The translations under genes were made by a program, and so were the position numbers. From Arthrobacter sp. YN (GTDB taxonomy: Bacteria; Actinomycetota; Actinomycetes; Actinomycetales; Micrococcaceae): a stretch of 64,000 bases of DNA. Below are positions 1-64,000 of this stretch, one piece after another. How positions within the stretch are numbered: position 1 is the first letter of the stretch; each line of letters opens with the position of its first letter. The notes under the pieces were generated by a model. It searched no databases. It saw nothing but the letters and a program-made list of their open reading frames with translations, and was not told where the DNA came from. The stretch lies in the NCBI RefSeq assembly GCF_002224285.1, contig NZ_CP022436.1, positions 2,356,001 through 2,420,000 on the forward strand, read 5' to 3'.

Positions 1-876
1 GCCCAATCAAGGGAAGCTGCTTCGGGACGCGGCGATTCACGCCACCACGGGCTCACCCGACCCGAGTCCGCCGAAGCAGCGGCGGTATCCCGGACCCTCG
101 AACTGGCGGCCAAGACAGGATCGGCAGTCTACTTCGTGCACCAGACCACGCCCGAAGTCGTTGACCTCGTCCGTGCTGCAAACGCCAAAGGTGTCCGTGC
201 CTTTTCCGAAACCTGCCCCCATTACATCACCTTGAATGAAAGCGTCTATGAGAGCGCTACTCCGGAACTCTTCGTCTGCTGTCCGCCGTTGCGCTCCAAG
301 GTGGCGATGACGGGCTTGCGAGACCGCGCCCTCCAAGGGCACATCCACACTCTTGGCTCCGACCACTGCTGCTACTCCCGTGAGCAGAAAGCCAAGTATC
401 GCCAGGATGTGCGCTCCATGCCCAACGGACTGCCCGGGGTCGAGCACCGTCTGAGCGTTTCTTTTGACACGCTGGTTGTTCGGGGAGGCATGAGCCTTGA
501 GAACTTCGTTGCCATGTTTTCCACCAACCCCGCAATTCTCAACGGACTGCGTACCAAAGGGTGGCTGGGCGCTGGCGCTGACGCCGACATCGTTGTCCTT
601 GACCCAAAAAAGCGGCTCACCGTAAACGCGGGAAATCACCATATGAAGACCGACTACTCGCCTTACGAGGGTATTGAGTTTACCGGAGCCGCAACGACCG
701 TCATCAGCGGTGGCCGCGTCGTCATCGACGAGAGAGGATTCCATGACCCGGGTCCCGTCGGACGCCACCTCTTTGCAAAAGCCCAACTGGATGGAGTGCC
801 GCTGTTGGCAGCCCCACACGTAGGTGGGACCCAGACAGTCCTTAATGCAATTGACCGACTGGAACAGATGGCATGA
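1..876 (+). CDS. Cyclic amidohydrolase (dihydropyrimidinase/hydantoinase/allantoinase family), 5' end cut by window
   Basis: The frame is open from the first base, so the N-terminal half with the HxH metal motif lies outside the window; about 291 C-terminal residues remain. Visible family marks are SETCPHYITL and GSDHCCYS, whose Asp sits where the TDHxP metal-ligand Asp occurs in hydantoinases, and a C-terminal GADADIVVLDP segment typical of the composite beta domain. These enzymes open cyclic amide or imide rings (hydantoins, dihydropyrimidines, allantoin) in the cytoplasm. The stop overlaps the start of the next gene by 4 bases (ATGA), so it is translated in an operon with a nucleoside hydrolase. 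That pairing suggests it acts on a base released from a nucleoside (inference). The exact substrate cannot be told from this fragment. Confidence 0.85.
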   Translation, partial: AQSREAASGRGDSRHHGLTRPESAEAAAVSRTLELAAKTGSAVYFVHQTTPEVVDLVRAANAKGVRAFSETCPHYITLNESVYESATPELFVCCPPLRSKVAMTGLRDRALQGHIHTLGSDHCCYSREQKAKYRQDVRSMPNGLPGVEHRLSVSFDTLVVRGGMSLENFVAMFSTNPAILNGLRTKGWLGAGADADIVVLDPKKRLTVNAGNHHMKTDYSPYEGIEFTGAATTVISGGRVVIDERGFHDPGPVGRHLFAKAQLDGVPLLAAPHVGGTQTVLNAIDRLEQMA

Positions 877-1829
877 GCCGTTCAATCATTCTCGATGTGG
901 ACACCGGCACTGACGACGCCATCGCTATCATGTTGGCCGCCAAATCCAAGTCCCTGGAACTCATCGGTTGCACCACAGTGTGGGGAAACCACGACATAGA
1001 GGCCACGACAGACAACACCCTGCGTGTACTGGATCTCGTCGGCCGCCAAGATATCCCTGTTTTCCGCGGGCTGGGCAAGCCCTATGCTCCCATCCCCTTC
1101 CTTTTCGAAGACAGCGTGGATAGCGAACGGACCATCATCCACCCCCACGAGTTTCCGGCTCCGCCAACAGAGCTGAAGGCCTCGAAGAAGCCAGCAGTTG
1201 AATGGCTCGTCGAGACCCTGCGCGCCACAACGCAGCAAATCACGCTGGTTCCAGTGGCACCATTGACCAACATCGCAGCGGCCATCACCTTGGACCCCAG
1301 CATCATCGAGGCAGTCGACGAGATCGTCATCATGGGCGGCGCCCATGCATTAGGAAACGTGACAGCAGCAGCAGAAGCCAATATATGGCATGACCCCGTC
1401 GCCGCCGATGTTGTTTTCCAAGCCGGATTCGAACGCTTGGTCATGGTCCCTTTGGACGCAACTCACAAAGCCAACGTGTCCTTACAGCACACCGCAGACC
1501 TGCGTGCCTTGGAAACGGAACCTGCACGGGTAGCTGCCGACATCGTCGAACAGCGGATCAATGGCTATAACCAAACGCAGCCCCAAGCCACCCACGACAC
1601 CGCGCCGGTCCATGATGCGCTGTGCATCGCGTATCTTTTGGACCCCGACGTCGTAGACATCGCCCCGTACCACGTTGCCGTGGACACTGTCAGCCCGCTC
1701 GGCTTCGGCAACACGGTCGTGGACGTAGCTTCACGTGCCCGTCGGAAGTCCAACGCCTTCGTTGCTTTGGACGCGGACGCGGCCCTGTTCAACAAGCTTC
1801 TCTTCGAAGCCTTCAGCGAAGGGAGATAG
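873..1829 (+). CDS. Nucleoside hydrolase, IU-type family (copy 1 of 3)
   Basis: A 318-residue protein with the N-terminal Ca-binding Asp cluster DVDTGTDDA (residues 8-16), the mid-protein VPVAPLTNIA and IVIMGGA segments, and the catalytic His in APVHDALCIAYL near residue 240. Family members hydrolyse the N-glycosidic bond of ribonucleosides to ribose and a free base. Length is normal for the family. It overlaps the amidohydrolase by 4 bases. Compared with the other two copies in this window it has an extra acidic, His-containing stretch near residues 80-95, so it is the most divergent of the three and may prefer a different nucleoside (inference). A hairpin follows the stop codon, before the transporter genes. 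Confidence 0.93.
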   Translation: MSRSIILDVDTGTDDAIAIMLAAKSKSLELIGCTTVWGNHDIEATTDNTLRVLDLVGRQDIPVFRGLGKPYAPIPFLFEDSVDSERTIIHPHEFPAPPTELKASKKPAVEWLVETLRATTQQITLVPVAPLTNIAAAITLDPSIIEAVDEIVIMGGAHALGNVTAAAEANIWHDPVAADVVFQAGFERLVMVPLDATHKANVSLQHTADLRALETEPARVAADIVEQRINGYNQTQPQATHDTAPVHDALCIAYLLDPDVVDIAPYHVAVDTVSPLGFGNTVVDVASRARRKSNAFVALDADAALFNKLLFEAFSEGR

Positions 1830-1845
1830 GCAAGTCGTCCTAATG

Positions 1846-1878
1846 GGAGGGTGTCAGCCTGGAAACCGGACACCCTCC
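1846..1878 (+). promoter_or_regulatory. Intercistronic stem-loop before the ABC transporter
   Basis: Perfect 10-bp arms, GGAGGGTGTC at 1846-1855 and GACACCCTCC at 1869-1878, around a 13-nt loop, with no T-run after it. It sits between the nucleoside hydrolase stop and the ribosome-binding site of the solute-binding protein. Such hairpins commonly stabilise downstream mRNA or partly terminate, setting the high ratio of binding protein; that role is inferred. Confidence 0.6.
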
Positions 1879-1900
1879 ACACCAGAATGAAGGAGTTACT

Positions 1901-3253
1901 GTGCAGTACAACCTTACCTCACCCAAACGCAAAACCCGTTTGCTGCTGGCCACGGCCACTGTCGGCGCCATTCTCTCTTCCGTAGTGGCTTGCTCGCCGG
2001 GCTCTAGTTCCACGAGCTCCGCGGAATGCCCCGATGGCTCAGGGACGCTGAAAGTCCTTAGGTCAACCACCAACGTGCCCACAGATGCCCAGATGGCGGA
2101 TTACACGGCCAAAACAAACGGCTGCATAAAGTTCGACGTCACGGACGTTCCGTTCGGCCAGTACGCAGACAAAGTCAGCGTCCTGAGTTCATCGTCGAAC
2201 GCGCCGGACATCTACGGTTTCGACATGCCGGAGACGGCGAACTATGCCTCTAAAGGCCTGCTGCTTCCGCTGGATAAGTACCTACCCGAAGGTTGGACGG
2301 AAGATGTTCTGCCAGCGACCCTGAGAGAGGGAACCTACGACGGCAAGGTGTACACCATGGGTGTCCAACAGGATGCCCTGGGTCTTTATTACAACAAGGC
2401 CTTGACCGACAAGGCGGGAATCACCGTGCCGACATCCTTGGACCAAGGCTGGACGTGGGAGGAGGCTCGCGACGCGATGCTTAAGTGCCAGCAAGGCACT
2501 CCTGGCAACCCGACAGTGTACGGGCTTGCCCCGACTCAGCTGGGTTCAGGGACGCCGGGCCCGATTTACAGTGACCTTCTGTACCTTCGCAGCGCTGGCG
2601 ATCCCCAGGCCCCGAGCGATTCAACTGCGTACAAGACGTTCTACGCGATTTCCCCCGACGGTAAAGAAGTCGATGGTTGGCTGAATACACCAGAGGCCGT
2701 CACAGCCGCTGACTTCTACAAGTCCCTCTATCAGGGGGACAAAGCTGTGACGTCCAAGACCGGCCGTCCGAATGCCTTCCTGGACAGCAAGGCATGCTTT
2801 GACATGTTCCATGCCGGACAGGTCCAGCCGCTGAAGGACGCCAAAGTGCCGTTCGAGTGGGGTGTAGCACCCATGCCCTACATCAAGACCCCGGTTGTTC
2901 ACACTGGCGCCATCACGATCGGAGCTTCGGCGAAGTCCAAGCAGGTAGATGCCGCAGCAAAGTTCGTGGTTGCTTTGAGCGCGGGTTCAATGGCCAAGGA
3001 TTACAACCAGAAGAACGGTCGGCTGCCTACCTTGAATTCCGTCTACAAGGAACTTCCCGAGTTCCAAGAGAAGCCGCTGAGCACGTTCTACGAAGAGTTG
3101 GAGCAGTGGGGCCAGCCGCGTCCGCCTACAACTCACTTCTCTCAATACAGCCAGATTGTCGAGAACGCCCTGAAGAACATCGCCTACGGCGGCGACTCGA
3201 AGGAGCAGCTTGATCAAGCTGTCTCCAGGCTTCAGCCATTGATGTCTCGGTAA
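1901..3253 (+). CDS. ABC transporter solute-binding lipoprotein (family 1 sugar-type)
   Basis: A 450-residue protein starting at GTG, with AGGAG 6-10 bases upstream. A basic N-terminus and hydrophobic core lead to the lipobox VVAC with Cys31, so it should be processed by signal peptidase II and anchored outside the membrane. The mature part has the lobes of CUT1-type sugar-binding proteins: KVSVLSSSSNAPDIYGFDM near the N-terminal lobe and FEWGVAPMPYIKT before the C-terminal part. The two permeases follow directly, and no ATPase gene is present in the operon, so a shared MsmK/UgpC-type ATPase must serve it (known for CUT1 systems). Context with nucleoside hydrolases and kinases points to a nucleoside or ribose-containing ligand (inference). 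Confidence 0.9.
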   Translation: MQYNLTSPKRKTRLLLATATVGAILSSVVACSPGSSSTSSAECPDGSGTLKVLRSTTNVPTDAQMADYTAKTNGCIKFDVTDVPFGQYADKVSVLSSSSNAPDIYGFDMPETANYASKGLLLPLDKYLPEGWTEDVLPATLREGTYDGKVYTMGVQQDALGLYYNKALTDKAGITVPTSLDQGWTWEEARDAMLKCQQGTPGNPTVYGLAPTQLGSGTPGPIYSDLLYLRSAGDPQAPSDSTAYKTFYAISPDGKEVDGWLNTPEAVTAADFYKSLYQGDKAVTSKTGRPNAFLDSKACFDMFHAGQVQPLKDAKVPFEWGVAPMPYIKTPVVHTGAITIGASAKSKQVDAAAKFVVALSAGSMAKDYNQKNGRLPTLNSVYKELPEFQEKPLSTFYEELEQWGQPRPPTTHFSQYSQIVENALKNIAYGGDSKEQLDQAVSRLQPLMSR

Positions 3254-3265
3254 GGAGACCACGTC

Positions 3266-4180
3266 ATGTCATCCACGACGACTCGAATCGATCGTGGAGC
3301 CGGGGGGAAGCGGTCGCGGCGAGAACTGCTCGTCGCGACGGCCTTCCTGGCCCCGTTTCTAATCATCCTCGTCATTTTCCAGTACGTCCCCGTCGGTCTA
3401 CTGGTCAGAGACAGCTTTTTCAATTACACGCTCATCAATCCTGATCTGCAGACCTTCGTCGGGTTCGATAACTTTGTCCGGATCTTCACGGACCCGACGA
3501 CGCTCCAGACCATCGGTGTAACCCTGATTTTCGCTGCGGGCATGGTCGTTCTGATCATCCCGTTGGGTTTCCTGCTGGCCAACTATTTGAACCAGTCACT
3601 GCCCGGGAGGGGTATCCTACGCACCGCGGTGTTCCTGCCGGTGATAACGTCCTCGGTTGTTGTCGCCACTCTCTGGAACTTCCTGCTGGCCAACGAAGGC
3701 CTCGTCAATGCCGCGTTGAACTCTCTGGGTCTAGGCACGGTGTCGTTCCTAACCGACACCTCTCTCGCGTTGCCCTCCATCATCATCATGAGCGTTTGGC
3801 AGCAGGTCGGAATGGCCACGATTCTGTACCTTGGCGGTCTGCAGTCGATCCCCGGTGACGTGATGGAAGCTTCCTTCCTCGACGGGGCAGGTCCGGTGAA
3901 GCGCACCTTCCTCATTGTGATACCGCTGCTGTCCCGGACGACGGTCATGGTTGTCGTGATCATGACAGTTTTCGCTCTGCAATCATTCACCCCCGCCTAT
4001 GTGATGACTCAGGGAGCCCCAGCCGGCACTACGAACCTCCTGGTCTACGAAATCTACAAACAAGCCTTCACCTTGCAGGATCCAGGATTTGCATCAGCGC
4101 TTTCCGTTCTACTGCTGGTGGGTGCCATCACTATCAGCCTCATCCAGATGCGGCTTCTGCGAACCCGATGGGACTACTGA
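3266..4180 (+). CDS. ABC transporter permease, MalF/UgpA type
   Basis: A 304-residue integral membrane protein with six predicted helices. The first begins after a basic RGAGGKRSRREL cytoplasmic tail (AFLAPFLIILVIFQYVPV). The cytoplasmic EAA loop that docks on the ATPase is present as MEASFLDGAGPVKRTF followed by LIVIPLL. It starts 13 bases after the binding-protein stop, with AAGGAG in front, and is followed 2 bases later by its partner permease. It forms the first half of the translocation pore for the ligand bound by the upstream lipoprotein. Confidence 0.93.
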   Translation: MSSTTTRIDRGAGGKRSRRELLVATAFLAPFLIILVIFQYVPVGLLVRDSFFNYTLINPDLQTFVGFDNFVRIFTDPTTLQTIGVTLIFAAGMVVLIIPLGFLLANYLNQSLPGRGILRTAVFLPVITSSVVVATLWNFLLANEGLVNAALNSLGLGTVSFLTDTSLALPSIIIMSVWQQVGMATILYLGGLQSIPGDVMEASFLDGAGPVKRTFLIVIPLLSRTTVMVVVIMTVFALQSFTPAYVMTQGAPAGTTNLLVYEIYKQAFTLQDPGFASALSVLLLVGAITISLIQMRLLRTRWDY

Positions 4181-4181
4181 T

Positions 4182-5111
4182 ATGACACAAGTAACGAGGC
4201 AGCATAAATCCACCGCCCTTGGTCGAGGTAGCTCCACTCCGGGAACTGCACAGACAGCTCAGAAGACGCACCGTCACCGCCGGGTCTGGCGCACAGTCTG
4301 GACGACCGGCGTCCTTGTAGCGATCGTGATCGCATTCATCCTTCCCTACGAATGGATGATGGTCTCGGGCCTGAAATCCCAAGCCAACATCTTCGCCGAC
4401 GTGAGCCCCCTGAGCTGGAAAACGTTCATCCCGCTACAGGTGACCTTCGAAAACCTCAGGGAACTCTTCATCGACCGCGGCGTCGGACGCGCGCTTTTGA
4501 ATTCATTCCTGGTCGCGGCCTTCCAAGTCGTCAGTTCACTCATACTCTGCACTCTCGCGGCGTACGCTCTGACAAGGATCTCCTTCAAGGGCCGCAACAC
4601 GGTTTTCGCGATCATCCTCGCCACCTTCATGCTCCCGGCAGAGGCACTCGTTGTACCCCTCTACCAACTGATCTCAGCGATGAGCCTTCAAGACACTCTC
4701 CTCGCTGTTGGTGTTCCCTGGATCGCCAGCGCTTTTGGCCTGTTTCTGCTCCGCCAGGCGTTCGAATCAGTTCCGCTGGAACTGGACGAAGCCGCCAAAC
4801 TGGATGGAGCAGGACATTTCAGGATCTTCTGGTCCGTTATTCTTCCGATCGTCCGGGTTGACCTTGTCACTTTCGTCCTGATGATCTTCCTGTTCTCGTG
4901 GAACGGGTTCCTCTGGCCACTGGTGGCCATCCAAAGCACCGAGAACACCCTCGTGCAGGTAGCTATCGCCCAGTCCGTCTCCCCTGGAACACTGCCCAAC
5001 TGGGGGCTGACATTTGCCGGGGCGTCAGTGGCGACGATCCCACTGATCATCCTCTTTATTTTCCTTCAACGGCTCTTCATCCCCGGCCTCGCCCGGACTG
5101 GCCTGAAATAG
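4182..5111 (+). CDS. ABC transporter permease, MalG/UgpE type
   Basis: A 309-residue membrane protein. The frame is open further upstream inside the previous permease, but the ATG at 4182, one base after that gene's TGA, gives the usual basic cytoplasmic tail (HRHRRVWRTVW) before the first helix and is chosen as the start. The EAA loop reads LDEAAKLDGAGHFRIFW, followed by SVILPIV. It is the second pore subunit of the importer begun at 1901. A second nucleoside hydrolase follows after 30 bases, so uptake and hydrolysis are co-transcribed. Confidence 0.92.
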   Translation: MTQVTRQHKSTALGRGSSTPGTAQTAQKTHRHRRVWRTVWTTGVLVAIVIAFILPYEWMMVSGLKSQANIFADVSPLSWKTFIPLQVTFENLRELFIDRGVGRALLNSFLVAAFQVVSSLILCTLAAYALTRISFKGRNTVFAIILATFMLPAEALVVPLYQLISAMSLQDTLLAVGVPWIASAFGLFLLRQAFESVPLELDEAAKLDGAGHFRIFWSVILPIVRVDLVTFVLMIFLFSWNGFLWPLVAIQSTENTLVQVAIAQSVSPGTLPNWGLTFAGASVATIPLIILFIFLQRLFIPGLARTGLK

Positions 5112-5141
5112 CCCCGACTCACACTCCCAAAGGATCACACC

Positions 5142-6092
5142 GTGCCCAAGAAGATCATTCTCGACGTTGACCCCGGCCACGATGACGCCATCGCCATCCT
5201 GCTGGCCCAGGGAAACCCCGAGATCGAACTTGCCGCCATCACCTCCGTGGCTGGCAACCAGATACTCAAAAAAACCACCTACAACGCCCAGCGGGTAGCT
5301 ACCCTCGTGGGAGCAACGAGCATCCCGATTGCCGCAGGCGCCGAGTTCCCCCTTGTCCGGGAGCAGATCACGGACGGAGAAGTCATCGCGGGCTCCGTCC
5401 ACGGCGTCTCGGGCCTCGATGGCCCCGCGCTTCCGGAGCCATCAATGGAACTGGATCCCCGCCACGCCGCTCAGCTCATTATCGATCTGGTCATGGCCGG
5501 AGCCCCGGATGAATATACCCTCGTGCCCACCGGCCCTCTGACCAACATCGCCCTGGCCATACGTCTGCAGCCCGACATCATCTCCCGCGTCAAAGAAGTG
5601 GTCCTCATGGGGGGTGCCTACACTCAAGGAAACGCCACCCCCGCAGCCGAGTTCAACATCCTGGCCGACCCGGAAGCGGCTGCAGCGGTTTTCGCCGCTG
5701 ACTGGCAGGTCACCATGGTCGGCCTTGACCTCACCCACCAAGCCGTCGCTACACCCGAGGTCAAAGAACGCATCAGGGCCATCGGCACCCCCATCTCTCA
5801 GGTCGTCGTTGAATGGCTGGACTTCTTCGGCAAGAACTACGACTCCGTATGGAAGATGCCCTACCCGCCAATCCACGATGCTTGCGCTGTGGCCCGCGTC
5901 ATCAACCCGGATGTCGTCAAGGTCAAGGAAGCCTTTATCGCCGTCGAAACCCAAGGCAAGTGGACCTACGGCGAAACCGTTACCGACTTCTTGGGCGCGT
6001 ACGGAATGCCGTTCAACAACCTAGCCGCGACAGAGCTCGACTTCGATGCTTTCTGGGACCTGATCATCGACGCCATCAAGCGCGTCAGCTAG
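5142..6092 (+). CDS. Nucleoside hydrolase, IU-type family (copy 2 of 3)
   Basis: A 316-residue enzyme from a GTG start with AAAGGA upstream. The metal-binding Asp cluster is DVDPGHDDAIAI (residues 8-19), VPTGPLTNIALAI and VVLMGGAY follow, and the catalytic His lies in PPIHDACAVARVI. It resembles the copy at 14849-15802 more closely than the copy at 873-1829 (similar loops such as VHGVSGLDG and MELDPRH). It should release a base from an imported ribonucleoside and free ribose for the kinase encoded downstream. Confidence 0.93.
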   Translation: MPKKIILDVDPGHDDAIAILLAQGNPEIELAAITSVAGNQILKKTTYNAQRVATLVGATSIPIAAGAEFPLVREQITDGEVIAGSVHGVSGLDGPALPEPSMELDPRHAAQLIIDLVMAGAPDEYTLVPTGPLTNIALAIRLQPDIISRVKEVVLMGGAYTQGNATPAAEFNILADPEAAAAVFAADWQVTMVGLDLTHQAVATPEVKERIRAIGTPISQVVVEWLDFFGKNYDSVWKMPYPPIHDACAVARVINPDVVKVKEAFIAVETQGKWTYGETVTDFLGAYGMPFNNLAATELDFDAFWDLIIDAIKRVS

Positions 6093-6104
6093 TCCCAACC
6101 ATAG

Positions 6105-6137
6105 GGGCCGCCCCGCTTGGCAGACGCTGGGCGGCCC
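6105..6137 (+). promoter_or_regulatory. Intercistronic stem-loop after nucleoside hydrolase 2
   Basis: Perfect 9-bp arms GGGCCGCCC (6105-6113) and GGGCGGCCC (6129-6137) with a 15-nt loop and no T-run. It lies between the hydrolase stop and the ribosome-binding site of the first SDR. It probably tunes mRNA stability within the operon rather than fully terminating (inference). Confidence 0.55.
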
Positions 6138-6168
6138 TGCCCGTTCACACAACGAAAGGCAAAGAACC

Positions 6169-6954
6169 ATGCGCCTCGCAGGTCGCACGGCAATCATCAC
6201 CGGGAGCTCGTCGGGCATCGGGCGAGCCATAGCACTCCGTTACGCCCGCGAGGGAGCAAACGTAGTGGTCAGTGACATCCGCGAAGAACCGGTCTGGAAC
6301 GGTATCGAGGAACTCCCCACCGCTGAGGTCATTAAGGCCGAAAAGGGTAAGGCTGTATTCCAGCAGACGGACGTTTCAAATGCAGAGGACATTGACCGAT
6401 TGGTCAGCCGCGCCGTCGAGGAGTACGGCCGGCTCGACATCCTGGTCAACAACGCAGGCCTCGTGTTCTCCTCCTCAGTGTTGGACACCAGCGAGGACGA
6501 CTGGGATCGTCTCATGGATGTGAACCTTCGAGGCCAGTTCCTCAGCTGCAAGCGTGGAATCCAGCAAATGATCGATCAGGACCCCATTGGCGAAGTTCGA
6601 GGACGGGTGATCAACGTAGCCTCCCAGCACGGACTGGTAGGACCTCCCGACTTCTTCGCCTATGCTGTCAGCAAAGGTGGGATGATCCAGATGACCCGGC
6701 AGCTCGCCGTTGATTACGCTCGTCATGGCATCATCGTCAACGGCATCGCCCCGGGCCGAATCATCACCGGAACACACCCGGGAGAAATCGACTTGACCGA
6801 TCCGGTCCTTGAATACTCCCGTTCCCGTACCCCCTTCCCGCGGCTTGGCCGCGCTGAAGACGTCGCAGGGGCAGCACTGTTCCTCGGCTCCGACGACTGC
6901 AGCTACATCTCCGGCCACAACCTCCTGGTCGACGGCGGATGGATGGCCTACTGA
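6169..6954 (+). CDS. SDR-family NAD(P)-dependent oxidoreductase
   Basis: A 261-residue classical short-chain dehydrogenase. The cofactor motif TGSSSGIGRA is near residue 11, NNAG near 91, a Ser-containing VASQHG strand, and the catalytic Tyr/Lys pair in YAVSKGG. The C-terminus reads GHNLLVDGGWMAY, typical of glucose-1-dehydrogenase/3-oxoacyl-reductase-like members. It would oxidise or reduce a hydroxyl or keto group using NAD(P). Its stop overlaps the next start (TGATG), indicating translational coupling with the NodB-fold hydrolase. The substrate is unknown; a sugar or ring-opened base intermediate fits the operon. Confidence 0.9.
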   Translation: MRLAGRTAIITGSSSGIGRAIALRYAREGANVVVSDIREEPVWNGIEELPTAEVIKAEKGKAVFQQTDVSNAEDIDRLVSRAVEEYGRLDILVNNAGLVFSSSVLDTSEDDWDRLMDVNLRGQFLSCKRGIQQMIDQDPIGEVRGRVINVASQHGLVGPPDFFAYAVSKGGMIQMTRQLAVDYARHGIIVNGIAPGRIITGTHPGEIDLTDPVLEYSRSRTPFPRLGRAEDVAGAALFLGSDDCSYISGHNLLVDGGWMAY

Positions 6955-7883
6955 TGGCGCCTGTCAACGGCCCGACACGGGACCTCATCGGCTACGGCGC
7001 GCAGATCCCCAAAGTCACTTGGCCGCAGAACGCGAGTGTTGCCGTGAACATCGTCGTGAACTACGAAGAAGGCTCCGAGTACTCCTACGCCGCAGGCGAT
7101 GGCGAGAACGACATACTCGGAGACTCCGCTTACCGCTTCCCCACAGGGGTCAGGGACCTGGCCCAGGAATCCATGTATGAATACGGAAGCCGGGCAGGTA
7201 TCTGGCGTCTGTTGAGGCTTTTCGACGAGCTGAACGTACCCGCAACCTTTTTCGGCTGCGCGGTCGCCTTCGAACAAAACCCTGCAGTGGCAGCCTACGC
7301 GAGCCAGGCGGGCCATGACCTTGTATCCCATGGCTGGCGCTGGGAGGAACACTGGCGTCTGAGCCGGGAAGAAGAACGCGAACACATCCGCCTGGCAGTC
7401 GAATCCTTCAAAAAGACATGGGGCAGCCGCCCCACGGGTTGGTACTGCCGCTATGGGCCGTCCGTGAACACCCGTGAGCTCATCGTCGAAGAAGGAGGGT
7501 TCACCTTTGACTGCGACGCCTACAACGATGACCTTCCGTATTTCACCACGGTCAGCGGAACGCAGCACCTAATAGTTCCGTATTCCCAGACCTACAACGA
7601 CTCTCAGGGATCCAAGAACCCGTCGGATTTCCTGGACTACATCAAGCGCGCCTACGACGAGCTCTGGCTTGAAGGTGAACGCGGCTTCCCCAAAATGATG
7701 TCCATCGGGCTGCACCCCAGGCTGGTTGGCCAGGCCGCCCGAACTTCGGCCTTGCGGGAATTCATCACCTACGCCCAGCAAAAAGGCGGGGTCTGGTTCG
7801 CACGGCGAAACGACATTGCGCACTGGTGGTCCTCACACCACCAGCAATTCCCACACATCGACAACCTGCGTGCGTCTTGTTGA
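6954..7883 (+). CDS. PuuE-like polysaccharide-deacetylase-fold hydrolase (allantoinase/cyclic-imide type)
   Basis: About 309 residues from the ATG at 6954, which overlaps the SDR stop as TGATG; a start 15 bases earlier is possible but leaves less room. It has the NodB-fold order LLRLFDELNVPATFFG, then HDLVSHGWRWEEH, then YCRYGPSVNTRELI and a late MMSIGLHPRL. The family includes PuuE allantoinase and cyclic-imide hydrolases, which open ureide or imide rings without sequence similarity to the amidohydrolase at the start of the operon. Two unrelated ring-opening hydrolases in one operon suggest sequential steps on a nitrogen heterocycle (inference). Confidence 0.85.
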   Translation: MAPVNGPTRDLIGYGAQIPKVTWPQNASVAVNIVVNYEEGSEYSYAAGDGENDILGDSAYRFPTGVRDLAQESMYEYGSRAGIWRLLRLFDELNVPATFFGCAVAFEQNPAVAAYASQAGHDLVSHGWRWEEHWRLSREEEREHIRLAVESFKKTWGSRPTGWYCRYGPSVNTRELIVEEGGFTFDCDAYNDDLPYFTTVSGTQHLIVPYSQTYNDSQGSKNPSDFLDYIKRAYDELWLEGERGFPKMMSIGLHPRLVGQAARTSALREFITYAQQKGGVWFARRNDIAHWWSSHHQQFPHIDNLRASC

Positions 7884-9004
7884 CCGGCGAACTGGATCCC
7901 TACCCGTCACGCTGGCAATCGGTATGGGAGACCCTTGAAAAGGAACGCCTCGACGCCTTGGTCGTCCACGGCTGGGGACAGGTCGCCCACTATGGCAACA
8001 TCGCCTACCTCACCGGGCACATTCCCAGTAACAAAGGACTGTTCGTCGTCATAGCCCGCGGCCGGGCCCCTGAGGTCATTGCGGCCTCGGCCCAAGCCGC
8101 GCGCTACGTCCTGAGGGATCCAGCGTTGGCACCTGGCGTCGTCGTCCGCACACCAGGAAACGGCCCCAGATCAGGACTGCACAGGGAAATCGCTGTCGCC
8201 GCAGGTCCGGGGGCCATTGGATTGGCTGCGTCGGATCAGAACGGTCTTTTCCACAAAGACCTTAGGGAGATCCATGCGGCACTTGGACCAGGGGCCGAGT
8301 TCACCGAAGCCTTGGGCCGGTTGGAGTATCTACGCCGCCAACCAGACGCTGCCAAAACCAAGCAGCTTCGCCACTCCATGAAAAGGGCAGAAGGCGCCAT
8401 GGGCGAAGCTGAGCAACAGCTGCGGACAAATGGCACCGAAGCGGAAGTTGCTGGCACCATAGCGCGATATCTTCGTTCCCACGGCTCGATCTTCGACATT
8501 GTCCATGTCGCCGCAAACGACTTCCATGGCCAGCACCCTGGGGACAGGCCAATCCTGGAAGGGGACCTCGTCACAGTCTTCATCGAAACAGCCTCATCCG
8601 ATGGCCACTGGGGTGAACTCGGTGCCCTGTTCGCCGTGGGTGAAGTCTCTACCCAGCGCCTCCTGCTCGCGGAAAAGACCCTAGGGACCCTGAACGGCTC
8701 CTCAAAACACCTCCGGAGCGGGTATCAGGCTGGCAGGGTGGCCGACTATGCCGCCCGTCAAGGACATCCCACGATTGGGATTGGTCACTGCACTGGTCTT
8801 GACGAGATACCTCTCCCCATCACTGAGGACTCTGAGTGGACACTGCTCGACGGCGAGGCCATTTCCTTGCACCCGAGCATTATGAGCGAGGGCGGGCAGG
8901 AATCGGCCGGGGTCGCCAACACCTATCTGGTGGACGAAACCGGCGGCGTCCCGCTGTCCGAATACCCCAAGACACTGCGGCGGGTCAGCCGCTCAAACCA
9001 CTAA
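7880..9004 (+). CDS. M24-family (creatinase/Xaa-Pro peptidase-like) protein with altered metal site
   Basis: The 'pita-bread' M24 fold is recognisable, with an N-terminal creatinase-like domain (residues 1-150) and a C-terminal catalytic domain containing [14 protein letters not shown]. The start is uncertain: TTG at 7880 overlaps the previous stop (TTGA), while GTG at 7826 lies inside the upstream gene. The usual ligands are not conserved. The IDxG Asp position reads [14 protein letters not shown], the EPG Glu position reads LHPSIM, and the last Glu region reads [11 protein letters not shown]. Only the His is clearly kept. That resembles metal-free creatinase, which cleaves a C-N bond, more than a metallopeptidase (inference). 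It is embedded between the PuuE-like hydrolase and an SDR. Confidence 0.8.
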
Positions 9005-9021
9005 CCACCCAAGAAGGAACC

Positions 9022-9789
9022 ATGACAGATTTCAAAACCGCGGTCATTACAGGTGCCGCCAGTGGCATTGGCAGGGCCACCGCAGTGGCTTTCGCGAGGG
9101 CAGGAATCCGATCCGTCATCGGCTCGTTCCCCGACGACCCCCATGACCCGTACGAGACCCTCAAACTGGTCAAGGAAGCCGGAGGCGAAGGAGTTGTTCA
9201 CGAGCTCGATGTACGCAGCGCCGAACAGGTCGACAGCTTCGCCCAGCGCGCCGTCGATGAATGGGGACGCCTGGACATAGCGGTCGCCAACGCCGGGATC
9301 GTCCGGTTGCATCCGCTGCCCGAACTCACCGACGAGGCCTGGAACGACCTGATGTCGGTCGATTTGGGTGGCGTAATGCGCGTCTTCCGCAGCGCGGCCT
9401 CCCGCATGGACCACGGCGGAGCACTGGTGGGCATCTCCTCGATCTCCGGCGGCGTCTACGGGTGGGCAAACCATGCCCACTACACTGCCGCCAAGGCAGG
9501 AGTTCTTGGCCTCTGCAAAGCCCTCGCCGTCGAGCTTGCTCCCCGGCAAATCCGCGCCAACGCCGTCATCCCTGGTGTTATCGATACCGCTCAAACCCAG
9601 GACAGTGTCAACTCCTTCGGCAAGGAGGGACTCGGAACTGCAGGGGTCAAAATCCCCGCCGGCCGGGTGGGCCAGCCCGAGGAAATAGCCGCGGCCGTGA
9701 AGTTCCTCAGCAGCGACGAAGCCAGCTACATCACCGGCCAGCACCTCATCGTCGACGGCGGTCTCACCGTCTTCATGCCCGTCGCCTGA
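9022..9789 (+). CDS. SDR-family NAD(P)-dependent oxidoreductase (second in operon)
   Basis: 255 residues from the ATG at 9022, preceded by AGAAGGA; the longer open frame upstream belongs to the overlapping M24 gene region and is not used. It has [10 protein letters not shown] near residue 11, VANAG near 90, a GISSISGG Ser strand, and the YTAAKAG catalytic Tyr/Lys pair. The C-terminus ([17 protein letters not shown]) is that of a classical tetrameric SDR. It is a distant relative of the SDR at 6169, so the pathway has two NAD(P)-dependent redox steps. Confidence 0.91.
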
Positions 9790-9877
9790 TCAGATGGCGC
9801 ACCCCTACCCGGTCCCCGAGACCAGATGCCGTCCCGAACCGGCCGTCGTTCGGCAGGTAAAGCCCAGAGAGGGCAAA

Positions 9878-10819
9878 ATGATGTCACCCATGAAAGTCTT
9901 AGTTGTGGGCTCCATGAACGCCGACTTCACCATCAAGGTCCCTGATTTCCCACAACCCGGCGAAACTGTCACTGGCAACGAAATGCTCATTGCCTCCGGC
10001 GGAAAGTCCTCCAATCAAGCGGCAGCTGCCGCGCTTCTGGGCGCCGAAGTGATCCTCGTTGGAGCGGTCGGTTCAGACTATTTGGGCAGCAAGCTTGTCT
10101 CCGATGCCGCCGCCCGAGGCGTCGACGTCTCGCGGGTCCGTCACAGCTACACGGAAGCGACCGGAACGGCCCTTGTCGCTGTGAACGCCGACGGTGAAAA
10201 CACCATCATCGTCGCCAGCGGCGCCAACGCAGGGCTCAGCACCGGGGACGTGCAGGACAAAGATCTCGAGGACGCGCCGGTGGTAGTCATGGCACTAGAG
10301 ATCCCTATGTCCACCGTGGTTTCGGTGGCAGAACGGGCCTCCGAAGCCGGGGCCCGGGTCCTGCTCAACGCTTCACCAACCCAGGATCTCCCCGGCCCTT
10401 TACTGCAGCACGTTGATGTCCTCGTCGTCAACGAAGGCGAACTGGCCCAACTGCTGGGAGACCACCCGCTTCCGCCATCATGGGAACAGCGTGCCGAACG
10501 ACTCCAGAACCTCGGCGTCCGCAGCGCCGTCGTGACCTTGGGAGCCAAAGGTTCCATCGTCCTGGACAACACGGCCGGCGGTCCAACGGTCACACACATT
10601 GATGCGGTTCCTGTGGAAGTAAAAGACACAACCGGGTCCGGGGATGCCTTCCTCGGCGCGGTTGCGGCGGAACTTGCCGCCGGCTTGTCGCTACAGGAGG
10701 CTGCCAGGACCGGAGCTCTTGCAGGGGCCTGGGCTGCCCGAAGCCAAGGCGCCCAGACTTCCTACGGAACCCGGGCAGAGATCGAAACGCTGGCCCCCAC
10801 TTTAGGGGCGAGGACATGA
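9878..10819 (+). CDS. PfkB-family carbohydrate kinase, ribokinase-like
   Basis: 313 residues from the ATG at 9878, with GAGAGGG just upstream; the frame is open back to 9794 but lacks an equally good site. Ribokinase marks are MKVLVVGSMNADFTIKV at the N-terminus, the substrate-binding GGKSSNQA motif near residue 40, and the catalytic/anion-hole motif DTTGSGDAFLGA near residue 250. It would phosphorylate ribose released by the nucleoside hydrolases. It overlaps the glycerate kinase start by 4 bases. A second member of the same family lies at 12265-13275 on the other strand. Confidence 0.91.
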   Translation: MMSPMKVLVVGSMNADFTIKVPDFPQPGETVTGNEMLIASGGKSSNQAAAAALLGAEVILVGAVGSDYLGSKLVSDAAARGVDVSRVRHSYTEATGTALVAVNADGENTIIVASGANAGLSTGDVQDKDLEDAPVVVMALEIPMSTVVSVAERASEAGARVLLNASPTQDLPGPLLQHVDVLVVNEGELAQLLGDHPLPPSWEQRAERLQNLGVRSAVVTLGAKGSIVLDNTAGGPTVTHIDAVPVEVKDTTGSGDAFLGAVAAELAAGLSLQEAARTGALAGAWAARSQGAQTSYGTRAEIETLAPTLGART

Positions 10820-11973
10820 AACCAGAACGACCGGCGTGGATCCTTATCGCTCCGGATTCCTTCAAAGGCTCCGCGACAGCTGATGCCGTCGCCCGAAGCG
10901 TGGCGCGCGGCTGGTCAACGGTGCGCCCCGACGATCACATCCAGCTTGCTCCCATGGCAGACGGTGGCGAAGGGACCCTTGATGCTCTAGCGCCCGTCTT
11001 TCCCCGGGCCGACCGACGAACCGTCACAATAACCGGCCCTGATGACTGCCCGGCTGAGGCCGAATGGCTCTACATCCCTGCTCCGGATCCGGGCGCCGGG
11101 AGCACCGGTGTTGTCGAGCTGTCTTCCACGAGCGGCATCACGCTCATGCAGGCCCTCGCGGCCAAGGACGCGCACAGCAAAGGGTTTGGGCAGGCCATCG
11201 CAGCGGCTCTGGACGCCGGCGTGACCCGGCTGATCCTGGGAATCGGTGGAAGCGCCTGCACCGATGGCGGAGCTGGCATGCTGCAGGAACTGGGCTACCG
11301 CATACTAGACTCCACCGGGTGCCCGATTGGGCCCGGGAACAGCGGGGCAGGTCAGTCCTGCAGCGTCGACACCAGTCAGGCCCGTCCGTTGCCGAAGGAT
11401 GGGGTAGTTGTACTCACTGACGTCACCAACCCGTTGACCGGACCCAACGGATCCGCTGCCGTGTTCGGACCCCAAAAGGGGGCCCAGGAAGCCGAGATCG
11501 AGGGCATGGATGCAGCACTGTCCCGGTTCGCGGCCTTGTTTGCCGTTGACCCCCTCACCTCTGGATCTGGCGCGGGCGGTGGGACAGGATTTGGGCTCAT
11601 GGTCTGGGGAGGCAAAGCGATCTCAGGTTCGGAGCATATCGCTGACGTCCTTGAGCTTCCGACCCGGATCAAGGACGCCAATCTCCTGATCACCGGAGAA
11701 GGCCGTTTTGATGAACAGTCCGGCTTCGGCAAAGTTGTCGGGAAGCTCCGCCAGCTGGCCCAGCCCACTCAGGTTCCCGTGGCTCTGGTGGCCGGGAGCA
11801 TCTCGGTCAGCACTGCCGGTTTCTCTGACAGTGTTGCACTGACCGCCCTGGCCGGAACCGCCCACGCAGCAATGGCTGACCCGGAATACTACCTGGTCCG
11901 TGCCGGGGCGCAGCTGGCATCAAATTTCACCAGGAAGGGCCAGACGCAGACTCCGGCCACCCAGAACCCTTGA
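10816..11973 (+). CDS. Glycerate kinase (GlxK/GarK type 1 family)
   Basis: A 385-residue protein with the family's N-terminal IAPDSFKGSATADAVARS segment, HIQLAPMADGGEGT, and the GIGGSACTDGGAGMLQELG signature near residue 140. GEGRFDEQSGFGK and a TALAGTAHA C-terminal tail follow. It converts D-glycerate to phosphoglycerate with ATP. It ends the plus-strand operon. A glycerate-producing branch next to nucleoside and ureide hydrolases recalls purine-base catabolism, where glyoxylate passes through tartronate semialdehyde to glycerate, but no glyoxylate carboligase is visible in the window. Confidence 0.92.
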   Translation: MKPERPAWILIAPDSFKGSATADAVARSVARGWSTVRPDDHIQLAPMADGGEGTLDALAPVFPRADRRTVTITGPDDCPAEAEWLYIPAPDPGAGSTGVVELSSTSGITLMQALAAKDAHSKGFGQAIAAALDAGVTRLILGIGGSACTDGGAGMLQELGYRILDSTGCPIGPGNSGAGQSCSVDTSQARPLPKDGVVVLTDVTNPLTGPNGSAAVFGPQKGAQEAEIEGMDAALSRFAALFAVDPLTSGSGAGGGTGFGLMVWGGKAISGSEHIADVLELPTRIKDANLLITGEGRFDEQSGFGKVVGKLRQLAQPTQVPVALVAGSISVSTAGFSDSVALTALAGTAHAAMADPEYYLVRAGAQLASNFTRKGQTQTPATQNP

Positions 11974-11980
11974 GCCTGAG

Positions 11981-12277
11981 TTACTTCCGGACGCTGCCCT
12001 GCGTGACGCCGTCGACCTCGTCCGGACCCGGCTCCGGCCGCTTCTTCAAGGCCTGAATCAGGCCGGTGCAGGCGATGAGGCACCACGTGGCGTTCAACAC
12101 CACGGCGGACCATGCCTGCGCCTGGGCTGTGGTGATAGCCAACAGGAAGGCGCCGCTGGCGTTGAGCGCATGGTACCGGTACCCGTCGGAGGTGACGCGC
12201 TTGACCGTGAGAAGCCAGAATGAAAACAGCAGGGCAATGGTTCCTACCCAGCCGAGGACATCAATCACGAATCCCAT
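11981..12277 (-). CDS. Small membrane protein, CBU_0592-like
   Basis: A 98-residue protein starting at the ATG at 12277, overlapping the end of the upstream kinase gene by 13 bases and so probably translationally coupled. It begins MGFVIDVLGWVGTIALLFSFWLL, a hydrophobic helix, then a second block (ASGAFLLAITT) and a third (AWSAVVLNATWCLIACTGL), before a charged tail. The pattern matches CBU_0592-like small membrane proteins, whose function is unknown. It faces the glycerate kinase gene tail to tail with only 7 bases between. Confidence 0.7.
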   Translation of the reverse strand: MGFVIDVLGWVGTIALLFSFWLLTVKRVTSDGYRYHALNASGAFLLAITTAQAQAWSAVVLNATWCLIACTGLIQALKKRPEPGPDEVDGVTQGSVRK

Positions 12278-13275
12278 GAGATGACCGAGGATTCTAACTG
12301 CGCCAAGATCGCGGAGCGGTCTGCGTAACTTGCTTGGGCGCCGTGACCGGTTGCGGCAATGCTGGAGACCCGAATAGCCAGCCGGCAGGCGTCGAGCAAC
12401 AGGACTCCCGATGCCATGGCCGCCAACACTGTCCCAAAGAATGCGTCCCCGCAACCTGTCGTATCCACGGCGGCCGTCTGGTGCGCAGGAACCACAGTGG
12501 TAATACCCTCCTCAATGACCAAGGAACCACGGGCACCGAACGTAACGACAGCCCGTTCAATACCCAGTTTAGACAGGCCACCCGCGAGCAGGGACTGGCC
12601 CGATGCGTCATGGGCGGCTGTTGTCGGGTCGATGCGTCCTGGAAGCGGGTCGGCAAGTTCGCTTTCGTTCACGATCAGGACATCGGTCAAGCGCAGAAAT
12701 TCAGCCGGAACGTTGCGGTATGGGGAAAGGTTCAGCAAGACGAGGGTTCCGGAAGCAGAAGCGACACGGGCTGCCGCCAGTGCCCCGCTTACTGGTGTTT
12801 CCAGGCACAGGCCAAGCACATTGGCTTGCCGGACGGCGTCGGCGTGCTCATCGACCATCGCTTCCGTAACGTCGTTGTTGGCGCCGGGGGAGATGACGAT
12901 GGTGTTCTCCGCGTTGTCGTCTACGACGACCACAGCAGTGCCGGTCTCTTGCGATGAATACACACAATCAGAGAGAAGAACTCCGGCTTTTTTCATGGAT
13001 GAGCGCAGTAAGTCACCGTAGTGGTCCTTGCCGACTGCACCGACAAACCGGACTTTGGCACCGAGCAGCGCTGCTTGCACAGCTTGGTTGGACGACTTGC
13101 CCCCGGGGAGAACGCGCACGGGCGTTCCGAGGACGGTCTGACCCGGCCGGGGGAGGATGGTCGTATGAAGGGTGAGGTCTGCGTTGGCGGAACCGACCAC
13201 GGTGACCCGTCCATGAATGTGTTCCAGCACCCGGTCAAGGCGGAACTCCTGGGGTAGAGAGATTGAAGGGGTCAC
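12265..13275 (-). CDS. PfkB-family carbohydrate kinase, ribokinase-like (second copy)
   Basis: About 336 residues. GTG codons at 13284 and 13275 are both possible; AGGAG lies only one base from the first but about 10 from the second, so 13275 is preferred. Motifs are VTVVGSANADLTLHT, GGKSSNQAVQAALLGA, and DTTGCGDAFFGT. It would phosphorylate ribose from the nucleoside hydrolase of the same operon. It is similar to, but clearly distinct from, the kinase at 9878-10819, so each nucleoside operon carries its own kinase. Confidence 0.9.
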   Translation of the reverse strand: MTPSISLPQEFRLDRVLEHIHGRVTVVGSANADLTLHTTILPRPGQTVLGTPVRVLPGGKSSNQAVQAALLGAKVRFVGAVGKDHYGDLLRSSMKKAGVLLSDCVYSSQETGTAVVVVDDNAENTIVISPGANNDVTEAMVDEHADAVRQANVLGLCLETPVSGALAAARVASASGTLVLLNLSPYRNVPAEFLRLTDVLIVNESELADPLPGRIDPTTAAHDASGQSLLAGGLSKLGIERAVVTFGARGSLVIEEGITTVVPAHQTAAVDTTGCGDAFFGTVLAAMASGVLLLDACRLAIRVSSIAATGHGAQASYADRSAILAQLESSVISWDS

Positions 13276-13322
13276 GCTGGGCACGCTCCTCTGGATTGGT
13301 AATCAGGTGGTGACAATGGGTC

Positions 13323-13360
13323 GGCGGCGAGGACCAAGCGACCAAGTAGTCCCCGCCGCC
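13323..13360 (-). promoter_or_regulatory. Intercistronic stem-loop between MFS and kinase genes
   Basis: Twelve-base arms at 13323-13334 and 13349-13360 pair with one A-C mismatch around a 14-nt loop, with no T-run. It sits in the roughly 110-base gap between the transporter stop and the kinase start and is the third such intercistronic hairpin in the two nucleoside operons. Confidence 0.5.
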
Positions 13361-13386
13361 AGTAGGTGGGCTCCGAACCGTAGAGG

Positions 13387-14856
13387 TCAGCCGCGGCTTT
13401 CCCGCGGTTTCGGAATCAGGAAGCTGGCGGCAAAAGCCAGCAACAGGATCGCTGCACCTGTGAGGATGCCCCCGGTGTACCCGGCGGCGACGCCACCGTG
13501 TGCGTCCAGTGCAGTCTGAACCAGGGGCAGGATCACGAAGGACAGGCCAGCACCGAGGTTGAACGCGCCTGCGTTCAGACCCGGCAGATAGCCAGGGTTA
13601 TCTGCCGGGGAGAGCACGACACACAATCCGTTGAGCATGATGTTGGCCATGCCTGCATAAGCGATTCCGACCAGGATCGACACCCCTGTCAAAAGCGGTA
13701 GACTCTCGGAGTTTACTAATGCCAGTGTCAGCAACACGCCAGCCACGCTGCAGAACAGGCCGACCTGCAGCACCCTCTTGTAACCGAACTTGCCAGCCAG
13801 GTACCCGGAAACGGGTCCCATCGCCAGACCTGCCAGTGCATAAGGAGTCAGCGTCACGAACGGGGCGGCCGATGCACTTAGACCAGCCCCTGATTCGGTG
13901 TCCTGCGCGATGGCCGGAACGATCTGGTTCATCACCGCAAATACGCCGCACAACGTCAGCAGTGTTGTCAGGAGCAAACCCCACGTCGCGCGGCTCCGCA
14001 GGTACTCAATGGCCACCAAGGGATGGGCCACCTTTGACTCTGACTTCCAGAAGGCAAGGAATGCCGCTACCGCCACCACGGCCAGGATGCCGACCAGACC
14101 CCAATTGATGCCCGCAAGTGCGGCCAGTTCATTGAAGATGAGGTAGATACTTCCGACTGCGGCTACGAGCAGACCGGTTCCGATCCAGTCCATCGGCGGT
14201 GGGTCCGCAACCGTGGATTCATTGGCCATGAGCCGCAAAGCAAGGGCTGCAATAACAGCAACAACAGCCATGGACCAGAAGATCGATGAGAAGCCGAAAT
14301 GCTCCGACAGCCAGCCACCAGCGATGGCATCCACACCGGCGATTCCGCCGTTGACGGAGGTGATGATGCCCAGCAGCAGGGCGTACCTCCTTGGATCGGT
14401 TACATGGGTGCGCAGAAGGATTAGACACATGACCACGACAGGACCCGCGACGCCTTGAATGATACGGCCAATGAACAACCATGCGACGTCCGGGGCCAAC
14501 GCACTGACCACGCATCCGATACCGGTAACAAGGAGCATCAGGCTTAGCACCCGACGGCGCCCGCGGAGATCCGCCAATCTGGGCAGGAAGAGCGAGAAAA
14601 CGGCTGCCGAGGCGAAGAAAGCAGTCTGGGTGAGACCGATCTGCGCTGTGGTGGCGTGTAGCTGGGTTTCCATGCCCTTCAACGCCGGTGAAAGCATCGA
14701 AGCGTTGAGCTGGAACGCAAAGCACGCCACCAGCAGGGCAAACATCAGCGCCCCTGTGCTCTTGTGCTTGAGGACCACAATCTGGCCCGAAACCAACACC
14801 TCACTGGGACCAAGCCGGGACTCGGTGTTCAGAGCCTCTTCGACGCCCTTAGCCAT
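13387..14856 (-). CDS. MFS transporter, DHA2-like 14-helix type
   Basis: A 489-residue membrane protein with a cytoplasmic N-tail of about 30 residues. It has the MFS motif A loop (LADLRGRRRVLSLM) between helices 2 and 3, motif-C-like GVAGPVVVMC, and about fourteen hydrophobic segments. This architecture is common in drug:H+ antiporters. In this operon, between a nucleoside hydrolase (8-base overlap) and a ribokinase, it more likely imports a nucleoside or exports a freed base (inference). It provides an alternative to the ABC importer of the plus-strand operon. Confidence 0.88.
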   Translation of the reverse strand: MAKGVEEALNTESRLGPSEVLVSGQIVVLKHKSTGALMFALLVACFAFQLNASMLSPALKGMETQLHATTAQIGLTQTAFFASAAVFSLFLPRLADLRGRRRVLSLMLLVTGIGCVVSALAPDVAWLFIGRIIQGVAGPVVVMCLILLRTHVTDPRRYALLLGIITSVNGGIAGVDAIAGGWLSEHFGFSSIFWSMAVVAVIAALALRLMANESTVADPPPMDWIGTGLLVAAVGSIYLIFNELAALAGINWGLVGILAVVAVAAFLAFWKSESKVAHPLVAIEYLRSRATWGLLLTTLLTLCGVFAVMNQIVPAIAQDTESGAGLSASAAPFVTLTPYALAGLAMGPVSGYLAGKFGYKRVLQVGLFCSVAGVLLTLALVNSESLPLLTGVSILVGIAYAGMANIMLNGLCVVLSPADNPGYLPGLNAGAFNLGAGLSFVILPLVQTALDAHGGVAAGYTGGILTGAAILLLAFAASFLIPKPRESRG

Positions 14857-15802
14857 TAGAACTGTCCTTACCCAAACGGGCGATGGCGTCGATGACCAGG
14901 TCCCAGAACCGGTCAGCGTCGAGGGTCATCGCCGCCTGTGTGTGGCAATCAGCCGGGATGTGGGCCGGGCGCAGTTCCGTCACCGTCATACCAAGGGTGT
15001 AATCGCCGCGGGTCTCGACTACGATAGGGGCCCGGACCGTACCGACGATGGACGGGTCGATAACGCGGGCAACTGCTACCGGGTCGTGAACCGGCGGGAA
15101 CTCAAAGCCCTGGGCGTTATGGTAAGCGTGGCGGAAGAATCCGAAGAGTCCCAGCACAAACTCGGACAGCGGTGTGTCAAGTGCCTTGATGCGTTCAGCC
15201 ACTTCGTCAGTGGCCAGTGCCTGGTGGGTGACGTCCAGACCACACATGGTGACTTCCCACGGGGCGTCGAACACCATGGCTGCAGCCTCCGGGTCGATCT
15301 TGATGTTGAATTCAGCTACGGCAGACCAGTTCCCGACGTGAACGCCGCCACCCATCAGAACAACTTCCTTGACGCGGTCAATGATCTGCGGTTCCTTCCG
15401 CATAGCCATCGCAATATTCGTCAAAGGACCGGTGGGGACCAGTGTGATGGTCTTCGGTTCGGCTTCCATGATGGTGTCGACAATCAGATCGACACCATGA
15501 CGGGGATCCAGCTCCATGGCCGGCTCGGGCAAAACGACTCCGTCCAAACCTGATTCACCGTGGACGTCTGCGTCCTCACCTTGGCGCATCAGCGGGTGCG
15601 CGCAACCTGCTGCGATCGGAACGCCCGTAATCCCGGCAATAGTCAACACGCCCAGAGCATTCTTTGTCGTCTTCTCCAGCACGGCGTTGCCGCCCACGGT
15701 CGTTACCGCAACGAGCTCCACATCCGGGTTTCCGTGAGCCAGCATCAAGGCAATTGCGTCATCGTGGCCAGGGTCGCAGTCGAGGATGATCTTTTGAGGC
15801 AT
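14849..15802 (-). CDS. Nucleoside hydrolase, IU-type family (copy 3 of 3)
   Basis: A 317-residue enzyme with the DCDPGHDDAIALMLA Asp cluster, VPTGPLTNIAMAM, VVLMGGGVHVG, and the catalytic His in PPVHDPVAVARVI. TAGGAAA lies upstream of the ATG. It is the first gene of a leftward operon (hydrolase, MFS transporter, PfkB kinase, small membrane protein). Its promoter region holds the 18-bp palindrome at 16188-16205, next to a LacI-family gene reading the other way. The upstream regulator copy is broken, so control would have to come from the intact paralogue at 20808 (inference). Confidence 0.93.
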   Translation of the reverse strand: MPQKIILDCDPGHDDAIALMLAHGNPDVELVAVTTVGGNAVLEKTTKNALGVLTIAGITGVPIAAGCAHPLMRQGEDADVHGESGLDGVVLPEPAMELDPRHGVDLIVDTIMEAEPKTITLVPTGPLTNIAMAMRKEPQIIDRVKEVVLMGGGVHVGNWSAVAEFNIKIDPEAAAMVFDAPWEVTMCGLDVTHQALATDEVAERIKALDTPLSEFVLGLFGFFRHAYHNAQGFEFPPVHDPVAVARVIDPSIVGTVRAPIVVETRGDYTLGMTVTELRPAHIPADCHTQAAMTLDADRFWDLVIDAIARLGKDSSNG

Positions 15803-16427
15803 TGGTTTTCCTATCTATATGGATGGACATTAGCGGCGATCTTTTGATTGGAAGCACGCCGATGAAGCTGGCAGAGCATGCCAGCAGCGCAGATCAAGGT
15901 GCACTTGACGAAGGCAAATGGCAGCCTCGGACGGGAAGCCCTCGGCCAATGGGAGAGAGGGGAGTCCTAGAAAGCCACGGCTGGTTGTTTCCCGGCCTGT
16001 GTTCGGGTAGTCAGCTGGCTCCCAACGGGTGTCGGGATATGTGCTGGTTGTGTGTCTGCGGCGGTGGTGTCCTTGAAACAGGCCGGGTCCAAGGCAAACT
16101 CCAACATTGGAGCTGGCCAGAAAATCACCAAGGTGTTCCTCGATGATGCCGTCTCACTCTTCACCATCTGCTACCTCATCGTTTTAGTGCGTAATCGATT
16201 ACGCAGGGTCTTATAAAGGTTAAAGTCGACGGGGTAAGCTGTCAAGCGAATCACATCGGCCGCACGGTTTTGGGTCTTAGCGCAAACTACTTCGCAACTG
16301 GCCAGCTGTGTCGGTAATCCCCGCTGACAGGCTGCCACTGGCAATGGGAAACGGTCTCCGGTGACCATCGCCGGATCGCCCGGCCATGCAACAGCGCTTT
16401 CTTGCGCGTGGAAGGAATCAACGAAAA
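15803..16427. other. Divergent intergenic region with operator
   Basis: 625 bases between the leftward nucleoside operon and the rightward lacI remnant. No convincing coding frame is seen. It holds the palindromic operator at 16188-16205, preceded by a segment (CCATCTGCTACCTCAT) that recurs at 20567-20582 upstream of the second regulator. The duplication therefore includes promoter DNA as well as the gene. Confidence 0.6.
16188..16205. promoter_or_regulatory. LacI-family operator, perfect 18-bp palindrome
   Basis: TGCGTAATCGATTACGCA is a perfect inverted repeat centred on CG, the form bound by LacI/GalR-family dimers. The identical 18 bases recur at 20584-20601 in front of the intact paralogue. 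It lies 222 bases upstream of the lacI remnant and 385 bases upstream of the nucleoside hydrolase start, so it can act on both divergent units. Confidence 0.8.
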
Positions 16428-17455
16428 ATGGCGATCGTGACCTTGAATGATGTCGCCGTGGCCGCGGGGGTTTCCGTGGGCACTGCCTCACGGGCAATGA
16501 CCGGCCGCCGGCGTGTATCCGCCGATACGATGGAGCATGTCAGGGCAGTTGCTGGGTAGCTTGGCTACAAGCCAAACGTGATGGGTCAGGCGCTGAGGCG
16601 CGGCACTTCCAATACCATCGGCATGATTGTTCCCCACATTGAGAACCCATTCTTCGCCGAGCTCATACGGGCGGTGGAATCAGGTCTTCACAAAAAGGGT
16701 TACCAGCTCATAGTGGCCGACTCCCACGCCGACGTGGCGGCCGAAAAGCAGCGCCTGGGCCTCTGCTGGCGCGCCAAGTAGATGGGGTAGTCGTAGTTGC
16801 GCATGCTTCGGGGAATCAGCAGCCGCCATAGCTGCCACTGCTGCAGAGGCTCCCCTCGCGCAGATGGACCGCAGGGCTGGGGGCAGACGTGGCTGATTAT
16901 GTGGGGGTGGATAACGCCTCCGGCATGATACTCATCGCCGAACACCTGGCGAGTCTAGGAGTCAGGATCGTTCAGTTCGTGGGCGGTGACGAAGCGACGA
17001 CTCCGGGAACGGAACGGACCTGAGCATTCGAACACGCTGGATCAAAAGTCGGTCTCGACCTGATTGGGATTTACCGTCACCAGTTCACATACGAAACAGG
17101 CACACAGGCGATGACCATACAAAGTCCCGTTCCCGATGCTGTTGTCTGTGGCGACGACCTGATCGTTTTGGGAGCCTTGGGACAACTCCGACGGGCCGGG
17201 GTTGACGTGCCCGGGCATACGAGAGTGACCGGGTTTGACGGGACAGTCCTCTCCACCATAGTGGAAGAATCACTGACAACGATCAAGCAGCCGCTGGAAC
17301 AGATCACGGCGGCGGCCATCGATGCCCTGCTCAACCGGATAGCTGGGGACCGGCCCGATACGCATCTTGATGCGCAATTAATCCCCAATCTTCAGCCCGG
17401 AAGCACCACCGCGAGCGAGTGGGTCACCTCAGTGCGCCGCCCGCAGTCAACTTGA
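16428..17455 (+). pseudogene. LacI-family regulator, degenerate paralogue of the gene at 20808
   Basis: Codon-by-codon comparison with the intact gene at 20808-21833 shows near-continuous similarity over the full length (about 340 codons), from VTLNDVAVAAGVSVGTASRAM to the C-terminal TTIKQPLEQI segment. Lesions include an in-frame TAG at about codon 44 (VAG*LGYKPN), a one-base deletion in the stretch matching LLLARQ near 16764, further shifts around 16800-16890, and a TGA at about 17021 inside the stretch matching ERAAAF. The helix-turn-helix survives but no dimer-forming protein can be made. Several independent lesions argue for true decay rather than one sequencing error. Its operator is intact. 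Confidence 0.9.
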
Positions 17456-18332
17456 TGACCGAAGAGCAGCTGCTCCACTCGCTGCATGTTTGATGATCTA
17501 CCCATCCCGGCATCGATCACAACCCCTGTCATCTCAGTAGGGGATTCTTACCTGCCGTCTCCCTTCGGATCGATCCGACCTATACACCTTCATTCAGACC
17601 GTCCTCGTCCTGGAGCTAGTTTTCGGGGACACAGGTTTGTCACCGCGAGTAGCTGGCGCGTATGGGTGTTCCAGATGCCGGAACAACCAAGGCCTGGCCC
17701 CGGAAAGGGTCTTGGTAGTACCGGGCGTGGTTTCTACCGAGACATGTCCGTCGGGGCATACCGAGTACCCGGGCCGTGGCCGTGAAGGTTTGTCTCTCCC
17801 CGTCGGGAGCGACATGGGGCGGGTGATGCTCAACGTGTATTCCGTGTCTTGGGAACTGCACCCACCTTCGTGCCCACCGAAGCAACATGAGCGCCGAAGG
17901 GGTTTCTGTGGCAGCAACTGCGCCACCCTCTTGACAGGAAACACCCTCCTGGCGGACGCAGTGGGAACAAGCTAGTGACATACGAGAAACCTGCCTTCGG
18001 TGGTTCAAAGACAAGCTGCCTGCCGGTACTCAGAGGATCTTCCGTGACGAGTGCGGCTTGTCGATCGCGCCTTGGGTCAAGCGGCCTCTTCGGCCCAGCA
18101 CTCTGAATCCATCGTCTATAGTCTCGGTTAGCGAGACCAGTGCTGCAGTTCATCGGTGTGGGTGGAAACGGCGAGACGTCTCAGGGGTGGTGTCCTTGCG
18201 TGGCTAGGTTCGCCTTATTCGGACTCTACTTCAACGTACCACCAAGCCGCTGTCTTAGTGGTGGAGAAGCCTCCCTCCAGCAGGCACGAGCAGGATTTGG
18301 CCGTCGCTCTATTGCGTGTACTTTGAGCAGGT
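17456..18332. other. Non-coding or decayed region
   Basis: 877 bases between the lacI remnant and the flavin reductase. Short frames exist on both strands but none has a recognisable motif, consistent codon use or a ribosome-binding site. I see no transposase or terminal inverted repeats. It may be debris from the rearrangement that separated the two regulator copies. Confidence 0.5.
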
Positions 18333-18860
18333 TTAAGTGCTGGATGCTGTCACAGAGGCTCCATCAGTATCTGTTCCCACAATATGGTAGCCGCGGGCGA
18401 AGTAGACCAATCCGCGCCCTCCGTGCGTTCTAACCTGGGTGACCCGGGCAAAGATAACCGTGTGAGTGCCCACGTCCATGATTCGGTCTACTGAGCAGTC
18501 AACATTGGCAACGGCGCTTTCGAGCAGCGGGCTGCCCGAGCTGCCGGTCGTCCACGTCGCTAAGGCAAGCCGATCCTCTACCGATGCCAGCCCGCCTGCA
18601 AAGGCGGAGGCGAGACTTCGCTGTGATGCTGAGAGCACGTTGACACACAGCACTCCGTTGGTCAGTAGTGGTGGATTCTGCGAGCTACTTCGATTCATGC
18701 ACACAAGCAGCGTAGGCGGGTCGTCAGTAACGCTGGACACAGCAGTGGCAGTGAAGCCCAGCCGGCCAGCCGGGCCAGCGGATGTAACGACGCAAACGGC
18801 AGAGCTGAGACTAGCCATTGCGTCCCGAAAGTCGCCTTTCATCTGGTCAAGAACGCTCAT
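18333..18860 (-). CDS. Flavin reductase, HpaC/StyB-like small component
   Basis: A 175-residue protein of the flavin-reductase-like FMN-binding fold. DFRDAMASLSSAVCVVTSAG opens the domain, GFTATAVSSVTDDPPTLLVCMNRSS forms the flavin-binding core, and the C-terminal VYFARGYHIV matches the family ending. It would use NAD(P)H to supply reduced FAD to the monooxygenase encoded just upstream, with which it overlaps by 4 bases. The operon order (oxygenase then reductase) is that of styAB/indAB-type two-component systems. Confidence 0.88.
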   Translation of the reverse strand: MSVLDQMKGDFRDAMASLSSAVCVVTSAGPAGRLGFTATAVSSVTDDPPTLLVCMNRSSSQNPPLLTNGVLCVNVLSASQRSLASAFAGGLASVEDRLALATWTTGSSGSPLLESAVANVDCSVDRIMDVGTHTVIFARVTQVRTHGGRGLVYFARGYHIVGTDTDGASVTASST

Positions 18861-20155
18861 CCTGCTGCCGCCACCAAGCCCGAGACACCATGGCGCTCGG
18901 CGAAGGCCCTCGCTGCCCTTTCGTCCTTCAGAGCCGGCACGATGGATTCCGGATGAGGAAGCCCGTAGTAGAGCTCATCGGCAGCGCTGGAACTGTGCAA
19001 GGCAGATTCCATGACAATTTGGGCTGCGCGCTCTAGCGGTTGCAGGAATATATTATTGTATTCACATTGGTTGCGACCATAGAAAGACCATATAAGGTCA
19101 TTTACTTTGATCATCCATTCTTCATCGAAGGACTTCCCAGCGTTTAGCGTGATTTGTTCAGCGAGGAACTTCCCGCTTCGGTTTGCAAAGTTTCCACCCT
19201 GCCCACATATGGGGTCAAAAGTAATCGCGGTGTCACCGACCGGCATTATGAGACCACCTGAGGGAAGACGACCAAATGCTCGGCGCACGCCGGGAACGAA
19301 CCGTCCGGCCAACCATCCGTTGGGATCCTCCTCCACGTATTCAACATCATCAATAAAGTGTCTCTCCCACGGCGCGAACTCACGCGAGATCTCTTTGAAG
19401 ATCTCAGTCGCTTCCATACCGTCTTGCGCATCACCAAAGCGGTCGAACACCCCGCCCGGGCGGGCTTCAAGAAGCCAAGCAAACGTGTCACCGGCTGTTT
19501 TGTGCATCCAAGGTCCCCAGAAAAACTCTCCCGCATCTGCATAGAAGTTGAATTTTTGGGGAAGAAATTCCCCTCGATCCGCGAACCATTCACTGACGTG
19601 ACGACCGGATTTGCTGCGCACAACCCCCATAGCGAGATGTCGCTGAGGCTTCGTGAAAACGCTTCGCTCCTCATTCCTGGGTATCAGACGTCCCAGGTCA
19701 GCCTTCCCCGCAGCTAGAACAGTGACATCACTGTCGAAGGCGATGCGGTCTGCTCGTGCAGGGGTGACGGTTTCGAGAACAAGCCTTCCTCCCCTGGATT
19801 CCAAGTCAGACAGCCAGCGGCTTACACGCATCCGCATGTCAATCCCACAGCCTCGGCGCCCATACTCGGTCAGCCCCTGAATGACTTGGGGATTGGGGTC
19901 CCCAACAAACCGAGAGCGGTCCATGAGGACGCCGTAGCCACCCATCATGTTGGTGGACCAATGGTCCATTCCCAACTCACGTTCAATGTCAATGGAAGAC
20001 GCCCAAAGATAATTGGACCCCGTTGGTTTTGAATCGTTGAGCCACTGGGCAGGCGTGCGATCTGAGTAAACGGTTACATCGTGCCCGTCTCCCAACAGCG
20101 CATAAGCGAGGATGCATCCCGCTGGTCCCGAACCGATAACACTTACGTTTGCCAT
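18857..20155 (-). CDS. Styrene/indole monooxygenase StyA-like oxygenase component
   Basis: A 432-residue FAD-dependent group E monooxygenase. It has the N-terminal dinucleotide-binding motif VIGSGPAGCILAYALL (residues 6-21) and a late flavin-site motif TFDPICGQGGNFANRSG, equivalent to the DPxxGQGAN stretch of StyA. Members epoxidise styrene or indole using reduced flavin from a partner reductase. Here the partner lies immediately downstream. No downstream styrene-oxide isomerase or phenylacetaldehyde dehydrogenase is present, so an indole-type or other detoxifying oxidation is as likely as styrene use. The start is about 430 bases from a LacI operator and divergent from the intact lacI gene. 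Confidence 0.87.
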   Translation of the reverse strand: MANVSVIGSGPAGCILAYALLGDGHDVTVYSDRTPAQWLNDSKPTGSNYLWASSIDIERELGMDHWSTNMMGGYGVLMDRSRFVGDPNPQVIQGLTEYGRRGCGIDMRMRVSRWLSDLESRGGRLVLETVTPARADRIAFDSDVTVLAAGKADLGRLIPRNEERSVFTKPQRHLAMGVVRSKSGRHVSEWFADRGEFLPQKFNFYADAGEFFWGPWMHKTAGDTFAWLLEARPGGVFDRFGDAQDGMEATEIFKEISREFAPWERHFIDDVEYVEEDPNGWLAGRFVPGVRRAFGRLPSGGLIMPVGDTAITFDPICGQGGNFANRSGKFLAEQITLNAGKSFDEEWMIKVNDLIWSFYGRNQCEYNNIFLQPLERAAQIVMESALHSSSAADELYYGLPHPESIVPALKDERAARAFAERHGVSGLVAAAG

Positions 20156-20807
20156 AAATTCTCCGAGGAAGTGAGAAGGGCATTCGCGGAAGCCCTAGAG
20201 ATATGATGTCTTGCACTACAGACGTTAGACCAATAGCGGGCGAGCTGACGTCGCTCACCTGTTAATTCGATGTAAAACATGCTCACAGGCGCTGACATCC
20301 CCTGCTGGGGCGACATTGCCGCGGTCTGATTTTGCGGTCCATTTGGACCCCCAATGGCTGACGATTCGCCTAAACTCAGGGGAGTAGTTCACATTCCAGC
20401 AGCTTGGAGTGAGTCTCTGCCTGCGCCGATGTGTCGCCGATCCGCAGGCTGTTGTTTCCGCGGACGAACGCCAGCTGCAGGGGTACAACATCGAAACCGC
20501 CGCTGCTAACTGTCTGTGGACGTCCGCCGGTTGTGCGGCGACGCCGCCTTGCGCTTTTGCCATCTGCTACCTCATTGTCCAAGTGCGTAATCGATTACGC
20601 AAGTGCTACCAGAGTATGAATGAGGAGATATGCTGTCAAGCAAGTCGTCTACTGTAGCTTTGGCCTAGGTGCAGGGAGCCCCTTGGAATACGCACCCAAA
20701 TCCGCTTTAAGCCATGCCGTCCGGGCCGAGTCCAACATCCTGGGGGGTGCATCTGGGATCTTTTGGCAAGGCGCGACGTTGAACGAGGTTGGAAAGGGAA
20801 CGGAACC
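20156..20807. other. Divergent intergenic region with second operator copy
   Basis: 652 bases between the leftward monooxygenase operon and the rightward lacI gene. No convincing gene is seen; short frames here lack motifs. It contains the palindrome at 20584-20601 and the block CCATCTGCTACCTCAT at 20567-20582 shared with the region before the lacI remnant. Confidence 0.6.
20584..20601. promoter_or_regulatory. LacI-family operator, perfect 18-bp palindrome (second copy)
   Basis: TGCGTAATCGATTACGCA, identical to the site at 16188-16205. It is 206 bases upstream of the intact lacI start, almost the same spacing as in the other copy, consistent with autoregulation and with control of the divergent monooxygenase pair. 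Confidence 0.8.
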
Positions 20808-21833
20808 ATGCCGGTCGTAACTTTGAACGATGTGGCAATTGCTGCCGGTGTTTCCGTTGGTACGGCCTCGCGGGCCATGACCGGCCGCGGTCGGGTCTCG
20901 ACAGAGACAATTGAGCACGTCAGGTCTGTCGCCTCTGGACTCGGCTATAAGCCGAATGTGATTGGACAGGCCCTTCGTCGCGGCAGTTCGAACACGGTGG
21001 GCATGGTCGTGCCGCACATTGAGAACCCATTCTTTGCCGAGCTTATTCGTGCGGTGGAGTCCGGTCTTCATGACAAGGGGTATCAGCTCATAGTCGCTGA
21101 TTCCCACGCTAACTCTGAAGCGGAAGAACAGCGGCTCAGCCTTCTACTGGCCCGACAGGTAGACGGGATCTTAGTAGTTCCAGCCTGCTACGGGCAGTCT
21201 GCCGCTGCTGTTGGTGCCACCGCTGGAGAGATCCCGCTCGTGCAACTGGACCGCCGCGCTGGAGAGAATATCGCGGACTATGTCGGTGTTGATAACAAGG
21301 CCGGAATGCTGCTCATTGCCCAGCACCTGGCAGGTCAAAGCGTCCGGACCGTCCAGTATGTGGGGGGCGACGACGCTACAACTCCCGGGACGGAGCGAGC
21401 CGCGGCTTTCGACGAAGCCAGTAGAGAGGCGGGACTTGTCCTCGTTGGAAGCTACCGTCACCAGTTCACTTATGAGACAGGTAGTCAGGCGATGAGTATC
21501 CAGGACCCTATTCCTGACGCTATCGTCTGCGGAGACGACCTGATTGCGCTTGGCGCATTCGGACAATTAAAGCGAGCCGGAGTGTCTGTCCCCGAGCAGG
21601 CAAAACTGACTGGTTTTGATGGCACCGTTCTGTCAACAATCGTGGAACCCTCGTTGACGACCATCAAACAACCTCTGGAACAGATTTCGGCTGCCGCAAT
21701 CGAGGCTCTCGTTCGCCGTATCCTCGGCCACGCGCCCACCACGTTGGTCCACGAACAGTTCAAACCAAGCCTCCAGATAGGCGGTACCACCGCCACTCAG
21801 CTAGGGAACCCAGAAGCTTCCTTCACAAAATGA
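20808..21833 (+). CDS. LacI-family transcriptional regulator (RbsR-like)
   Basis: 341 residues from the ATG at 20808, behind GGAAAGGGAACGGA; the frame is open 45 bases further up without a better site. The N-terminal HTH is VTLNDVAIAAGVSVGTASRAMTG, followed by hinge residues (GYKPNVIGQALRRGSSNTVG). The periplasmic-binding-protein-like domain holds VVPHIENPFFAELIRAVESG, CGDDLIALGAFGQL and FDGTVLSTIVEPSLTTIKQP. It would bind the palindromes at 20584 and 16188. It is the only functional regulator of the pair, so it is the candidate controller of both the nucleoside operon ending at 15802 and the monooxygenase pair. A ribose-like or nucleoside effector is plausible from family resemblance. Confidence 0.92.
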   Translation: MPVVTLNDVAIAAGVSVGTASRAMTGRGRVSTETIEHVRSVASGLGYKPNVIGQALRRGSSNTVGMVVPHIENPFFAELIRAVESGLHDKGYQLIVADSHANSEAEEQRLSLLLARQVDGILVVPACYGQSAAAVGATAGEIPLVQLDRRAGENIADYVGVDNKAGMLLIAQHLAGQSVRTVQYVGGDDATTPGTERAAAFDEASREAGLVLVGSYRHQFTYETGSQAMSIQDPIPDAIVCGDDLIALGAFGQLKRAGVSVPEQAKLTGFDGTVLSTIVEPSLTTIKQPLEQISAAAIEALVRRILGHAPTTLVHEQFKPSLQIGGTTATQLGNPEASFTK

Positions 21834-22178
21834 GAAACTAAAGGTTGGCAGGAACCACTCAGCCGGAGTCCTGGGACGTGGGAGCTCTTCTCCGTACCGG
21901 ATCACCGCCTTCTAAATGCGAGGCCTGTATCCCCACCACACGCCGTCGGCTCAGTGGCCGCTTCTCGCTGTACCAGAATGATGACCAGTGACCGTCCGGA
22001 GCCCTCTTATCTGATCCCCGACGGTCGTCCGAAGCGGACGTATACAACAGACAAGTGGCCTCGCCCTTGTCCCGGTGGGAAGCGCACTCCTCTTTGGTCG
22101 TTCCTCGAACGGACCGCCCATTTCCCCCCATTTTGACGGCGACTAAGCTGTCCGGATGATGACCGCAGAGCTGGGGGT
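21834..22178. other. Intergenic region between convergent genes
   Basis: 345 bases between the lacI stop and the epimerase stop. No gene, clear terminator hairpin with T-run, or repeat is seen. Confidence 0.5.
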
Positions 22179-23030
22179 CTACTGGAGTAATGTGAGCCGG
22201 CTATTGAACGTTCGTTTCGCACCAGGTTGGAGCAGCCCTTGCCCCGGTTGCCGGACGATCTCATCAGTAAAGGTCTCGGGGGTGGGCAGCCCGGACCACG
22301 GCTCCAAACATATAAAGTCTGCGCCGGGCTGCGTCCACACGGCGAACTGCTGGAATTTTCCGAAGTTCATATTGAGTACGGGCCCGTGGGGAGAGATGTA
22401 CTGGACGGCGTTGCTGTTTACCGATTCAAAGATGACAGCTCCGTTGGCGCATATGCCCTCGTCCAAATGGAGGACCCTGCCCTGAAGCGGGGAGGGATGG
22501 CTGCCCGCGGTAAGTTGTGCGAGAGAGTTGACCCGTCGAACCGTAGGAGATTCCTCTTGGTCAAACACCAGTTGCCATCCAGGCTCCGGGTCCCAGTGGA
22601 AGGCTGGATGCCAACCGATGGATGCTGGCATCGGGTCCTGCCCGGTGTTGATCAGGGCGACGGCGAGGTTGAGTGAACTTCCCTCGATCTTCCACGTGGT
22701 TTTCAGGCTGAATGGAAACGGGAACATCGCTGCTGTTGTTTCGTTGCTGTTGAGCAACAAACCAACTGAACGGGGTGTGGACTCGAGAACCTCGAATTCC
22801 ATCTCCCTGGCGAATCCGTGCTTCGGCATTGAGTAGGTGCTGCCGGCGTGATGAAGGACATCGTCGACCAGGCGCCCGATGATAGGGAACAGCAAAGGTG
22901 CGTGGTGGGGCCATTGCGGTCCTCCGGACCACATTAATTCCACACGGTTCCGATTTTGGAGAGAGACCAGCTCCGCGCCATGAGTGTCAATAACTGCGCG
23001 GAGCTGGTCGTTTTCGAGTTGGATCTTCAT
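22179..23030 (-). CDS. Aldose 1-epimerase family protein (LacX-like)
   Basis: A 283-residue galactose-mutarotase-fold protein. It has the N-terminal ELVSLQNRNRVELMWSGG strand pair, HAPLLFPIIGRL, PKHGFAREMEFEV with the conserved HGFAR His, and the late ICLEPWSGLPTP motif containing the catalytic-type Glu region. Family members interconvert alpha and beta anomers of free sugars. It lies at the distal end of the minus-strand sugar-acid cluster, where it would supply the anomer used by a sugar dehydrogenase (inference). Confidence 0.85.
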   Translation of the reverse strand: MKIQLENDQLRAVIDTHGAELVSLQNRNRVELMWSGGPQWPHHAPLLFPIIGRLVDDVLHHAGSTYSMPKHGFAREMEFEVLESTPRSVGLLLNSNETTAAMFPFPFSLKTTWKIEGSSLNLAVALINTGQDPMPASIGWHPAFHWDPEPGWQLVFDQEESPTVRRVNSLAQLTAGSHPSPLQGRVLHLDEGICANGAVIFESVNSNAVQYISPHGPVLNMNFGKFQQFAVWTQPGADFICLEPWSGLPTPETFTDEIVRQPGQGLLQPGAKRTFNSRLTLLQ

Positions 23031-23133
23031 CAGTCCGTTTCCGGGCTCGTACAGAAATCACAATCGTCCGGGCACGAGTGTTGGCTTGGTCCGCCGGCGT
23101 TATAGTCTTTCCGGACCACCAGCCGATGCACGG

Positions 23134-24657
23134 TCATGACTGCGTCTGCGGGAGGTGCAGTTGTCCGTTCACTCGGGTGGGAACGGCAACGACTCCGTCC
23201 TTGAGCTCATCTGGGAGGATCGCCGCGGGAGCATCCTGGTACGTGACCGGGCGCAGGAACCGGCGGACGGCCGTGGCGCCAACGGATGTGTGCAGGGAGT
23301 TAGTCGATGGCCACGGGCCGCCGTGCGTTTGTGCCCAGCCAACACTGACGCCCGTGGGATAACCGTTGTAGATAATCCGGCCTGCTCTAGCCCGCCCAAG
23401 TTCTGTGAGCCGCTCCGTTATCTCGTCGTCATTGCTACCTGTGTGGATGGTCATGGTCAGTGAATGTTCAATCATCATGAGCGCGTTTTCGAGTTCGGGC
23501 TGGTCAGCGTACCGGACGATAACGGCTGAGGGACCGAAGCACTCCTCGATTGTCTTCGGGCGCAGCAGTGACGCGTCGATGCTGTAGAGGGCGGGGGTCA
23601 CTCGGAAACCGCCCTTGTCCGCGATTTTGCCGATGGCTACCTTTTCAATATCGTCGTGATCTTCCAACGACCCGGTGATGACGCCGTAGCTTTCGAAGAT
23701 CCGGCGGTTGAGCAGGGGTGAAACGGCGCTAGTTGCGAGCTCATTGCTAAGGCTCGTAACCACTGCGTCGCCCTGGGGACCTTTGGGGACAAACACGACT
23801 CCGGGCTTGGTGCATAGCTGGCCAGCAGAGGTAGTGAGTGACATCGCCAGTCCGGCGCCGATGTCGGTAGCTCGTTCAGTTGCGGCATTCTGGGTGACTA
23901 CCAGTGGGTTAAGGCTGCTGAGTTCGCCATAGAAAGGGATTGGCTGCGGTCTGCGGCTGATGGCGTCCATGAGGGCAGACCCTCCGCTCAGCGAGCCGGT
24001 GAAACCTACAGCCTGAATGAGTGGGTGGCTGACCAGCGCAGTTCCTGCCTTCTGTCCGAAGACGAGCCCCAAGATCCCTTCGGGGGCTCCATAGTTGCTG
24101 GCTGCGGTCATCATGATGTTAAAGGAGATCTGGGAGGTTTTCGGGTGGGAGCTGTGAGCTTTGAGCACGACGGGGCAGCCCGTGGCCAAAGCTGATGCGG
24201 TATCGCCGCCGATGACGGAAAAGGCGAATGGAAAATTACTGGAACCGAAGACGGCCACAGGTCCAATGGGCTGAAGGATCCTACGCAGGTCCGGGCGCGG
24301 GCCCATGGGGGTTTCGCCAGCCGTATCGATGGACGCCTCCAAGTAGCTGCCTTCTTTGAGGACTCCGGCGAAGAACCGCATCTGGTAACTCGCCCTTTTC
24401 AGTTCCCCAGTCAGACGAACCGTTCCGATCCCGGTTTCCTCATCAGCGGCCCTGATCAGCTCTTCGGCGTTCAGGTCCAGGCTATCTGCGATCGTCTCGA
24501 GCAGCCCTGCTCTTCCTGCCCGGCCGAGGCTATCGAGGTATGGGAACGCCTTCCCGGCGTTTATGACGATGCGGGCAATGTCGGCCGAGGAGCTTTCGGA
24601 TGCCACGGGCTCCAGACGCTCTCCGGTGTAGGGGTTAGTACCTGCGATGGTGGTCAT
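23134..24657 (-). CDS. Aldehyde dehydrogenase, 2,5-dioxovalerate (alpha-ketoglutarate semialdehyde) type
   Basis: A 507-residue ALDH. The cofactor-binding GPVAVFGSSNFPFAFSV, the Glu in YGELSSLNPLV, and the catalytic Cys in TTSAGQLCTKPG match the ketoglutarate-semialdehyde dehydrogenase clade more than general ALDHs. It would oxidise 2,5-dioxopentanoate to 2-oxoglutarate with NAD(P), the last step of Weimberg-type pentose and of glucarate/galactarate oxidation. The adjoining SDR, enolase-superfamily enzyme and FAH-family enzyme supply plausible preceding steps. The assignment to this clade is from motif recognition only. Confidence 0.87.
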   Translation of the reverse strand: MTTIAGTNPYTGERLEPVASESSSADIARIVINAGKAFPYLDSLGRAGRAGLLETIADSLDLNAEELIRAADEETGIGTVRLTGELKRASYQMRFFAGVLKEGSYLEASIDTAGETPMGPRPDLRRILQPIGPVAVFGSSNFPFAFSVIGGDTASALATGCPVVLKAHSSHPKTSQISFNIMMTAASNYGAPEGILGLVFGQKAGTALVSHPLIQAVGFTGSLSGGSALMDAISRRPQPIPFYGELSSLNPLVVTQNAATERATDIGAGLAMSLTTSAGQLCTKPGVVFVPKGPQGDAVVTSLSNELATSAVSPLLNRRIFESYGVITGSLEDHDDIEKVAIGKIADKGGFRVTPALYSIDASLLRPKTIEECFGPSAVIVRYADQPELENALMMIEHSLTMTIHTGSNDDEITERLTELGRARAGRIIYNGYPTGVSVGWAQTHGGPWPSTNSLHTSVGATAVRRFLRPVTYQDAPAAILPDELKDGVVAVPTRVNGQLHLPQTQS

Positions 24658-24684
24658 GTGGTGTGAATCCTTGGATATAGGGGA

Positions 24685-25581
24685 TCAGTGGAAGAGTGAG
24701 GTAGGAGGAAGCTCAGCGTTGCCGGGGTGCATGACCGGAACACCTTCGACCTGCGGTGCGCGGCCCTGCGCCATCATCCCGCCGTCGATGTTGAAGGTCT
24801 GACCAGTGATGAAAGCTGATTCGGCTGAGGCCAGGAAGACAACTCCGGCGGCAATGTCCTCCGGTGAACCGGCGCGTCCCAAAGGGATTTGAGCGGCGCG
24901 GAGTTCCTCTTTGTCATCCCACATGGGTGGCTCTCCTTCAACGGCGATGGCACCCGGACGCAGTGCGTTGACACGGATACCCCAAGGTGCGAGATCTACA
25001 GCTACCGCCCTGGTAAACGACTCCATCGCCCCTTTTACTGAGTCGTAGGGGATGTGGTTACGGTGGGCTCTCTCAGCGCCGTGGGAGCTGATGTTGACGA
25101 TGGAACCCTTTAGATTCGATCTTGCTAGGGCACGTGCTGTCCGCTGCGTGCAGCCGTAGAGCATGTTCATGTTCTTTGCCACGAACAACTCCCAGTCCGC
25201 TGGTGACACGGCCAGGAAGTTGCCCCATGCGGTGTCACCGCACCTTACGTAGGCATTATTGACCAGGATGTCGACAGTCCCGAGAGCTTCCTCGGTTTCT
25301 GCAAACACGCGGTCCACCACAGCGAAATCCGACATGTCTCCGATAGCAGCATGTGCTTGGACACCGGCGTCGCGCAGTTCGGCCACCACTGCAGCTGCTG
25401 CCGTCGCGTCCACGTCATTGACGGCTACGCTTGCGCCTTCTGATCCACAGCGGATCGCTATGGCTCGTCCGATGTTCCGCCCGGCTCCCGTAACGAATGC
25501 TGTGCGGCCAGTGAGCATACCGTGTCCTGTGCTGATGTCAGGGGATGCCCAGGCGGTGCTGTTGGCTTGTTGGTAGTTCAT
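24685..25581 (-). CDS. SDR-family oxidoreductase (sugar dehydrogenase candidate)
   Basis: A 298-residue protein with an N-terminal extension of about 24 residues before the Rossmann motif TGAGRNIGRA. VNNAY replaces the usual NNAG, ISSHG carries the catalytic Ser region, and YDSVKGA the Tyr/Lys pair. The end has ITGQTFNIDGG and then a roughly 30-residue tail. In this cluster it is the likely NAD(P)-dependent sugar 1-dehydrogenase or a keto-acid dehydrogenase. It lies 27 bases from the aldehyde dehydrogenase and 10 from the dehydratase. Confidence 0.88.
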   Translation of the reverse strand: MNYQQANSTAWASPDISTGHGMLTGRTAFVTGAGRNIGRAIAIRCGSEGASVAVNDVDATAAAAVVAELRDAGVQAHAAIGDMSDFAVVDRVFAETEEALGTVDILVNNAYVRCGDTAWGNFLAVSPADWELFVAKNMNMLYGCTQRTARALARSNLKGSIVNISSHGAERAHRNHIPYDSVKGAMESFTRAVAVDLAPWGIRVNALRPGAIAVEGEPPMWDDKEELRAAQIPLGRAGSPEDIAAGVVFLASAESAFITGQTFNIDGGMMAQGRAPQVEGVPVMHPGNAELPPTSLFH

Positions 25582-25591
25582 TCCTTCTCTT

Positions 25592-26764
25592 TCACGGTGA
25601 GGTGATGTCCAGGGTGTGCGTGGGTAGTGCCCACATTCTCACTGCGTCCTCGTTGATCTCGACGCCCAGGCCACTGCCGGTCGGGACTTGGACGCGGCCG
25701 TTTTGTGCCAAGATTGGCTCCTTTAGGACACCTTCGCGGAAGGGGTTCTCGCCACGGTCATATTCGAGCATCGGCGCGTAGGCGTTCCGCTCCCCGAACG
25801 GTGAGGTCGGAAGTGTGGAGAGCAGCTGGAGCGTTGCGGCAATCAGGACGCCCGTACCCCAGACATGTGGAGCGACCCGGAGGTTCCATGCGGTGGCCAT
25901 CTGCGAGATCACCTTTGCTTCTGTGAACCCGCCACAGACAGAGAGGTTGGGCTGGACAACATCGATACGCTTCTCTGCGATGTAATCCCGGAAACCGAAT
26001 CTCGTGTACAGGGCCTCGCCTGCAGCCAGTGAAAGCCCTGTTTGGTTGCGAAGCATGGCCCAGCCGCGGATCTCGTCCGGTGGTAGTGGCTCTTCGATCC
26101 AATAGGGGTCAAAAGTCGTGACTTCCCGCAAAGAGGCAAGGACAGTGTCTACAGTCGCGTTCGCGTTGTAGTCCACCATCAGCACCCCAGTGGGACCGAG
26201 AAGTTCCCTTGCAATGCCTGTGCGTTCTGCATCATCACGGACACCGGAACCGATTTTGATTTTCGCGGAAGTGAAACCCTCCGCCACCGCTTCCTCGATG
26301 TAGGCCCTGAGCGGACCGCTGTCACCTTTGTCGTGATAGTAGCCAGTCGAGGCGTAGGCGGTGACTTCGTCGCGTACTCTTCCACCCAGCAGGGCCGAGA
26401 CCGGAACGTCGTAAGTCCTGGCGGCGGCGTCCCACATCGCGGTGTCGAGACCGCTGATGGCGGCCACGTGTAACCCACCCGTCGTCAAGTGGTAACCGGT
26501 GCTGAGCCGATTCAGCCAGGTTCCTTCCCTCACCTCGAGGGGCTTCCCGATGACTGCCCTAGCCAGGTCTTCCAAGTACGCTGCGACGATCCTGGGCGGT
26601 CCGAACGATTCACCCCAACCGACTATGCCATCGGAGGTTGTGACCTTCACCAGGGTCGCTGATCGTGCCAGAACACTCACCTTCGAGGGCCCAAAGCCAC
26701 CGTTAGGCAGTTGGTGCTCCAAGGGGAAGGTCTCGATCCGCCGAAGGGTTGGCTGCCTAATCAT
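25592..26764 (-). CDS. Mandelate racemase/muconate lactonizing enzyme-family dehydratase
   Basis: 390 residues from the ATG at 26764, which overlaps the permease stop by 8 bases; a start 12 bases upstream is also open. Enolase-superfamily marks are FTSAKIKIGSG (KxK base), VDYNANATVD and WIEEPLPPDE carrying metal ligands, AAGEALYT with the third ligand, and APHVWGTG with a late His. This is the pattern of acid-sugar dehydratases, which convert aldonates to 2-keto-3-deoxy acids. The exact sugar acid is not determinable from sequence alone. Its coupling to an ABC importer suggests direct uptake of the acid or its sugar. Confidence 0.88.
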   Translation of the reverse strand: MIRQPTLRRIETFPLEHQLPNGGFGPSKVSVLARSATLVKVTTSDGIVGWGESFGPPRIVAAYLEDLARAVIGKPLEVREGTWLNRLSTGYHLTTGGLHVAAISGLDTAMWDAAARTYDVPVSALLGGRVRDEVTAYASTGYYHDKGDSGPLRAYIEEAVAEGFTSAKIKIGSGVRDDAERTGIARELLGPTGVLMVDYNANATVDTVLASLREVTTFDPYWIEEPLPPDEIRGWAMLRNQTGLSLAAGEALYTRFGFRDYIAEKRIDVVQPNLSVCGGFTEAKVISQMATAWNLRVAPHVWGTGVLIAATLQLLSTLPTSPFGERNAYAPMLEYDRGENPFREGVLKEPILAQNGRVQVPTGSGLGVEINEDAVRMWALPTHTLDITSP

Positions 26765-27652
26765 CGTCTGCGGCACCCTTCACTTGTCCGACAATCTGGG
26801 TGGGGTTGACGAATCGCAGCGCAATCATGAGGAGCAGCGAGGTCATGACCGTGTAAATGACGGCCATGGCGTCGATGCTCTGCGCGCTGCGGATACCGGT
26901 TGAGAAGGCCGCAGAGTATAGGGCCACGATGAGGGTTTCACTCTTGGGGCCGGCGACCAAGAAGGTCAGTTCGAACATGGCGACGGTCCGGACGAGAATC
27001 AAGACGCCGGCGGCCAGGATGCCGGGGGTGAGAAGAGGCACAAGTACCATGCGGAACATTTTCCAGGTGTTGGCTCCGCACATACGCGCGGCTGACTCTA
27101 GATTCCGGTCCAACTGGCCAATAAAGGGGGTCATGACGAGAATGACGAACGGCAGTGCCGGAACAAGGTTGACCAGGATGACACCGGTAAGGGACCCGGC
27201 GAGCTGGAGTTGGTACATCAAGGTGGCCAACGGTACGCCGTAGGTGATGGGAGGAAGCATCACCGGCAGGAGCATCAGGAGCATAACTAGCTTCTTGCCG
27301 GGAAAATCTCTGCGAGCCAAAGCGTATGCGGCGGGTACTCCGAAAGCCAGCGAAAGGGCAAGGACACTGAATGTCACCTGGAGCGTCGTTACCAGGACGT
27401 CACCGAGGTTGAAGTCCTGCCACGCTTGACCGAACCACTGAAGAGTGAATCCCTCAGGAAGGGGACCCTTGAACCACGTGGTTCCGAAAGCGTTGACCAC
27501 GACGGAGAGTATGATGCCGGCGAGGTTGAGGAGGAAGAATCCCACAGCAACCCAGACAGCGACCTGCAGCAGGGAGCGTTTGGTCCTTTTCGTTGCTGAC
27601 GGTGCTTCGGTTGCCCGCCTTGACGTGCTGGGGGAGTAGTCGTAGTAGTCAT
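26757..27652 (-). CDS. ABC transporter permease, PotC/FbpB-like, with N-terminal frame break
   Basis: The permease body (about 275 residues) reads intact, with six helices and the loop ESAARMCGANTWKMFRMVL. No start codon exists in that frame after the preceding gene. The natural start is the ATG at 27652, with AGGAGG upstream, and it lies in another frame (MTTTTTPPARQ...). One extra A in the four-A run (27587-27590 on the plus strand) joins them and gives a basic RKRTKRS segment just before the first helix, exactly what such permeases have. I therefore treat it as one gene with a one-base homopolymer loss, either real or an assembly error. Confidence 0.75.
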
Positions 27653-27654
27653 GA

Positions 27655-28566
27655 TTAGCCTTTGCCTCCTGCGGTGGAACCTTCGTAGAAGCGGCTCCGC
27701 AGGAAAAGAACCGCACCGATGATGACCATCTCCACGACGCCCATGATGACGGCGATGGATGAGGCGAGGGAGAAGTCGTACTGCTCGAAAGCTGCCTGGT
27801 ACGCCGCGATGGAAAGCACGCGGGTCGACCCGGTGGGTTCACCGACGAGGTTTGCCGAAGGGAACACTCCGAAGGCGAGGACAAAGGTAAGGCAAAATGT
27901 CATCGCCAGTCCGGGGGCAAGCAAGGGCATCACGATGTATTTGGTGCGCTGCCACTTGGTGGCCCCCAGCGTCGCTGCGGCCCGCTCCAGCGTCGGGTCG
28001 ATCCCGGAAAGATAGGACAGAGTCAGCAGGAAGGCAAACGGGAAACCGGTGATGATCAGGGAGAACAGCACGCCAGCGTAGTTGTAGATTAGCCGGAGCG
28101 GTTCCTCCGTGAGGCCTATGCCCATGACGGCCTGGTTGAACCAGCCAGTGGGGGAGAAATATCGGAGCAGTCCGTCAGCCACCATCACCGTACCAAGGCT
28201 GACCGGCAGTACGAGGATTGCCGTGAGCAGTCGCTTGCCCCGGAATTTGCGTCGCATCTGCATGGCAATTGGAACCGACGCCCCGACATTGATCAGGGCC
28301 GCAGGAAGGGCCAATCCTAAAGTCTTCCAAATTGTGGAGGATTGGAAGGGGTCCGTGAAGAAGTTGACGTAGTTGGCGAATGGTCCGCCGCCGTTGAGTG
28401 GGTCCATTGAGATGCTGACGCCGTAAAACATGGGATACACGAAGAGGGCACCCAGGAGGACCACTGCCGGCAGGAGAAGGACGAGAAGTGGGTCGACGCC
28501 GCGGTCGGCCAGTTTATGTCGGAAATTCAGTTTCGGCGTCTGGTTGCGGTCGGTCAAAGTGCTCAC
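27655..28566 (-). CDS. ABC transporter permease, PotB-like
   Basis: A 303-residue membrane protein. A basic N-terminus leads into the first helix VDPLLVLLLPAVVLLGALFVYP, and the ATPase-docking loop reads LERAAATLGATKWQRTKYIV followed by MPLLAPG. It is paired with the permease at 26757-27652. The ATPase gene overlaps it by 4 bases, so this is a self-contained PotABCD-type importer, unlike the ATPase-less importers elsewhere in the window. Confidence 0.9.
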   Translation of the reverse strand: MSTLTDRNQTPKLNFRHKLADRGVDPLLVLLLPAVVLLGALFVYPMFYGVSISMDPLNGGGPFANYVNFFTDPFQSSTIWKTLGLALPAALINVGASVPIAMQMRRKFRGKRLLTAILVLPVSLGTVMVADGLLRYFSPTGWFNQAVMGIGLTEEPLRLIYNYAGVLFSLIITGFPFAFLLTLSYLSGIDPTLERAAATLGATKWQRTKYIVMPLLAPGLAMTFCLTFVLAFGVFPSANLVGEPTGSTRVLSIAAYQAAFEQYDFSLASSIAVIMGVVEMVIIGAVLFLRSRFYEGSTAGGKG

Positions 28567-29696
28567 GAGAAGACCTCGACTTGATTGGCGACTGCTGCTT
28601 TGACGACATCAGAGCATGCGTCGCCAGTGAACAGAAGTGCGCTGTGGGAGGAGAATCCCACTTCGATGGTGTCTCCGGCGCTGACGCGGTCTTTCAACCT
28701 GAGGTGGATTACTTCCCCTGCCTCCGTAATGCCCTCTACGACGAAGGTGTGACCGGAGAATTCCACGACGACCGCCCGGACCCGGAGGGAGTTTCCGTCA
28801 ACTGGGCCCAGCTGAAAGTCCTCGGGTCGGATGGCCATGATGGCGCGGCCAGCCTGGATGGGTTGCTGGGCGGTGATCTGGAACGTGTTTCCGTGCGAGC
28901 GGACCGAAGCGATTCCCTGTTGTCCCACAGGGGAGGAAGTCTCCACGGAAAACAGGTTCCGGAAACCCATGAACGAGGCCACGTAGGTGTTGATCGGCCG
29001 ATTGTATACCTCTTCGGGAGGTCCAACCTGGTCGACTTTGGACCGGCGGAGCACGACAACGCGGTCAGCAAGGGCCAATGCTTCTTCCTGATCGTGAGTG
29101 ACGTAGATGGTAGTGAGCTTCAGGCTTTGGTGCAGCCGGCGGATTTCGGTGCGCATCTGCAGTCGGAGCTTCGCATCCAGGTTGGACAGCGGCTCATCCA
29201 TGAGCACCAACCGGGGCCGGAGGACGACGGCGCGGGCAATGGCCACGCGCTGCTGCTGCCCGCCGGAAAGCTGGCCCGGAAGTTTGCTGGCATGTTCCTG
29301 CAGGTCAACCATGGTTAACGCCTCATCGACACGCGAGCGTGTCTCCTGCTTGCTGACTCCTCTGACCTTTAGACCGAAGCCGACATTGTCGCGGATGCTC
29401 AGATGGGGAAAGAGTGCGTAGTTCTGGAAAACCATGCCAAATTCCCTGCGTTCAGAGGGAAGGGTGTCGATCCGGACGTCATCGGCCCAGATGGCCCCCT
29501 CACTCAGCGGCAGGAGCCCTGCCAAACACCCGAGAGCGGTTGACTTGCCACATCCCGACGGGCCCAGAAGGGCGATGAATTCGCCACCTTGGATTGTCAG
29601 GTCCAAATGATCCAGCGCCGTTATCTCGCCGAATTTGCGGGTGACGCCTTGAAGGCGGAGCTGCCCTAGCTGAGGTTTGGTAGTGGGGTTGTTCAT
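28563..29696 (-). CDS. ABC transporter ATPase, PotA/FbpC type
   Basis: A 377-residue protein. Walker A is [10 protein letters not shown]-loop NYALFPHLS, signature [14 protein letters not shown], Walker [17 protein letters not shown] and H-loop [11 protein letters not shown]-terminal TOBE-type domain (after about residue 240, with [10 protein letters not shown]) completes it. It drives the importer formed by the two downstream permeases. In the PotA/FbpC family the ligands include polyamines, iron, thiamine, phosphonates and organic acids. A sugar acid would suit this cluster (inference). Confidence 0.93.
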
Positions 29697-29728
29697 GTCT
29701 GTGTCTCCTTAGGCCTGTTCTTCGCCGG

Positions 29729-30940
29729 TTACTTCTTCTGCACCTTGGAACCACCGATGTTGCGGTCCCAGAGGTCAAAGGCCGAAACCATGGCATCTGC
29801 TTCAAGCGGAATTTCCAGTGGGCGGCTTTCGATGAGTTCGTCGTAGAGCGGGCGGCCAAACTTCTTGATGAGGTCCTGGCTCTCCTGGGGAGCCATGGAC
29901 AGCGGAACGTTTTTAACTGCGGGGCCGGGGTAGAGGTAGCCGGAGTCGTATGTGTATGCCTGTTGCTTGGGTTCCAAGGCGTATTTCATGAAGTCGAGAA
30001 CCACCGCCAGACGCTGGCCTTCGATGCCCTTCGGAACTGTCATGAAGTGCCCGTCGCCTACCCAGGTGAAGTTGTCGAATGCGCTGACCTGCATCTCCGC
30101 GGGTACCTGGCCAATGGCCCGGGGGTTGATGTCCCAGCCGGTGGTCGTTGGAATCATCCAGCGGTTGCCTTGAGCGAGTTCGGTCATTGTCTGGGCCGTG
30201 CCAGTTGGGTAGTAGTCGATGTACTGGTTCAGTTCAGCCAAGTAGGCCCACGTCTTTTCCCACCCGTTGACAGGGTCTTTGGGATCCTTGTCGCCAAGCA
30301 TGTAGGGAAGTCCCATGAGGAAAGCGCGTCCGATGCCGGAGTTGGCCGGCCGTGCGTAGAAGAACTTGTTGGGGTTGGCCTTGGCCCAGTCGAGGAGTTC
30401 CTGCGGGGTCTTGGGCGGATCGGATACCTTTGCCGGGTCGTATTCGAGGAGTGGGCCGCCGGGATAGAAGACGAAGGAAAGGCCCTTGCCGTTCGCCAGT
30501 TCCTGGAATTTCGCAACGTTTTCGTCGTAGATCGAGGCTGGGTCGGGGAGCTTGTCCTTCTGCTGGCCTAGCAAGTCGTACCAGACATCCTGCTTCAGGC
30601 CCGAGGCCATGCCGTCTGAACCGGTCAGGACCAGATCGATGTCGAGGCGTCCTGCTTTTTGTTGTGCCTGCAGTTTGCCGACAAGTTCGGGGGCGTTGAC
30701 TTTCTGGAAGGTGAACTCCTTGACCAAATCAGGGTGTTCCTTCTGGTAATTGTCAAAGATTGTCTGGCTGAGTTGAAGGTTTCCCGCGACGTCGACGACG
30801 TTGATGGTCAGCGGTTCGGTGGGGAGGGTGACCTCTCCGGCTGCGGCGTTGGCGGTGCTGGGAGGCTTGGGCGCCCCACAGCCGGTGACAAGCACCATGG
30901 CAGCCAATGAGATGGCAGTCAGGGTTTTTAAGTACTTCAT
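29729..30940 (-). CDS. ABC transporter solute-binding lipoprotein (PotD/Fbp-like)
   Basis: A 403-residue protein with signal MKYLKTLTAISLAAM and lipobox VTGC (Cys21). The mature part belongs to the extracellular solute-binding group used with PotABC-type importers: DLVLTGSDGMASGLKQDVWYDL near the hinge and a WMIPTTTGWDIN region. It is the first gene of the importer set and lies 51 bases after the NTF2-like gene, in the same direction. Confidence 0.88.
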   Translation of the reverse strand: MKYLKTLTAISLAAMVLVTGCGAPKPPSTANAAAGEVTLPTEPLTINVVDVAGNLQLSQTIFDNYQKEHPDLVKEFTFQKVNAPELVGKLQAQQKAGRLDIDLVLTGSDGMASGLKQDVWYDLLGQQKDKLPDPASIYDENVAKFQELANGKGLSFVFYPGGPLLEYDPAKVSDPPKTPQELLDWAKANPNKFFYARPANSGIGRAFLMGLPYMLGDKDPKDPVNGWEKTWAYLAELNQYIDYYPTGTAQTMTELAQGNRWMIPTTTGWDINPRAIGQVPAEMQVSAFDNFTWVGDGHFMTVPKGIEGQRLAVVLDFMKYALEPKQQAYTYDSGYLYPGPAVKNVPLSMAPQESQDLIKKFGRPLYDELIESRPLEIPLEADAMVSAFDLWDRNIGGSKVQKK

Positions 30941-30991
30941 GTGAGTCTCCGTTGTCTCGTGCCCGTCGCCTTCGGCGGGCGGAAGTTTGTT

Positions 30992-31501
30992 TTAGGCGCC
31001 AGGAGTCGAACTTGTTGGCTGGCGGGGGATCGGGCAGCTGAGATGGTAGCCGCGGCCGGCATAGTCGAAACCTTCGAGCTCGCTGACAGCAACGTCAGAG
31101 TGTTGGGCGGCAGCGTAGTAGGCCCGGATTTCCTTGATGAGGCCTGTTTCTTCATCGAAGATGTACCATTCGTCTCCGCGCAGGATTGCTCCCTCCAAGG
31201 TCTTATAGTGCGTCCATTCGATGACGGCCTGGTGTGAGTCCGGTGCCACGACCAAACGGTCGATTGTCCACGCAGAACCTTTGGTGGCCACGAACTGAGC
31301 CCAGCGTTCGGCTATGAGACGGCCCCCGATCCATGCCCCGCCGTACATGCTCGGTGGAAAATAGTGGACAGCGTCTTGCGTGAAGCATGCGGCCATCTTT
31401 TCCACGTTGGCTTCGTTGCACCCATCGAAGTAGGTCCTGATCAAGGCTTCGTACCCGGCAGCGGGGTTAGGGGGTGTCGTGTTCACCTGGAGGCCTTCCA
31501 T
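30992..31501 (-). CDS. NTF2/SnoaL-like domain protein
   Basis: A 169-residue protein with the cone-shaped NTF2 fold pattern. LIRTYFDGCNEANVEKMAACFTQDAVHYFPP gives the helices and first strand, and VIEWTHYKTLEGAILRGDEWYIFDEETGLIKEIRAYY the curved sheet. These domains serve as small isomerases, cyclases, dehydratases or binding pockets. It overlaps the RraA-like gene by 19 bases. No catalytic role can be assigned; in this operon it could isomerise or hydrolyse a lactone or keto acid (weak inference). Confidence 0.8.
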   Translation of the reverse strand: MEGLQVNTTPPNPAAGYEALIRTYFDGCNEANVEKMAACFTQDAVHYFPPSMYGGAWIGGRLIAERWAQFVATKGSAWTIDRLVVAPDSHQAVIEWTHYKTLEGAILRGDEWYIFDEETGLIKEIRAYYAAAQHSDVAVSELEGFDYAGRGYHLSCPIPRQPTSSTPGA

Positions 31502-32205
31502 TCCTGATATTCAGCCATGGTTTTTTCGTTGGGTGGGTAGACACCGAGCAGGGACTCGCCATTGTGGACCCGGGTGTGAAGATACGCTTCCCGATGTTCC
31601 TGCTCCAGGGCATCTTCAGCAATAACTGCGGCCAGGGCCCGAGGGACAATGATCACGCCGTCAGCATCGCCGACAACCACGTCACCGGGGTAGACCGCGA
31701 CGCCGGCGCAGCCAACGGGAACCTGAAGGTCCGCTACATGGAAGCTTGTCAGGCGTGTCGTAGCCGTGATGGCCCTCGCGTAGGTGGGGATGTCCAAAGT
31801 TTCGAGAACATATCCATCGCGGAAGGCGCCGTCGGTGATGAAGGCCTTAGCTCCCCGGTGCATTGCCCGGGTTACGAGCATGTCCCCTGCAGAGGCTGCA
31901 CTGATGTCGCTGCGGCTGTCGATGATCATCACATGCCCAGGCTGAAGCTGTTCGACGCCGGCCCACTGTAGGTTGTCCTCGTCGGCCAGTCCTTCAAGGG
32001 TATCCAGATCCTCCCGTGCTGGGATGAACCGCATTGTGAACGCTTCACCGGCGAAAGGTTCCTTGACCTGTCCCACAGGAGACACTCCTACCAGGAACTG
32101 CTGGCGGAGCCCGTGCTTGAACAGTTGAGTGGCCAACGTTGCCGTGCTGACCTTTGCCAACGTCTCCAGGACCTTCTGGTCCACTCCTTGGGAATCAGTA
32201 CTCAA
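31483..32205 (-). CDS. RraA-like / 4-hydroxy-4-methyl-2-oxoglutarate aldolase family protein
   Basis: A 240-residue protein. The signature GAKAFITDGAFRDGYVLETLDIPTYAR contains the DG-x2-RD motif that binds divalent metal and pyruvate in HMG/CHA aldolases, and VYPGDVVVGDADGVIIVP is the second conserved segment. Members split or decarboxylate 2-oxo acids to give pyruvate; others inhibit RNase E. It is the first gene of the minus-strand sugar-acid operon, divergent from the iclR gene, so a pathway aldolase is more likely than RNase control here. Confidence 0.87.
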   Translation of the reverse strand: MSTDSQGVDQKVLETLAKVSTATLATQLFKHGLRQQFLVGVSPVGQVKEPFAGEAFTMRFIPAREDLDTLEGLADEDNLQWAGVEQLQPGHVMIIDSRSDISAASAGDMLVTRAMHRGAKAFITDGAFRDGYVLETLDIPTYARAITATTRLTSFHVADLQVPVGCAGVAVYPGDVVVGDADGVIIVPRALAAVIAEDALEQEHREAYLHTRVHNGESLLGVYPPNEKTMAEYQEWKASR

Positions 32206-32249
32206 TTCATGCTCCTAAATTGCCTCTTAGTACCACTAGATAGGAAGCC

Positions 32250-32266
32250 GTCTCGGTGAGTGGGAT
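32250..32266. promoter_or_regulatory. Possible IclR-type half-site in divergent promoter
   Basis: The sequence GTCTCGGTGAGTGGGAT carries AGTGGGA, the same half-site that forms the perfect palindrome at 32378-32394. The left arm is degenerate. It also sits between GGAA and TTCC arms (32243 and 32265). It lies in the 130-base promoter gap between the RraA-like gene and iclR, a natural place for an operator. Confidence 0.4.
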
Positions 32267-32335
32267 TCCTGTTACACTCGATGCTAGGTCAGGGGATCGC
32301 CGGTTATCTAGCGAAATGTGAGGTGGAGCACGGAA

Positions 32336-33202
32336 ATGAGCGAACTTATTGATGGTCGGGACAACGAAGTCCACGATGTCCCACTCAGTGGGACGGAGGT
32401 AGGTAACACTGCCGTAAAAGATCGAACTGCCGCTTCGGCTTTGGATCGGAGCCTTTCCATTCTGGATTTTCTGGCCACTACCAGAGGAGCGACGACCGGC
32501 GAGATAGCATCCGCAGTCCGAGTCAGCCGAAGCACGACGTACAGGCTGGTGGAGCGTCTGCGGCAGCGAGGCTATGTTGATGACATCGGCCGAGCGGGTG
32601 TCTGGCACCTAGGGCCGGCTGCTGCCCGTCTTGCGCTGGCTGCCGTGCAGTCCAGTGACGTGGCTCAGATTGCCCCGGAGTATCTGCGCATGCTGGTACA
32701 ACAGACCAGGGAATCAGTAAATCTGGGAGTTCCGCGAGGCACAGAGATGGTCTTCATCTACCGCGACAAAGGCCCGCAGACCGTGGCGGTGCACGGTGAC
32801 GTCGGTGCCCGAAGGCCAATGCACTGTACATCCGTCGGCAAGGCCTATCTGGCCGCACTTCCTGAGGGTGAGCGCGAACAGATCATGTCCAAAATTGTGT
32901 ACCACCGCTTTACACCTCAAACAATCACAACCCGAGAGGAGCTGGAAGAGGAGATCAGCCGCACCATTGCCCGCGGCTGGTCCGAAGACCGCGGTGAAAT
33001 AGATCCTTCCAGCACTTGCTGCGGGGCCGCCATCCGGGACAACCTGGGGCGCCCGGTTGCCGCCATCAGCGTTGCCGGAGTAACGGATCGAATTGGTCCG
33101 GAACTGTCCCGTATAGGTGCAGTCGTGGCCAGCACCGCTGAAGCAATTTCCCGTCGCCTGGGCTATGACCCTGCAATTACCCCACCCTCTACCGGATCCT
33201 GA
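32336..33202 (+). CDS. IclR-family transcriptional regulator
   Basis: 288 residues from the ATG at 32336; a GTG 18 bases earlier is also open. An unusually long N-terminal tail (about 35 residues) precedes the winged HTH (ALDRSLSILDFLATTRGATTGEIASAVRVSRSTTYRLVERL). The effector-binding domain follows, with the family's MHCTSVGKAYLAALP and a C-terminal RPVAAISVAG. It is divergent from the RraA-led operon and followed 12 bases later by an FAH-family gene, so it probably controls both and senses an intermediate such as a keto acid (inference). Confidence 0.92.
   Translation: MSELIDGRDNEVHDVPLSGTEVGNTAVKDRTAASALDRSLSILDFLATTRGATTGEIASAVRVSRSTTYRLVERLRQRGYVDDIGRAGVWHLGPAAARLALAAVQSSDVAQIAPEYLRMLVQQTRESVNLGVPRGTEMVFIYRDKGPQTVAVHGDVGARRPMHCTSVGKAYLAALPEGEREQIMSKIVYHRFTPQTITTREELEEEISRTIARGWSEDRGEIDPSSTCCGAAIRDNLGRPVAAISVAGVTDRIGPELSRIGAVVASTAEAISRRLGYDPAITPPSTGS
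32378..32394. promoter_or_regulatory. Perfect 17-bp palindrome inside the start of iclR
   Basis: GTCCCACTCAGTGGGAC has 8-bp arms about a single central C. It lies 42 bases downstream of the chosen iclR start, in a region encoding the atypical N-terminal tail. It could be an autoregulatory roadblock site, or indicate that translation starts further downstream. Confidence 0.5.
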
Positions 33203-33214
33203 AACGAGGTCACC

Positions 33215-34036
33215 TTGAAGATTGCCCGAGTAAGCCATGGCGGACAAAGTCGTTTAGCCGTGGACGAGGGAGGGGTCTGGAAGCTGCTGACCCAGACGGA
33301 CCTGCTCTCAATCGTGGCCGGCGAAGCCCCCAATCTGGATGTAACAGCGGAACCGCTGCATATGCCACAACTGCTGGCTCCGTATCCTGGTGGCACCATT
33401 TTTGGAATCGGGCTCAACTACAGGGACACCATTACTGACATGGGCTTCCCTGTCCCGGAAACCCCGTACCTCTTCCCGAAACTCTCATCCAGCATCATCG
33501 GTCCTAACGCACCCATCGTTCTGGACGAGGAGATAACACAGGAAGCTGACTGGGAAGGCGAACTTGCTGTCATCATTGGCAGCCGTGCACGGAACGTCCA
33601 CGCGGAGCGTGCCCTTGACTACGTCTTTGGGTACACAGCAGCAAACGACATTTCGGCACGGGACGTACAGAGGAGCGACCCGCAATGGGTCCGGGGCAAA
33701 GGACTGGACACGTTCTGTCCACTAGGGCCGATCATCATCACTTCGGACGAGATGCCCGATCCGCAGCAGGTGAGGATACGCACTTGGGTCAATGGGGACC
33801 TCGTCCAGGACGGAAACACTGCTGACATGCTGTTCGGTGTGAAGGAGCTCATTGCCTATCTGAGCCGGCAGTTCACTCTAAGGCCGGGAGACATCATTCT
33901 TTCCGGGACTCCTTCCGGATGCGGTGGCTTCATGAAGCCACCCAAGTTCCTCCATCCTGGGGACAGAACCACAGTCGAGGTCCAAGGGATTGGCAGCCTC
34001 ATCAACCCTGTGGCAGCTGCCGTTCCCGTCATGTAG
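33215..34036 (+). CDS. Fumarylacetoacetate hydrolase-family protein
   Basis: A 273-residue protein from a TTG start behind CGAGGT, 12 bases after iclR. FAH-fold marks are GIGLNYRDTITDMG, the metal motif ExE in DWEGELAVIIG, YVFGYTAANDISARD, WVRGKGLDTFCPLGP and ILSGTPSGCG. The family includes 2-keto-3-deoxy-pentonate dehydratases as well as acylpyruvate and homoprotocatechuate hydrolases. With the semialdehyde dehydrogenase and sugar-acid dehydratase nearby, a keto-deoxy-pentonate dehydratase role is a reasonable prediction, not proven by the sequence. Confidence 0.9.
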   Translation: MKIARVSHGGQSRLAVDEGGVWKLLTQTDLLSIVAGEAPNLDVTAEPLHMPQLLAPYPGGTIFGIGLNYRDTITDMGFPVPETPYLFPKLSSSIIGPNAPIVLDEEITQEADWEGELAVIIGSRARNVHAERALDYVFGYTAANDISARDVQRSDPQWVRGKGLDTFCPLGPIIITSDEMPDPQQVRIRTWVNGDLVQDGNTADMLFGVKELIAYLSRQFTLRPGDIILSGTPSGCGGFMKPPKFLHPGDRTTVEVQGIGSLINPVAAAVPVM

Positions 34037-34848
34037 AACCTTAGGCCCTCCTCCTGCGCGCATCGTTGAATGTCTGGATTCAGGCCCATAAACTCTCGCG
34101 TTGAAAGCAGCCGGACCGGGCCTGCTCGAGCTCCGGCCAGCGACCGGAAACCTCTGCACCAAGAGCACTTGATGCGTGCAGATGTGTGGCGGTTAACCGT
34201 GTGGGACGTAGCTCATGAGTCGCTGTGCCATCACTATTGCTGCAGGGCGAAACGCCGCCCTACTGCCACGCAGCTGCCGTGCAATGGTCAGATCCATAGC
34301 CTGAAGTGTGGACGCCCCACTCCCTCGGCAGGGAACGTGACAACAACCCTTCAATTCGAGAGCCCAACCACCACGGTCAGATTTCAGGTGTCCGTGTCGA
34401 GAGGTATGGAGAGGGCTGGATGACAGATCGCCGCTGCACCCCTGCTCCTGCTAGCGGAAACGGTAATTGCGTTACCTGATACGCCCAACCGGCGCTGACT
34501 TGAGTGTGGGTGAGGGAGCGAATCAACCCGTTCGCCCTGCTGGGATCCGCTTCTCGGTCGCTGGCGGACCAGATCGAAGCCAAGACCGTAGCCGGACAAA
34601 ACCACTTCGGCACGGCGTCTCCTCGCTCAACGTGGCCCACTACCGAGGTCACGCTCGATGTCGACGCTTCGGTGCCTATCCTGGGCCGTTGACTCCCCGC
34701 ATCTGAACTCCAAAGAGAAACTGGACGTCAGAGTAGTCTCCACCTTTGTCCGAAGGGAATGGCAGGGCGCCGAGCACAAAACGGCGCTCGGGACATGGCC
34801 ATACGCGTAGTAGACGGCGTCAACCTGCACTGGTTATCTGCCCATAGA
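34037..34848. other. Intergenic region between convergent clusters
   Basis: 812 bases between the FAH-family gene and the GH51 gene, which face each other. Short frames on both strands show no motif, start site or family resemblance. It marks the boundary between the sugar-acid and arabinan clusters. Confidence 0.5.
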
Positions 34849-36380
34849 TCAGCCGAGTGTGATCATTGACCAGCTGATGGGATCGAGCTCTGCGACGAGG
34901 TGTCCGTCATGATGTGAGATGTTCTGCAGGGGCTGGGGCAGGACGGTGGAGCTGTCCTGTTCGGTGGCGAACCACAGCGGGTCGTGGTGGGAGTACGTCA
35001 ATGCCTGATCGATTTCAAGGCTACCGAGCGCGGTCAGATCGAGGCTTATCCGCAGTCTCTCGGTGGTGTTGCGGTTGGTGGCGAAGATTGTGAGCTGTCC
35101 GGTTTCCGGATCGTGGGTGGCCACGGCTGAAAGGGAGGGCACCTCTCCATGTTGGGGGGAAGTAAATGACGGAGACTCGACGGCGAGTTGGAGAACCTGC
35201 CCTTGGGCGTTGGCGGAGGTGAGCGCGAAGGGATGGAAAGTGGTCTGTTTCCAGGCTGGGCCGTTGGGGCGGGTCATGATGGGCGCGATCACGTTGACGA
35301 GTTGGGCGAGGGAAGCGGCGTGGACCCGGTCTGTGTTGTTAAGCAGTGTGATGAGAAGATCGCCCACGACCACGGCATCGGCGACCGTGTAGAGGTCTTC
35401 GAGGAGGGGCGGGGCTTCGGGCCAGTCGGTACCTGTTGGGGCGGGGTTACGCGGCTGGCTGCCGTGCCAGATGTTCCATTCGTCGAAGGAGATGTGGACG
35501 TCCTTAGCGCTCTTCTTGACGCTCTTGACGTGGTCGATGTGAGCGGCGATGTCGTTGATGAATTGGTCCATGACAGCGCCGGCGGCGAGGTGGTCTTCGA
35601 GGATGCCGAGGTTCTCAAAGTAGTGATGCGCCGAGATGTAGTCCACTTGCTCGTAGGTTTCGGTCAGTACGGTGCGTTCCCATTCGCCGAAGGTGGGCAT
35701 CTTGGACGAGGAACTTCCGCAGGCTACGAGGCGAAGTTTGTCTCCGCCGATCATACGCATGGCGCGGGCGGTTTCAGCGGCCAGCCGACCGTATTCCTCG
35801 GCTGTTTTGTGGCCGATTTGCCAAGGCCCGTCCATCTCGTTGCCCAGGCACCAGAAGGTGACGCCATAGGGTTCCTCGGAGCCGTTCTTCCTTCGGAGGT
35901 CGGAGAGTGCTGTCCCGGAGGCGATATTGCAGTATTCGAGGACGTCCAGAGCATCCTGTGTGCCGCGGGTTCCCAAATTAATCGCCATCATGGCCTCGAC
36001 TCCGGCTTTGGCGCACCAATCCATGAAGTCGTCCAGGCCCACCTGGTTGCTTTCGGTGGTGTGCCATGCGAGGTCGAGGCGAACAGGCCGTTCACCCTTG
36101 GGCCCGATGCCGTCTTCCCATCGGTACCCTGAGACGAAGTTTCCGCCGGGGTATCGGACGGTGCTCACACCCAATTCCCGGGTAAGTTCGATCACATCGC
36201 CCCGCCACCCGGCGTCGTCGGCCGTGCGGTGGCCGGGCTCGTATATCCCCGTGTAGACGCACCTTCCGAGATGTTCAACGAACGCTCCGAACGTTTCCCG
36301 ACGCACCGGCCCAACGACGAATGCCGGGTTGGCCGTTATCTTGGCTGCGGGCACGGGGAGGGTGTTTCCAGGTTCGGCAT
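34849..36380 (-). CDS. GH51 alpha-L-arabinofuranosidase (first), with probable one-base break at the N-terminus
   Basis: The catalytic body is complete: ETFGAFVEHLGRCVYTGIYEPGH, the acid/base Glu in FWCLGNEMDGPWQIG and the nucleophile Glu in ISFDEWNIWH, then the C-terminal beta domain. There is no signal peptide, so it acts inside the cell on short arabino-oligosaccharides. The best start is the ATG at 36380, preceded by AAAGGAC, but its frame (MPNLETPSP) closes quickly. One extra C in the CTCCCCG run near 36355-36358 links it cleanly to VPAAKITANPAF. Without that base the frame could only start at a GTG further upstream that lacks a ribosome-binding site. Operator-like boxes lie just upstream. 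Confidence 0.85.
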
Positions 36381-36516
36381 GGGGTGCTGTCCTTTCGAGT
36401 GGTTGCGCGTGTGTTGGATACGTGCGCGCTTGAGCTGTCAGCGGGCATTGGATGGTGCCACCAGGCGCAATGTTCACGGGTGAGCGGGGAGGCGGAGAAG
36501 TAGTCCGCGCCAGTAG

Positions 36517-36529
36517 TGTATCGATAAAC
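36517..36529. promoter_or_regulatory. LacI-type operator box 1
   Basis: TGTATCGATAAAC, an imperfect palindrome centred on CG. It is the reverse complement of the box at 36789-36801, placed upstream of the leftward GH51 gene. The pair plus a third box suit the LacI protein encoded at 40090. Confidence 0.6.
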
Positions 36530-36730
36530 GGAGCGTACGCCTAGAGGGCTGCGGCCCCGAGTTCGGGGGAGCGACTTGGCTGCGTCGCGGGAGCGCTCCG
36601 CCACGCCGGGAGTCCTGAAGAAACCTGGGTCGGAGCTCATTCGGGGCAGGGTGCTGCGGCCGGCGTATATCAGGGGCGGGCGAGTAATGAGAAGGAAGAT
36701 AGCGAAAAAGCTTGACGGGTCACAAATCCC

Positions 36731-36746
36731 GTGTAACGATAAATGC
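36731..36746. promoter_or_regulatory. LacI-type operator box 2 (degenerate)
   Basis: GTGTAACGATAAATGC keeps the GTnTAnCGATAAA pattern of the two flanking boxes with changes in the right arm. It lies about 120 bases upstream of the solute-binding protein start. Confidence 0.45.
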
Positions 36747-36788
36747 GTTCCCCGCCACGGCCTCTGTAGCCAGTTTTTGGGGACCTCA

Positions 36789-36802
36789 GTTTATCGATAC
36801 AC
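36789..36802. promoter_or_regulatory. LacI-type operator box 3
   Basis: GTTTATCGATACAC, an inverted copy of box 1, lies 50 bases before the ATG of the solute-binding protein, where a bound repressor would cover the promoter. Confidence 0.6.
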
Positions 36803-36851
36803 GACTGCCAAGCCGGCCGTTTTGTAGCGCGTAGCAAGGAAGGTGCGCAGT

Positions 36852-38195
36852 ATGAAGACATCAATAATTAACCGCCGGGGATTCCTCGGCCTTTCCGCGG
36901 CGGGCGTCGCCGCCGCCGCTCTCAGCGCATGCACAGTTAACTCCCCGGCCCCACCGGGAAGTGGCACGTCCGGCACGGGCGGCATCACTATTATGGGCAA
37001 CGAAGGGGAGATCACCAAGGACGTGATCGCTGCGTGGCAGCAAAAGAACCCTGAAGCGCCGATTACCTTTGTCAAGTACGACGAGACCCGGCTGAATGCA
37101 ATGCTCGCAGCTGGAAGCCCGCCGGACCTGGTACGTGGTGCGGGAGCCCAGATAACCCCCTACCTGGCAACGCGAAAGATCGCGAAGCCACTGGATGACT
37201 ACATTGCGAAGAGCTCGCTCTTTAAGTCCTCCGATCTGGAATCCGTCAACGATGTGTGGAAGTGGGACGGTACCACCCAAGGCGCGGGGCAGACTTACGG
37301 ACTGACCAAGGACTGGAGCCTGGACATGATGTTCTGGTACAACACGTCCGTCTTCGAGGAGGTGGGGGCCAAGGCTCCGGACAGCGCCAACCCACCCACA
37401 TACGATGATCTGTTGGAAATCGCCAAGACCATGACCAAGTCCGAGGCCGGTAAGGTCACCCGATACGGTCTGTTCGCCACGAGTCCCGATGTGGCGGTCC
37501 TCCAGGGCATGCTCGCAACGGCTGGGGTCTCCTTGTTCAGCGAGGACTTCAAGAAGGTGGACTTCAGCACGCCTGAGGCACAGAAGGCCATCCGATGGCT
37601 AGGTGATGTGGCCACGGCCAAGGCAGGCTACACGTTAGTGGACCCCAACCCGGACGGCTGGGATTGGCCACCGTTCAGCGCCCAGCGTCAGGCCATGGCT
37701 GCGGGTGGCTACTGGGTGACCGGCATCGTGGGGGCGGACGCTACGGCTCCTGGCTTCGCCCGGATGGCGCCGGCCCCTTTGCTGGGCACGCAGCGTGTCA
37801 GTCCGACCACGAGCGCGACCGGGCACTGGATTCCGGAGAAGGCGAAGAACGCCGATGGCAGCTTCGCCTTCCTCGAGTGGTTCACTGCCGGGCAGCCGGC
37901 CGTAGACCGGGCTGCGACTGGCAGCGGCCTTCCTGTCATCAAGAGCCTGCGTTCGAACCTTCCTGCCAAGGAAGCCTTTCAGAAGGCTGCGCTGGAGGTG
38001 CAGAAGGAGGAAGACAAGTACGCCAAGGTCCTGAGCTTCTCCCCGTATGCGACTGTCACTGCCCTCACCGCAGCCGTCTCTGACCTGTTCCCCAAGCTCG
38101 TCGAGGGTTCCCTAACGGCCGGCCAGTTCGCTGACCAAGCCAACGCGAAGTGCAATGCCCTCCTTGACGAGGGTGTCTCCCGCATTGGCGGCTGA
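36852..38195 (+). CDS. ABC transporter solute-binding lipoprotein with twin-arginine signal
   Basis: 447 residues from the ATG at 36852, 8 bases after AAGGAAGG; a GTG 9 bases earlier is less well placed. The signal reads NRRGFLGLSAAG, a twin-arginine motif, then lipobox LSAC with Cys27, so the protein is probably exported folded by Tat and lipidated. The mature part is a CUT1-type sugar-binding protein (WYNTSVFEEVGAKAPDSANPPTYDDLL split across the hinge). The two permeases follow without an ATPase. The neighbouring GH51 and GH127 genes point to arabinose-containing oligosaccharides. Confidence 0.9.
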   Translation: MKTSIINRRGFLGLSAAGVAAAALSACTVNSPAPPGSGTSGTGGITIMGNEGEITKDVIAAWQQKNPEAPITFVKYDETRLNAMLAAGSPPDLVRGAGAQITPYLATRKIAKPLDDYIAKSSLFKSSDLESVNDVWKWDGTTQGAGQTYGLTKDWSLDMMFWYNTSVFEEVGAKAPDSANPPTYDDLLEIAKTMTKSEAGKVTRYGLFATSPDVAVLQGMLATAGVSLFSEDFKKVDFSTPEAQKAIRWLGDVATAKAGYTLVDPNPDGWDWPPFSAQRQAMAAGGYWVTGIVGADATAPGFARMAPAPLLGTQRVSPTTSATGHWIPEKAKNADGSFAFLEWFTAGQPAVDRAATGSGLPVIKSLRSNLPAKEAFQKAALEVQKEEDKYAKVLSFSPYATVTALTAAVSDLFPKLVEGSLTAGQFADQANAKCNALLDEGVSRIGG

Positions 38196-38196
38196 C

Positions 38197-39162
38197 ATGG
38201 TCGCCACCCTGACACGCGCTGTGCCGGCACGGCGAAGCAGCCTACAAACACGACGGCGGAGCCGCGCCTTCTATCTCTTTGTCTCCCCCTGGATTCTGGG
38301 GACGATCCTGTTGACGCTGTTCCCCCTGGCTTATGCTTTCGGCGTCAGCTTGACCAACTGGGACGGGGTGAGCCCCGGGTTCCGCTGGATCGGGGCGAAG
38401 AACTATGTCGATGTCCTGACCGACCCGGAGACCTGGGCGAGTATGGGACGCTCCGGACTATTGGCACTTGTCGTGGTCCCGCTGACGGTGGCCGGCAGCC
38501 TCGGGCTGGCGGTGCTCCTCAACCAGAAGGTGCGTCTTCGCTCGTTCTGGCGCACCATGATCTACCTACCGGCGATTTTCCCGCCGGTCGCTGCGGCACT
38601 GAGCTGGAAGCTCCTCTTCGACAGGGATTCCGGGGCCATCAACGCCATCCGTGCCTGGTTCGGCCAGGACGCGGTTAACTGGATGACCGGCCAGCAGGTG
38701 TTTGTGGTGCTGTTGGCACTCATGCTCTGGGGTATTGGCGGCGGAATGATCATCAATCTCGCGGCGTTGCAGGATGTCTCACCGGAATTGCTGGAGGCCG
38801 CAACGCTTGACGGGGCTGGACCTTGGCGCCGTTTCACCTCTGTGACGCTGCCGACCATTTCCCCGGTGCTGCTCTTCCAGACCATCACGGCCACCATTGG
38901 CGTCCTGCAAACCTTCGTGCCAGCGTTGCTGCTGTCGCCTGCGACAGGCCCGGCCGCGATCACCGCGGTGCCCGAAGCGAACAGGGTGTTCATGATCGAC
39001 GTCTATGCCCAGTATTTTGCATACTCCCGTTACGGCTATGCCTCGGCCATGCTGTGGCTGTTCTTCCTGGCGATCCTCCTAGTGACGGTGCTGTTCTTCC
39101 GGTTTAGCCGTAAAACCGTGTTCTACGCGGTCGATCCTTCGAATGGTGGAGGAAAACGATGA
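38197..39162 (+). CDS. ABC transporter permease, MalF/UgpA type (arabino-oligosaccharide cluster)
   Basis: 321 residues from the ATG at 38197, one base after the binding-protein stop; an open extension upstream overlaps that gene and is rejected. A basic tail (RRSSLQTRRRSR) precedes the first helix FYLFVSPWILGTILLTLFP. The EAA loop is LLEAATLDGAGPWRRF, followed by TSVTLP. It overlaps the second permease by 4 bases. Confidence 0.92.
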   Translation: MVATLTRAVPARRSSLQTRRRSRAFYLFVSPWILGTILLTLFPLAYAFGVSLTNWDGVSPGFRWIGAKNYVDVLTDPETWASMGRSGLLALVVVPLTVAGSLGLAVLLNQKVRLRSFWRTMIYLPAIFPPVAAALSWKLLFDRDSGAINAIRAWFGQDAVNWMTGQQVFVVLLALMLWGIGGGMIINLAALQDVSPELLEAATLDGAGPWRRFTSVTLPTISPVLLFQTITATIGVLQTFVPALLLSPATGPAAITAVPEANRVFMIDVYAQYFAYSRYGYASAMLWLFFLAILLVTVLFFRFSRKTVFYAVDPSNGGGKR

Positions 39163-40070
39163 TCGCTCCGGAGGTACAGCTGAGTCGGAGTCTTGCAGAG
39201 GAGCCAGCCATCGAACCACGGCCTCACCGATCGCGGAGCCGGAGAACCGCCAGACGCAGGTCGCGCATGCTGGTTATGTTGGCGCTGGGTGCCATCACGG
39301 CAGTGCTCGCGTTCCCTGCCTACTGGGTCGTTGCGACGGCGTTCAAATCATCCGAGCAGCTCAACTCCGCGCTGGTGGTCTTCTGGCCTGTTCCCGCGCA
39401 TTTTGAGAATTTCGTGGAGGCAGTCACGAGGGTCCCGTTCATGGCGTATGCCGTGAACTCGCTGTTCCTTGCCACTATCAGCGGCGTCTTGACCACGTTT
39501 TCGTCAGCCCTGGTGGGGTACGGATTCGCTAGACTCCACGGCCCAGGGAAAAGGATCCTCTTCGGGGTCCTGATCGCCATGATGATGATGCCCGGCATCG
39601 TGACGCTAATTCCCACCTACCTCCTGTTCTCCCAAGTGGGGCTCGTGGGGAATTACTGGCCGTGGGTGATCTGGGGCCTGGCAGGGTCTCCCTACCTGAT
39701 ATTCCTGTACCGACAGTTCTTCGCCGGACTGCCCAAGGAACTTGAGGAAGCGGCGATTCTGGACGGTTGTTCGCAACTGGGGATCTTCGTAAAGGTCTTC
39801 CTGCCGATCTCGAAACCGATCGTCGTTACTGCATTCGTGATGTCCTTCCTGGCAACCTGGGGCGACTTTATCGCGCCAAACCTCCTGTTGAACCAGAGCA
39901 ACACTACGCTCGCGGTGGCGCTCTCGTCGGGCTACGTCAATGAAAGGGGTTTTCCTTTGAACAACCTTATTGCGGCAGGGTCAATCCTTTACGTGATACC
40001 TGTGGTTCTGGTGTTCTTCTTCGTCCAGCGCCGCTACACGGAGAATTTCAGCGCCGCCGGAATTAAATAA
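39159..40070 (+). CDS. ABC transporter permease, MalG/UgpE type (arabino-oligosaccharide cluster)
   Basis: A 303-residue membrane protein. Its cytoplasmic N-tail is Arg-rich (RSRSRRTARRRSR), six helices follow, and the EAA loop reads LEEAAILDGCSQLGIFVK, then VFLPI. With the gene at 38197 it forms the pore of the importer; the energising ATPase must come from elsewhere. A LacI gene follows after 19 bases, in the same direction. Confidence 0.92.
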   Translation: MIAPEVQLSRSLAEEPAIEPRPHRSRSRRTARRRSRMLVMLALGAITAVLAFPAYWVVATAFKSSEQLNSALVVFWPVPAHFENFVEAVTRVPFMAYAVNSLFLATISGVLTTFSSALVGYGFARLHGPGKRILFGVLIAMMMMPGIVTLIPTYLLFSQVGLVGNYWPWVIWGLAGSPYLIFLYRQFFAGLPKELEEAAILDGCSQLGIFVKVFLPISKPIVVTAFVMSFLATWGDFIAPNLLLNQSNTTLAVALSSGYVNERGFPLNNLIAAGSILYVIPVVLVFFFVQRRYTENFSAAGIK

Positions 40071-40089
40071 CACGGGAAAGAGGTCCGCA

Positions 40090-41094
40090 ATGGTCAAGAT
40101 GTCGGATGTTGCACGCCTGGCCGGAGTTTCCACCATGACGGTATCGAACGTCGTCAATGGACGCCGCTCCGTCAATACGGAGATCCGCCAGCGGGTCCTT
40201 GAGGCAGTGGAGGAGAGCGGGTATGTCATGAACCGCTCGGCGAGGACCTTGCGCACCGGCACCACGGGCGTCATTGGGCTCGCGGTTCCAGCTATTGAGC
40301 ACGCCTACTTTGCCGAACTCGCCGGCCGGGTAGTCGCCCAGGCAGCGGAGCGAGGTTACAGAGTGACGGTTGAGCAGACCGGAGCGCATGTCCAGGGGGA
40401 GATCGACGCCGTCGCGCTCTCCAGGACGCTTGAATGCGATGGGCTGATCCTGTCGGCTATCGGGATCGGGCCGGAGGAAGCACGTTTGCTCAATCAGTCC
40501 ATCCCCTTGGTCCTGCTCGGCGAAAAGCTCTTCGAGGAGACGGTTGACCACATCGCCATGCCCAACAGCGAAGGGACCAGGGCGGCAACAGTGCACCTGG
40601 CATCACAAGGGTGTAAGCGCATCGCCTGGGCGAGCAACCCTTCACCCGAGGGCGAAACCCATAATGTGGTCGTCGACCGGCTCCAGGGCTACCGTCAGGG
40701 ACTCGCGGATTCAGGACTCCCGGAAGATCCCAGGCTGCTGGTCCCGATGGACCAGCCGACCATGCATGATGCTGCCGACGGCATCCGGCAAATGGGGAAA
40801 GAAGGCGTCGAGTTCGACGGCGTCGTCGCTGTGACAGATACCGTGGCCTTCGGCGTCATAAGGGGCTTGGCAGATCTGGGACTCCGAGTTCCCCAGGACG
40901 TACGTGTCATCGGCTACGACGACATTGAGCAAGCCAAGTTCTCCACACCGTCCCTCTCCACAATCGCCCCTGACCATGACTGGATGGTCAGTGCAGCACT
41001 CAACCTCCTTACCGAACGGATCAAGGACAGTTCCCACCGCGGGCGCGAGCTCGTGGCACCTTTCCGGCTTATCGCCCGAGAGTCAACCAGCTAA
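40090..41094 (+). CDS. LacI-family transcriptional regulator of the arabinan cluster
   Basis: 334 residues. The N-terminal HTH reads MSDVARLAGVSTMTVSNVVNG, hinge GYVMNRSARTLRTG, then a ligand-binding domain with LAVPAIEHAYFAELAGRV, VVAVTDTVAFGVIRGLADLG and VIGYDDIEQAKFSTPSLSTI. It sits between the importer and the second GH51 gene, all co-directional. The CG-centred boxes at 36517, 36731 and 36789 fit its operator type, so it likely represses both the leftward GH51 and the rightward operon until an arabinose-containing inducer enters. Confidence 0.92.
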   Translation: MVKMSDVARLAGVSTMTVSNVVNGRRSVNTEIRQRVLEAVEESGYVMNRSARTLRTGTTGVIGLAVPAIEHAYFAELAGRVVAQAAERGYRVTVEQTGAHVQGEIDAVALSRTLECDGLILSAIGIGPEEARLLNQSIPLVLLGEKLFEETVDHIAMPNSEGTRAATVHLASQGCKRIAWASNPSPEGETHNVVVDRLQGYRQGLADSGLPEDPRLLVPMDQPTMHDAADGIRQMGKEGVEFDGVVAVTDTVAFGVIRGLADLGLRVPQDVRVIGYDDIEQAKFSTPSLSTIAPDHDWMVSAALNLLTERIKDSSHRGRELVAPFRLIARESTS

Positions 41095-41127
41095 AACCAA
41101 CCCAAAACACATTGGAGATTCTGCACT

Positions 41128-42732
41128 ATGGCATCTGAGTCCCGGCTCGTCGTCAATCTTGACATCGCGGGTCCGACCATTAACCGTCACCTCTACGGGC
41201 ATTTCGCCGAGCATCTCGGCCGGTGCATTTACGGGGGTTTCTGGGTAGGGGAGGACAGTGAGATCCCGAATACCCGCGGCATCCGCAACGACGTCGTCGC
41301 CGCCTTGCGGGAATTGCGCATTCCGAACCTGCGGTGGCCGGGGGGCTGCTTCGCCGACGAATACCACTGGCAGGACGGCATTGGACCCCGCGAGGAGCGT
41401 CCGCGTGTCGTCAACTCACACTGGGGCGACGTTGTGGAGGACAACGCCTTCGGTACCCATGAGTTTATGGATCTGTGCGACCTCCTCGGCGCTGAAGCGT
41501 ACGTCAACGGCAACGTAGGTTCGGGCACGGTCCGGGAGATGAGTGAATGGATCGAGTACCTCACCCGAGCGGACGATTCCCCAATGGCAGCCTTGCGTCG
41601 GGCCAATGGACAGGACGAGCCTTGGAAGGTTCCCTTCTTCGGAGTCGGCAACGAGCCGTGGGGGTGTGGCGGTCACATGCGTGCAGAGGCCTATGCCGAT
41701 CTGGCACGCCAATACAGCACTTATGTCCGCAACCACAACGGCAACGAGGTCTACCGGATCGCTGCAGGCGCCAACGCCGACGATGTCGCATGGACAAAGG
41801 CTCTCATGGAGGCGCTCCACGACAAGGGCGACTCCAACCGCAAGAGCGCCCCCTACCAAGGCATCTCCCTGCATTACTACACGATGTCGGGTCACTGGGA
41901 CGCCAAAGGTTCGGCAACAGCGTTCAGCGAAGATGAGTACTGGAAAACGATCAAAGCTGCCCAACACATTGAGACGCTGCTCGCCGCACACTCAACCATG
42001 ATGGACGTCTACGACCCGCACAAGGCCGTGGGCCTGATCTTGGACGAATGGGGCACCTGGTGGGATGTGGAGCCCGGCACCAACCCAGGCTTTCTGTACC
42101 AGCAGAACACCGTCCGTGACGCACTGGTTGCTGCCATCCACTTTGATTCCTTCCACCAGCACGCAGACCGCCTGGTCATGGCAAATATCGCCCAGACAGT
42201 CAACGTGCTCCAAGCCATGCTGCTCACCGACCCGGAGACGGGTGCACTCGTCAAGACTCCCACCTTCCATGTCTTCGCCATGAACGCCGGTCACCAGGAT
42301 GCCAGTGCCCTCCACACACACCTTGCCTCGGACGCCGCACACCAGCTGGACGATGCACCACTGCCCACCCTTACCGCTTCGGCAAGTACCAAAGACGGTC
42401 AAGTGCTGATCTCCGTCGCCAACTTGGAACTCGATGGCGAGAAAGAGATCGTCCTCGATCTGCGTGGTGGGCAGCTTGAGGAGGTGTCCGCGCTCGTGCT
42501 GGGCGGTGATCATGTGGCCGCATTCAATGCACCTGAACACCCCGAAGCCGTCGCCCCCCGCCCGCTGCAGGTGAAGGAGCGTGAGGACGGCCAGTTCGTA
42601 CTGCGGTTGCCGGCACATTCATTTGCCACGGTGCACGGCACGATCGTGGGTGCCGCTCCCGCGACCGCCCAGGCGACCGTGTCCGCCGTCGTTAACTCTT
42701 CGTCGGGGAGCAAACCGTGCCTGAACTGCTGA
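41128..42732 (+). CDS. GH51 alpha-L-arabinofuranosidase (second)
   Basis: A 534-residue enzyme with no signal peptide. It has [21 protein letters not shown] at the N-terminus, [20 protein letters not shown], the acid/base Glu176 in [12 protein letters not shown] and the nucleophile Glu307 in [11 protein letters not shown]. It hydrolyses terminal alpha-L-arabinofuranosyl residues in the cytoplasm. It is only distantly like the GH51 at 34849, which belongs to a different subgroup, so the pair probably divides linkage types. A short Cys-containing tail (KPCLNC) ends the protein. Confidence 0.93.
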
Positions 42733-42815
42733 GCTGAGGCTCCCAGCAGGCCCGCCGGTGAACCAGGGTGGGGCCGTGCCGTTCCCAGAAACAAACTTTC
42801 AGAGATGAGATATCA

Positions 42816-45128
42816 ATGAGTGTTGATTTCCGGCCCTTGGCTGCGGTCCGCCTCCGGCCAGGTGACTTCGAGCAAGCGCAGCGGGTGAACCTTGAAGCGC
42901 TGCTGCGATTGGACACCGAGCGTCTCCTCGTTCCGTACAGGCGGGAAGCCGGAATCCCTACCTTAGCGGAGCCCTACGGCGGTTGGGAGGATTCCGGGCT
43001 CGGCGGCCACACCGCGGGTCACGTCCTCTCGGCTCTTGCTCTTTCGGTGGCGGCAGGCGCTGACTCGCGGGCTGTGGACATGATGGGCACACTGATCAGA
43101 GGTCTACGCGACACGCAGCTCGCTTTGGCAACGGGATATCTGGGCGGTGTTCCAGACGGACAGGAGCTCTGGGAAGAACTCGCCCGGGGATCGATCGAGG
43201 CCTCGCCCTTTGCCCTGAACGGCCGGTGGGTGCCTTTGTATAACCTGCACAAGACGCTCGCCGGACTGATCGACGTTGCCGAGCAGGTCCCGTCTGTGGA
43301 AGCCGATGCGCTCCTCAATGACTTCGGGCAGTGGTGGCTGGCAACAGCTGAGCGCCTTGACCAAGCTGCGTTGGAAAGCATTCTGGTCACCGAGTTCGGG
43401 GGATTCACTGAATCTTTCGCCCGGTTGGCGTTGCTCAAGAAAGACGAACGGTATCTGGGCCTGGCCAAGCGATTTGTTCGGCAGGAACTTCTTGAGCGCG
43501 TCCTATCGCTGTCCGGCGAGGGGAAGCAAGATCCGCTCGCCGGGTTGCACGCCAACACTCAGATTCCCGTGATGGTGGGCTACGCCACCATAGAGCGAGC
43601 GGCCCGGCTCTTGAGGTTGGAGGACAGCGAAACCGCATGCCTCGGCGCCGCTGCACGGCGGTTCTTCGATGACGTGGCCTTCCGGCGCAGCAGCGCACTG
43701 GGTGGTCATGGTGTCCGGGAACATTTTCATGGTCGTGATGACTTCACTCCCATGTTCCTCTCACGCGAGGGGCCGGAAAGCTGCAACACCTACAACATGG
43801 TCAAGCTGGCAGCCGAGCTGTATCTCCTCAGCGACGACACGAAGTACTTGGACTATCTTGAGCTTGCCCAGTGCAGCCATGTCCTCTCAACCCAACACCC
43901 GGAGCACGGTGGCCTGGTCTACTTCACCTCACACCGGCCGGGCCACTACCGGGTCTACTCGCCCGAACAAGACGGTTTCTGGTGCTGTATGGGATCGGGC
44001 TTCGAGGCGCATGCCCGTCACGGCGCGCACGTCTATGCAACACAGGCAGACGAGCTCCGCATCACATGGCTTCTGGCGAGCGAAGTAACCTGGACGGGGT
44101 TCGGCGCTGTCATCTCCATTGATTCTGACCTGCCCAAAGGATCCGGCGCACGAATTCAGGTTACCGTCAGTAAACCTCACGAATTCACGCTAGCCATCCG
44201 GATACCGCCTTGGGCGGCAAACGCCGGTGCACGCCTGGCCGACGCTACACCGATTGTCGACGACGGCGACGGCTGGTGGCGTCTGCGGCGCTGCTGGAAT
44301 GGGACGGAAACCATTGAGGTCTCCTTCGAACCTACCCTGCGTTTGGTCCCCGCCCCCGATGGCTCGGCCTGGGGATGGATTCAACGCGGCCCAACTGTGT
44401 ACGCGCAGGAGATCCCGGATCCGGCCCTGCAGTACCAGACGACGGGCGAGCGGACCGCTCATATAGCCTCCGGAAAGTTGAGGCCACTGGCGGAGACTCC
44501 AATTCTCGTCTCCTCCGCATTGGAAGCCAGGCCCCTGGCGGATGGGACGCTGACAATCAGGACGGCCGACGGGGAGAATATCACGCTGAAACCCCTACAC
44601 CGGATTCACGATGCCCGATACCGGCTCTCCTGGCCAGTGGCAGAGTTCCCCGCGCAGGTCGAGGCGGTCAGGGCCGCCCTTGAGGAGCTCGACCGGGCCT
44701 CAACGGCATTGGAAGCCCGTGTGGTAGACGGGGTCATCTTTGGCGAACAGCAGCCGGAGCTGGACCATGAAGTCACCTCTCCGCAAGCGGAACGCGGCAC
44801 CACGACGGACGGAAAGCAGTGGCTCCGCCCCACCGGTTCCCTGACTCTTTTGCTGCGCGACTGGACGGTGGTGGCTCAGAGCATCCGCATCGAATGGCTT
44901 CCAGACGATGGCGATGCGGCCTTCAGCCTCTCCCATGCTGACGAAGGCGGCGTGGTGGTGCATGCGGGTTCCTCCGGAGTTTGCGAGATGCCGTTCAATA
45001 CCCACGGCCAGGCGGAAACACGCCTGGTCCTCACACCCGTGGATGGATACCCCATGCCGCGCCTATCCCGGCTCCTGCTGCTGACGGACGCAGCAGATGG
45101 CCTCATTGAAGTTCATCACCACGAGTAA
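42816..45128 (+). CDS. GH127-family (DUF1680) beta-L-arabinofuranosidase
   Basis: 770 residues from the ATG at 42816; the open frame before it lacks a start site. The N-terminal (alpha/alpha) barrel has VNLEALLRLDTERLLVPYRREAG, GGWEDSGLGGHTAGHVLSA and LYNLHKTLAGLID. The key motif FWCCMGSGFE (Cys390, Cys391) carries the Cys/Glu metal-thiolate catalytic site of GH127. Members remove beta-L-arabinofuranose from plant extensin-type chains. No signal peptide is present. It follows the GH51 gene and completes an intracellular set cleaving both alpha- and beta-linked arabinofuranose. Confidence 0.9.
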   Translation: MSVDFRPLAAVRLRPGDFEQAQRVNLEALLRLDTERLLVPYRREAGIPTLAEPYGGWEDSGLGGHTAGHVLSALALSVAAGADSRAVDMMGTLIRGLRDTQLALATGYLGGVPDGQELWEELARGSIEASPFALNGRWVPLYNLHKTLAGLIDVAEQVPSVEADALLNDFGQWWLATAERLDQAALESILVTEFGGFTESFARLALLKKDERYLGLAKRFVRQELLERVLSLSGEGKQDPLAGLHANTQIPVMVGYATIERAARLLRLEDSETACLGAAARRFFDDVAFRRSSALGGHGVREHFHGRDDFTPMFLSREGPESCNTYNMVKLAAELYLLSDDTKYLDYLELAQCSHVLSTQHPEHGGLVYFTSHRPGHYRVYSPEQDGFWCCMGSGFEAHARHGAHVYATQADELRITWLLASEVTWTGFGAVISIDSDLPKGSGARIQVTVSKPHEFTLAIRIPPWAANAGARLADATPIVDDGDGWWRLRRCWNGTETIEVSFEPTLRLVPAPDGSAWGWIQRGPTVYAQEIPDPALQYQTTGERTAHIASGKLRPLAETPILVSSALEARPLADGTLTIRTADGENITLKPLHRIHDARYRLSWPVAEFPAQVEAVRAALEELDRASTALEARVVDGVIFGEQQPELDHEVTSPQAERGTTTDGKQWLRPTGSLTLLLRDWTVVAQSIRIEWLPDDGDAAFSLSHADEGGVVVHAGSSGVCEMPFNTHGQAETRLVLTPVDGYPMPRLSRLLLLTDAADGLIEVHHHE

Positions 45129-45324
45129 CGAACCGCGTCAATCATCCCCATGAATTAGCCCCTGGGGCGGACCTGTGCCACGCGCAGTGGTTGCGTACGA
45201 CAGAGCAAACAGATTTCTGACATCGACAACGGCGTCGAATACCCCTGGTCCGGGGTGGCCATACGACGGGTCGGTGCTCATCAGAAGTATTCAGAACGAT
45301 CCAAGATGAAAGGCACTAAGATCT

Positions 45325-47214
45325 ATGCGCGCATTCCCACTCTCAAAGAAGCTAAAGGCATTGGTGGCTATTCCGCTGTTACTGTTGCTCGTCCTCGGCT
45401 TCGCCGTCGCGAATCCCGCACCGAGCTACGCCGCCACGACGCTGACGACCTACCCGACTTCCACCGGTCATCCCACCAGCAGCGACTACACGGTGGAGGT
45501 TCGCGTTCCAGGCGGCTCATGGGTCGGCTTGGTCGAGCATCAGGCGCGAGTCGGCGGCCCCTCCCGCGCGTCGTTCGCCACCTTCGTGTACTTTGACACC
45601 AACGGTCCAGTGGAGGTCCGGGCGACCTACAACCTCGGCACCGTCTCGTCGGTCAAGGTGCGCCCGACTGCGGAGGGGATCGTCCCCGCCCGTAGCGGCA
45701 ATACGGCGACATTCACGATCGGCGGTCCGACGAAGCTCGTGGTCGACTTCAACGACAATGTCGACCAAGATCTCATGATCTTCGCGAACCCACTCGAGAC
45801 CAACATCCCGAGCGCCAGCGACCCCAACGTCATCTACTATGGGCCCGGGTATCACAACCCCGGCAATACCACCGTTGCCAGCGGCAAGACCGTCTACATC
45901 GCCGGCGGCGCCGTGGTTCGCGGTGCGTTCTTTACGGATAACGCGAGCAATGTGGTCATCCGCGGTCGAGGCGTCCTCCTCCAGCCGGGAGGTGTCGGCG
46001 TCCAGGCCAAGTTCTCGACGAACGTGACCGTCGACGGCATCATCATCAACGGCTACGGCAACGACAACAACGGCGGTTACGGCGTCGAGATTGGCAGCAC
46101 CAACGGCATCACCGTGAACAACGTCAAGCTCCTCGCTTACAGAAAGTGGTCCGACGGCATCGACATGATGGCCGCGAAGAACGTTAACGTGAACGACGTG
46201 TACATCCGCACCGGCGATGACAGCATCGCGGTCTACGGCACCCGCTGGGACTACGTCGGCAGCACTGACAACGTCAACGTCACCAACTCGGTGCTCATGC
46301 CGGGCAACGCGCACCCGATCAACGTGGGTACTCATGGCAACCCCGACGTCCCCGACACGATCAACAACATCCGCGTCACGAACGTCGACGTCCTGACCCA
46401 CAACCCTTTGGTTCAGGTGCGGTCGATGTCACTCACGGCGAGCGACTCGAACCTGGTCACCAACGTGCTGCTCGCCGACATCCGGTGGGAGGACGTGCTG
46501 GTGCGCAAGTTCCTCGACATCATCACCTACAAGAACCCCGGCTACGGCCTGTCGGTCGGGCGAGGGATCGACGGCGTCACCTTGAAGAACTTCTCATACA
46601 ACGGATCTCTCGAGTACGACAACGAGATCTATGGAAACTCCGCCACTCAGATGACTAAGAACATTAGTTTCCAGAATCTGCGGGTCAACGGGAGCGTCGT
46701 CACCACGGCCGGGGCGGGACGGTTCGCCATCGGCAACTACACGAGCAACATCACGTTCGGGGAAAGTGCTGGCACGGCCATCCAGGACGGCAGCGTGTAC
46801 AAGCTCGTCAACGCGAACAGCGGCAGGGTATTGGGCATCACGGGAGGGTCGACCGCAAATAATGCGGAAGCGCTCCAGTGGGACGACAACGGAACCGCCG
46901 ATCACGAGTGGACGGTGACCCGGCTGGCGAACGGCAACTGGAGGTTGACCAACGTCAAGTCGGGGAAGGTCCTCGGGGTGCTCGCCATGTCGACAGCCGA
47001 TGGAGCAAAGTCGGTCCAGTTCACCTCGAATGGATCGCTCGACCAGGAATGGCAATTGGTGGCGTCGACAGGAACCAGCTTCAAGCTGGTCAACGGTTAC
47101 AGCTCGAGGGTCCTGGGAATTGCAGGTGCTTCGACGGCCAACGGTGCGGCGGCCGTGCAGTGGATCGACAACGGCACGACCGACCACAACTGGAACCTGG
47201 TGTTCGTGCGCTGA
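45325..47214 (+). CDS. Secreted beta-helix glycosidase (GH28/GH49-like, clan GH-N) with C-terminal ricin-type CBM13
   Basis: A 629-residue protein with a Sec signal (KKLKALVAIPLLLLLVLGFA, cleavage near residue 36), an N-terminal beta-sandwich of about 110 residues, then a right-handed beta-helix with WSDGIDMMAAKNVNV and RTGDDSIAVYG. The paired Asp motifs correspond to the catalytic region of clan GH-N. The last 140 residues hold three repeats, each beginning VLG(I/V) and ending in xxW (HEW, QEW, HNW): a ricin-B-type carbohydrate-binding module. The sandwich-plus-helix layout is more like GH49 dextranases than pectinases. It is the only secreted enzyme of the cluster, and its substrate is uncertain. 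Confidence 0.85.
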   Translation: MRAFPLSKKLKALVAIPLLLLLVLGFAVANPAPSYAATTLTTYPTSTGHPTSSDYTVEVRVPGGSWVGLVEHQARVGGPSRASFATFVYFDTNGPVEVRATYNLGTVSSVKVRPTAEGIVPARSGNTATFTIGGPTKLVVDFNDNVDQDLMIFANPLETNIPSASDPNVIYYGPGYHNPGNTTVASGKTVYIAGGAVVRGAFFTDNASNVVIRGRGVLLQPGGVGVQAKFSTNVTVDGIIINGYGNDNNGGYGVEIGSTNGITVNNVKLLAYRKWSDGIDMMAAKNVNVNDVYIRTGDDSIAVYGTRWDYVGSTDNVNVTNSVLMPGNAHPINVGTHGNPDVPDTINNIRVTNVDVLTHNPLVQVRSMSLTASDSNLVTNVLLADIRWEDVLVRKFLDIITYKNPGYGLSVGRGIDGVTLKNFSYNGSLEYDNEIYGNSATQMTKNISFQNLRVNGSVVTTAGAGRFAIGNYTSNITFGESAGTAIQDGSVYKLVNANSGRVLGITGGSTANNAEALQWDDNGTADHEWTVTRLANGNWRLTNVKSGKVLGVLAMSTADGAKSVQFTSNGSLDQEWQLVASTGTSFKLVNGYSSRVLGIAGASTANGAAAVQWIDNGTTDHNWNLVFVR

Positions 47215-47225
47215 GCGATGGGCTG

Positions 47226-47261
47226 GCCGGAGAGGCATGGGATTGCTCACGCCTCTCCGGC
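47226..47261 (+). terminator. Stem-loop after the beta-helix glycosidase gene
   Basis: Perfect 11-bp arms at 47226-47236 and 47251-47261 (GCCGGAGAGGC and its complement) around a 14-nt loop, 12 bases after the stop. There is no T-run, but in high-GC actinobacteria such hairpins often terminate. It closes the plus-strand arabinan unit. Confidence 0.5.
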
Positions 47262-47337
47262 TTCCCGACGACGCGCATTTGTCCCTCGCCGCCGCTCCCA
47301 GCGACCTGCGTCCACGCTCTCCTGAACGCAACGAGAC

Positions 47338-47607
47338 GCTCGTGTAGGCGAAGAGGGCGACTCCGGCAGCCTTTGCGGCGTTGAGAACAAAGCCGTGCTG
47401 ACTCACGCGGTCCCGGTGGAATTCACTGCTCGAAACAAGCAGCACTTTGTCGCCAGCAGACAAGAGCCCCTCGAAGGATTCGGGAATGTTGTAGTCAGCG
47501 ATCGCAATTTTTACTCCGCTCGCTGCAAGGTTCTTAGCCTTGTCGTTGCTGCGGACGACCGCCAGATGGCCTCGATGAAGCCAATCAACAGGAGTAACGA
47601 ATTGCAC
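47338..47607 (-). pseudogene. Remnant of an NmrA/QorB-like NAD(P)-dependent quinone oxidoreductase
   Basis: The frame from GTG at 47607, with GGAGGTG upstream, encodes AVVRSNDKAKNLAASG, DKVLLVSSSE and NAAKAAGVALFAYTS, clear pieces of the NmrA-like family. The glycine-rich cofactor motif expected right after MQFVT is missing, as if about 20 residues were deleted internally. Similarity stops at about 47338, where the arabinan cluster begins. Thus it has lost both the cofactor site and two thirds of the C-terminus. It marks a recombination boundary. Confidence 0.75.
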
Positions 47608-49121
47608 TATTCACCTCCACGCCGCCGCCCATGGTCTGGAACAGTTTAGACTGCTATGGCAGGGCAGCTAGGCAAATGTAGACGCGCGGGTAGTTGGAGT
47701 CTTTGGCGTTATGCTGGCCACAACTTCGGTCAGCAACTGGCGATGTGTGATGAGTTTCGGGCTTCCTGATCAGGATCTCGAGGAACGCCACCCGACCCTA
47801 CGTTCTGGACCTCTTGCTCTGCATGCTGGCCAAGCGCCAGGCTCCCATGGCCCCGGCGCAGAACACAATGCAGAGGTCGGTGGATCTTCCCGACGGCGTC
47901 CGTCTACGCATGAACGTCGGGGCAGACTGGCCTTCACAGCCGCTGCATAGGGAATCGGTGCCCTGTTCCCATGTGGGGAGCCCATGATCAGGGTGTGAGC
48001 GCATGGAGAAGAACAGTGGTTCCAGGGCTGGCGGCAGTCGCTGCGGTTCTCCTGGTTGCAGCAGGCGTGGCCGGAATCGATGAAATGGCCAACGCTAAAA
48101 TGCCGGTTCTGGCCGCCGGGACCGTCCAGGCAGCGACGATGAACACAGTGCCTCGGCTTGAGCTTGTCCTTCTGGATGGCCTGAACCAGGGTGCACTTCC
48201 CGGTGGTTTCCCGAATGATGAACCCCGGGAGGAGAAGTACGACGAAAACTATCTAGAAACACTCCACTACCAGCCACGCCCCCCGGCCTGAGACACCGGA
48301 CCACCAGCACGCCGTCCACATGGACGACTAAGCTTCGACAACCATGTCGTCATTGCGATGGGCCTATGGCGCTGGTTCAAGAAGTACCGCGACGCACTGA
48401 TCGGGTCGGGAGCCTGCAGAGCGCGGTCGCCGGATCGAAGCCGTCGCCCCGGAAGCACTCGGGTTTCCTCGAACACCTTCCCCGAAGGGGCCGCGCGGGT
48501 GGCCACCGGAGAATACAGTGGGGAATCAAGGAACACAGGTGCTGGGGCAGCATGCGCGACCGTCTCCTCATTGAACAAACCGAGGCCCTCGAGCCTGCCA
48601 GCGACCCGTACGACAACCTGGCGATCACGCTACGAGTTTCCGGACGCCAATGGCGAAGACCTGGGCAGGCCGAGGCACGGGGTCTGCAGCTGCGGGGGAA
48701 CAAGGCCGTCGACCACGAGCAGCAGGACACGACAATCCGGCCGTAAGTCGATCACCCCGGGGTCGACGCGTGCGTTGTCGAGAGCCTTGGCCAATTCAGA
48801 CACCAGGACTCTCAATCAGCAGACATGATCGGTGGGATCGACTTCGAGGACCTGCGGTGAGAGAAGTCATAAAGCTCAATGAGCGTCTGCAGTCAAGCCA
48901 AACTTGCGAACATCCGTTCACTTCCGAGTTGCAACGCCGCCTGTCCAGCACCCTGATGCCGACCACTGCTAGAGGCACCATACGTGGGGCGTTTAGAGCA
49001 TAGTCATTCGCCAACCGTTGCCCGGATCCGTGCCTTCAGAATCTGCATGCCCCGGTATTTGGGCAGGCTCGCGAGTAGAGCGGAGCAACTCTAAGGACGC
49101 TACTGTCTGCGACGGCGCCGA
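47608..49121. other. Gene-poor, probably decayed region
   Basis: About 1.5 kb with only one marginal small gene (47995-48291). Long overlapping open frames exist on both strands around 48270-49000, as expected by chance in GC-rich DNA, but none carries a recognisable motif and each is interrupted. I see no insertion sequence or repeat. Confidence 0.5.
47995..48291 (+). CDS. Hypothetical small membrane-anchored or exported protein
   Basis: 98 residues from GTG at 47995. It begins with a basic-then-hydrophobic segment (AWRRTVVPGLAAVAAVLLVAAGVAG) that could be a signal anchor, followed by a short acidic tail (NDEPREEKYDENYLE). No family is recognised. The composition looks protein-like, but the ribosome-binding site is weak and the surroundings are decayed, so it may be a remnant. 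Confidence 0.35.
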   Translation: MSAWRRTVVPGLAAVAAVLLVAAGVAGIDEMANAKMPVLAAGTVQAATMNTVPRLELVLLDGLNQGALPGGFPNDEPREEKYDENYLETLHYQPRPPA

Positions 49122-50152
49122 CTACGGCATGTCAAAGCGTGTTTTGTAGGCGGTGTTTTTGTTGGTGTTCCAGCCGGCGATGATTCCGGCTCCGAGCATG
49201 TGGTCGGTGAGTCGTGCGAAACGGTAACCAGGGTCGGTGTCGAGGGCGAGTTGCATGTACTGGTGTGCTTTGGATCCTCGGCCTTCCCACCAGTTGATGT
49301 AGCCGATCGTGGTGAGGATGGGTGCTGCGTGTTGCGGGCTGGTTCTTGTATAGGCGTGAAGGAGGAGTTGTTGGGCCCATTCGACCCGCGACCATTGAGG
49401 CGCAGTCTCCGTTAGCGCGAAAAGGATGTTTTGGGGTGGTTCGTCGATGCCTGGGATGTCGGCCATGAGCCGGTCGCGGATGTGGGGGAATTGGAAGTTT
49501 GCGATGAGGGCGGTGCAGTCCTCGTCGGTGGGAAAGCCGTGTGAGTCGAGCATGGCTTTCCACAGCTGGCTCGCTTGAACCGCAGCTTCTTGAGGTGCCT
49601 GGGCGCGGATAGCATGCATGCAGCTTTCGACGGCGACGGCATCGTCCGCTTCGTGGGTCGCCGGTGGGAGGATTATTTGGTTGGTGGGTTCGATAGTGCT
49701 GCCGCGGTAAATGAACTCGGCGTTGACGCGGCTGTATTCAGTGGTGCTGATGGGCAGGCTGATGTCTTGTCCGGGCTCGCTGTCGAAGGGGGAGTAGGTT
49801 TCGTCGCTGACGAAGATTCCGTCGCGGATGCTGATGCCGTTCTCGGCGAGGACTCCGGTGAGCGCGGCAATGGTCGCTGCATGTGGTTTGGGCTGGCCGG
49901 GTTCACAGTGGGCTGAGGTGTAGAGGGCGAAGACGATGCTCGTTGCGTTGGTGTCACTGGTGAGGTAGCTGCTGACCGTCCTCGCGTAGGGGAGTTCTGT
50001 TCCGGGGTATCGGGGAGGTCAATGCGGAGGGTGGCTCCGACTTTGCCTTTGTCCAGGGTGATGCAGACCAGACTCTCTTGGGGCCAGAATCCGAGGGTGT
50101 GCCCGATGAAGCTCAGTAGATCTGCCGGGTCTTTGATGGTGAGCGCATTCAT
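49122..50152 (-). pseudogene. DUF4192-family protein, single frameshift
   Basis: Start ATG at 50152 behind AAAGGAAAAGGG. The N-terminus (NALTIKDPADLLSFIGHTLGF then WPQESLVCITL) is that of DUF4192. The frame then shifts at a four-C run (plus-strand GGGG at 50012-50015). Adding one base restores IDLPRYPGTELPYARTVSS and a continuous frame to the stop at 49122, about 344 residues in all, ending with the family's tail (YINWWEGRGSKAHQYMQLAL and LARLTDHML-like end). The function is unknown; the family is common in Micrococcaceae chromosomes. It is either a real frameshift or a homopolymer sequencing error. Confidence 0.8.
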
Positions 50153-50670
50153 TGCCCTTTTCCTTTGCGCGTGCATTGCGTCTTTGGTCTAGTGGGCCGT
50201 TCTGATAGGGGCCGAAGTGCAACTCCGGGGACCGGGTCCGCCGCATCAGCGCCCTGGTTAGGCGGAGTACCGTCCAGCGATGATCGGGATATCAGAATGG
50301 CAAACAGCGTTGTTGCTTCTGCCTATTCATGGGCAGGCTGATGTGCGGCGCCATGACGTGAACTGCGAAATTTTCGGTGTGTGCCATCGCTTGGCGGGAT
50401 CGCTGCGCCGGGTCGGCCGGGGACTACTTCCAGTCCCGACATATGCGCTGTTATCGGCGATGCTCGGTGATGTCAGCGGTCTACGACGGGGCAGCGCGTC
50501 CGGAGCTGAGGTATTAGTCCCTTTGCCATTTACGAGGAATGTACGCCGTCCGATGCGAAGGCGTCGGCGGTAGCGGTGTCCGCTGTCCCGGTCTCGATAT
50601 CTGGTCGCTGGCACATATCTGCCAAGGAAGGACTCCCACCCGGGTAGTAGCTCTTCGTAGGTTGCATGGT

Positions 50671-50712
50671 GGAGGCAGGAGGCAGGAGGCAGGAGGCAGG
50701 AGGCAGGAGGCC
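50671..50712. repeat. Tandem repeat, six copies of a 7-bp unit
   Basis: Five exact copies of GGAGGCA followed by GGAGGCC. The unit length is not a multiple of three and each copy contains a Shine-Dalgarno-like GGAGG. Such short tandem repeats change copy number by slippage. Confidence 0.85.
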
Positions 50713-50774
50713 AGGACGCCGGGAGCCAACATCAGCGTCCAAACTACCGAAGCCCTCCCTGGGCAGGACGCTAA

Positions 50775-50912
50775 GGTCACCAGTTCACCAACCTCAACGG
50801 CTACGACGAACTCGGCACCATGGCCATAGTCGGCGGACACGAACTTCACGCCAAACTCGTCCTCGATATGGACCTCGACCTCCCCACGTCGAAGTCCCCA
50901 TCGAAGGCGTAA
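50775..50912 (+). pseudogene. Short C-terminal gene remnant of unknown family
   Basis: A 45-codon frame immediately after an in-frame stop, encoding HQFTNLNGYDELGTMA, VGGHELHAKLVLDMDLDL and a Lys/Ser-rich end. It reads like the tail of a soluble protein without a start. I do not recognise the family. Confidence 0.35.
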
Positions 50913-50959
50913 CCAGGGCAACCGCAGCCGGTCCGCGGGTAAAATCTGCTGGATGCTGC

Positions 50960-53098
50960 CTAGGGCGTTGGTGTGTCCTTGCCGTCAGTTGGTGGATTAG
51001 CCCTGCTTTCCCGCCAACGCAAGATTTCTTCATAAGCAAATCTCATGCGCTGAGCGGGTGACGGGATCTCATCTCCTCGGGCTTGCGCGACCTCTGCTGG
51101 TTCATCCAAAGGCAACTCAATCAACATGTCCGGCGGAATTGTGTTCTCAAGCTTGTCAGTGAACAGGAACAGTTGTGAGGCTGGTGCCTCATAGCTTCCG
51201 GCCTCTTTGGAAGCCATAACGAATGCTGTAGCCAGAGTTGTCAGGCTGAGGGAATCGTCTTTGAGCGCATCAAGCGTGTTGACCTGCAGCTTGGGCAGCC
51301 CATCCATCGCAACGAGGTAGTTCCACACGGCAATTTGTTCGTGGATGGATTCAGCCGAGTCACAGGTCCGCCACTCGTCGATCAACCATTGTGTTGCCTG
51401 ATCAATCCACAGCGGAATCAGCTGGTCTGTCAGAGTTGGGTCGTCAGTAACTGGTGACGACCGTCCTATCGCTTCGAGCTCTGAGAATCCTCTAGCCGAA
51501 GGGGCATTATTGAGATTCAGGCAGTGGCCCAGAGATTCAGGCCGGGGGAATCGTCCGACGAATGCCTTGAGCTCGGGCTCCTCCCATGGGCCGTTGTGAC
51601 TTAGCAGCCGTGCCAGCCAAACCTCTTTGAGGCGGGTGGCAGAATCTCGGAAATCTCGATCCAACGGCTGCTTTGAAAGCCCGTTGCTCAGGTAATCGAT
51701 AAGGGGCCGACCGTCCACATCGTAATCGGTGTCTCTGGCGCCTTTCTTCAGGGCCTTCATCTGCATCTGTTCATTGACGTGGTCGAACGTTTCCGGGCAG
51801 CGGTCTCCGGGGCGCACTACGCCGGTGCGGATACGATTTATGTCCCTAATGACGGTTTCATCTGACATGTCGCCGGTGGGCAAGGAGATTGTGAAGTAGC
51901 GGTCGAAGTACTCGCTGTCGTTGGCTCGGTACTTCCCGCCTGCTGTACTCCACATGTTGTCCGGGAAGGCGTGGGGAAACAATGAAGATAATGCCTCCAT
52001 GAGGTCAACGGGTGTGTCACCGTCGTAACCACAGGATCTGATTCTTTGGAGCCACTCTTCCTCGGATGTGGGCTTGCTGCGGTCATAGCCCTGTTTCCTG
52101 GTTAGCTCACCCGCCCAGGCCGGCAAACGCTCGTAGAGATCTGGATAGAAGATTCGCAGGAACGTGATCGCGAAGAAGTCCGCAGGGTCGACGTTTCCTT
52201 TGGCAAGCTGCAGGAAGGTTATGGCCTGGCCTGCGTAACGGTGGCACGCGCGGGGCGTTGTCAGTGTCGTGGTCATGTGTTCGGTGTAGAAGGATTCGAA
52301 TCTGGACTGCGGTGTCGGCCCTCTATATATTCCGAGTGATGCTTGACGCACTGTCGGACCCAACGCAGAATCCATTATCTCTTGAAGGAAGTGCTGCTGT
52401 GGTTCTGGGAGGTCCAAGGGATACTGCACGATCTTTTCCAAATAGACCTGCGCGGCAACAGGGTCGTTTCCAAGGCCGGAAGCTAGAGCCTTGATCGTTG
52501 ATTTGCGGTCATAGGCAAGCAGGTAGTTGACTCTGGGGAAGCGACCTAAGAGCCGGATGGTCTTCATCAGGACCAAAAGGTCCTTGGGCTGAACGCGGTC
52601 TACATCGTCCACGACGACGAGAACCTTGACGCTTGCTGCTTTGATTGTCTCCGCCATGTCCTTAAAGGCGGAATCCCATGATTTCTCCGGTAGAAATTCC
52701 CGAACGGTTTCCGACGCCCCTGTCCCGACGATTGGGATCGCTTTCAAAGCCGGGGCACTGCGTCGTGCGAGGTCCACGGCCTTCTTGCGGAGGGTTTTAC
52801 GGGATCCACGCGGAAAAGCCTCAAGGATTGCTGAATAGAGTTCGGCCTGTAGCCGCTCCTCATCGAAGGACCAAGGATTGAACTTGGCCACGTGAATGGA
52901 TCGGTCCAGAGCGCTGATGATGAAGTTCAGCACGGACGTCTTACCGGAGCCCCAGGGTCCCACAAGTCCGAAGACGGTGCTGTCGTTGCTGTCGGCCAGG
53001 TTCTCGATGAGGTCTTTCGCCATATCGACGAAAGGGCCGCGGTCCAGCTTGTCCTTGCGGCGGTCCGTCTCTGGCGCATCTACCCATGGTTCAGTCAC
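50960..53098 (-). CDS. KAP-family P-loop NTPase
   Basis: A 712-residue protein starting at GTG. Walker A is GPWGSGKTS (residues 47-55), the family's FNPWSFDEE follows at about 73, and Walker B with the KAP-typical double acidic run is VKVLVVVDDVDRV (about 157-169). A hydrophobic patch (PALKAIPIVG) lies between them where other KAP proteins carry transmembrane helices. The remainder is alpha-helical with no recognised effector. KAP NTPases are STAND/AAA-related and several act in anti-phage defence. It is divergent from a membrane-protein gene of unknown family, 84 bases away. Confidence 0.88.
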   Translation of the reverse strand: MTEPWVDAPETDRRKDKLDRGPFVDMAKDLIENLADSNDSTVFGLVGPWGSGKTSVLNFIISALDRSIHVAKFNPWSFDEERLQAELYSAILEAFPRGSRKTLRKKAVDLARRSAPALKAIPIVGTGASETVREFLPEKSWDSAFKDMAETIKAASVKVLVVVDDVDRVQPKDLLVLMKTIRLLGRFPRVNYLLAYDRKSTIKALASGLGNDPVAAQVYLEKIVQYPLDLPEPQQHFLQEIMDSALGPTVRQASLGIYRGPTPQSRFESFYTEHMTTTLTTPRACHRYAGQAITFLQLAKGNVDPADFFAITFLRIFYPDLYERLPAWAGELTRKQGYDRSKPTSEEEWLQRIRSCGYDGDTPVDLMEALSSLFPHAFPDNMWSTAGGKYRANDSEYFDRYFTISLPTGDMSDETVIRDINRIRTGVVRPGDRCPETFDHVNEQMQMKALKKGARDTDYDVDGRPLIDYLSNGLSKQPLDRDFRDSATRLKEVWLARLLSHNGPWEEPELKAFVGRFPRPESLGHCLNLNNAPSARGFSELEAIGRSSPVTDDPTLTDQLIPLWIDQATQWLIDEWRTCDSAESIHEQIAVWNYLVAMDGLPKLQVNTLDALKDDSLSLTTLATAFVMASKEAGSYEAPASQLFLFTDKLENTIPPDMLIELPLDEPAEVAQARGDEIPSPAQRMRFAYEEILRWRESRANPPTDGKDTPTP

Positions 53099-53182
53099 AC
53101 CTGCGATCTTAGGCTGCGAACCGGGTCGGATTCGAACAGCACACGGTCACACGAAAAGAGAATCAGGAACACAGCAGCTCCG

Positions 53183-53676
53183 ATGTATCGTTCGACCGCT
53201 GCGATCGAGTCAGGCCCTTCCAAAGGCAATCTGATAATTGCTGGCATTACGGCAGCTGTCGTGCTGGCGAGTATTGGTGCCAATGTAGTCGTGACGAAGA
53301 ACCAAGCCAGCAAGGCTCCGGTGCCTGAGGCTCTCGCAGACTACAACAGTTCTTGGAGTATGTACCTGAAGGCAGTCAAGAGGGAGGTCTCGAAGCAGGC
53401 ACTGTCGGTCGGCTCATCGCTGAGCTGGACGTGGTCTTCGAGTGCGCTGATGCAGAAGGTAAACGCGGCAAGCTCGACTTCACCACGAGGAAGGGCGATG
53501 TCCTCGCCGGCCTGGTCGCTGACTACACAGCCAAATTGGCAACAGTGCACGGCTTGGGCCGGAAGCTGCTTCCCGCATTCGAGAAGACGAATGGGCGCAC
53601 CACCGGTAACGAGTCTGTAGACGCTCTTCGACGCCTCCTCCTGGTGCAGCAGAGGATTCTCCGGGACACAGAGTAG
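53183..53676 (+). pseudogene. Single-pass membrane protein, frameshifted paralogue of the gene at 55871
   Basis: From ATG at 53183 the frame gives a hydrophobic segment (NLIIAGITAAVVLASIGANVVV), then NQASKAPVPEALADYNSSW and YLKAVK. The matching continuation (EAGTVGRLIAELD, KLDFTTRKGDVLAGLVADYT, GRTTGNESVDALRRLLLVQQ, then RILRDTE) lies in another frame. One extra G in the GGG run at 53382-53384 joins them as YLKAVKRGGLEAGTVGRL, which lines up with YLKAARAGELNAETVGQL of the paralogue. The restored protein would have about 164 residues. It is divergent from the KAP NTPase and may function with it. Confidence 0.75.
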
Positions 53677-53698
53677 CCAGCCGATCATCCCCAGCGAG

Positions 53699-54139
53699 CT
53701 AGAGGCCTCGCTCCCTTGCCCAGACGGCCTTTCGCTTCCGCCACTGTTTCTCCTCCTCAGCGTCATCGGGGCCAAAGCCGGATTTTTCTGGGCGCGGTTC
53801 AGGAAAGCCACCGTCTGCGGATGTCTGGTTCTTGGGTGCCGGGCTCAGCTCTGGTGGTGGCAGCTTGATTTGCTGCGGACCTGCGTCCACGTCATGATCT
53901 GCTGTATCCCCAGAGCTCGCATCCTTCTCATCAGGCTGTATATGCTTCGGGTCAACGATCCATTGATCTGTTTCATTGTCTGCTAGGACGCTGAAATGAA
54001 ATATAGGCTCGCCTTTGTCTCGCCCCCAATGCCGGTCCTTAATGACGCCATCAACAATCTCGTTGCGGTCAGGGTCTGGATGGCTGTAACGGATCCGCTG
54101 ACCGATCTTCCATTGCTCGCCCCATCGTTCTTCGTTCAT
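53699..54139 (-). CDS. Hypothetical cytoplasmic protein with acidic C-terminus
   Basis: 146 residues from ATG at 54139. The N-terminal 65 residues (EQWKIGQRIRYSHPDPDRNEI through HFSVLADNETDQWIVDPKHI) look like a small beta-rich domain. The rest is a proline- and acid-rich low-complexity tail ending in a basic stretch (WRKRKAVWARERGL). No family is recognised. It converges on the frameshifted membrane gene with 22 bases between. Confidence 0.6.
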   Translation of the reverse strand: MNEERWGEQWKIGQRIRYSHPDPDRNEIVDGVIKDRHWGRDKGEPIFHFSVLADNETDQWIVDPKHIQPDEKDASSGDTADHDVDAGPQQIKLPPPELSPAPKNQTSADGGFPEPRPEKSGFGPDDAEEEKQWRKRKAVWARERGL

Positions 54140-54267
54140 CCTCAAAGTCTGACAGATATTGCAAGATATCGAGGCAAGTCGTGACAAGAATCGGCTTCGA
54201 ACCTACGACCCAAGAGTTCGTAGACCTGCGAAGGGCGAATATGATTCTCGATGTGCAAGAGAAGAAA

Positions 54268-54770
54268 ATGACACTACCTAAACTGGCAGGGCTTGCCGCT
54301 GGCGCGGCTTCAATGTTGATGATGTCCGGTTGTTCTGGCCCCGCCCAACAGGATATTGGCTCCGAACCAGTCGGAGCATCAGCATAATCATCCACTTCTG
54401 ATGCGCCAGCCAGTACCGTAGCCCAAGTGTCCAGAACGGTCGCTTCAACAAAGAAGCAACTCCAGAAAGCCGTCACCCAATACGAGTCGAACAACTGCGA
54501 TGTCATGATCGAAAGAGGACCTACGGGCCTGGATAAGGCCAGCTGAGTAGCCTACAAGGGCACCATCACGTCCTGTGCCAGTGAAATGGCGATAACGCTA
54601 GAGTCCCAAAAGCCATGGCCAACCGAAATTCGTGGACTAGCGGACCGAACTGTCAATCGGCTAAAAGCACAGCTGCAGCAGCGGTGGGTGATTCATCACT
54701 GAACATGTTTCACGATGACCTGCTGTTCCTCGACCAGGAACTGGATGCTTGGGGTCCGTTCGGGGCTTAG
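54268..54770 (+). pseudogene. Lipoprotein gene broken by two stops and one frameshift
   Basis: ATG at 54268 starts a signal with lipobox MSGC (Cys21). The same frame continues past TAA at 54385 and TGA at 54538 or nearby with sensible sequence (STVAQVSRTVASTKKQL, then VAYKGTITSCASEMAI). It then needs one extra A in the AAAA run near 54661-54664 to enter KSTAAAAVGDSSLNMFHDD and finish GPFGA at the TAG 54768-54770. The restored protein would be about 167 residues with two Cys that could pair. The two nonsense codons cannot both be homopolymer errors, so it is probably truly decaying. Confidence 0.65.
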
Positions 54771-55115
54771 TTCCTCGCTCCACATGCGCCAACAGGCCTG
54801 ACGAGGCAGGATCGCCGTGTGTGCGAGAAGACCTTCTGCCTAAAGGAGCAATCGGCATGTGGCGGCAGCATTCTTGCGCTAGCTAACTCGGGCGGTCCGT
54901 GCTGTGCTGAATGCTACTAGGAAAATTCGGCTTGATACGCACCGGTGTCGCTCGGGGCGTCTCAGACACTGACCGACGCAATGCGAGTAGCACCGAACGG
55001 CGAAATGGTGCGGTCAGCCCTACCTCCGGGTTCGCCAGGTCGGGCGTTGACTTGTTCAGAGCACCAAGAGGGCCGGCACTTGCAGTGCTGATACCTGTTC
55101 TCTAATTTCCAGGGC
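54771..55115. other. Intergenic region
   Basis: 345 bases with no gene, repeat or terminator that I can support. Confidence 0.5.
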
Positions 55116-55484
55116 TCAGCTGTACCGCTGGAGTTCGTGGGGGCGCCGCTTCATGAACCACTCCAGAACTCCCCGCGCGTTGGTGATATTGACAGAGAAA
55201 TCGTCCCGTTGGCCGTCGTCGTACTCAACACGATCCACCTCATGGATGCCAATATCGTCGGTAAAAGCGTAGGAGATGGTGCTTCGACGTCTGTAGGTGT
55301 CACTTCGGTCGAATCCCTTGGTCTCTGTCGTCCGGAGAGTTTCGCTGACACCTTTGTAGTCGGCGTCGTAGTTTTCAATGAAGCCCACCAGAAAGTCGAC
55401 TTCCCAATCCTTAAGGCGCGTGCGCGACACGTCCAAGTGCTCGCCAATGAAGTTATTAAGCCTCGACTTTTCGTTACGGTCCAC
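55116..55484 (-). CDS. Hypothetical protein, small acidic
   Basis: 122 residues from GTG at 55484 with AAAGGG 5 bases upstream. The sequence is charged and soluble: HLDVSRTRLKDWEVDFLVGF followed by a Tyr/Asp-rich middle and a VNITNARGVLEWFMKRRPHE end. No family is recognised. A good ribosome-binding site and balanced composition support a real gene. Confidence 0.6.
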   Translation of the reverse strand: MDRNEKSRLNNFIGEHLDVSRTRLKDWEVDFLVGFIENYDADYKGVSETLRTTETKGFDRSDTYRRRSTISYAFTDDIGIHEVDRVEYDDGQRDDFSVNITNARGVLEWFMKRRPHELQRYS

Positions 55485-55870
55485 TGTGCCCTTTCGTCGT
55501 TGATGTCCGATGCCAAATCAACGTGCAGAATGGAATGCCGGCTGTACCTGCCTTCTCTGCACGCTCAGACTCGACAACGCACGACTGTGGCAATTAGTTG
55601 CAATCACTGTTGGAGTAGTGCATTTTCTTGAGCGGTGCACGTCTGCCGTTCACGCCCGAAAACTGAAAATCCAGCCGAATAAGCAGTGATATGAACCTGG
55701 TGGCGCCGTGGGTTTCAGGCAACTGGATTTGACCGGACATCACGGCTCTCTCCATTGCCGCAGTCGGTGCTAATCTGATCCGGCGCTGCACTAGGACTAC
55801 TGTTCCGGAACTTGTGTTGCAGAAGTGCTGACATGACGTGCGGGCTTGATGGAAGCTTTAGCTTGGGGGG
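55485..55870. other. Intergenic region between divergent genes
   Basis: 386 bases between divergent genes; promoters for both should lie here, but no clear box stands out. A short minus-strand frame (55594-55791) is not convincing. Confidence 0.5.
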
Positions 55871-56548
55871 ATGACATTGACCACGACGGTTACTTTGGAG
55901 ATTCCGGATGGGATCCTCGAAGGCATTGAGAGCGGGGACCTTTTTCGCTGGGGCGGAGTCATCCGCGACGCGGGTGGACAGTTCGTTACGTTCCTGTCGG
56001 ACGTGACCGCCGCTGGTTCTGACATGCCCGCATCTCCAAGCGTGGTCGAAAAGTTGGTAGACCGCGCCTCGGAAGCGCTGAAATCCGGTAATAAAGGCAG
56101 CTGGATAATTGCGGGAACGGCGGCTGTCGCTGCTGTGACCGTCGGTGCCGTGCTGTTCGTTGCGGTCAGGAACCGGGCAAGCAAAGCATCGGTCCCGGAT
56201 CTCGTCTCGAACTACAACGCAGCCTTGGTCGAGTACCTGAAGGCTGCGCGCGCGGGGGAGCTGAACGCAGAGACGGTCGGACAGCTGATTTCAGATCTTG
56301 ATGCGATGGTGGGCCACGTTGACGCCGAGGGGCGGAGTATCAAGGTCGATTTCAACTCGAAGAAGAGCAAAGCCCTGCATAGCCTGGTTCTTGCCTTTAC
56401 CGGCCAGCTTGCGCGGGCGCATGGTTTGGACGCGCAGCTGATTCTCGACTTCGAGAAGACGCAGCTGTACACCTCGGGCAACGAGTCAGTCGACGAGCTG
56501 CGGCGTCATCTGGTTGCCCAGCAGAGGATTCTTCGCGAGGCCAGCTAA
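55871..56548 (+). CDS. Single-pass membrane protein of unknown family (intact paralogue)
   Basis: 225 residues, ATG directly after GGGGGG. A cytoplasmic N-domain (residues 1-75; VTLEIPDGILEGIESGDLF and SVVEKLVDRASEALKSG) precedes one helix (SWIIAGTAAVAAVTVGAVLF). A C-terminal helical domain follows, with RASKASVPDLVSNYNAALV, TVGQLISDLDAMVGHVDAEG and GNESVDELRRHLVAQQRIL. It is clearly homologous to the broken gene at 53183-53676, which lacks the N-domain. Function is unknown; the duplicated genes bracket the KAP-to-nuclease stretch. Confidence 0.8.
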   Translation: MTLTTTVTLEIPDGILEGIESGDLFRWGGVIRDAGGQFVTFLSDVTAAGSDMPASPSVVEKLVDRASEALKSGNKGSWIIAGTAAVAAVTVGAVLFVAVRNRASKASVPDLVSNYNAALVEYLKAARAGELNAETVGQLISDLDAMVGHVDAEGRSIKVDFNSKKSKALHSLVLAFTGQLARAHGLDAQLILDFEKTQLYTSGNESVDELRRHLVAQQRILREAS

Positions 56549-56662
56549 CAGCCATTGTGGGGTAGCTGCGGACAGAACTGCGTACCCAGTTCCGCCAACA
56601 CAGCCATCAGAAAGTCAGAATCCTGTGGATTTGTTCAGAAAAAAACGCCGGCTGCTGAGCCG

Positions 56663-56924
56663 ATGGACGAGGAGCTGAGTTTCTCCACTCTGTCCAAGGC
56701 CAACGAGTTCAGGACCCTAGCCCGCGAGGTCTTGCCGAGCCTGGCTATGAAGTCCAGATCAAAGCAGATCGCGCGATCGATCCCCAGGGGCTCGGCTACG
56801 GCTTCTGGAACGTCGCTGCTGCATGCCATAACCAGGAGGAATCCCCGTACAGTCGTTCCAGGCAGGCCAGAGCGGTTTCACCGTCTTCGCAGTCATCGCT
56901 GAAATGCTCCAGCAGTTCAGATAG
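56663..56924 (+). pseudogene. Small gene with two one-base breaks (restores to 88 residues)
   Basis: ATG at 56663 opens EELSFSTLSKANEFRTLARE. The frame then needs one G at GG near 56743 (giving PSLGYEVQIKADRAIDP and GLGYGFWNVAAACHN), and one C in the CCCC run near 56842-56845 (giving EESPVQSFQAGQSGFTVFA and AEMLQQFR), ending at TAG 56922-56924. All three pieces look like coding sequence of one small soluble protein. No family is recognised. Two losses in short homopolymers are suspicious for sequencing error. Confidence 0.55.
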
Positions 56925-56929
56925 TGGAT

Positions 56930-57895
56930 TCATTGTGTTGATCTCTGACGCCGCTCTGAATGCGCGCCACGCAGGTGTGTCGAGATTGAGTCTTTATGGG
57001 TCTTTTCGAGAGTAAGACGGCGGTGCTCTTCAAAGTAAGGGGCAGTCAGTTCGTGGTGTGCTGAGCAACTACGTCCGACCACTTTTGAAACAGCCTCTGC
57101 GAGACCAATGGTGGGAGCTACGCGCCCTTCCTGAACGTGACCATCACTGCCTACGGTTAAATAGCCCCATTCGAAGAGAGCATCACACCCCAGGGTGCAG
57201 ACGAGCATGGCTGCCGCTTGGAAATCCCACCTCTCGGCTTCACTGCAGAAGCGGCGTGGTTTGATGTGCCCTGCAATGAGCATGCCCGACGGCAGTTCGT
57301 TACCGCAGAGGGAACAGGGGGCTATGAGTCGGCCGGCGAGAAGGTGCATCCTCAGATGTCTTTGCTCCTTCCGGACCTTGCCGAAGGAAGTTGCGTCGGA
57401 CTCGTCTTCTGACCAGTAATTTGGGCCTCTTCCCAGTACTGCATCGTCGGTCACGGGGAGATTTATCTCGGGCGCGCAGAGCAAAGAGAGACCATCAGCT
57501 TCAGTTAAACGTGAGAGAAATCCGACGTACACGTTCGATGCCGTGTTCAACGGTCCGGGGCGCCCGGGTTTGATATACCGATGAAGTTCCGAGTAGGGCA
57601 AAGCCAGATCAGTGCGAAGGGGGTTCACTCGAACCAGCCAACCTGAGTCTTTTTCGCCGGGGCGTCGGCGATAGCCGGCCGGACGTTGCGCATCTACATA
57701 ACTGTTCGCGACTTGACTGACTGCTCGTAGAAGTCCTGTGGCGTGATGAAAGACGATGTCGCCGGATTGCATCTCGAAAATAATGGAGCGGCTGTCGCGC
57801 AAGGCTCTGCCTTCAGCCCTAGGACAAGTCCACAGCGCCTTCTGAGCCATGGCTATTGGATAATTGTGGCCTTGCATTGCGTACCAAAAGCGCAT
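56930..57895 (-). CDS. EVE-like plus HNH endonuclease (putative modification-dependent restriction enzyme)
   Basis: 321 residues from ATG at 57895 with GGAG 9 bases upstream. Residues 1-90 (FWYAMQGHNYPIAMAQKALW, SGDIVFHHATGLLRAVSQV) resemble the EVE/PUA-like fold that reads modified bases. A middle linker runs to about 190. The C-terminal part is an HNH_2-type nuclease: Cys194-x2-Cys197, the AGHIKPR histidine at 210, then LVCTLGCDALFEWGYLTVGSDGHV. EVE-HNH fusions are known or predicted to cut DNA carrying modified bases. It sits beside other defence-type genes. The N-terminal assignment is weaker than the HNH one. Confidence 0.8.
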   Translation of the reverse strand: MRFWYAMQGHNYPIAMAQKALWTCPRAEGRALRDSRSIIFEMQSGDIVFHHATGLLRAVSQVANSYVDAQRPAGYRRRPGEKDSGWLVRVNPLRTDLALPYSELHRYIKPGRPGPLNTASNVYVGFLSRLTEADGLSLLCAPEINLPVTDDAVLGRGPNYWSEDESDATSFGKVRKEQRHLRMHLLAGRLIAPCSLCGNELPSGMLIAGHIKPRRFCSEAERWDFQAAAMLVCTLGCDALFEWGYLTVGSDGHVQEGRVAPTIGLAEAVSKVVGRSCSAHHELTAPYFEEHRRLTLEKTHKDSISTHLRGAHSERRQRSTQ

Positions 57896-57998
57896 ACTTA
57901 CAGCGACTCCTACTCAATATTTACCTCTACGTCCTCGGGCGAGTCCTGAGTGCGCGCCCGAACAACGGACCTCCAGGACTGCCCTCTAAGATCAGGAT

Positions 57999-58985
57999 AT
58001 GACCGTCAGTACTCCCGGCCTCGTGTGGCACTACACCAATGGCGCCGCTTTAATGAATATCCTCGAGAAGAATGAACTGTGGGCCAGCTCAGCTGCTTTC
58101 ATGAATGACGCTAACGAGTTGCTGAGCGGCAGCCTCCAGTTGCGGCAGTATTTCGAAGAGCAGCGAAGCTCTCTCCCTTCACAAACGGTGCGGGATCTGG
58201 AAGCGTACATCCCCGATACCCGGAATCGTGATAGGGACTCCTTTGTTCTATCAGCTTCTTCCGACGGGGATAGCCTGACATTGTGGCGAAATTACGGCCG
58301 AGAGCACGTGAGCTTCGCCGTTGGACTGGATGAGAGTGTTCCTCTGGTTCCGATTGCCGGGTGCCTCGACAATCAACACCCGAACCCATCTCCTGGCTAC
58401 TACGACGGTATGTATGAAGTTGACGTTGACGGAAGCGTTCTTGAGCATCCGAATGGAGCTCCCGTAGTTGTTGATGATCCGGATCGAGTTTTGATCGAGT
58501 GTAGTGTCTGGAAATCTGTCGTATACGATCGAGACGACCAGAAGCAACTCATCGGTAAGGTCTTCAACAATCTCCGCGCGGGAGTTGAAGAACGAAGAGG
58601 CCGGAGCGAGGAATCAAGGCGAACATTTTGGCTATATCCATACCTAATGAACGAAGACCTTGAGATTGTTAAAAATGTGGGTTTTCAGGACGAGCGCGAG
58701 AAGCGCGTTGTTGTTTGGCTTAACCCTGACTGGAAGTTTGTCTTCCACCGCACCGGGCCATTCGGACTTGTTCCATATGTGAAACTGACCAGCCTTGAAG
58801 GGGCGGAGACAGAGCCATATGAAACCGACTACGTAACGGCTCCAGGACGGCTTCCCATTCGCGAGATCAGAGTGGGTCCAACGCCGTATGGAGCAGGTGC
58901 CGTTCGAAGCCTGAAACAGATGCTTGATTTTCAGGGGTTTCACGATGTCACGGTGAGCTACAGCGAAATCCCGTTCCGCCAGTAG
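57999..58985 (+). CDS. DUF2971 domain protein
   Basis: 328 residues, ATG preceded by TCAGGA. It begins with the DUF2971 pattern: WHYTNGAALMNILEKNELWA, SSAAFMNDANELL, FVLSASSDGDSLTLWRNYG and HVSFAVGL. The C-terminus includes PIREIRVGPTPYGA, also typical of the domain. Biochemical function is unknown, though the family is frequent in defence and mobile-element neighbourhoods. Base composition looks lower in GC than the metabolic clusters by eye, consistent with acquisition. It is divergent from the EVE-HNH gene, 103 bases away. Confidence 0.85.
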   Translation: MTVSTPGLVWHYTNGAALMNILEKNELWASSAAFMNDANELLSGSLQLRQYFEEQRSSLPSQTVRDLEAYIPDTRNRDRDSFVLSASSDGDSLTLWRNYGREHVSFAVGLDESVPLVPIAGCLDNQHPNPSPGYYDGMYEVDVDGSVLEHPNGAPVVVDDPDRVLIECSVWKSVVYDRDDQKQLIGKVFNNLRAGVEERRGRSEESRRTFWLYPYLMNEDLEIVKNVGFQDEREKRVVVWLNPDWKFVFHRTGPFGLVPYVKLTSLEGAETEPYETDYVTAPGRLPIREIRVGPTPYGAGAVRSLKQMLDFQGFHDVTVSYSEIPFRQ

Positions 58986-59163
58986 CGGGTGTTGTCCTAG
59001 GTGGACTGCGCATGCGCAACCGTCGAGGTCCGACCCAACGTGCCGACTTTCGCAAGGAAGCTGGATCTGCTTTGCGAACTGGCACGCCGCGCCTGAAGTT
59101 CGATTGCGCGAGTTGCGTTTGCTCATCTACACAGTCCGACTACGAGTGAATAATGTTTGGCTC

Positions 59164-59823
59164 CTACCAGACGAGGATGTCGAGAAGCCTGAGGTCGGTC
59201 AGCTGGTCGAGTCGGCGTACGGCTTCCTGTTTGCTTGGGTCCTGGGACTCATAGGCGATGAGTCGATTCCGGAGTTCATCCAGTGCACCCGAGGATCGGG
59301 CATCGAGCAGGTCGTTGCGGACGGCAATCCATGTGTGCCGCCTCCATCCGAACTCAGGAAATTCTGATCGAAGCTGTTTCGCGGAAGGCTTGTAGGCGCG
59401 GGCTATGTGGCTGTCCAGCAAGGGGAACAGGCCAGGCTGTTTGAGGTGGAGGACCTTTGAAATCTTGGCGAAGTTGACGCCGCGTGGCGCCGGTACCCGG
59501 AAATGTTCGAAGAGCTCTGCCATAGCTGTGAAAAGGCCGGTCTCGCTTCGAGGATCTGCGTGTTCGAGATCGGCCGAGGTTTTGATCCATGGTGCCGTCT
59601 GAGCTGTGTCTACGAAGTAAGCCGCTTCTTTGTGGGAGATACGCGAGCTGACTTTGCGGGTGCGGGCCACTTCCTGAAGGGTGAGCTGGTCGTGCTCGCC
59701 TGCACCTGGGAGGTCGAACAACAGAGGTGTCTTGCCGGGGTAGTCAACAAATTTCGCCATGGCCGCGTCCAGTGAGTACATCTTGCCGGCGACAGTGAGA
59801 CTGAGAGGCGCGTTCGGAGTCAT
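59164..59823 (-). CDS. DUF6308-family protein
   Basis: About 219 residues if started at ATG 59823 (TPNAPLSLTVAGKMYSLDAAM); a TTG at 59919 would add 32 residues, and neither has a strong ribosome-binding site. Conserved features are AYFVDTAQTAPWIKTSADL, KISKVLHLKQPGLFPLLDSHIARAY and WIAVRNDLL. The family is seen in actinobacteria, and its role is unknown. The LDSHIARAY stretch suggests a helical DNA- or nucleotide-binding domain, but that is only an impression. Confidence 0.75.
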   Translation of the reverse strand: MTPNAPLSLTVAGKMYSLDAAMAKFVDYPGKTPLLFDLPGAGEHDQLTLQEVARTRKVSSRISHKEAAYFVDTAQTAPWIKTSADLEHADPRSETGLFTAMAELFEHFRVPAPRGVNFAKISKVLHLKQPGLFPLLDSHIARAYKPSAKQLRSEFPEFGWRRHTWIAVRNDLLDARSSGALDELRNRLIAYESQDPSKQEAVRRLDQLTDLRLLDILVW

Positions 59824-60289
59824 GATGACTTTGTACCATCGTTCCGGTGTCAAACGGATTCCTGAGTGGAAATGCTTCTGGAGGGTGTCGGGCGGGCTTT
59901 GCGGATGGCTTTCTGGCAAAAGCTGGAAGCACTGGGGTGAGGATCGATGTTGTTTCTTGTGAATGATTTAGGACCTTGGCCAACAATGAGCCGGACCCTA
60001 AGGTCGGCTCAGCTGTTGCCAGCGATCCATCAACGCGAGATGCGCGTTTACGGACGGAAACTACATCCAGTCCCGCATGTTTCTGCGTGTTAGACGTCTT
60101 GAGTCGATAGGAACGATGCGCAAAGCACCTCGACGCCGAGGTGTCCCTGCGGGACCAAATTTCTAGCCTCTATGCGAGGGGCGCCTCTTCTATTGGGGAA
60201 CCCTGCCCGGATTCTCAGTCGATATGCGTCACGTACTCCGAAGCTGCATCTTGAACAAGATCAACCTGACTTGCGAACTTGCCGCTGGT
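59824..60289. other. Intergenic region
   Basis: About 470 bases (370 if the upstream start of the DUF6308 gene is used). No gene, hairpin with T-run or repeat could be supported. Confidence 0.45.
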
Positions 60290-60454
60290 CTATTCGTAGA
60301 CGAAATCACCGACCTGCTGGATTTCGTCTTGAATCGCTTCTTCGTTGCCCACAATAAGGTCCTGGGCATTGCCCTGCAGTTCCTCAAAAGTCTCAAGGCG
60401 TTGCCTCATTTCTGTATCGCTGTCTTTGTGAGGCGGGTTCGCCCCACTGGACAT
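60290..60454 (-). CDS. Tiny acidic helical protein (54 residues)
   Basis: ATG at 60454 encodes a Ser/Pro-rich start (SSGANPPHKDSDTEM) and then a single amphipathic acidic helix: RQRLETFEELQGNAQDLI, followed by GNEEAIQDEIQQVGDFVYE. It looks coiled-coil-like and resembles the antitoxin-sized or regulatory small proteins seen in defence loci. No partner or family is recognised. The ribosome-binding site is weak (GGCCGGAC), so the call is tentative. Confidence 0.4.
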   Translation of the reverse strand: MSSGANPPHKDSDTEMRQRLETFEELQGNAQDLIVGNEEAIQDEIQQVGDFVYE

Positions 60455-60778
60455 GTCCGGCCATGCTGAGGATCGTGTGGCGAATCGGCAGCCCTTAGGG
60501 CGTGGGCTCAGTCAGTTGCTCCGGTCCGGTTCAATGAGAACGCACGGTTCCTCGCGGCACGAAGCGTCGGAAGCTCCGAGATGGGGCTGGAATTGACGGG
60601 TGCAAGTAGTGTCAAGTGAACACCAACCCGATAGCATCTTCCAACAAATGGATTGTGGTTATGATCACAAAGCATCAGTCTGCGGCCTTCTGAAAAAGAC
60701 AAGTTGGCAGAACCTGGCCATTGTGGGACGGGCTTCTTACGTAGTCGGATCTTGCATCGTGAATTGGGGGCAGTTGGA

Positions 60779-61627
60779 ATGATGTTCGGGGAAGGTCTGT
60801 TCGCTAACGGCAGGCCTGAGTATGAGAAAGAACCAGGTGCGGCAGTTACTGAGGCGAGAGTCCTCATAACCGTGAAGGCCGCGCCGCAGCCTTCAACAAA
60901 CCATGGTGACACTGTTTGCGTGGCGGGGTTGAGACTCACCGACAATGGCCCCGAATGGATCCGGCTTTACCCGATTCCCTTCCGGTATTTGGAGGCGGAT
61001 GCGAAGTTCAAGAAGTACGACATCGTGAAATTGAAGGTCTCACCGGCCTTCAAGGACAAACGACCGGAGAGTTACACTCCGATTCTCGACTCGCTCAGCA
61101 TTGAATCGCACCTCGATCCGTGGAAGCCCCGCCATGCTTATGTCGATCCGCTTATCGGGGCGTTCGACACGTGTGAACTCAATGCCCGTGCCCTTGCCGG
61201 ATCCGCAGGCCCGTCCCTGGCCGCCGTCGTGCCTGCCGATATCGACAAGCTGGAACTACGCCTGTTTGAGGGATGGACCCCGGAACAGCTCGCCAAAATG
61301 GAAGCCCACCTGAACCAGGACACGCTCTTTGGACCCAAAACAGACAAATCAATCTTGTTGCCACCACGGTTTGAGGGTCATTACCGCTATCGGTGCAGCA
61401 GCAGAAAATGCAATGGCCACCGGCAAGGCATGTTGGATTGGGAGTTCACCGAACTGCAACGCAAGCACAGGGGAGATTCAGACGAGGCGGCCAAGGCGGC
61501 GATCCGGGCCAGGTTCCTTGACCAAATGTGTGCTCCATCCCGGGGCGCGGCGTTCTTCCTGGGCAACCAGCTGAAGCGCCCTCAAGCTTTTGGCGTCTTA
61601 GGTGTCTATGCGGCCGGTGTTCGCTAG
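60779..61627 (+). CDS. Uncharacterised protein with RLYPIPFR motif and Cys/His cluster
   Basis: 282 residues from ATG at 60779 (a second ATG follows directly); the upstream frame extension is unlikely. The N-domain has ARVLITVKAAPQPSTNHGDTV, CVAGLRLTDNGPEWIRLYPIPFR and KKYDIVKLKV, a small beta-barrel-like pattern. The C-domain contains YRYRCSSRKCNGHRQGMLDWE, where two Cys and a His could bind zinc. I do not know its function. Its stop overlaps the stop of a DUF488 gene on the other strand (CTAG), a tight convergent pair. Confidence 0.75.
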   Translation: MMFGEGLFANGRPEYEKEPGAAVTEARVLITVKAAPQPSTNHGDTVCVAGLRLTDNGPEWIRLYPIPFRYLEADAKFKKYDIVKLKVSPAFKDKRPESYTPILDSLSIESHLDPWKPRHAYVDPLIGAFDTCELNARALAGSAGPSLAAVVPADIDKLELRLFEGWTPEQLAKMEAHLNQDTLFGPKTDKSILLPPRFEGHYRYRCSSRKCNGHRQGMLDWEFTELQRKHRGDSDEAAKAAIRARFLDQMCAPSRGAAFFLGNQLKRPQAFGVLGVYAAGVR

Positions 61628-62076
61628 CCGTGGACCAGGGTCGCTAAGTGCACTTTAACCCGGGCGAGGACGTGCTTGCGGTGGCAGCACAGTTCACTGG
61701 CTTCAAAGCACAGCACGGCCACGCGTTGTTCGACTGCGATATCTGCCAGTTCACGAATCTTCGCAGCTGCAGTTTCACCATCGAGGAGGGATTCGTACCG
61801 TTCCTCGGCAGTCTTCGCAGCGGCAGTACCGGGAGCCCAGAACCCTTCACGGTTGTCTTTCGGGTTCCCCAAGGCGGGCATGTGCCTGTAGTCGATGCCG
61901 GCTCTGGCCAACGCCTCCGTCAGCGCCTTCTTCGAGAAGCCTTTCTTGCGAGAGATAGAGTTCAGACGAACGTCCACAACAGTGCCGATCTTCCAAGCTG
62001 CCAGTTCCTCCAGAAACGGGGCCAGATCCTTGCCCTCGTAACCAACTCCGATGACGCCGCTCGTTTCAGTCCACAT
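61624..62076 (-). CDS. DUF488 domain protein
   Basis: 150 residues from ATG at 62076. DUF488 marks are GVIGVGYEGKDLAPFLEELA, VVDVRLNSISRKKGFSK, YRHMPALGNPKDNR, and the C-terminal VAVLCFEASELCCHRKHVLA with its Cys-Cys-His-Arg. The family is uncharacterised but often neighbours restriction and other defence genes. It converges on the zinc-cluster protein with overlapping stop codons, suggesting a co-inherited two-gene module. Confidence 0.87.
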   Translation of the reverse strand: MWTETSGVIGVGYEGKDLAPFLEELAAWKIGTVVDVRLNSISRKKGFSKKALTEALARAGIDYRHMPALGNPKDNREGFWAPGTAAAKTAEERYESLLDGETAAAKIRELADIAVEQRVAVLCFEASELCCHRKHVLARVKVHLATLVHG

Positions 62077-62601
62077 GGTTTCATTCTCTCACGGCGAGAA
62101 AATCGGGCGAGATTTCAGTTCCTGCCACCTCGCTGACCTAGTAGGGCAAGAGTTTCGCTCCATCGAACCCGCCGGCGTTACCGGACCGCCGTCCACACAC
62201 GACGGGATCGCTCAAATTCTGTGCTGGCGGCGAGGTGTGACCCCCAAACTATGGAAGTACGGCCGCCCGGCATCTGTGGCGGCAGTCCCTTCCTGTGGTT
62301 CTGTGAAGTCATGTCGCCTCCTGATCGAACCGCCATGAAGGTGTGAATGGAGGGCATCTGATGAATGTGTCTCGCTCGATGCCGGTCTGCACTTCCGACT
62401 ACCAACATGCACCCGTCGCCGCCGGCGCAGCTTTATGTTCTGCCTCGCTCGAGGACGCCGCCGCGGCGACCACCCCACATGGAAGAGAGAGCGTGGACAA
62501 TGTCCACACTTTCCGCTTCGGACTGTCTCATACACCTACCGGTCTGGCCCGGATTCTGCATGTTTCCGCCACTTCCGAGTGTTTCCAGGCCCTGGAATCC
62601 C

Positions 62602-62623
62602 GTTCGAGTCCCACCTCGGGCAC
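62602..62623 (+). other. Putative attachment site: tRNA-Leu 3'-end fragment
   Basis: The 22 nt begin with the T-loop (GTTCGAGTC), continue with the 3' T-stem CCAC and end with CTCGGGC plus AC, the acceptor 3' strand of tRNA-Leu genes that start GCCCGAG. The 5' T-stem that should pair (GTGGG) is absent; the upstream bases are TCCCG, so no tRNA can fold here. A truncated tRNA 3' end followed by a terminator is the classic distal att site of an element integrated into a tRNA gene. The identity as Leu is from the acceptor sequence only. Confidence 0.6.
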
Positions 62624-62628
62624 GGCAT

Positions 62629-62652
62629 ACCCCCTCGTCAGAGGGGGTTTTT
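62629..62652 (+). terminator. Rho-independent terminator after the tRNA fragment
   Basis: An 8-bp stem (ACCCCCTC / GAGGGGGT) with a GTCA tetraloop, followed by a five-T run. It is placed a few bases after the tRNA-Leu 3' fragment, as for a native tRNA transcript, and supports the idea that the sequence from here rightwards is the original chromosome. Confidence 0.85.
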
Positions 62653-63278
62653 GCTTTAACGTGTGTACAAAGCTTGACATATGCCTCTGCCTCATCATCC
62701 CGGATGGTGCCTGGCCGCCAGGTGCGGCCTGTTTAGTTTGAGTAGGGAAGCGGGGTCAGCGCCCTGGCTGGTGGGCGCTCCGCTGGCTCTGAGCTGGGGT
62801 CATGACGATTCCTCGTTCGGTTCTGTCCGGTAGGTCTGGTGTGGCCTACACCTGTTCATGGGCTGGGGATTTGCTACAACATGACTTGGAGAGATCTCTG
62901 CTTCGTTGGTTTTAGCCGCGGGGTTTTCGTCCCGTCAAGGTGCCGACCACTCGCTTTGTAAGGCCAAAGGGGGCGTGCACATTGTGCACACTTAAGTCTG
63001 TTTTGTTTCTGACCACGGTCTGCTCGCTGCCAAGCCTTCACGTGTTCATTCCGACCGCAGGCTTCAGCGACATGACAAGGCGAAAACCATGTTGCTGTGC
63101 CCGCGTTTGTTCTCCGTCCTGATGAGCATCTGCAATCCTGCGACGAGGGGCAATAGGGCTGTGCTGTCTCGAGTCCGTCGGACTGTCAGGATGAGGTCTA
63201 TGACCTTGGGTGTCTGCCTTCAGACATAGGCGAAAGGCTCTAACCTGACGCCAAAACTCGCCGGTTTTGACATTAGGT

Positions 63279-63301
63279 TGGGGTGTAGCCCAGCGGCAGC
63301 G
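63279..63301 (+). other. tRNA-like 5' fragment (tRNA-Gln-like)
   Basis: TGGGGTGTAGCCCAGCGGCA matches the 5' acceptor strand and D-arm of tRNA-Gln-type genes (U1-start, TRGC box). No anticodon arm or 3' half follows, only a hairpin. It is probably a remnant or chance; it is reported because it lies near the att-like fragment. Confidence 0.25.
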
Positions 63302-63315
63302 TCGTGACTGACATC

Positions 63316-63337
63316 GGGCCTGGTGCTTCCGGGCCCT
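63316..63337. terminator. Hairpin at the end of the McrC gene
   Basis: GGGCCTGG and CCGGGCCC arms (one G-T pair) flank a TGCTT loop, with a weak TTTAT on the plus strand. It abuts the mcrC stop and could serve transcripts from either side. Confidence 0.4.
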
Positions 63338-64000
63338 TTATGGTGTGGTGGCTGGTGCTGGCCAGAACTCAGTGACGATGTTCTCCAGCTGAGTTCGGAG
63401 CTCTTCCCAGGGTAGGTTCAGGTTCAGGGTGTTGGCGAGGATCCGGTTGCCGTGGATGGTGACGTCCAAGTCCGGTTGGCTGGGCGCGTCAGTGCGGGCG
63501 TAGAGCAGCCAGCCTCCGACGGTGCCGCCGGTCTTGGCTTCCTCGTTCCGGACGTAGCTGAGGATCTGGTAGAGGTTGGCACTACTGACGGACTCGTTAC
63601 CGAAGCGGCTGACCTGCAGGTTCTTCCCGTAAAACTTGGCGTCCACGATGAGGGTCTTCCCTGCGCCGCGGAGTACCAGGTCCGTCTTCATCTGCGGCAG
63701 GTGGAATGACTTGGGCGAGAAGTCGGGATCGAGGTCCCAGGCGACGGCTGTGGCGGCCGGCTTGAGCTCAGGGTGGTGGACTATGAAGTAGTTACGGAGG
63801 AACCGCTCGTAGAGGTCATGCAGTTTCTCATCACTCAGCCAATCGGCGAGCATGGTGTCTCCGCCGGTCTGGCCCTGAAGCAGGCCGCGGACCACCAATT
63901 CGCAGATGCCCAGCAACAACCGGTAGCCGGAGATGCCGCGGTGGTAGGTCAGGGTGTTCCACCTGATGGAGGCTGGGTCGATGAGGCGCACCTCGGTGAA
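63338..64000 (-). CDS. mcrC: McrC-family restriction component, N-terminus cut by window
   Basis: The frame is open to the right edge; 220 C-terminal residues are seen. The PD-(D/E)xK-type nuclease core of McrC is present: PQMKTDLVLRGAGKTLIVDAK followed by FYGKN, then SSANLYQILSYVRN. McrC partners the AAA+ GTPase McrB to cut methylated DNA; mcrB would be expected just beyond the window on the same strand. The GTG near 63991 is internal, not the start. It lies outside the putative island, on the chromosomal side of the tRNA-Leu fragment. Confidence 0.85.
   Translation of the reverse strand, partial: FTEVRLIDPASIRWNTLTYHRGISGYRLLLGICELVVRGLLQGQTGGDTMLADWLSDEKLHDLYERFLRNYFIVHHPELKPAATAVAWDLDPDFSPKSFHLPQMKTDLVLRGAGKTLIVDAKFYGKNLQVSRFGNESVSSANLYQILSYVRNEEAKTGGTVGGWLLYARTDAPSQPDLDVTIHGNRILANTLNLNLPWEELRTQLENIVTEFWPAPATTP

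Follow-up and report, generated by a model that had tools for sequence, protein, structure and literature searches.

The tRNA-Leu fragment near the right end of our window, the whole 64,000-nucleotide stretch of Arthrobacter sp. YN DNA analysed here, is very probably a chimeric attachment site between two tandem elements. These elements belong to an array that would have arisen by the accretion of an ICE and cis-mobilisable elements (CIMEs) behind a single tRNA gene. What is directly observed is where the attachment sites lie and in which order and orientation, that one tyrosine integrase is present, that element ends are conserved and the flanks beyond them unrelated, and that shorter arrays and a near-empty site exist. 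The window represents positions 2356001-2420000 of the source genome (G000), a single contig of 5,063,552 bp; coordinates beginning 2133627 or higher refer to that contig, and the remainder to the window, whose junction is composed as follows:

1 to 62487, no strand assigned: cargo of the tRNA-proximal segment, whose start at tRNA-Leu(CAA) is 222 kb beyond the left edge
62488 to 62602, plus strand: R-end of the tRNA-proximal element, ~115 bp, conserved in six G000 modules (alignment, HMM)
62602 to 62623, plus strand: attachment core of 22 nt, the 3' end of tRNA-Leu(CAA) (sequence match to the genome's tRNA)
62624 to 62865, plus strand: L-end of the next cassette, ~240 bp (alignment, HMM; the same type follows the intact tRNA elsewhere)
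62630 to 62652, plus strand: terminator-like hairpin and T-run within the L-end (sequence, RNA fold, comparison with other strains)

The core at 62602-62623 consists of a G followed by TTCGAGTCCCACCTCGGGCAC and contains the T-loop, the 3' strand of the T-stem and the 3' acceptor strand. An exact match to this 21-mer is expected by chance only 6.5e-6 times in 5.06 Mb on both strands (at the 61% GC of the fetched region), and one exact copy lies within the intact tRNA-Leu(CAA) at 2133627-2133709; the fragment is therefore genuinely tRNA-derived. In the window itself, ARAGORN detected zero tRNA genes and an Rfam search returned no family reaching its gathering score. Downstream of the core, the hairpin CCCCCTC-gtca-GAGGGGG (62630-62647) is followed by T5 at 62648-62652, and the predicted fold of 62603-62655 has an energy of -25.4 kcal/mol (z -3.25; 2 of 200 shuffles equal or better). 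The sequence thus confirms the original prediction of a tRNA-Leu 3' piece, with T-loop and acceptor 3' strand, followed by a hairpin and T-run.

Allowing up to three mismatches, the 21-mer occurs at nine places in G000, five of them exact. Apart from the fragment and the tRNA-Leu(CAA) gene, five copies (2435038, 2465711, 2470135, 2475739 and 2534174) fall within 116 kb after the fragment, and the remaining two are inside other tRNA genes (Leu-TAA and Arg). A six-copy alignment places each of the non-tRNA copies in a conserved ~370-bp module, composed of an R-end of ~115 bp, a core of 21-22 nt and an L-end of ~240 bp starting with the terminator, with unrelated flanks beyond; four of the six cores are identical to the tRNA 3' end. 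HMM searches additionally recovered L-end-only remnants at 2500792 and 2511068. Core-to-core intervals from the tRNA onward measure 284.9, 16.4, 30.7, 4.4, 5.6 and 58.4 kb, giving an array of at least six joints over ~400 kb behind one tRNA-Leu gene, or 8% of the genome. About 530 kb of G000 lacks shared synteny. From the last module (2534 kb) up to 2665 kb no further one occurs, and this part may have a different history.

This arrangement upholds the reading of the fragment as an attR-type site and revises its place. The fragment had been taken for the distal, chromosomal end of an island, which the further module copies rule out: it is the first of at least six successive joints, with five more copies downstream. 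The terminator had been read as one expected at attR. A chromosomal origin for it is rejected because the L-end, terminator included, directly follows the intact tRNA in other strains (with identical sequence in G061 and G023, and almost identical sequence in G004 and G008), and we assign it to the left end of the next element. When such an element adjoins the tRNA, the hairpin would be expected to terminate the tRNA transcript.

The element lies to the left of the fragment, as predicted, and the suggested search beyond the left edge recovered both a tRNA-Leu ending in the same 22 nt and an adjoining tyrosine integrase, 285 kb from the fragment. The tRNA core ending at 2133709 and the fragment core ending at 2418623 form direct repeats identical over 22 nt (attL/attR), and no further copy of the 21-mer with up to three mismatches lies between them. 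The integrase (Int, 376 aa) begins at 2133795, directly after the intact tRNA-Leu(CAA); its catalytic domain matches PF00589 over the cut-off (66.8 bits), and its central domain falls below. It is the only PF00589 gene of the array: no other match (E 0.001) occurs in G000 from 2134.9 to 3075 kb, so that the five later cassettes have no tyrosine integrase. Serine integrases are unlikely for a tRNA 3'-end core. Following int is a stretch of ~180 bp that is homologous in related strains, lies within an opposite-strand 81-aa ORF in G020, and which we take to be xis-like. Among 15 related int loci compared with G000 (2134.9-2135.3 kb), this stretch is homologous in most strains and occurs in two opposite orientations, one in G000, G016, G022, G014, G020 and G028 and the other in G009, G013, G017, G025, G026 and G035.

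Conjugation genes are located at 2166-2179 kb, 32-46 kb into the segment, and encode TrbL, a TraG-type coupling protein, an ArdC-like protein, SSB and a TrwC relaxase; TrwC, TraG-D_C/T4SS-DNA_transf and TrbL score over the cut-off, and a VirB4-like ATPase only below it. G026 has similar DNA at 1929-1943 kb, about as far from its own int. With an integrase at attL, relaxase, coupling and T4SS genes, and att direct repeats, the tRNA-proximal segment is ICE-like by sequence, and its 285 kb may be composite. The earlier estimate of an island of at least 62 kb is far exceeded: the segment alone spans 285 kb, and further cassettes lie beyond it. Its cargo in the window, sampled by Pfam searches of 10 chosen ORFs, includes ABC solute-binding proteins, a styrene-monooxygenase-A-like protein, an aldehyde dehydrogenase, two proteins with an alpha-L-arabinofuranosidase domain and one GH127 beta-L-arabinofuranosidase, and PADLOC identified a PifA-like NTPase in the ORF at 50960-53098 (residues 16-334 matched).

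To the right of the fragment, at least five cassettes of 4.4 to 58 kb follow, each with a conserved left and right end. The first of them (2418623-2435058) opens within the window with a defence gene:

63338 to 64000, minus strand: McrC-like gene (PF10117 over the cut-off; the ORF runs to 2420435; Pfam and defence searches)

An AAA ATPase gene, presumably McrB-like, is next on the same strand, and the two are the first genes of that cassette. The catabolic and defence genes had been expected to travel together; with McrBC-like genes on another cassette, not all of them travel as one unit. The integrase-free 4.4-kb cassette (2465731-2470155) encodes SdpA and SdpI family proteins over the cut-off and an HTTM-domain protein below it, and is probably an antibacterial Sdp-type peptide system, in which we presume SdpC from its position, the gene having no family match. 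Neither of the two transfer-gene families searched in the later cassettes (PF01580 and PF08751) gave a match there, and by alignment and HMM these cassettes appear to keep their attL and attR sequences.

Extending the survey to other genomes, a search at E 1e-8 recovered the R-end together with the core from 171 of the 206 genus genomes. This is the figure to use, since the module matches found at E 1e-3 in 35 of 36 other same-genus genomes can be reached by a tRNA-only match (as in G017 and G024). R-end or L-end sequence beyond the core also occurs in other genera of the family (e.g. G079, G139, G159 and G212), and named records with the same junction come from Arthrobacter and Paenarthrobacter (30 stretches). 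A search of 22 genomes of other families yielded a single match (E 6.3e-4), as weak as a tRNA-only match, and plasmid and phage collections yielded no module match at E 1e-5. Related integrases (62-65% identical) are carried by secondary, possibly plasmid, contigs (G021 C2, G260 C3, G351 C2 and G389 C2), with no module within the 14 kb fetched around each of these int genes; hence no plasmid attP was found.

The target is a single gene: the 5' part of tRNA-Leu(CAA) is present in one copy in 40 of 41 genus genomes, the one lacking it being 68% complete. The tRNA-Leu genes of G023, G033 and G034 share the same two, apparently compensatory, anticodon-stem changes (two mismatches to the query pattern). 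In the wider regions fetched from 14 genomes, all 98 half-module HMM hits of at least 30 bits, a set that includes the tRNA's own 3' end and from which weaker hits (some of them minus-strand palindrome matches) were dropped, lie on the tRNA strand downstream of its 5' part. Among the matches listed, G341 is the exception to this single-site order, with modules at C1:313933 (+) and C1:1816012 (-), 1.5 Mb apart. Nine of the 14 genomes provided 39 core-to-core intervals, which range from 2.0 to 285 kb with a median of 19.1 kb. Many partial module matches end at the core (query 83-222 and 201-449), though not all (e.g. 87-268).

Synteny holds left of the tRNA, where 13 of 13 other fetched genomes match in the 5-kb tRNA bin (an ANTAR regulator gene), and ends right of the tRNA or of int, beyond which flanks differ almost completely between the species compared. 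A shared right flank is reached at ~2665 kb in G000, 2071-2073 kb in G001 and 892 kb in G002 (three genomes). In G002, a related species, only ~10 kb separate the tRNA from this flank, and no R-end match was found at E 1e-8, with one weak match on another contig. Strains with an empty site had been suggested for comparison, and the site of G002 is almost, and not wholly, empty. Shared blocks that clearly start or stop at the module in both genomes number two among those listed (G001/G026 and G026/G029). Around the tRNA in 34 genomes, int is full-length in 14 and broken in 2; the broken copies known to us are in G021, G026 and G060. G001, G006 and G010 contain modules and two PF00589 genes each, which we take to be probably XerC and XerD.

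The ends of the elements carry short repeats of a common pattern, TGTNNACA. Where int is adjacent, the arms are two direct repeats, TGTN1N2ACA, located 39 and 60 bases after the core and just 5' of int. The window contains three arm-like features:

62492 to 62508, plus strand: R-arm, a near-palindromic pair CGTGGACA-A-TGTCCACA
62662 to 62669, plus strand: L-arm TGTGTACA (N1N2 = GT), 39 bases after the core
62974 to 62990, plus strand: a second arm-like palindromic pair CGTGCACA-T-TGTGCACA, ~355 bp after the core

A similar second palindrome, of the TGTGCACA type, follows the 2470155 module. Across 14 genomes, the pattern is present at the expected place in 36 of 53 L-ends (21 TG and 15 GT), int-bearing and tRNA-adjacent ones included, and in 0 of 53 at a control place; arm types GC and GG were seen at the tRNA of other genomes. 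At R-ends it lies near the R-arm place in 35 of 39, against 0 of 39 at a control 400 bp upstream, as a palindromic pair ~110-130 bases before the end of the core whose halves are strictly complementary in 29 of 39 (19 GG/CC, 7 TG/CA and 3 GC/GC). The arms of a cassette follow neither the resident integrase nor each other: Int of G000 is of the TG type and the six module L-ends read GT, TG, GT, TG, GT and GT, and, across the 39 R-ends, the L- and R-arms of a cassette do not match as they should if a single Int bound both. One Int thus need not serve all cassettes, and the difference between an R palindrome and the L-arm of the same cassette implies either that several integrases built the array over time or that another protein binds the R palindrome.

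Comparison of the integrases with their adjacent arms revealed a covariation. We assembled 65 int loci, most of them top-scoring rather than randomly sampled. Matches occurred in 83 of 206 genus genomes and in 42 of 395 family genomes, and the 30 top-scoring genomes of each set were used (many being common to both); six earlier fetches and 10 of 20 further stretches were added, the other 10 being left out as not next to a core. Sixty-three were parsed, all but G060 and G212, and removal of G237 (misparsed repeat register) and of three genomes with TGTTCCCA repeats left 59, in which the first repeat was scored. Residue 5 tracks N2 in 59 of 59 (R 33/33 and K 2/2 with G; S 12/12 and A 4/4 with T; W 8/8 with C), and residue 19 tracks N1 in 58 of 59 (L in 19, V in 7 and M in 1, all with T; R 26/26 and C 5/6 with G), the sole exception being G365b (C19). 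The second repeat of G408, CGTCGACA, is unlike its first. Outside the 59, G237 (G5 with GTGTACA), G212 (S with GTGTACA) and G060 (R5 and C19 with TGTGGACA; second repeat TGTGAACA) all fit residue 5 by eye. G159, G176 and G471, from other genera, combine TGTTCCCA repeats with V5, Q17 and R19 and break the residue-19 rule; TGTTCCCA repeats with V5 and Q17 may represent a further specificity class outside the two-residue rule.

A predicted structure places both residues in one sheet. It is that of P0001, an Int at 97% identity, with a mean pLDDT of 81 (81-85 in blocks over the first 50 residues); the closest Int cluster, from Paenarthrobacter nicotinovorans, is at 97% identity. Predicted strands at 3-8, 14-22 and 27-33, followed by a helix, form a three-stranded arm-binding-type sheet holding residues 5 and 19. 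Among structural matches, the integrases of Tn1549 and lambda score best, ahead of IntI4. Because side chains alternate along a strand, one face of the sheet should carry residues 5, 17 and 19 and the opposite face W20, which is invariant in a 30-row alignment. Int is accordingly modelled as an arm-binding tyrosine integrase with arm-binding, core-binding and catalytic domains, the first of these assigned by predicted structure.

That residues 5 and 19 touch no base, and that the covariation is pure hitch-hiking of a ~250-bp segment, is a rival reading to which we give a sizeable minority chance. The arms and the N-terminus lie within ~150 bp, close enough for co-transfer by itself to maintain the pairing, and weaker associations exist at positions 6 and 28. 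When each of the 376 positions is scored in 58 of the 59 rows (the broken G021 left out, residues grouped by chemistry), the scan nevertheless ranks residue 5 first for N2, as the sole position with a perfect association (symmetric uncertainty 1.0, against 0.77 for residue 6 in second place), and residue 19 first for N1 (0.78). The pairing of R5 or K5 with N2 = G is found repeatedly in Ints that are otherwise divergent (G450, G512, G399 and G137), and both positions lie in the predicted sheet, which again speaks against hitch-hiking. A quick tree of 61 Int rows, built from residue 46 to the end of the protein and lacking support for 26 of its 57 inner branches, requires no fewer than 16 switches in arm type. 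Independent pairs across well-supported branches agree for residue 5 and N2 in 7 of 7 (p 0.016), and for residue 19 and N1 in an average of 4.7 of 5, which is not significant. One close pair, G026 and G035, has a flank distance of 0.04 and different arm types; its two Ints differ at 20 positions, 10 of which lie in residues 1-40.

Taken together, we offer with somewhat less than even confidence a wider proposal, in which a tRNA-Leu-anchored capture platform extends across the Micrococcaceae. Its arm-binding domain would be a swappable specificity cassette, with residue 19 reading N1 and residue 5 reading N2 of TGTN1N2ACA, that is exchanged with the arms as a ~250-bp segment, and the array would record successive specificities. 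In the favoured accretion reading itself, a lambda-type Int would recombine within the T-loop-to-acceptor core, restoring the tRNA, and would bind the TGTNNACA arm repeats through its N-terminal three-stranded sheet. Incoming elements would stack by inserting into the core of the tRNA or into one left by an earlier element, and the integrase-free, CIME-like cassettes may move in cis with the ICE or in trans. Residues 5 and 19 would read the two variable arm bases, and the N-terminus and arms would be exchanged together between integrases.

It is rather unlikely that the modules are dead remnants, that is, scars of past integration from which nothing moves now, with shared blocks spread by homologous recombination. 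Such decay would suit the L-end-only remnants at 2500792 and 2511068, the broken int of G021, G026 and G060, and the three module-bearing genomes (G001, G006 and G010) that have no tyrosine recombinase besides the two fitting XerC/XerD; it sits poorly with the four of six G000 cores that are still identical to the tRNA 3' end and with flanks that differ almost completely between the species compared. An integron-like platform, in which a resident integrase captures and shuffles passive cassettes and the modules are recombination sites of a managed archive and not a decayed pile of ICEs, strikes us as improbable. It would account for the position of Int directly at tRNA-Leu in 54 of 55 loci listed (mostly best-scoring, not a random draw), for the five later G000 cassettes without tyrosine integrases, for homology to G000 in other strains that ends shortly beyond int and the xis-like stretch, and for the correlation of Int and flank distances in 14 genomes (Mantel r 0.60, with 1 of 5000 permutations as high). 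Against it, the conjugation-like DNA near int in G026 and the ~3 kb after int common to G014, G020, G028 and G022 point to int being part of an element, the arm domain of Int is of the lambda type, and cassette arms do not follow the resident Int. A host chromosomal feature (a terminus or transcription-terminator element) with incidental tRNA-like sequence can be dismissed as highly improbable in spite of the mid-chromosomal position (2.13-2.53 of 5.06 Mb) and strong terminator-like hairpin, given a core that is the exact tRNA 3' end, an integrase adjoining the tRNA, and a scan with three dif-like patterns on the tRNA strand of the fetched regions that returned one poor match, in G012. A dif/Xer site was rejected on that same scan of three patterns on the tRNA strand.

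Arthrobacter is a soil genus known for degrading many compounds, and accretion at one tRNA gene explains where the genus keeps much of its catabolic and defence cargo. With the module, such islands can be divided exactly into their units, and the genes that move together can be predicted. If true, the two-residue rule would make tyrosine integrase arm-site specificity predictable from sequence, as a simple code for lambda-type arm sites: RKR with V/L19 would specify TGTTGACA, STR with R19 TGTGTACA, WER with R19 TGTGCACA, and R5 with C19 or R19 TGTGGACA. Among the best matches in open-licence literature, judged by title and opening abstract, no description of the array or of the arm code was found. 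The array itself is of a known kind, unusually large and widespread; what is new is the arm/Int covariation, the part that a specialist would find surprising.

Integrons combine one integrase with passive cassettes in one orientation, and to our knowledge IntI has no arm-binding domain. The array resembles them in the first respect, and differs in an arm-binding Int that is not IntI, a tRNA target and much larger cassettes. Tycheposons and additive islands, in the part of PMC10872708 consulted, have a tRNA border, a tyrosine recombinase and 4-200 kb of cargo, an additive island repeating the last 20 bp of tRNA-Lys. The tRNA border and tyrosine recombinase recur here, whereas the arm-binding Int, the conjugation genes of the proximal element and the conserved R and L ends set our array apart from what that part describes (PMC10872708). 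Closest in layout are the ssrA islands of Dehalococcoides, 16 with and 15 without an integration module, which according to the portion of PMC3146451 consulted stand in tandem behind one RNA gene with 3'-end repeats and T-loop insertion; there a serine recombinase is used and repeats fall within 100 kb (PMC3146451), while our array is longer and has a tyrosine Int of the arm-binding type and a composite site of 370 bp. Tyrosine recombinases with arm-binding domains share with our Int the order of arm-binding, core-binding and catalytic domains, and the consulted sections of PMC8138268 give no residue-to-arm-base rule, such as the covariation seen here would suggest. Accretion of ICEs, IMEs and CIMEs is established, in the Streptococcus ICESt1 family and others, and the excerpt of PMC5704250 consulted describes the same principle, in which elements that lack an integrase and keep attL and attR accumulate beside an ICE or IME at one gene's 3' end. 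In the array reported here, at least five putatively mobile cassettes extend over 400 kb, the R-end reaches 171 of 206 genus genomes, and arm variants appear to have been exchanged together with the Int N-terminus.
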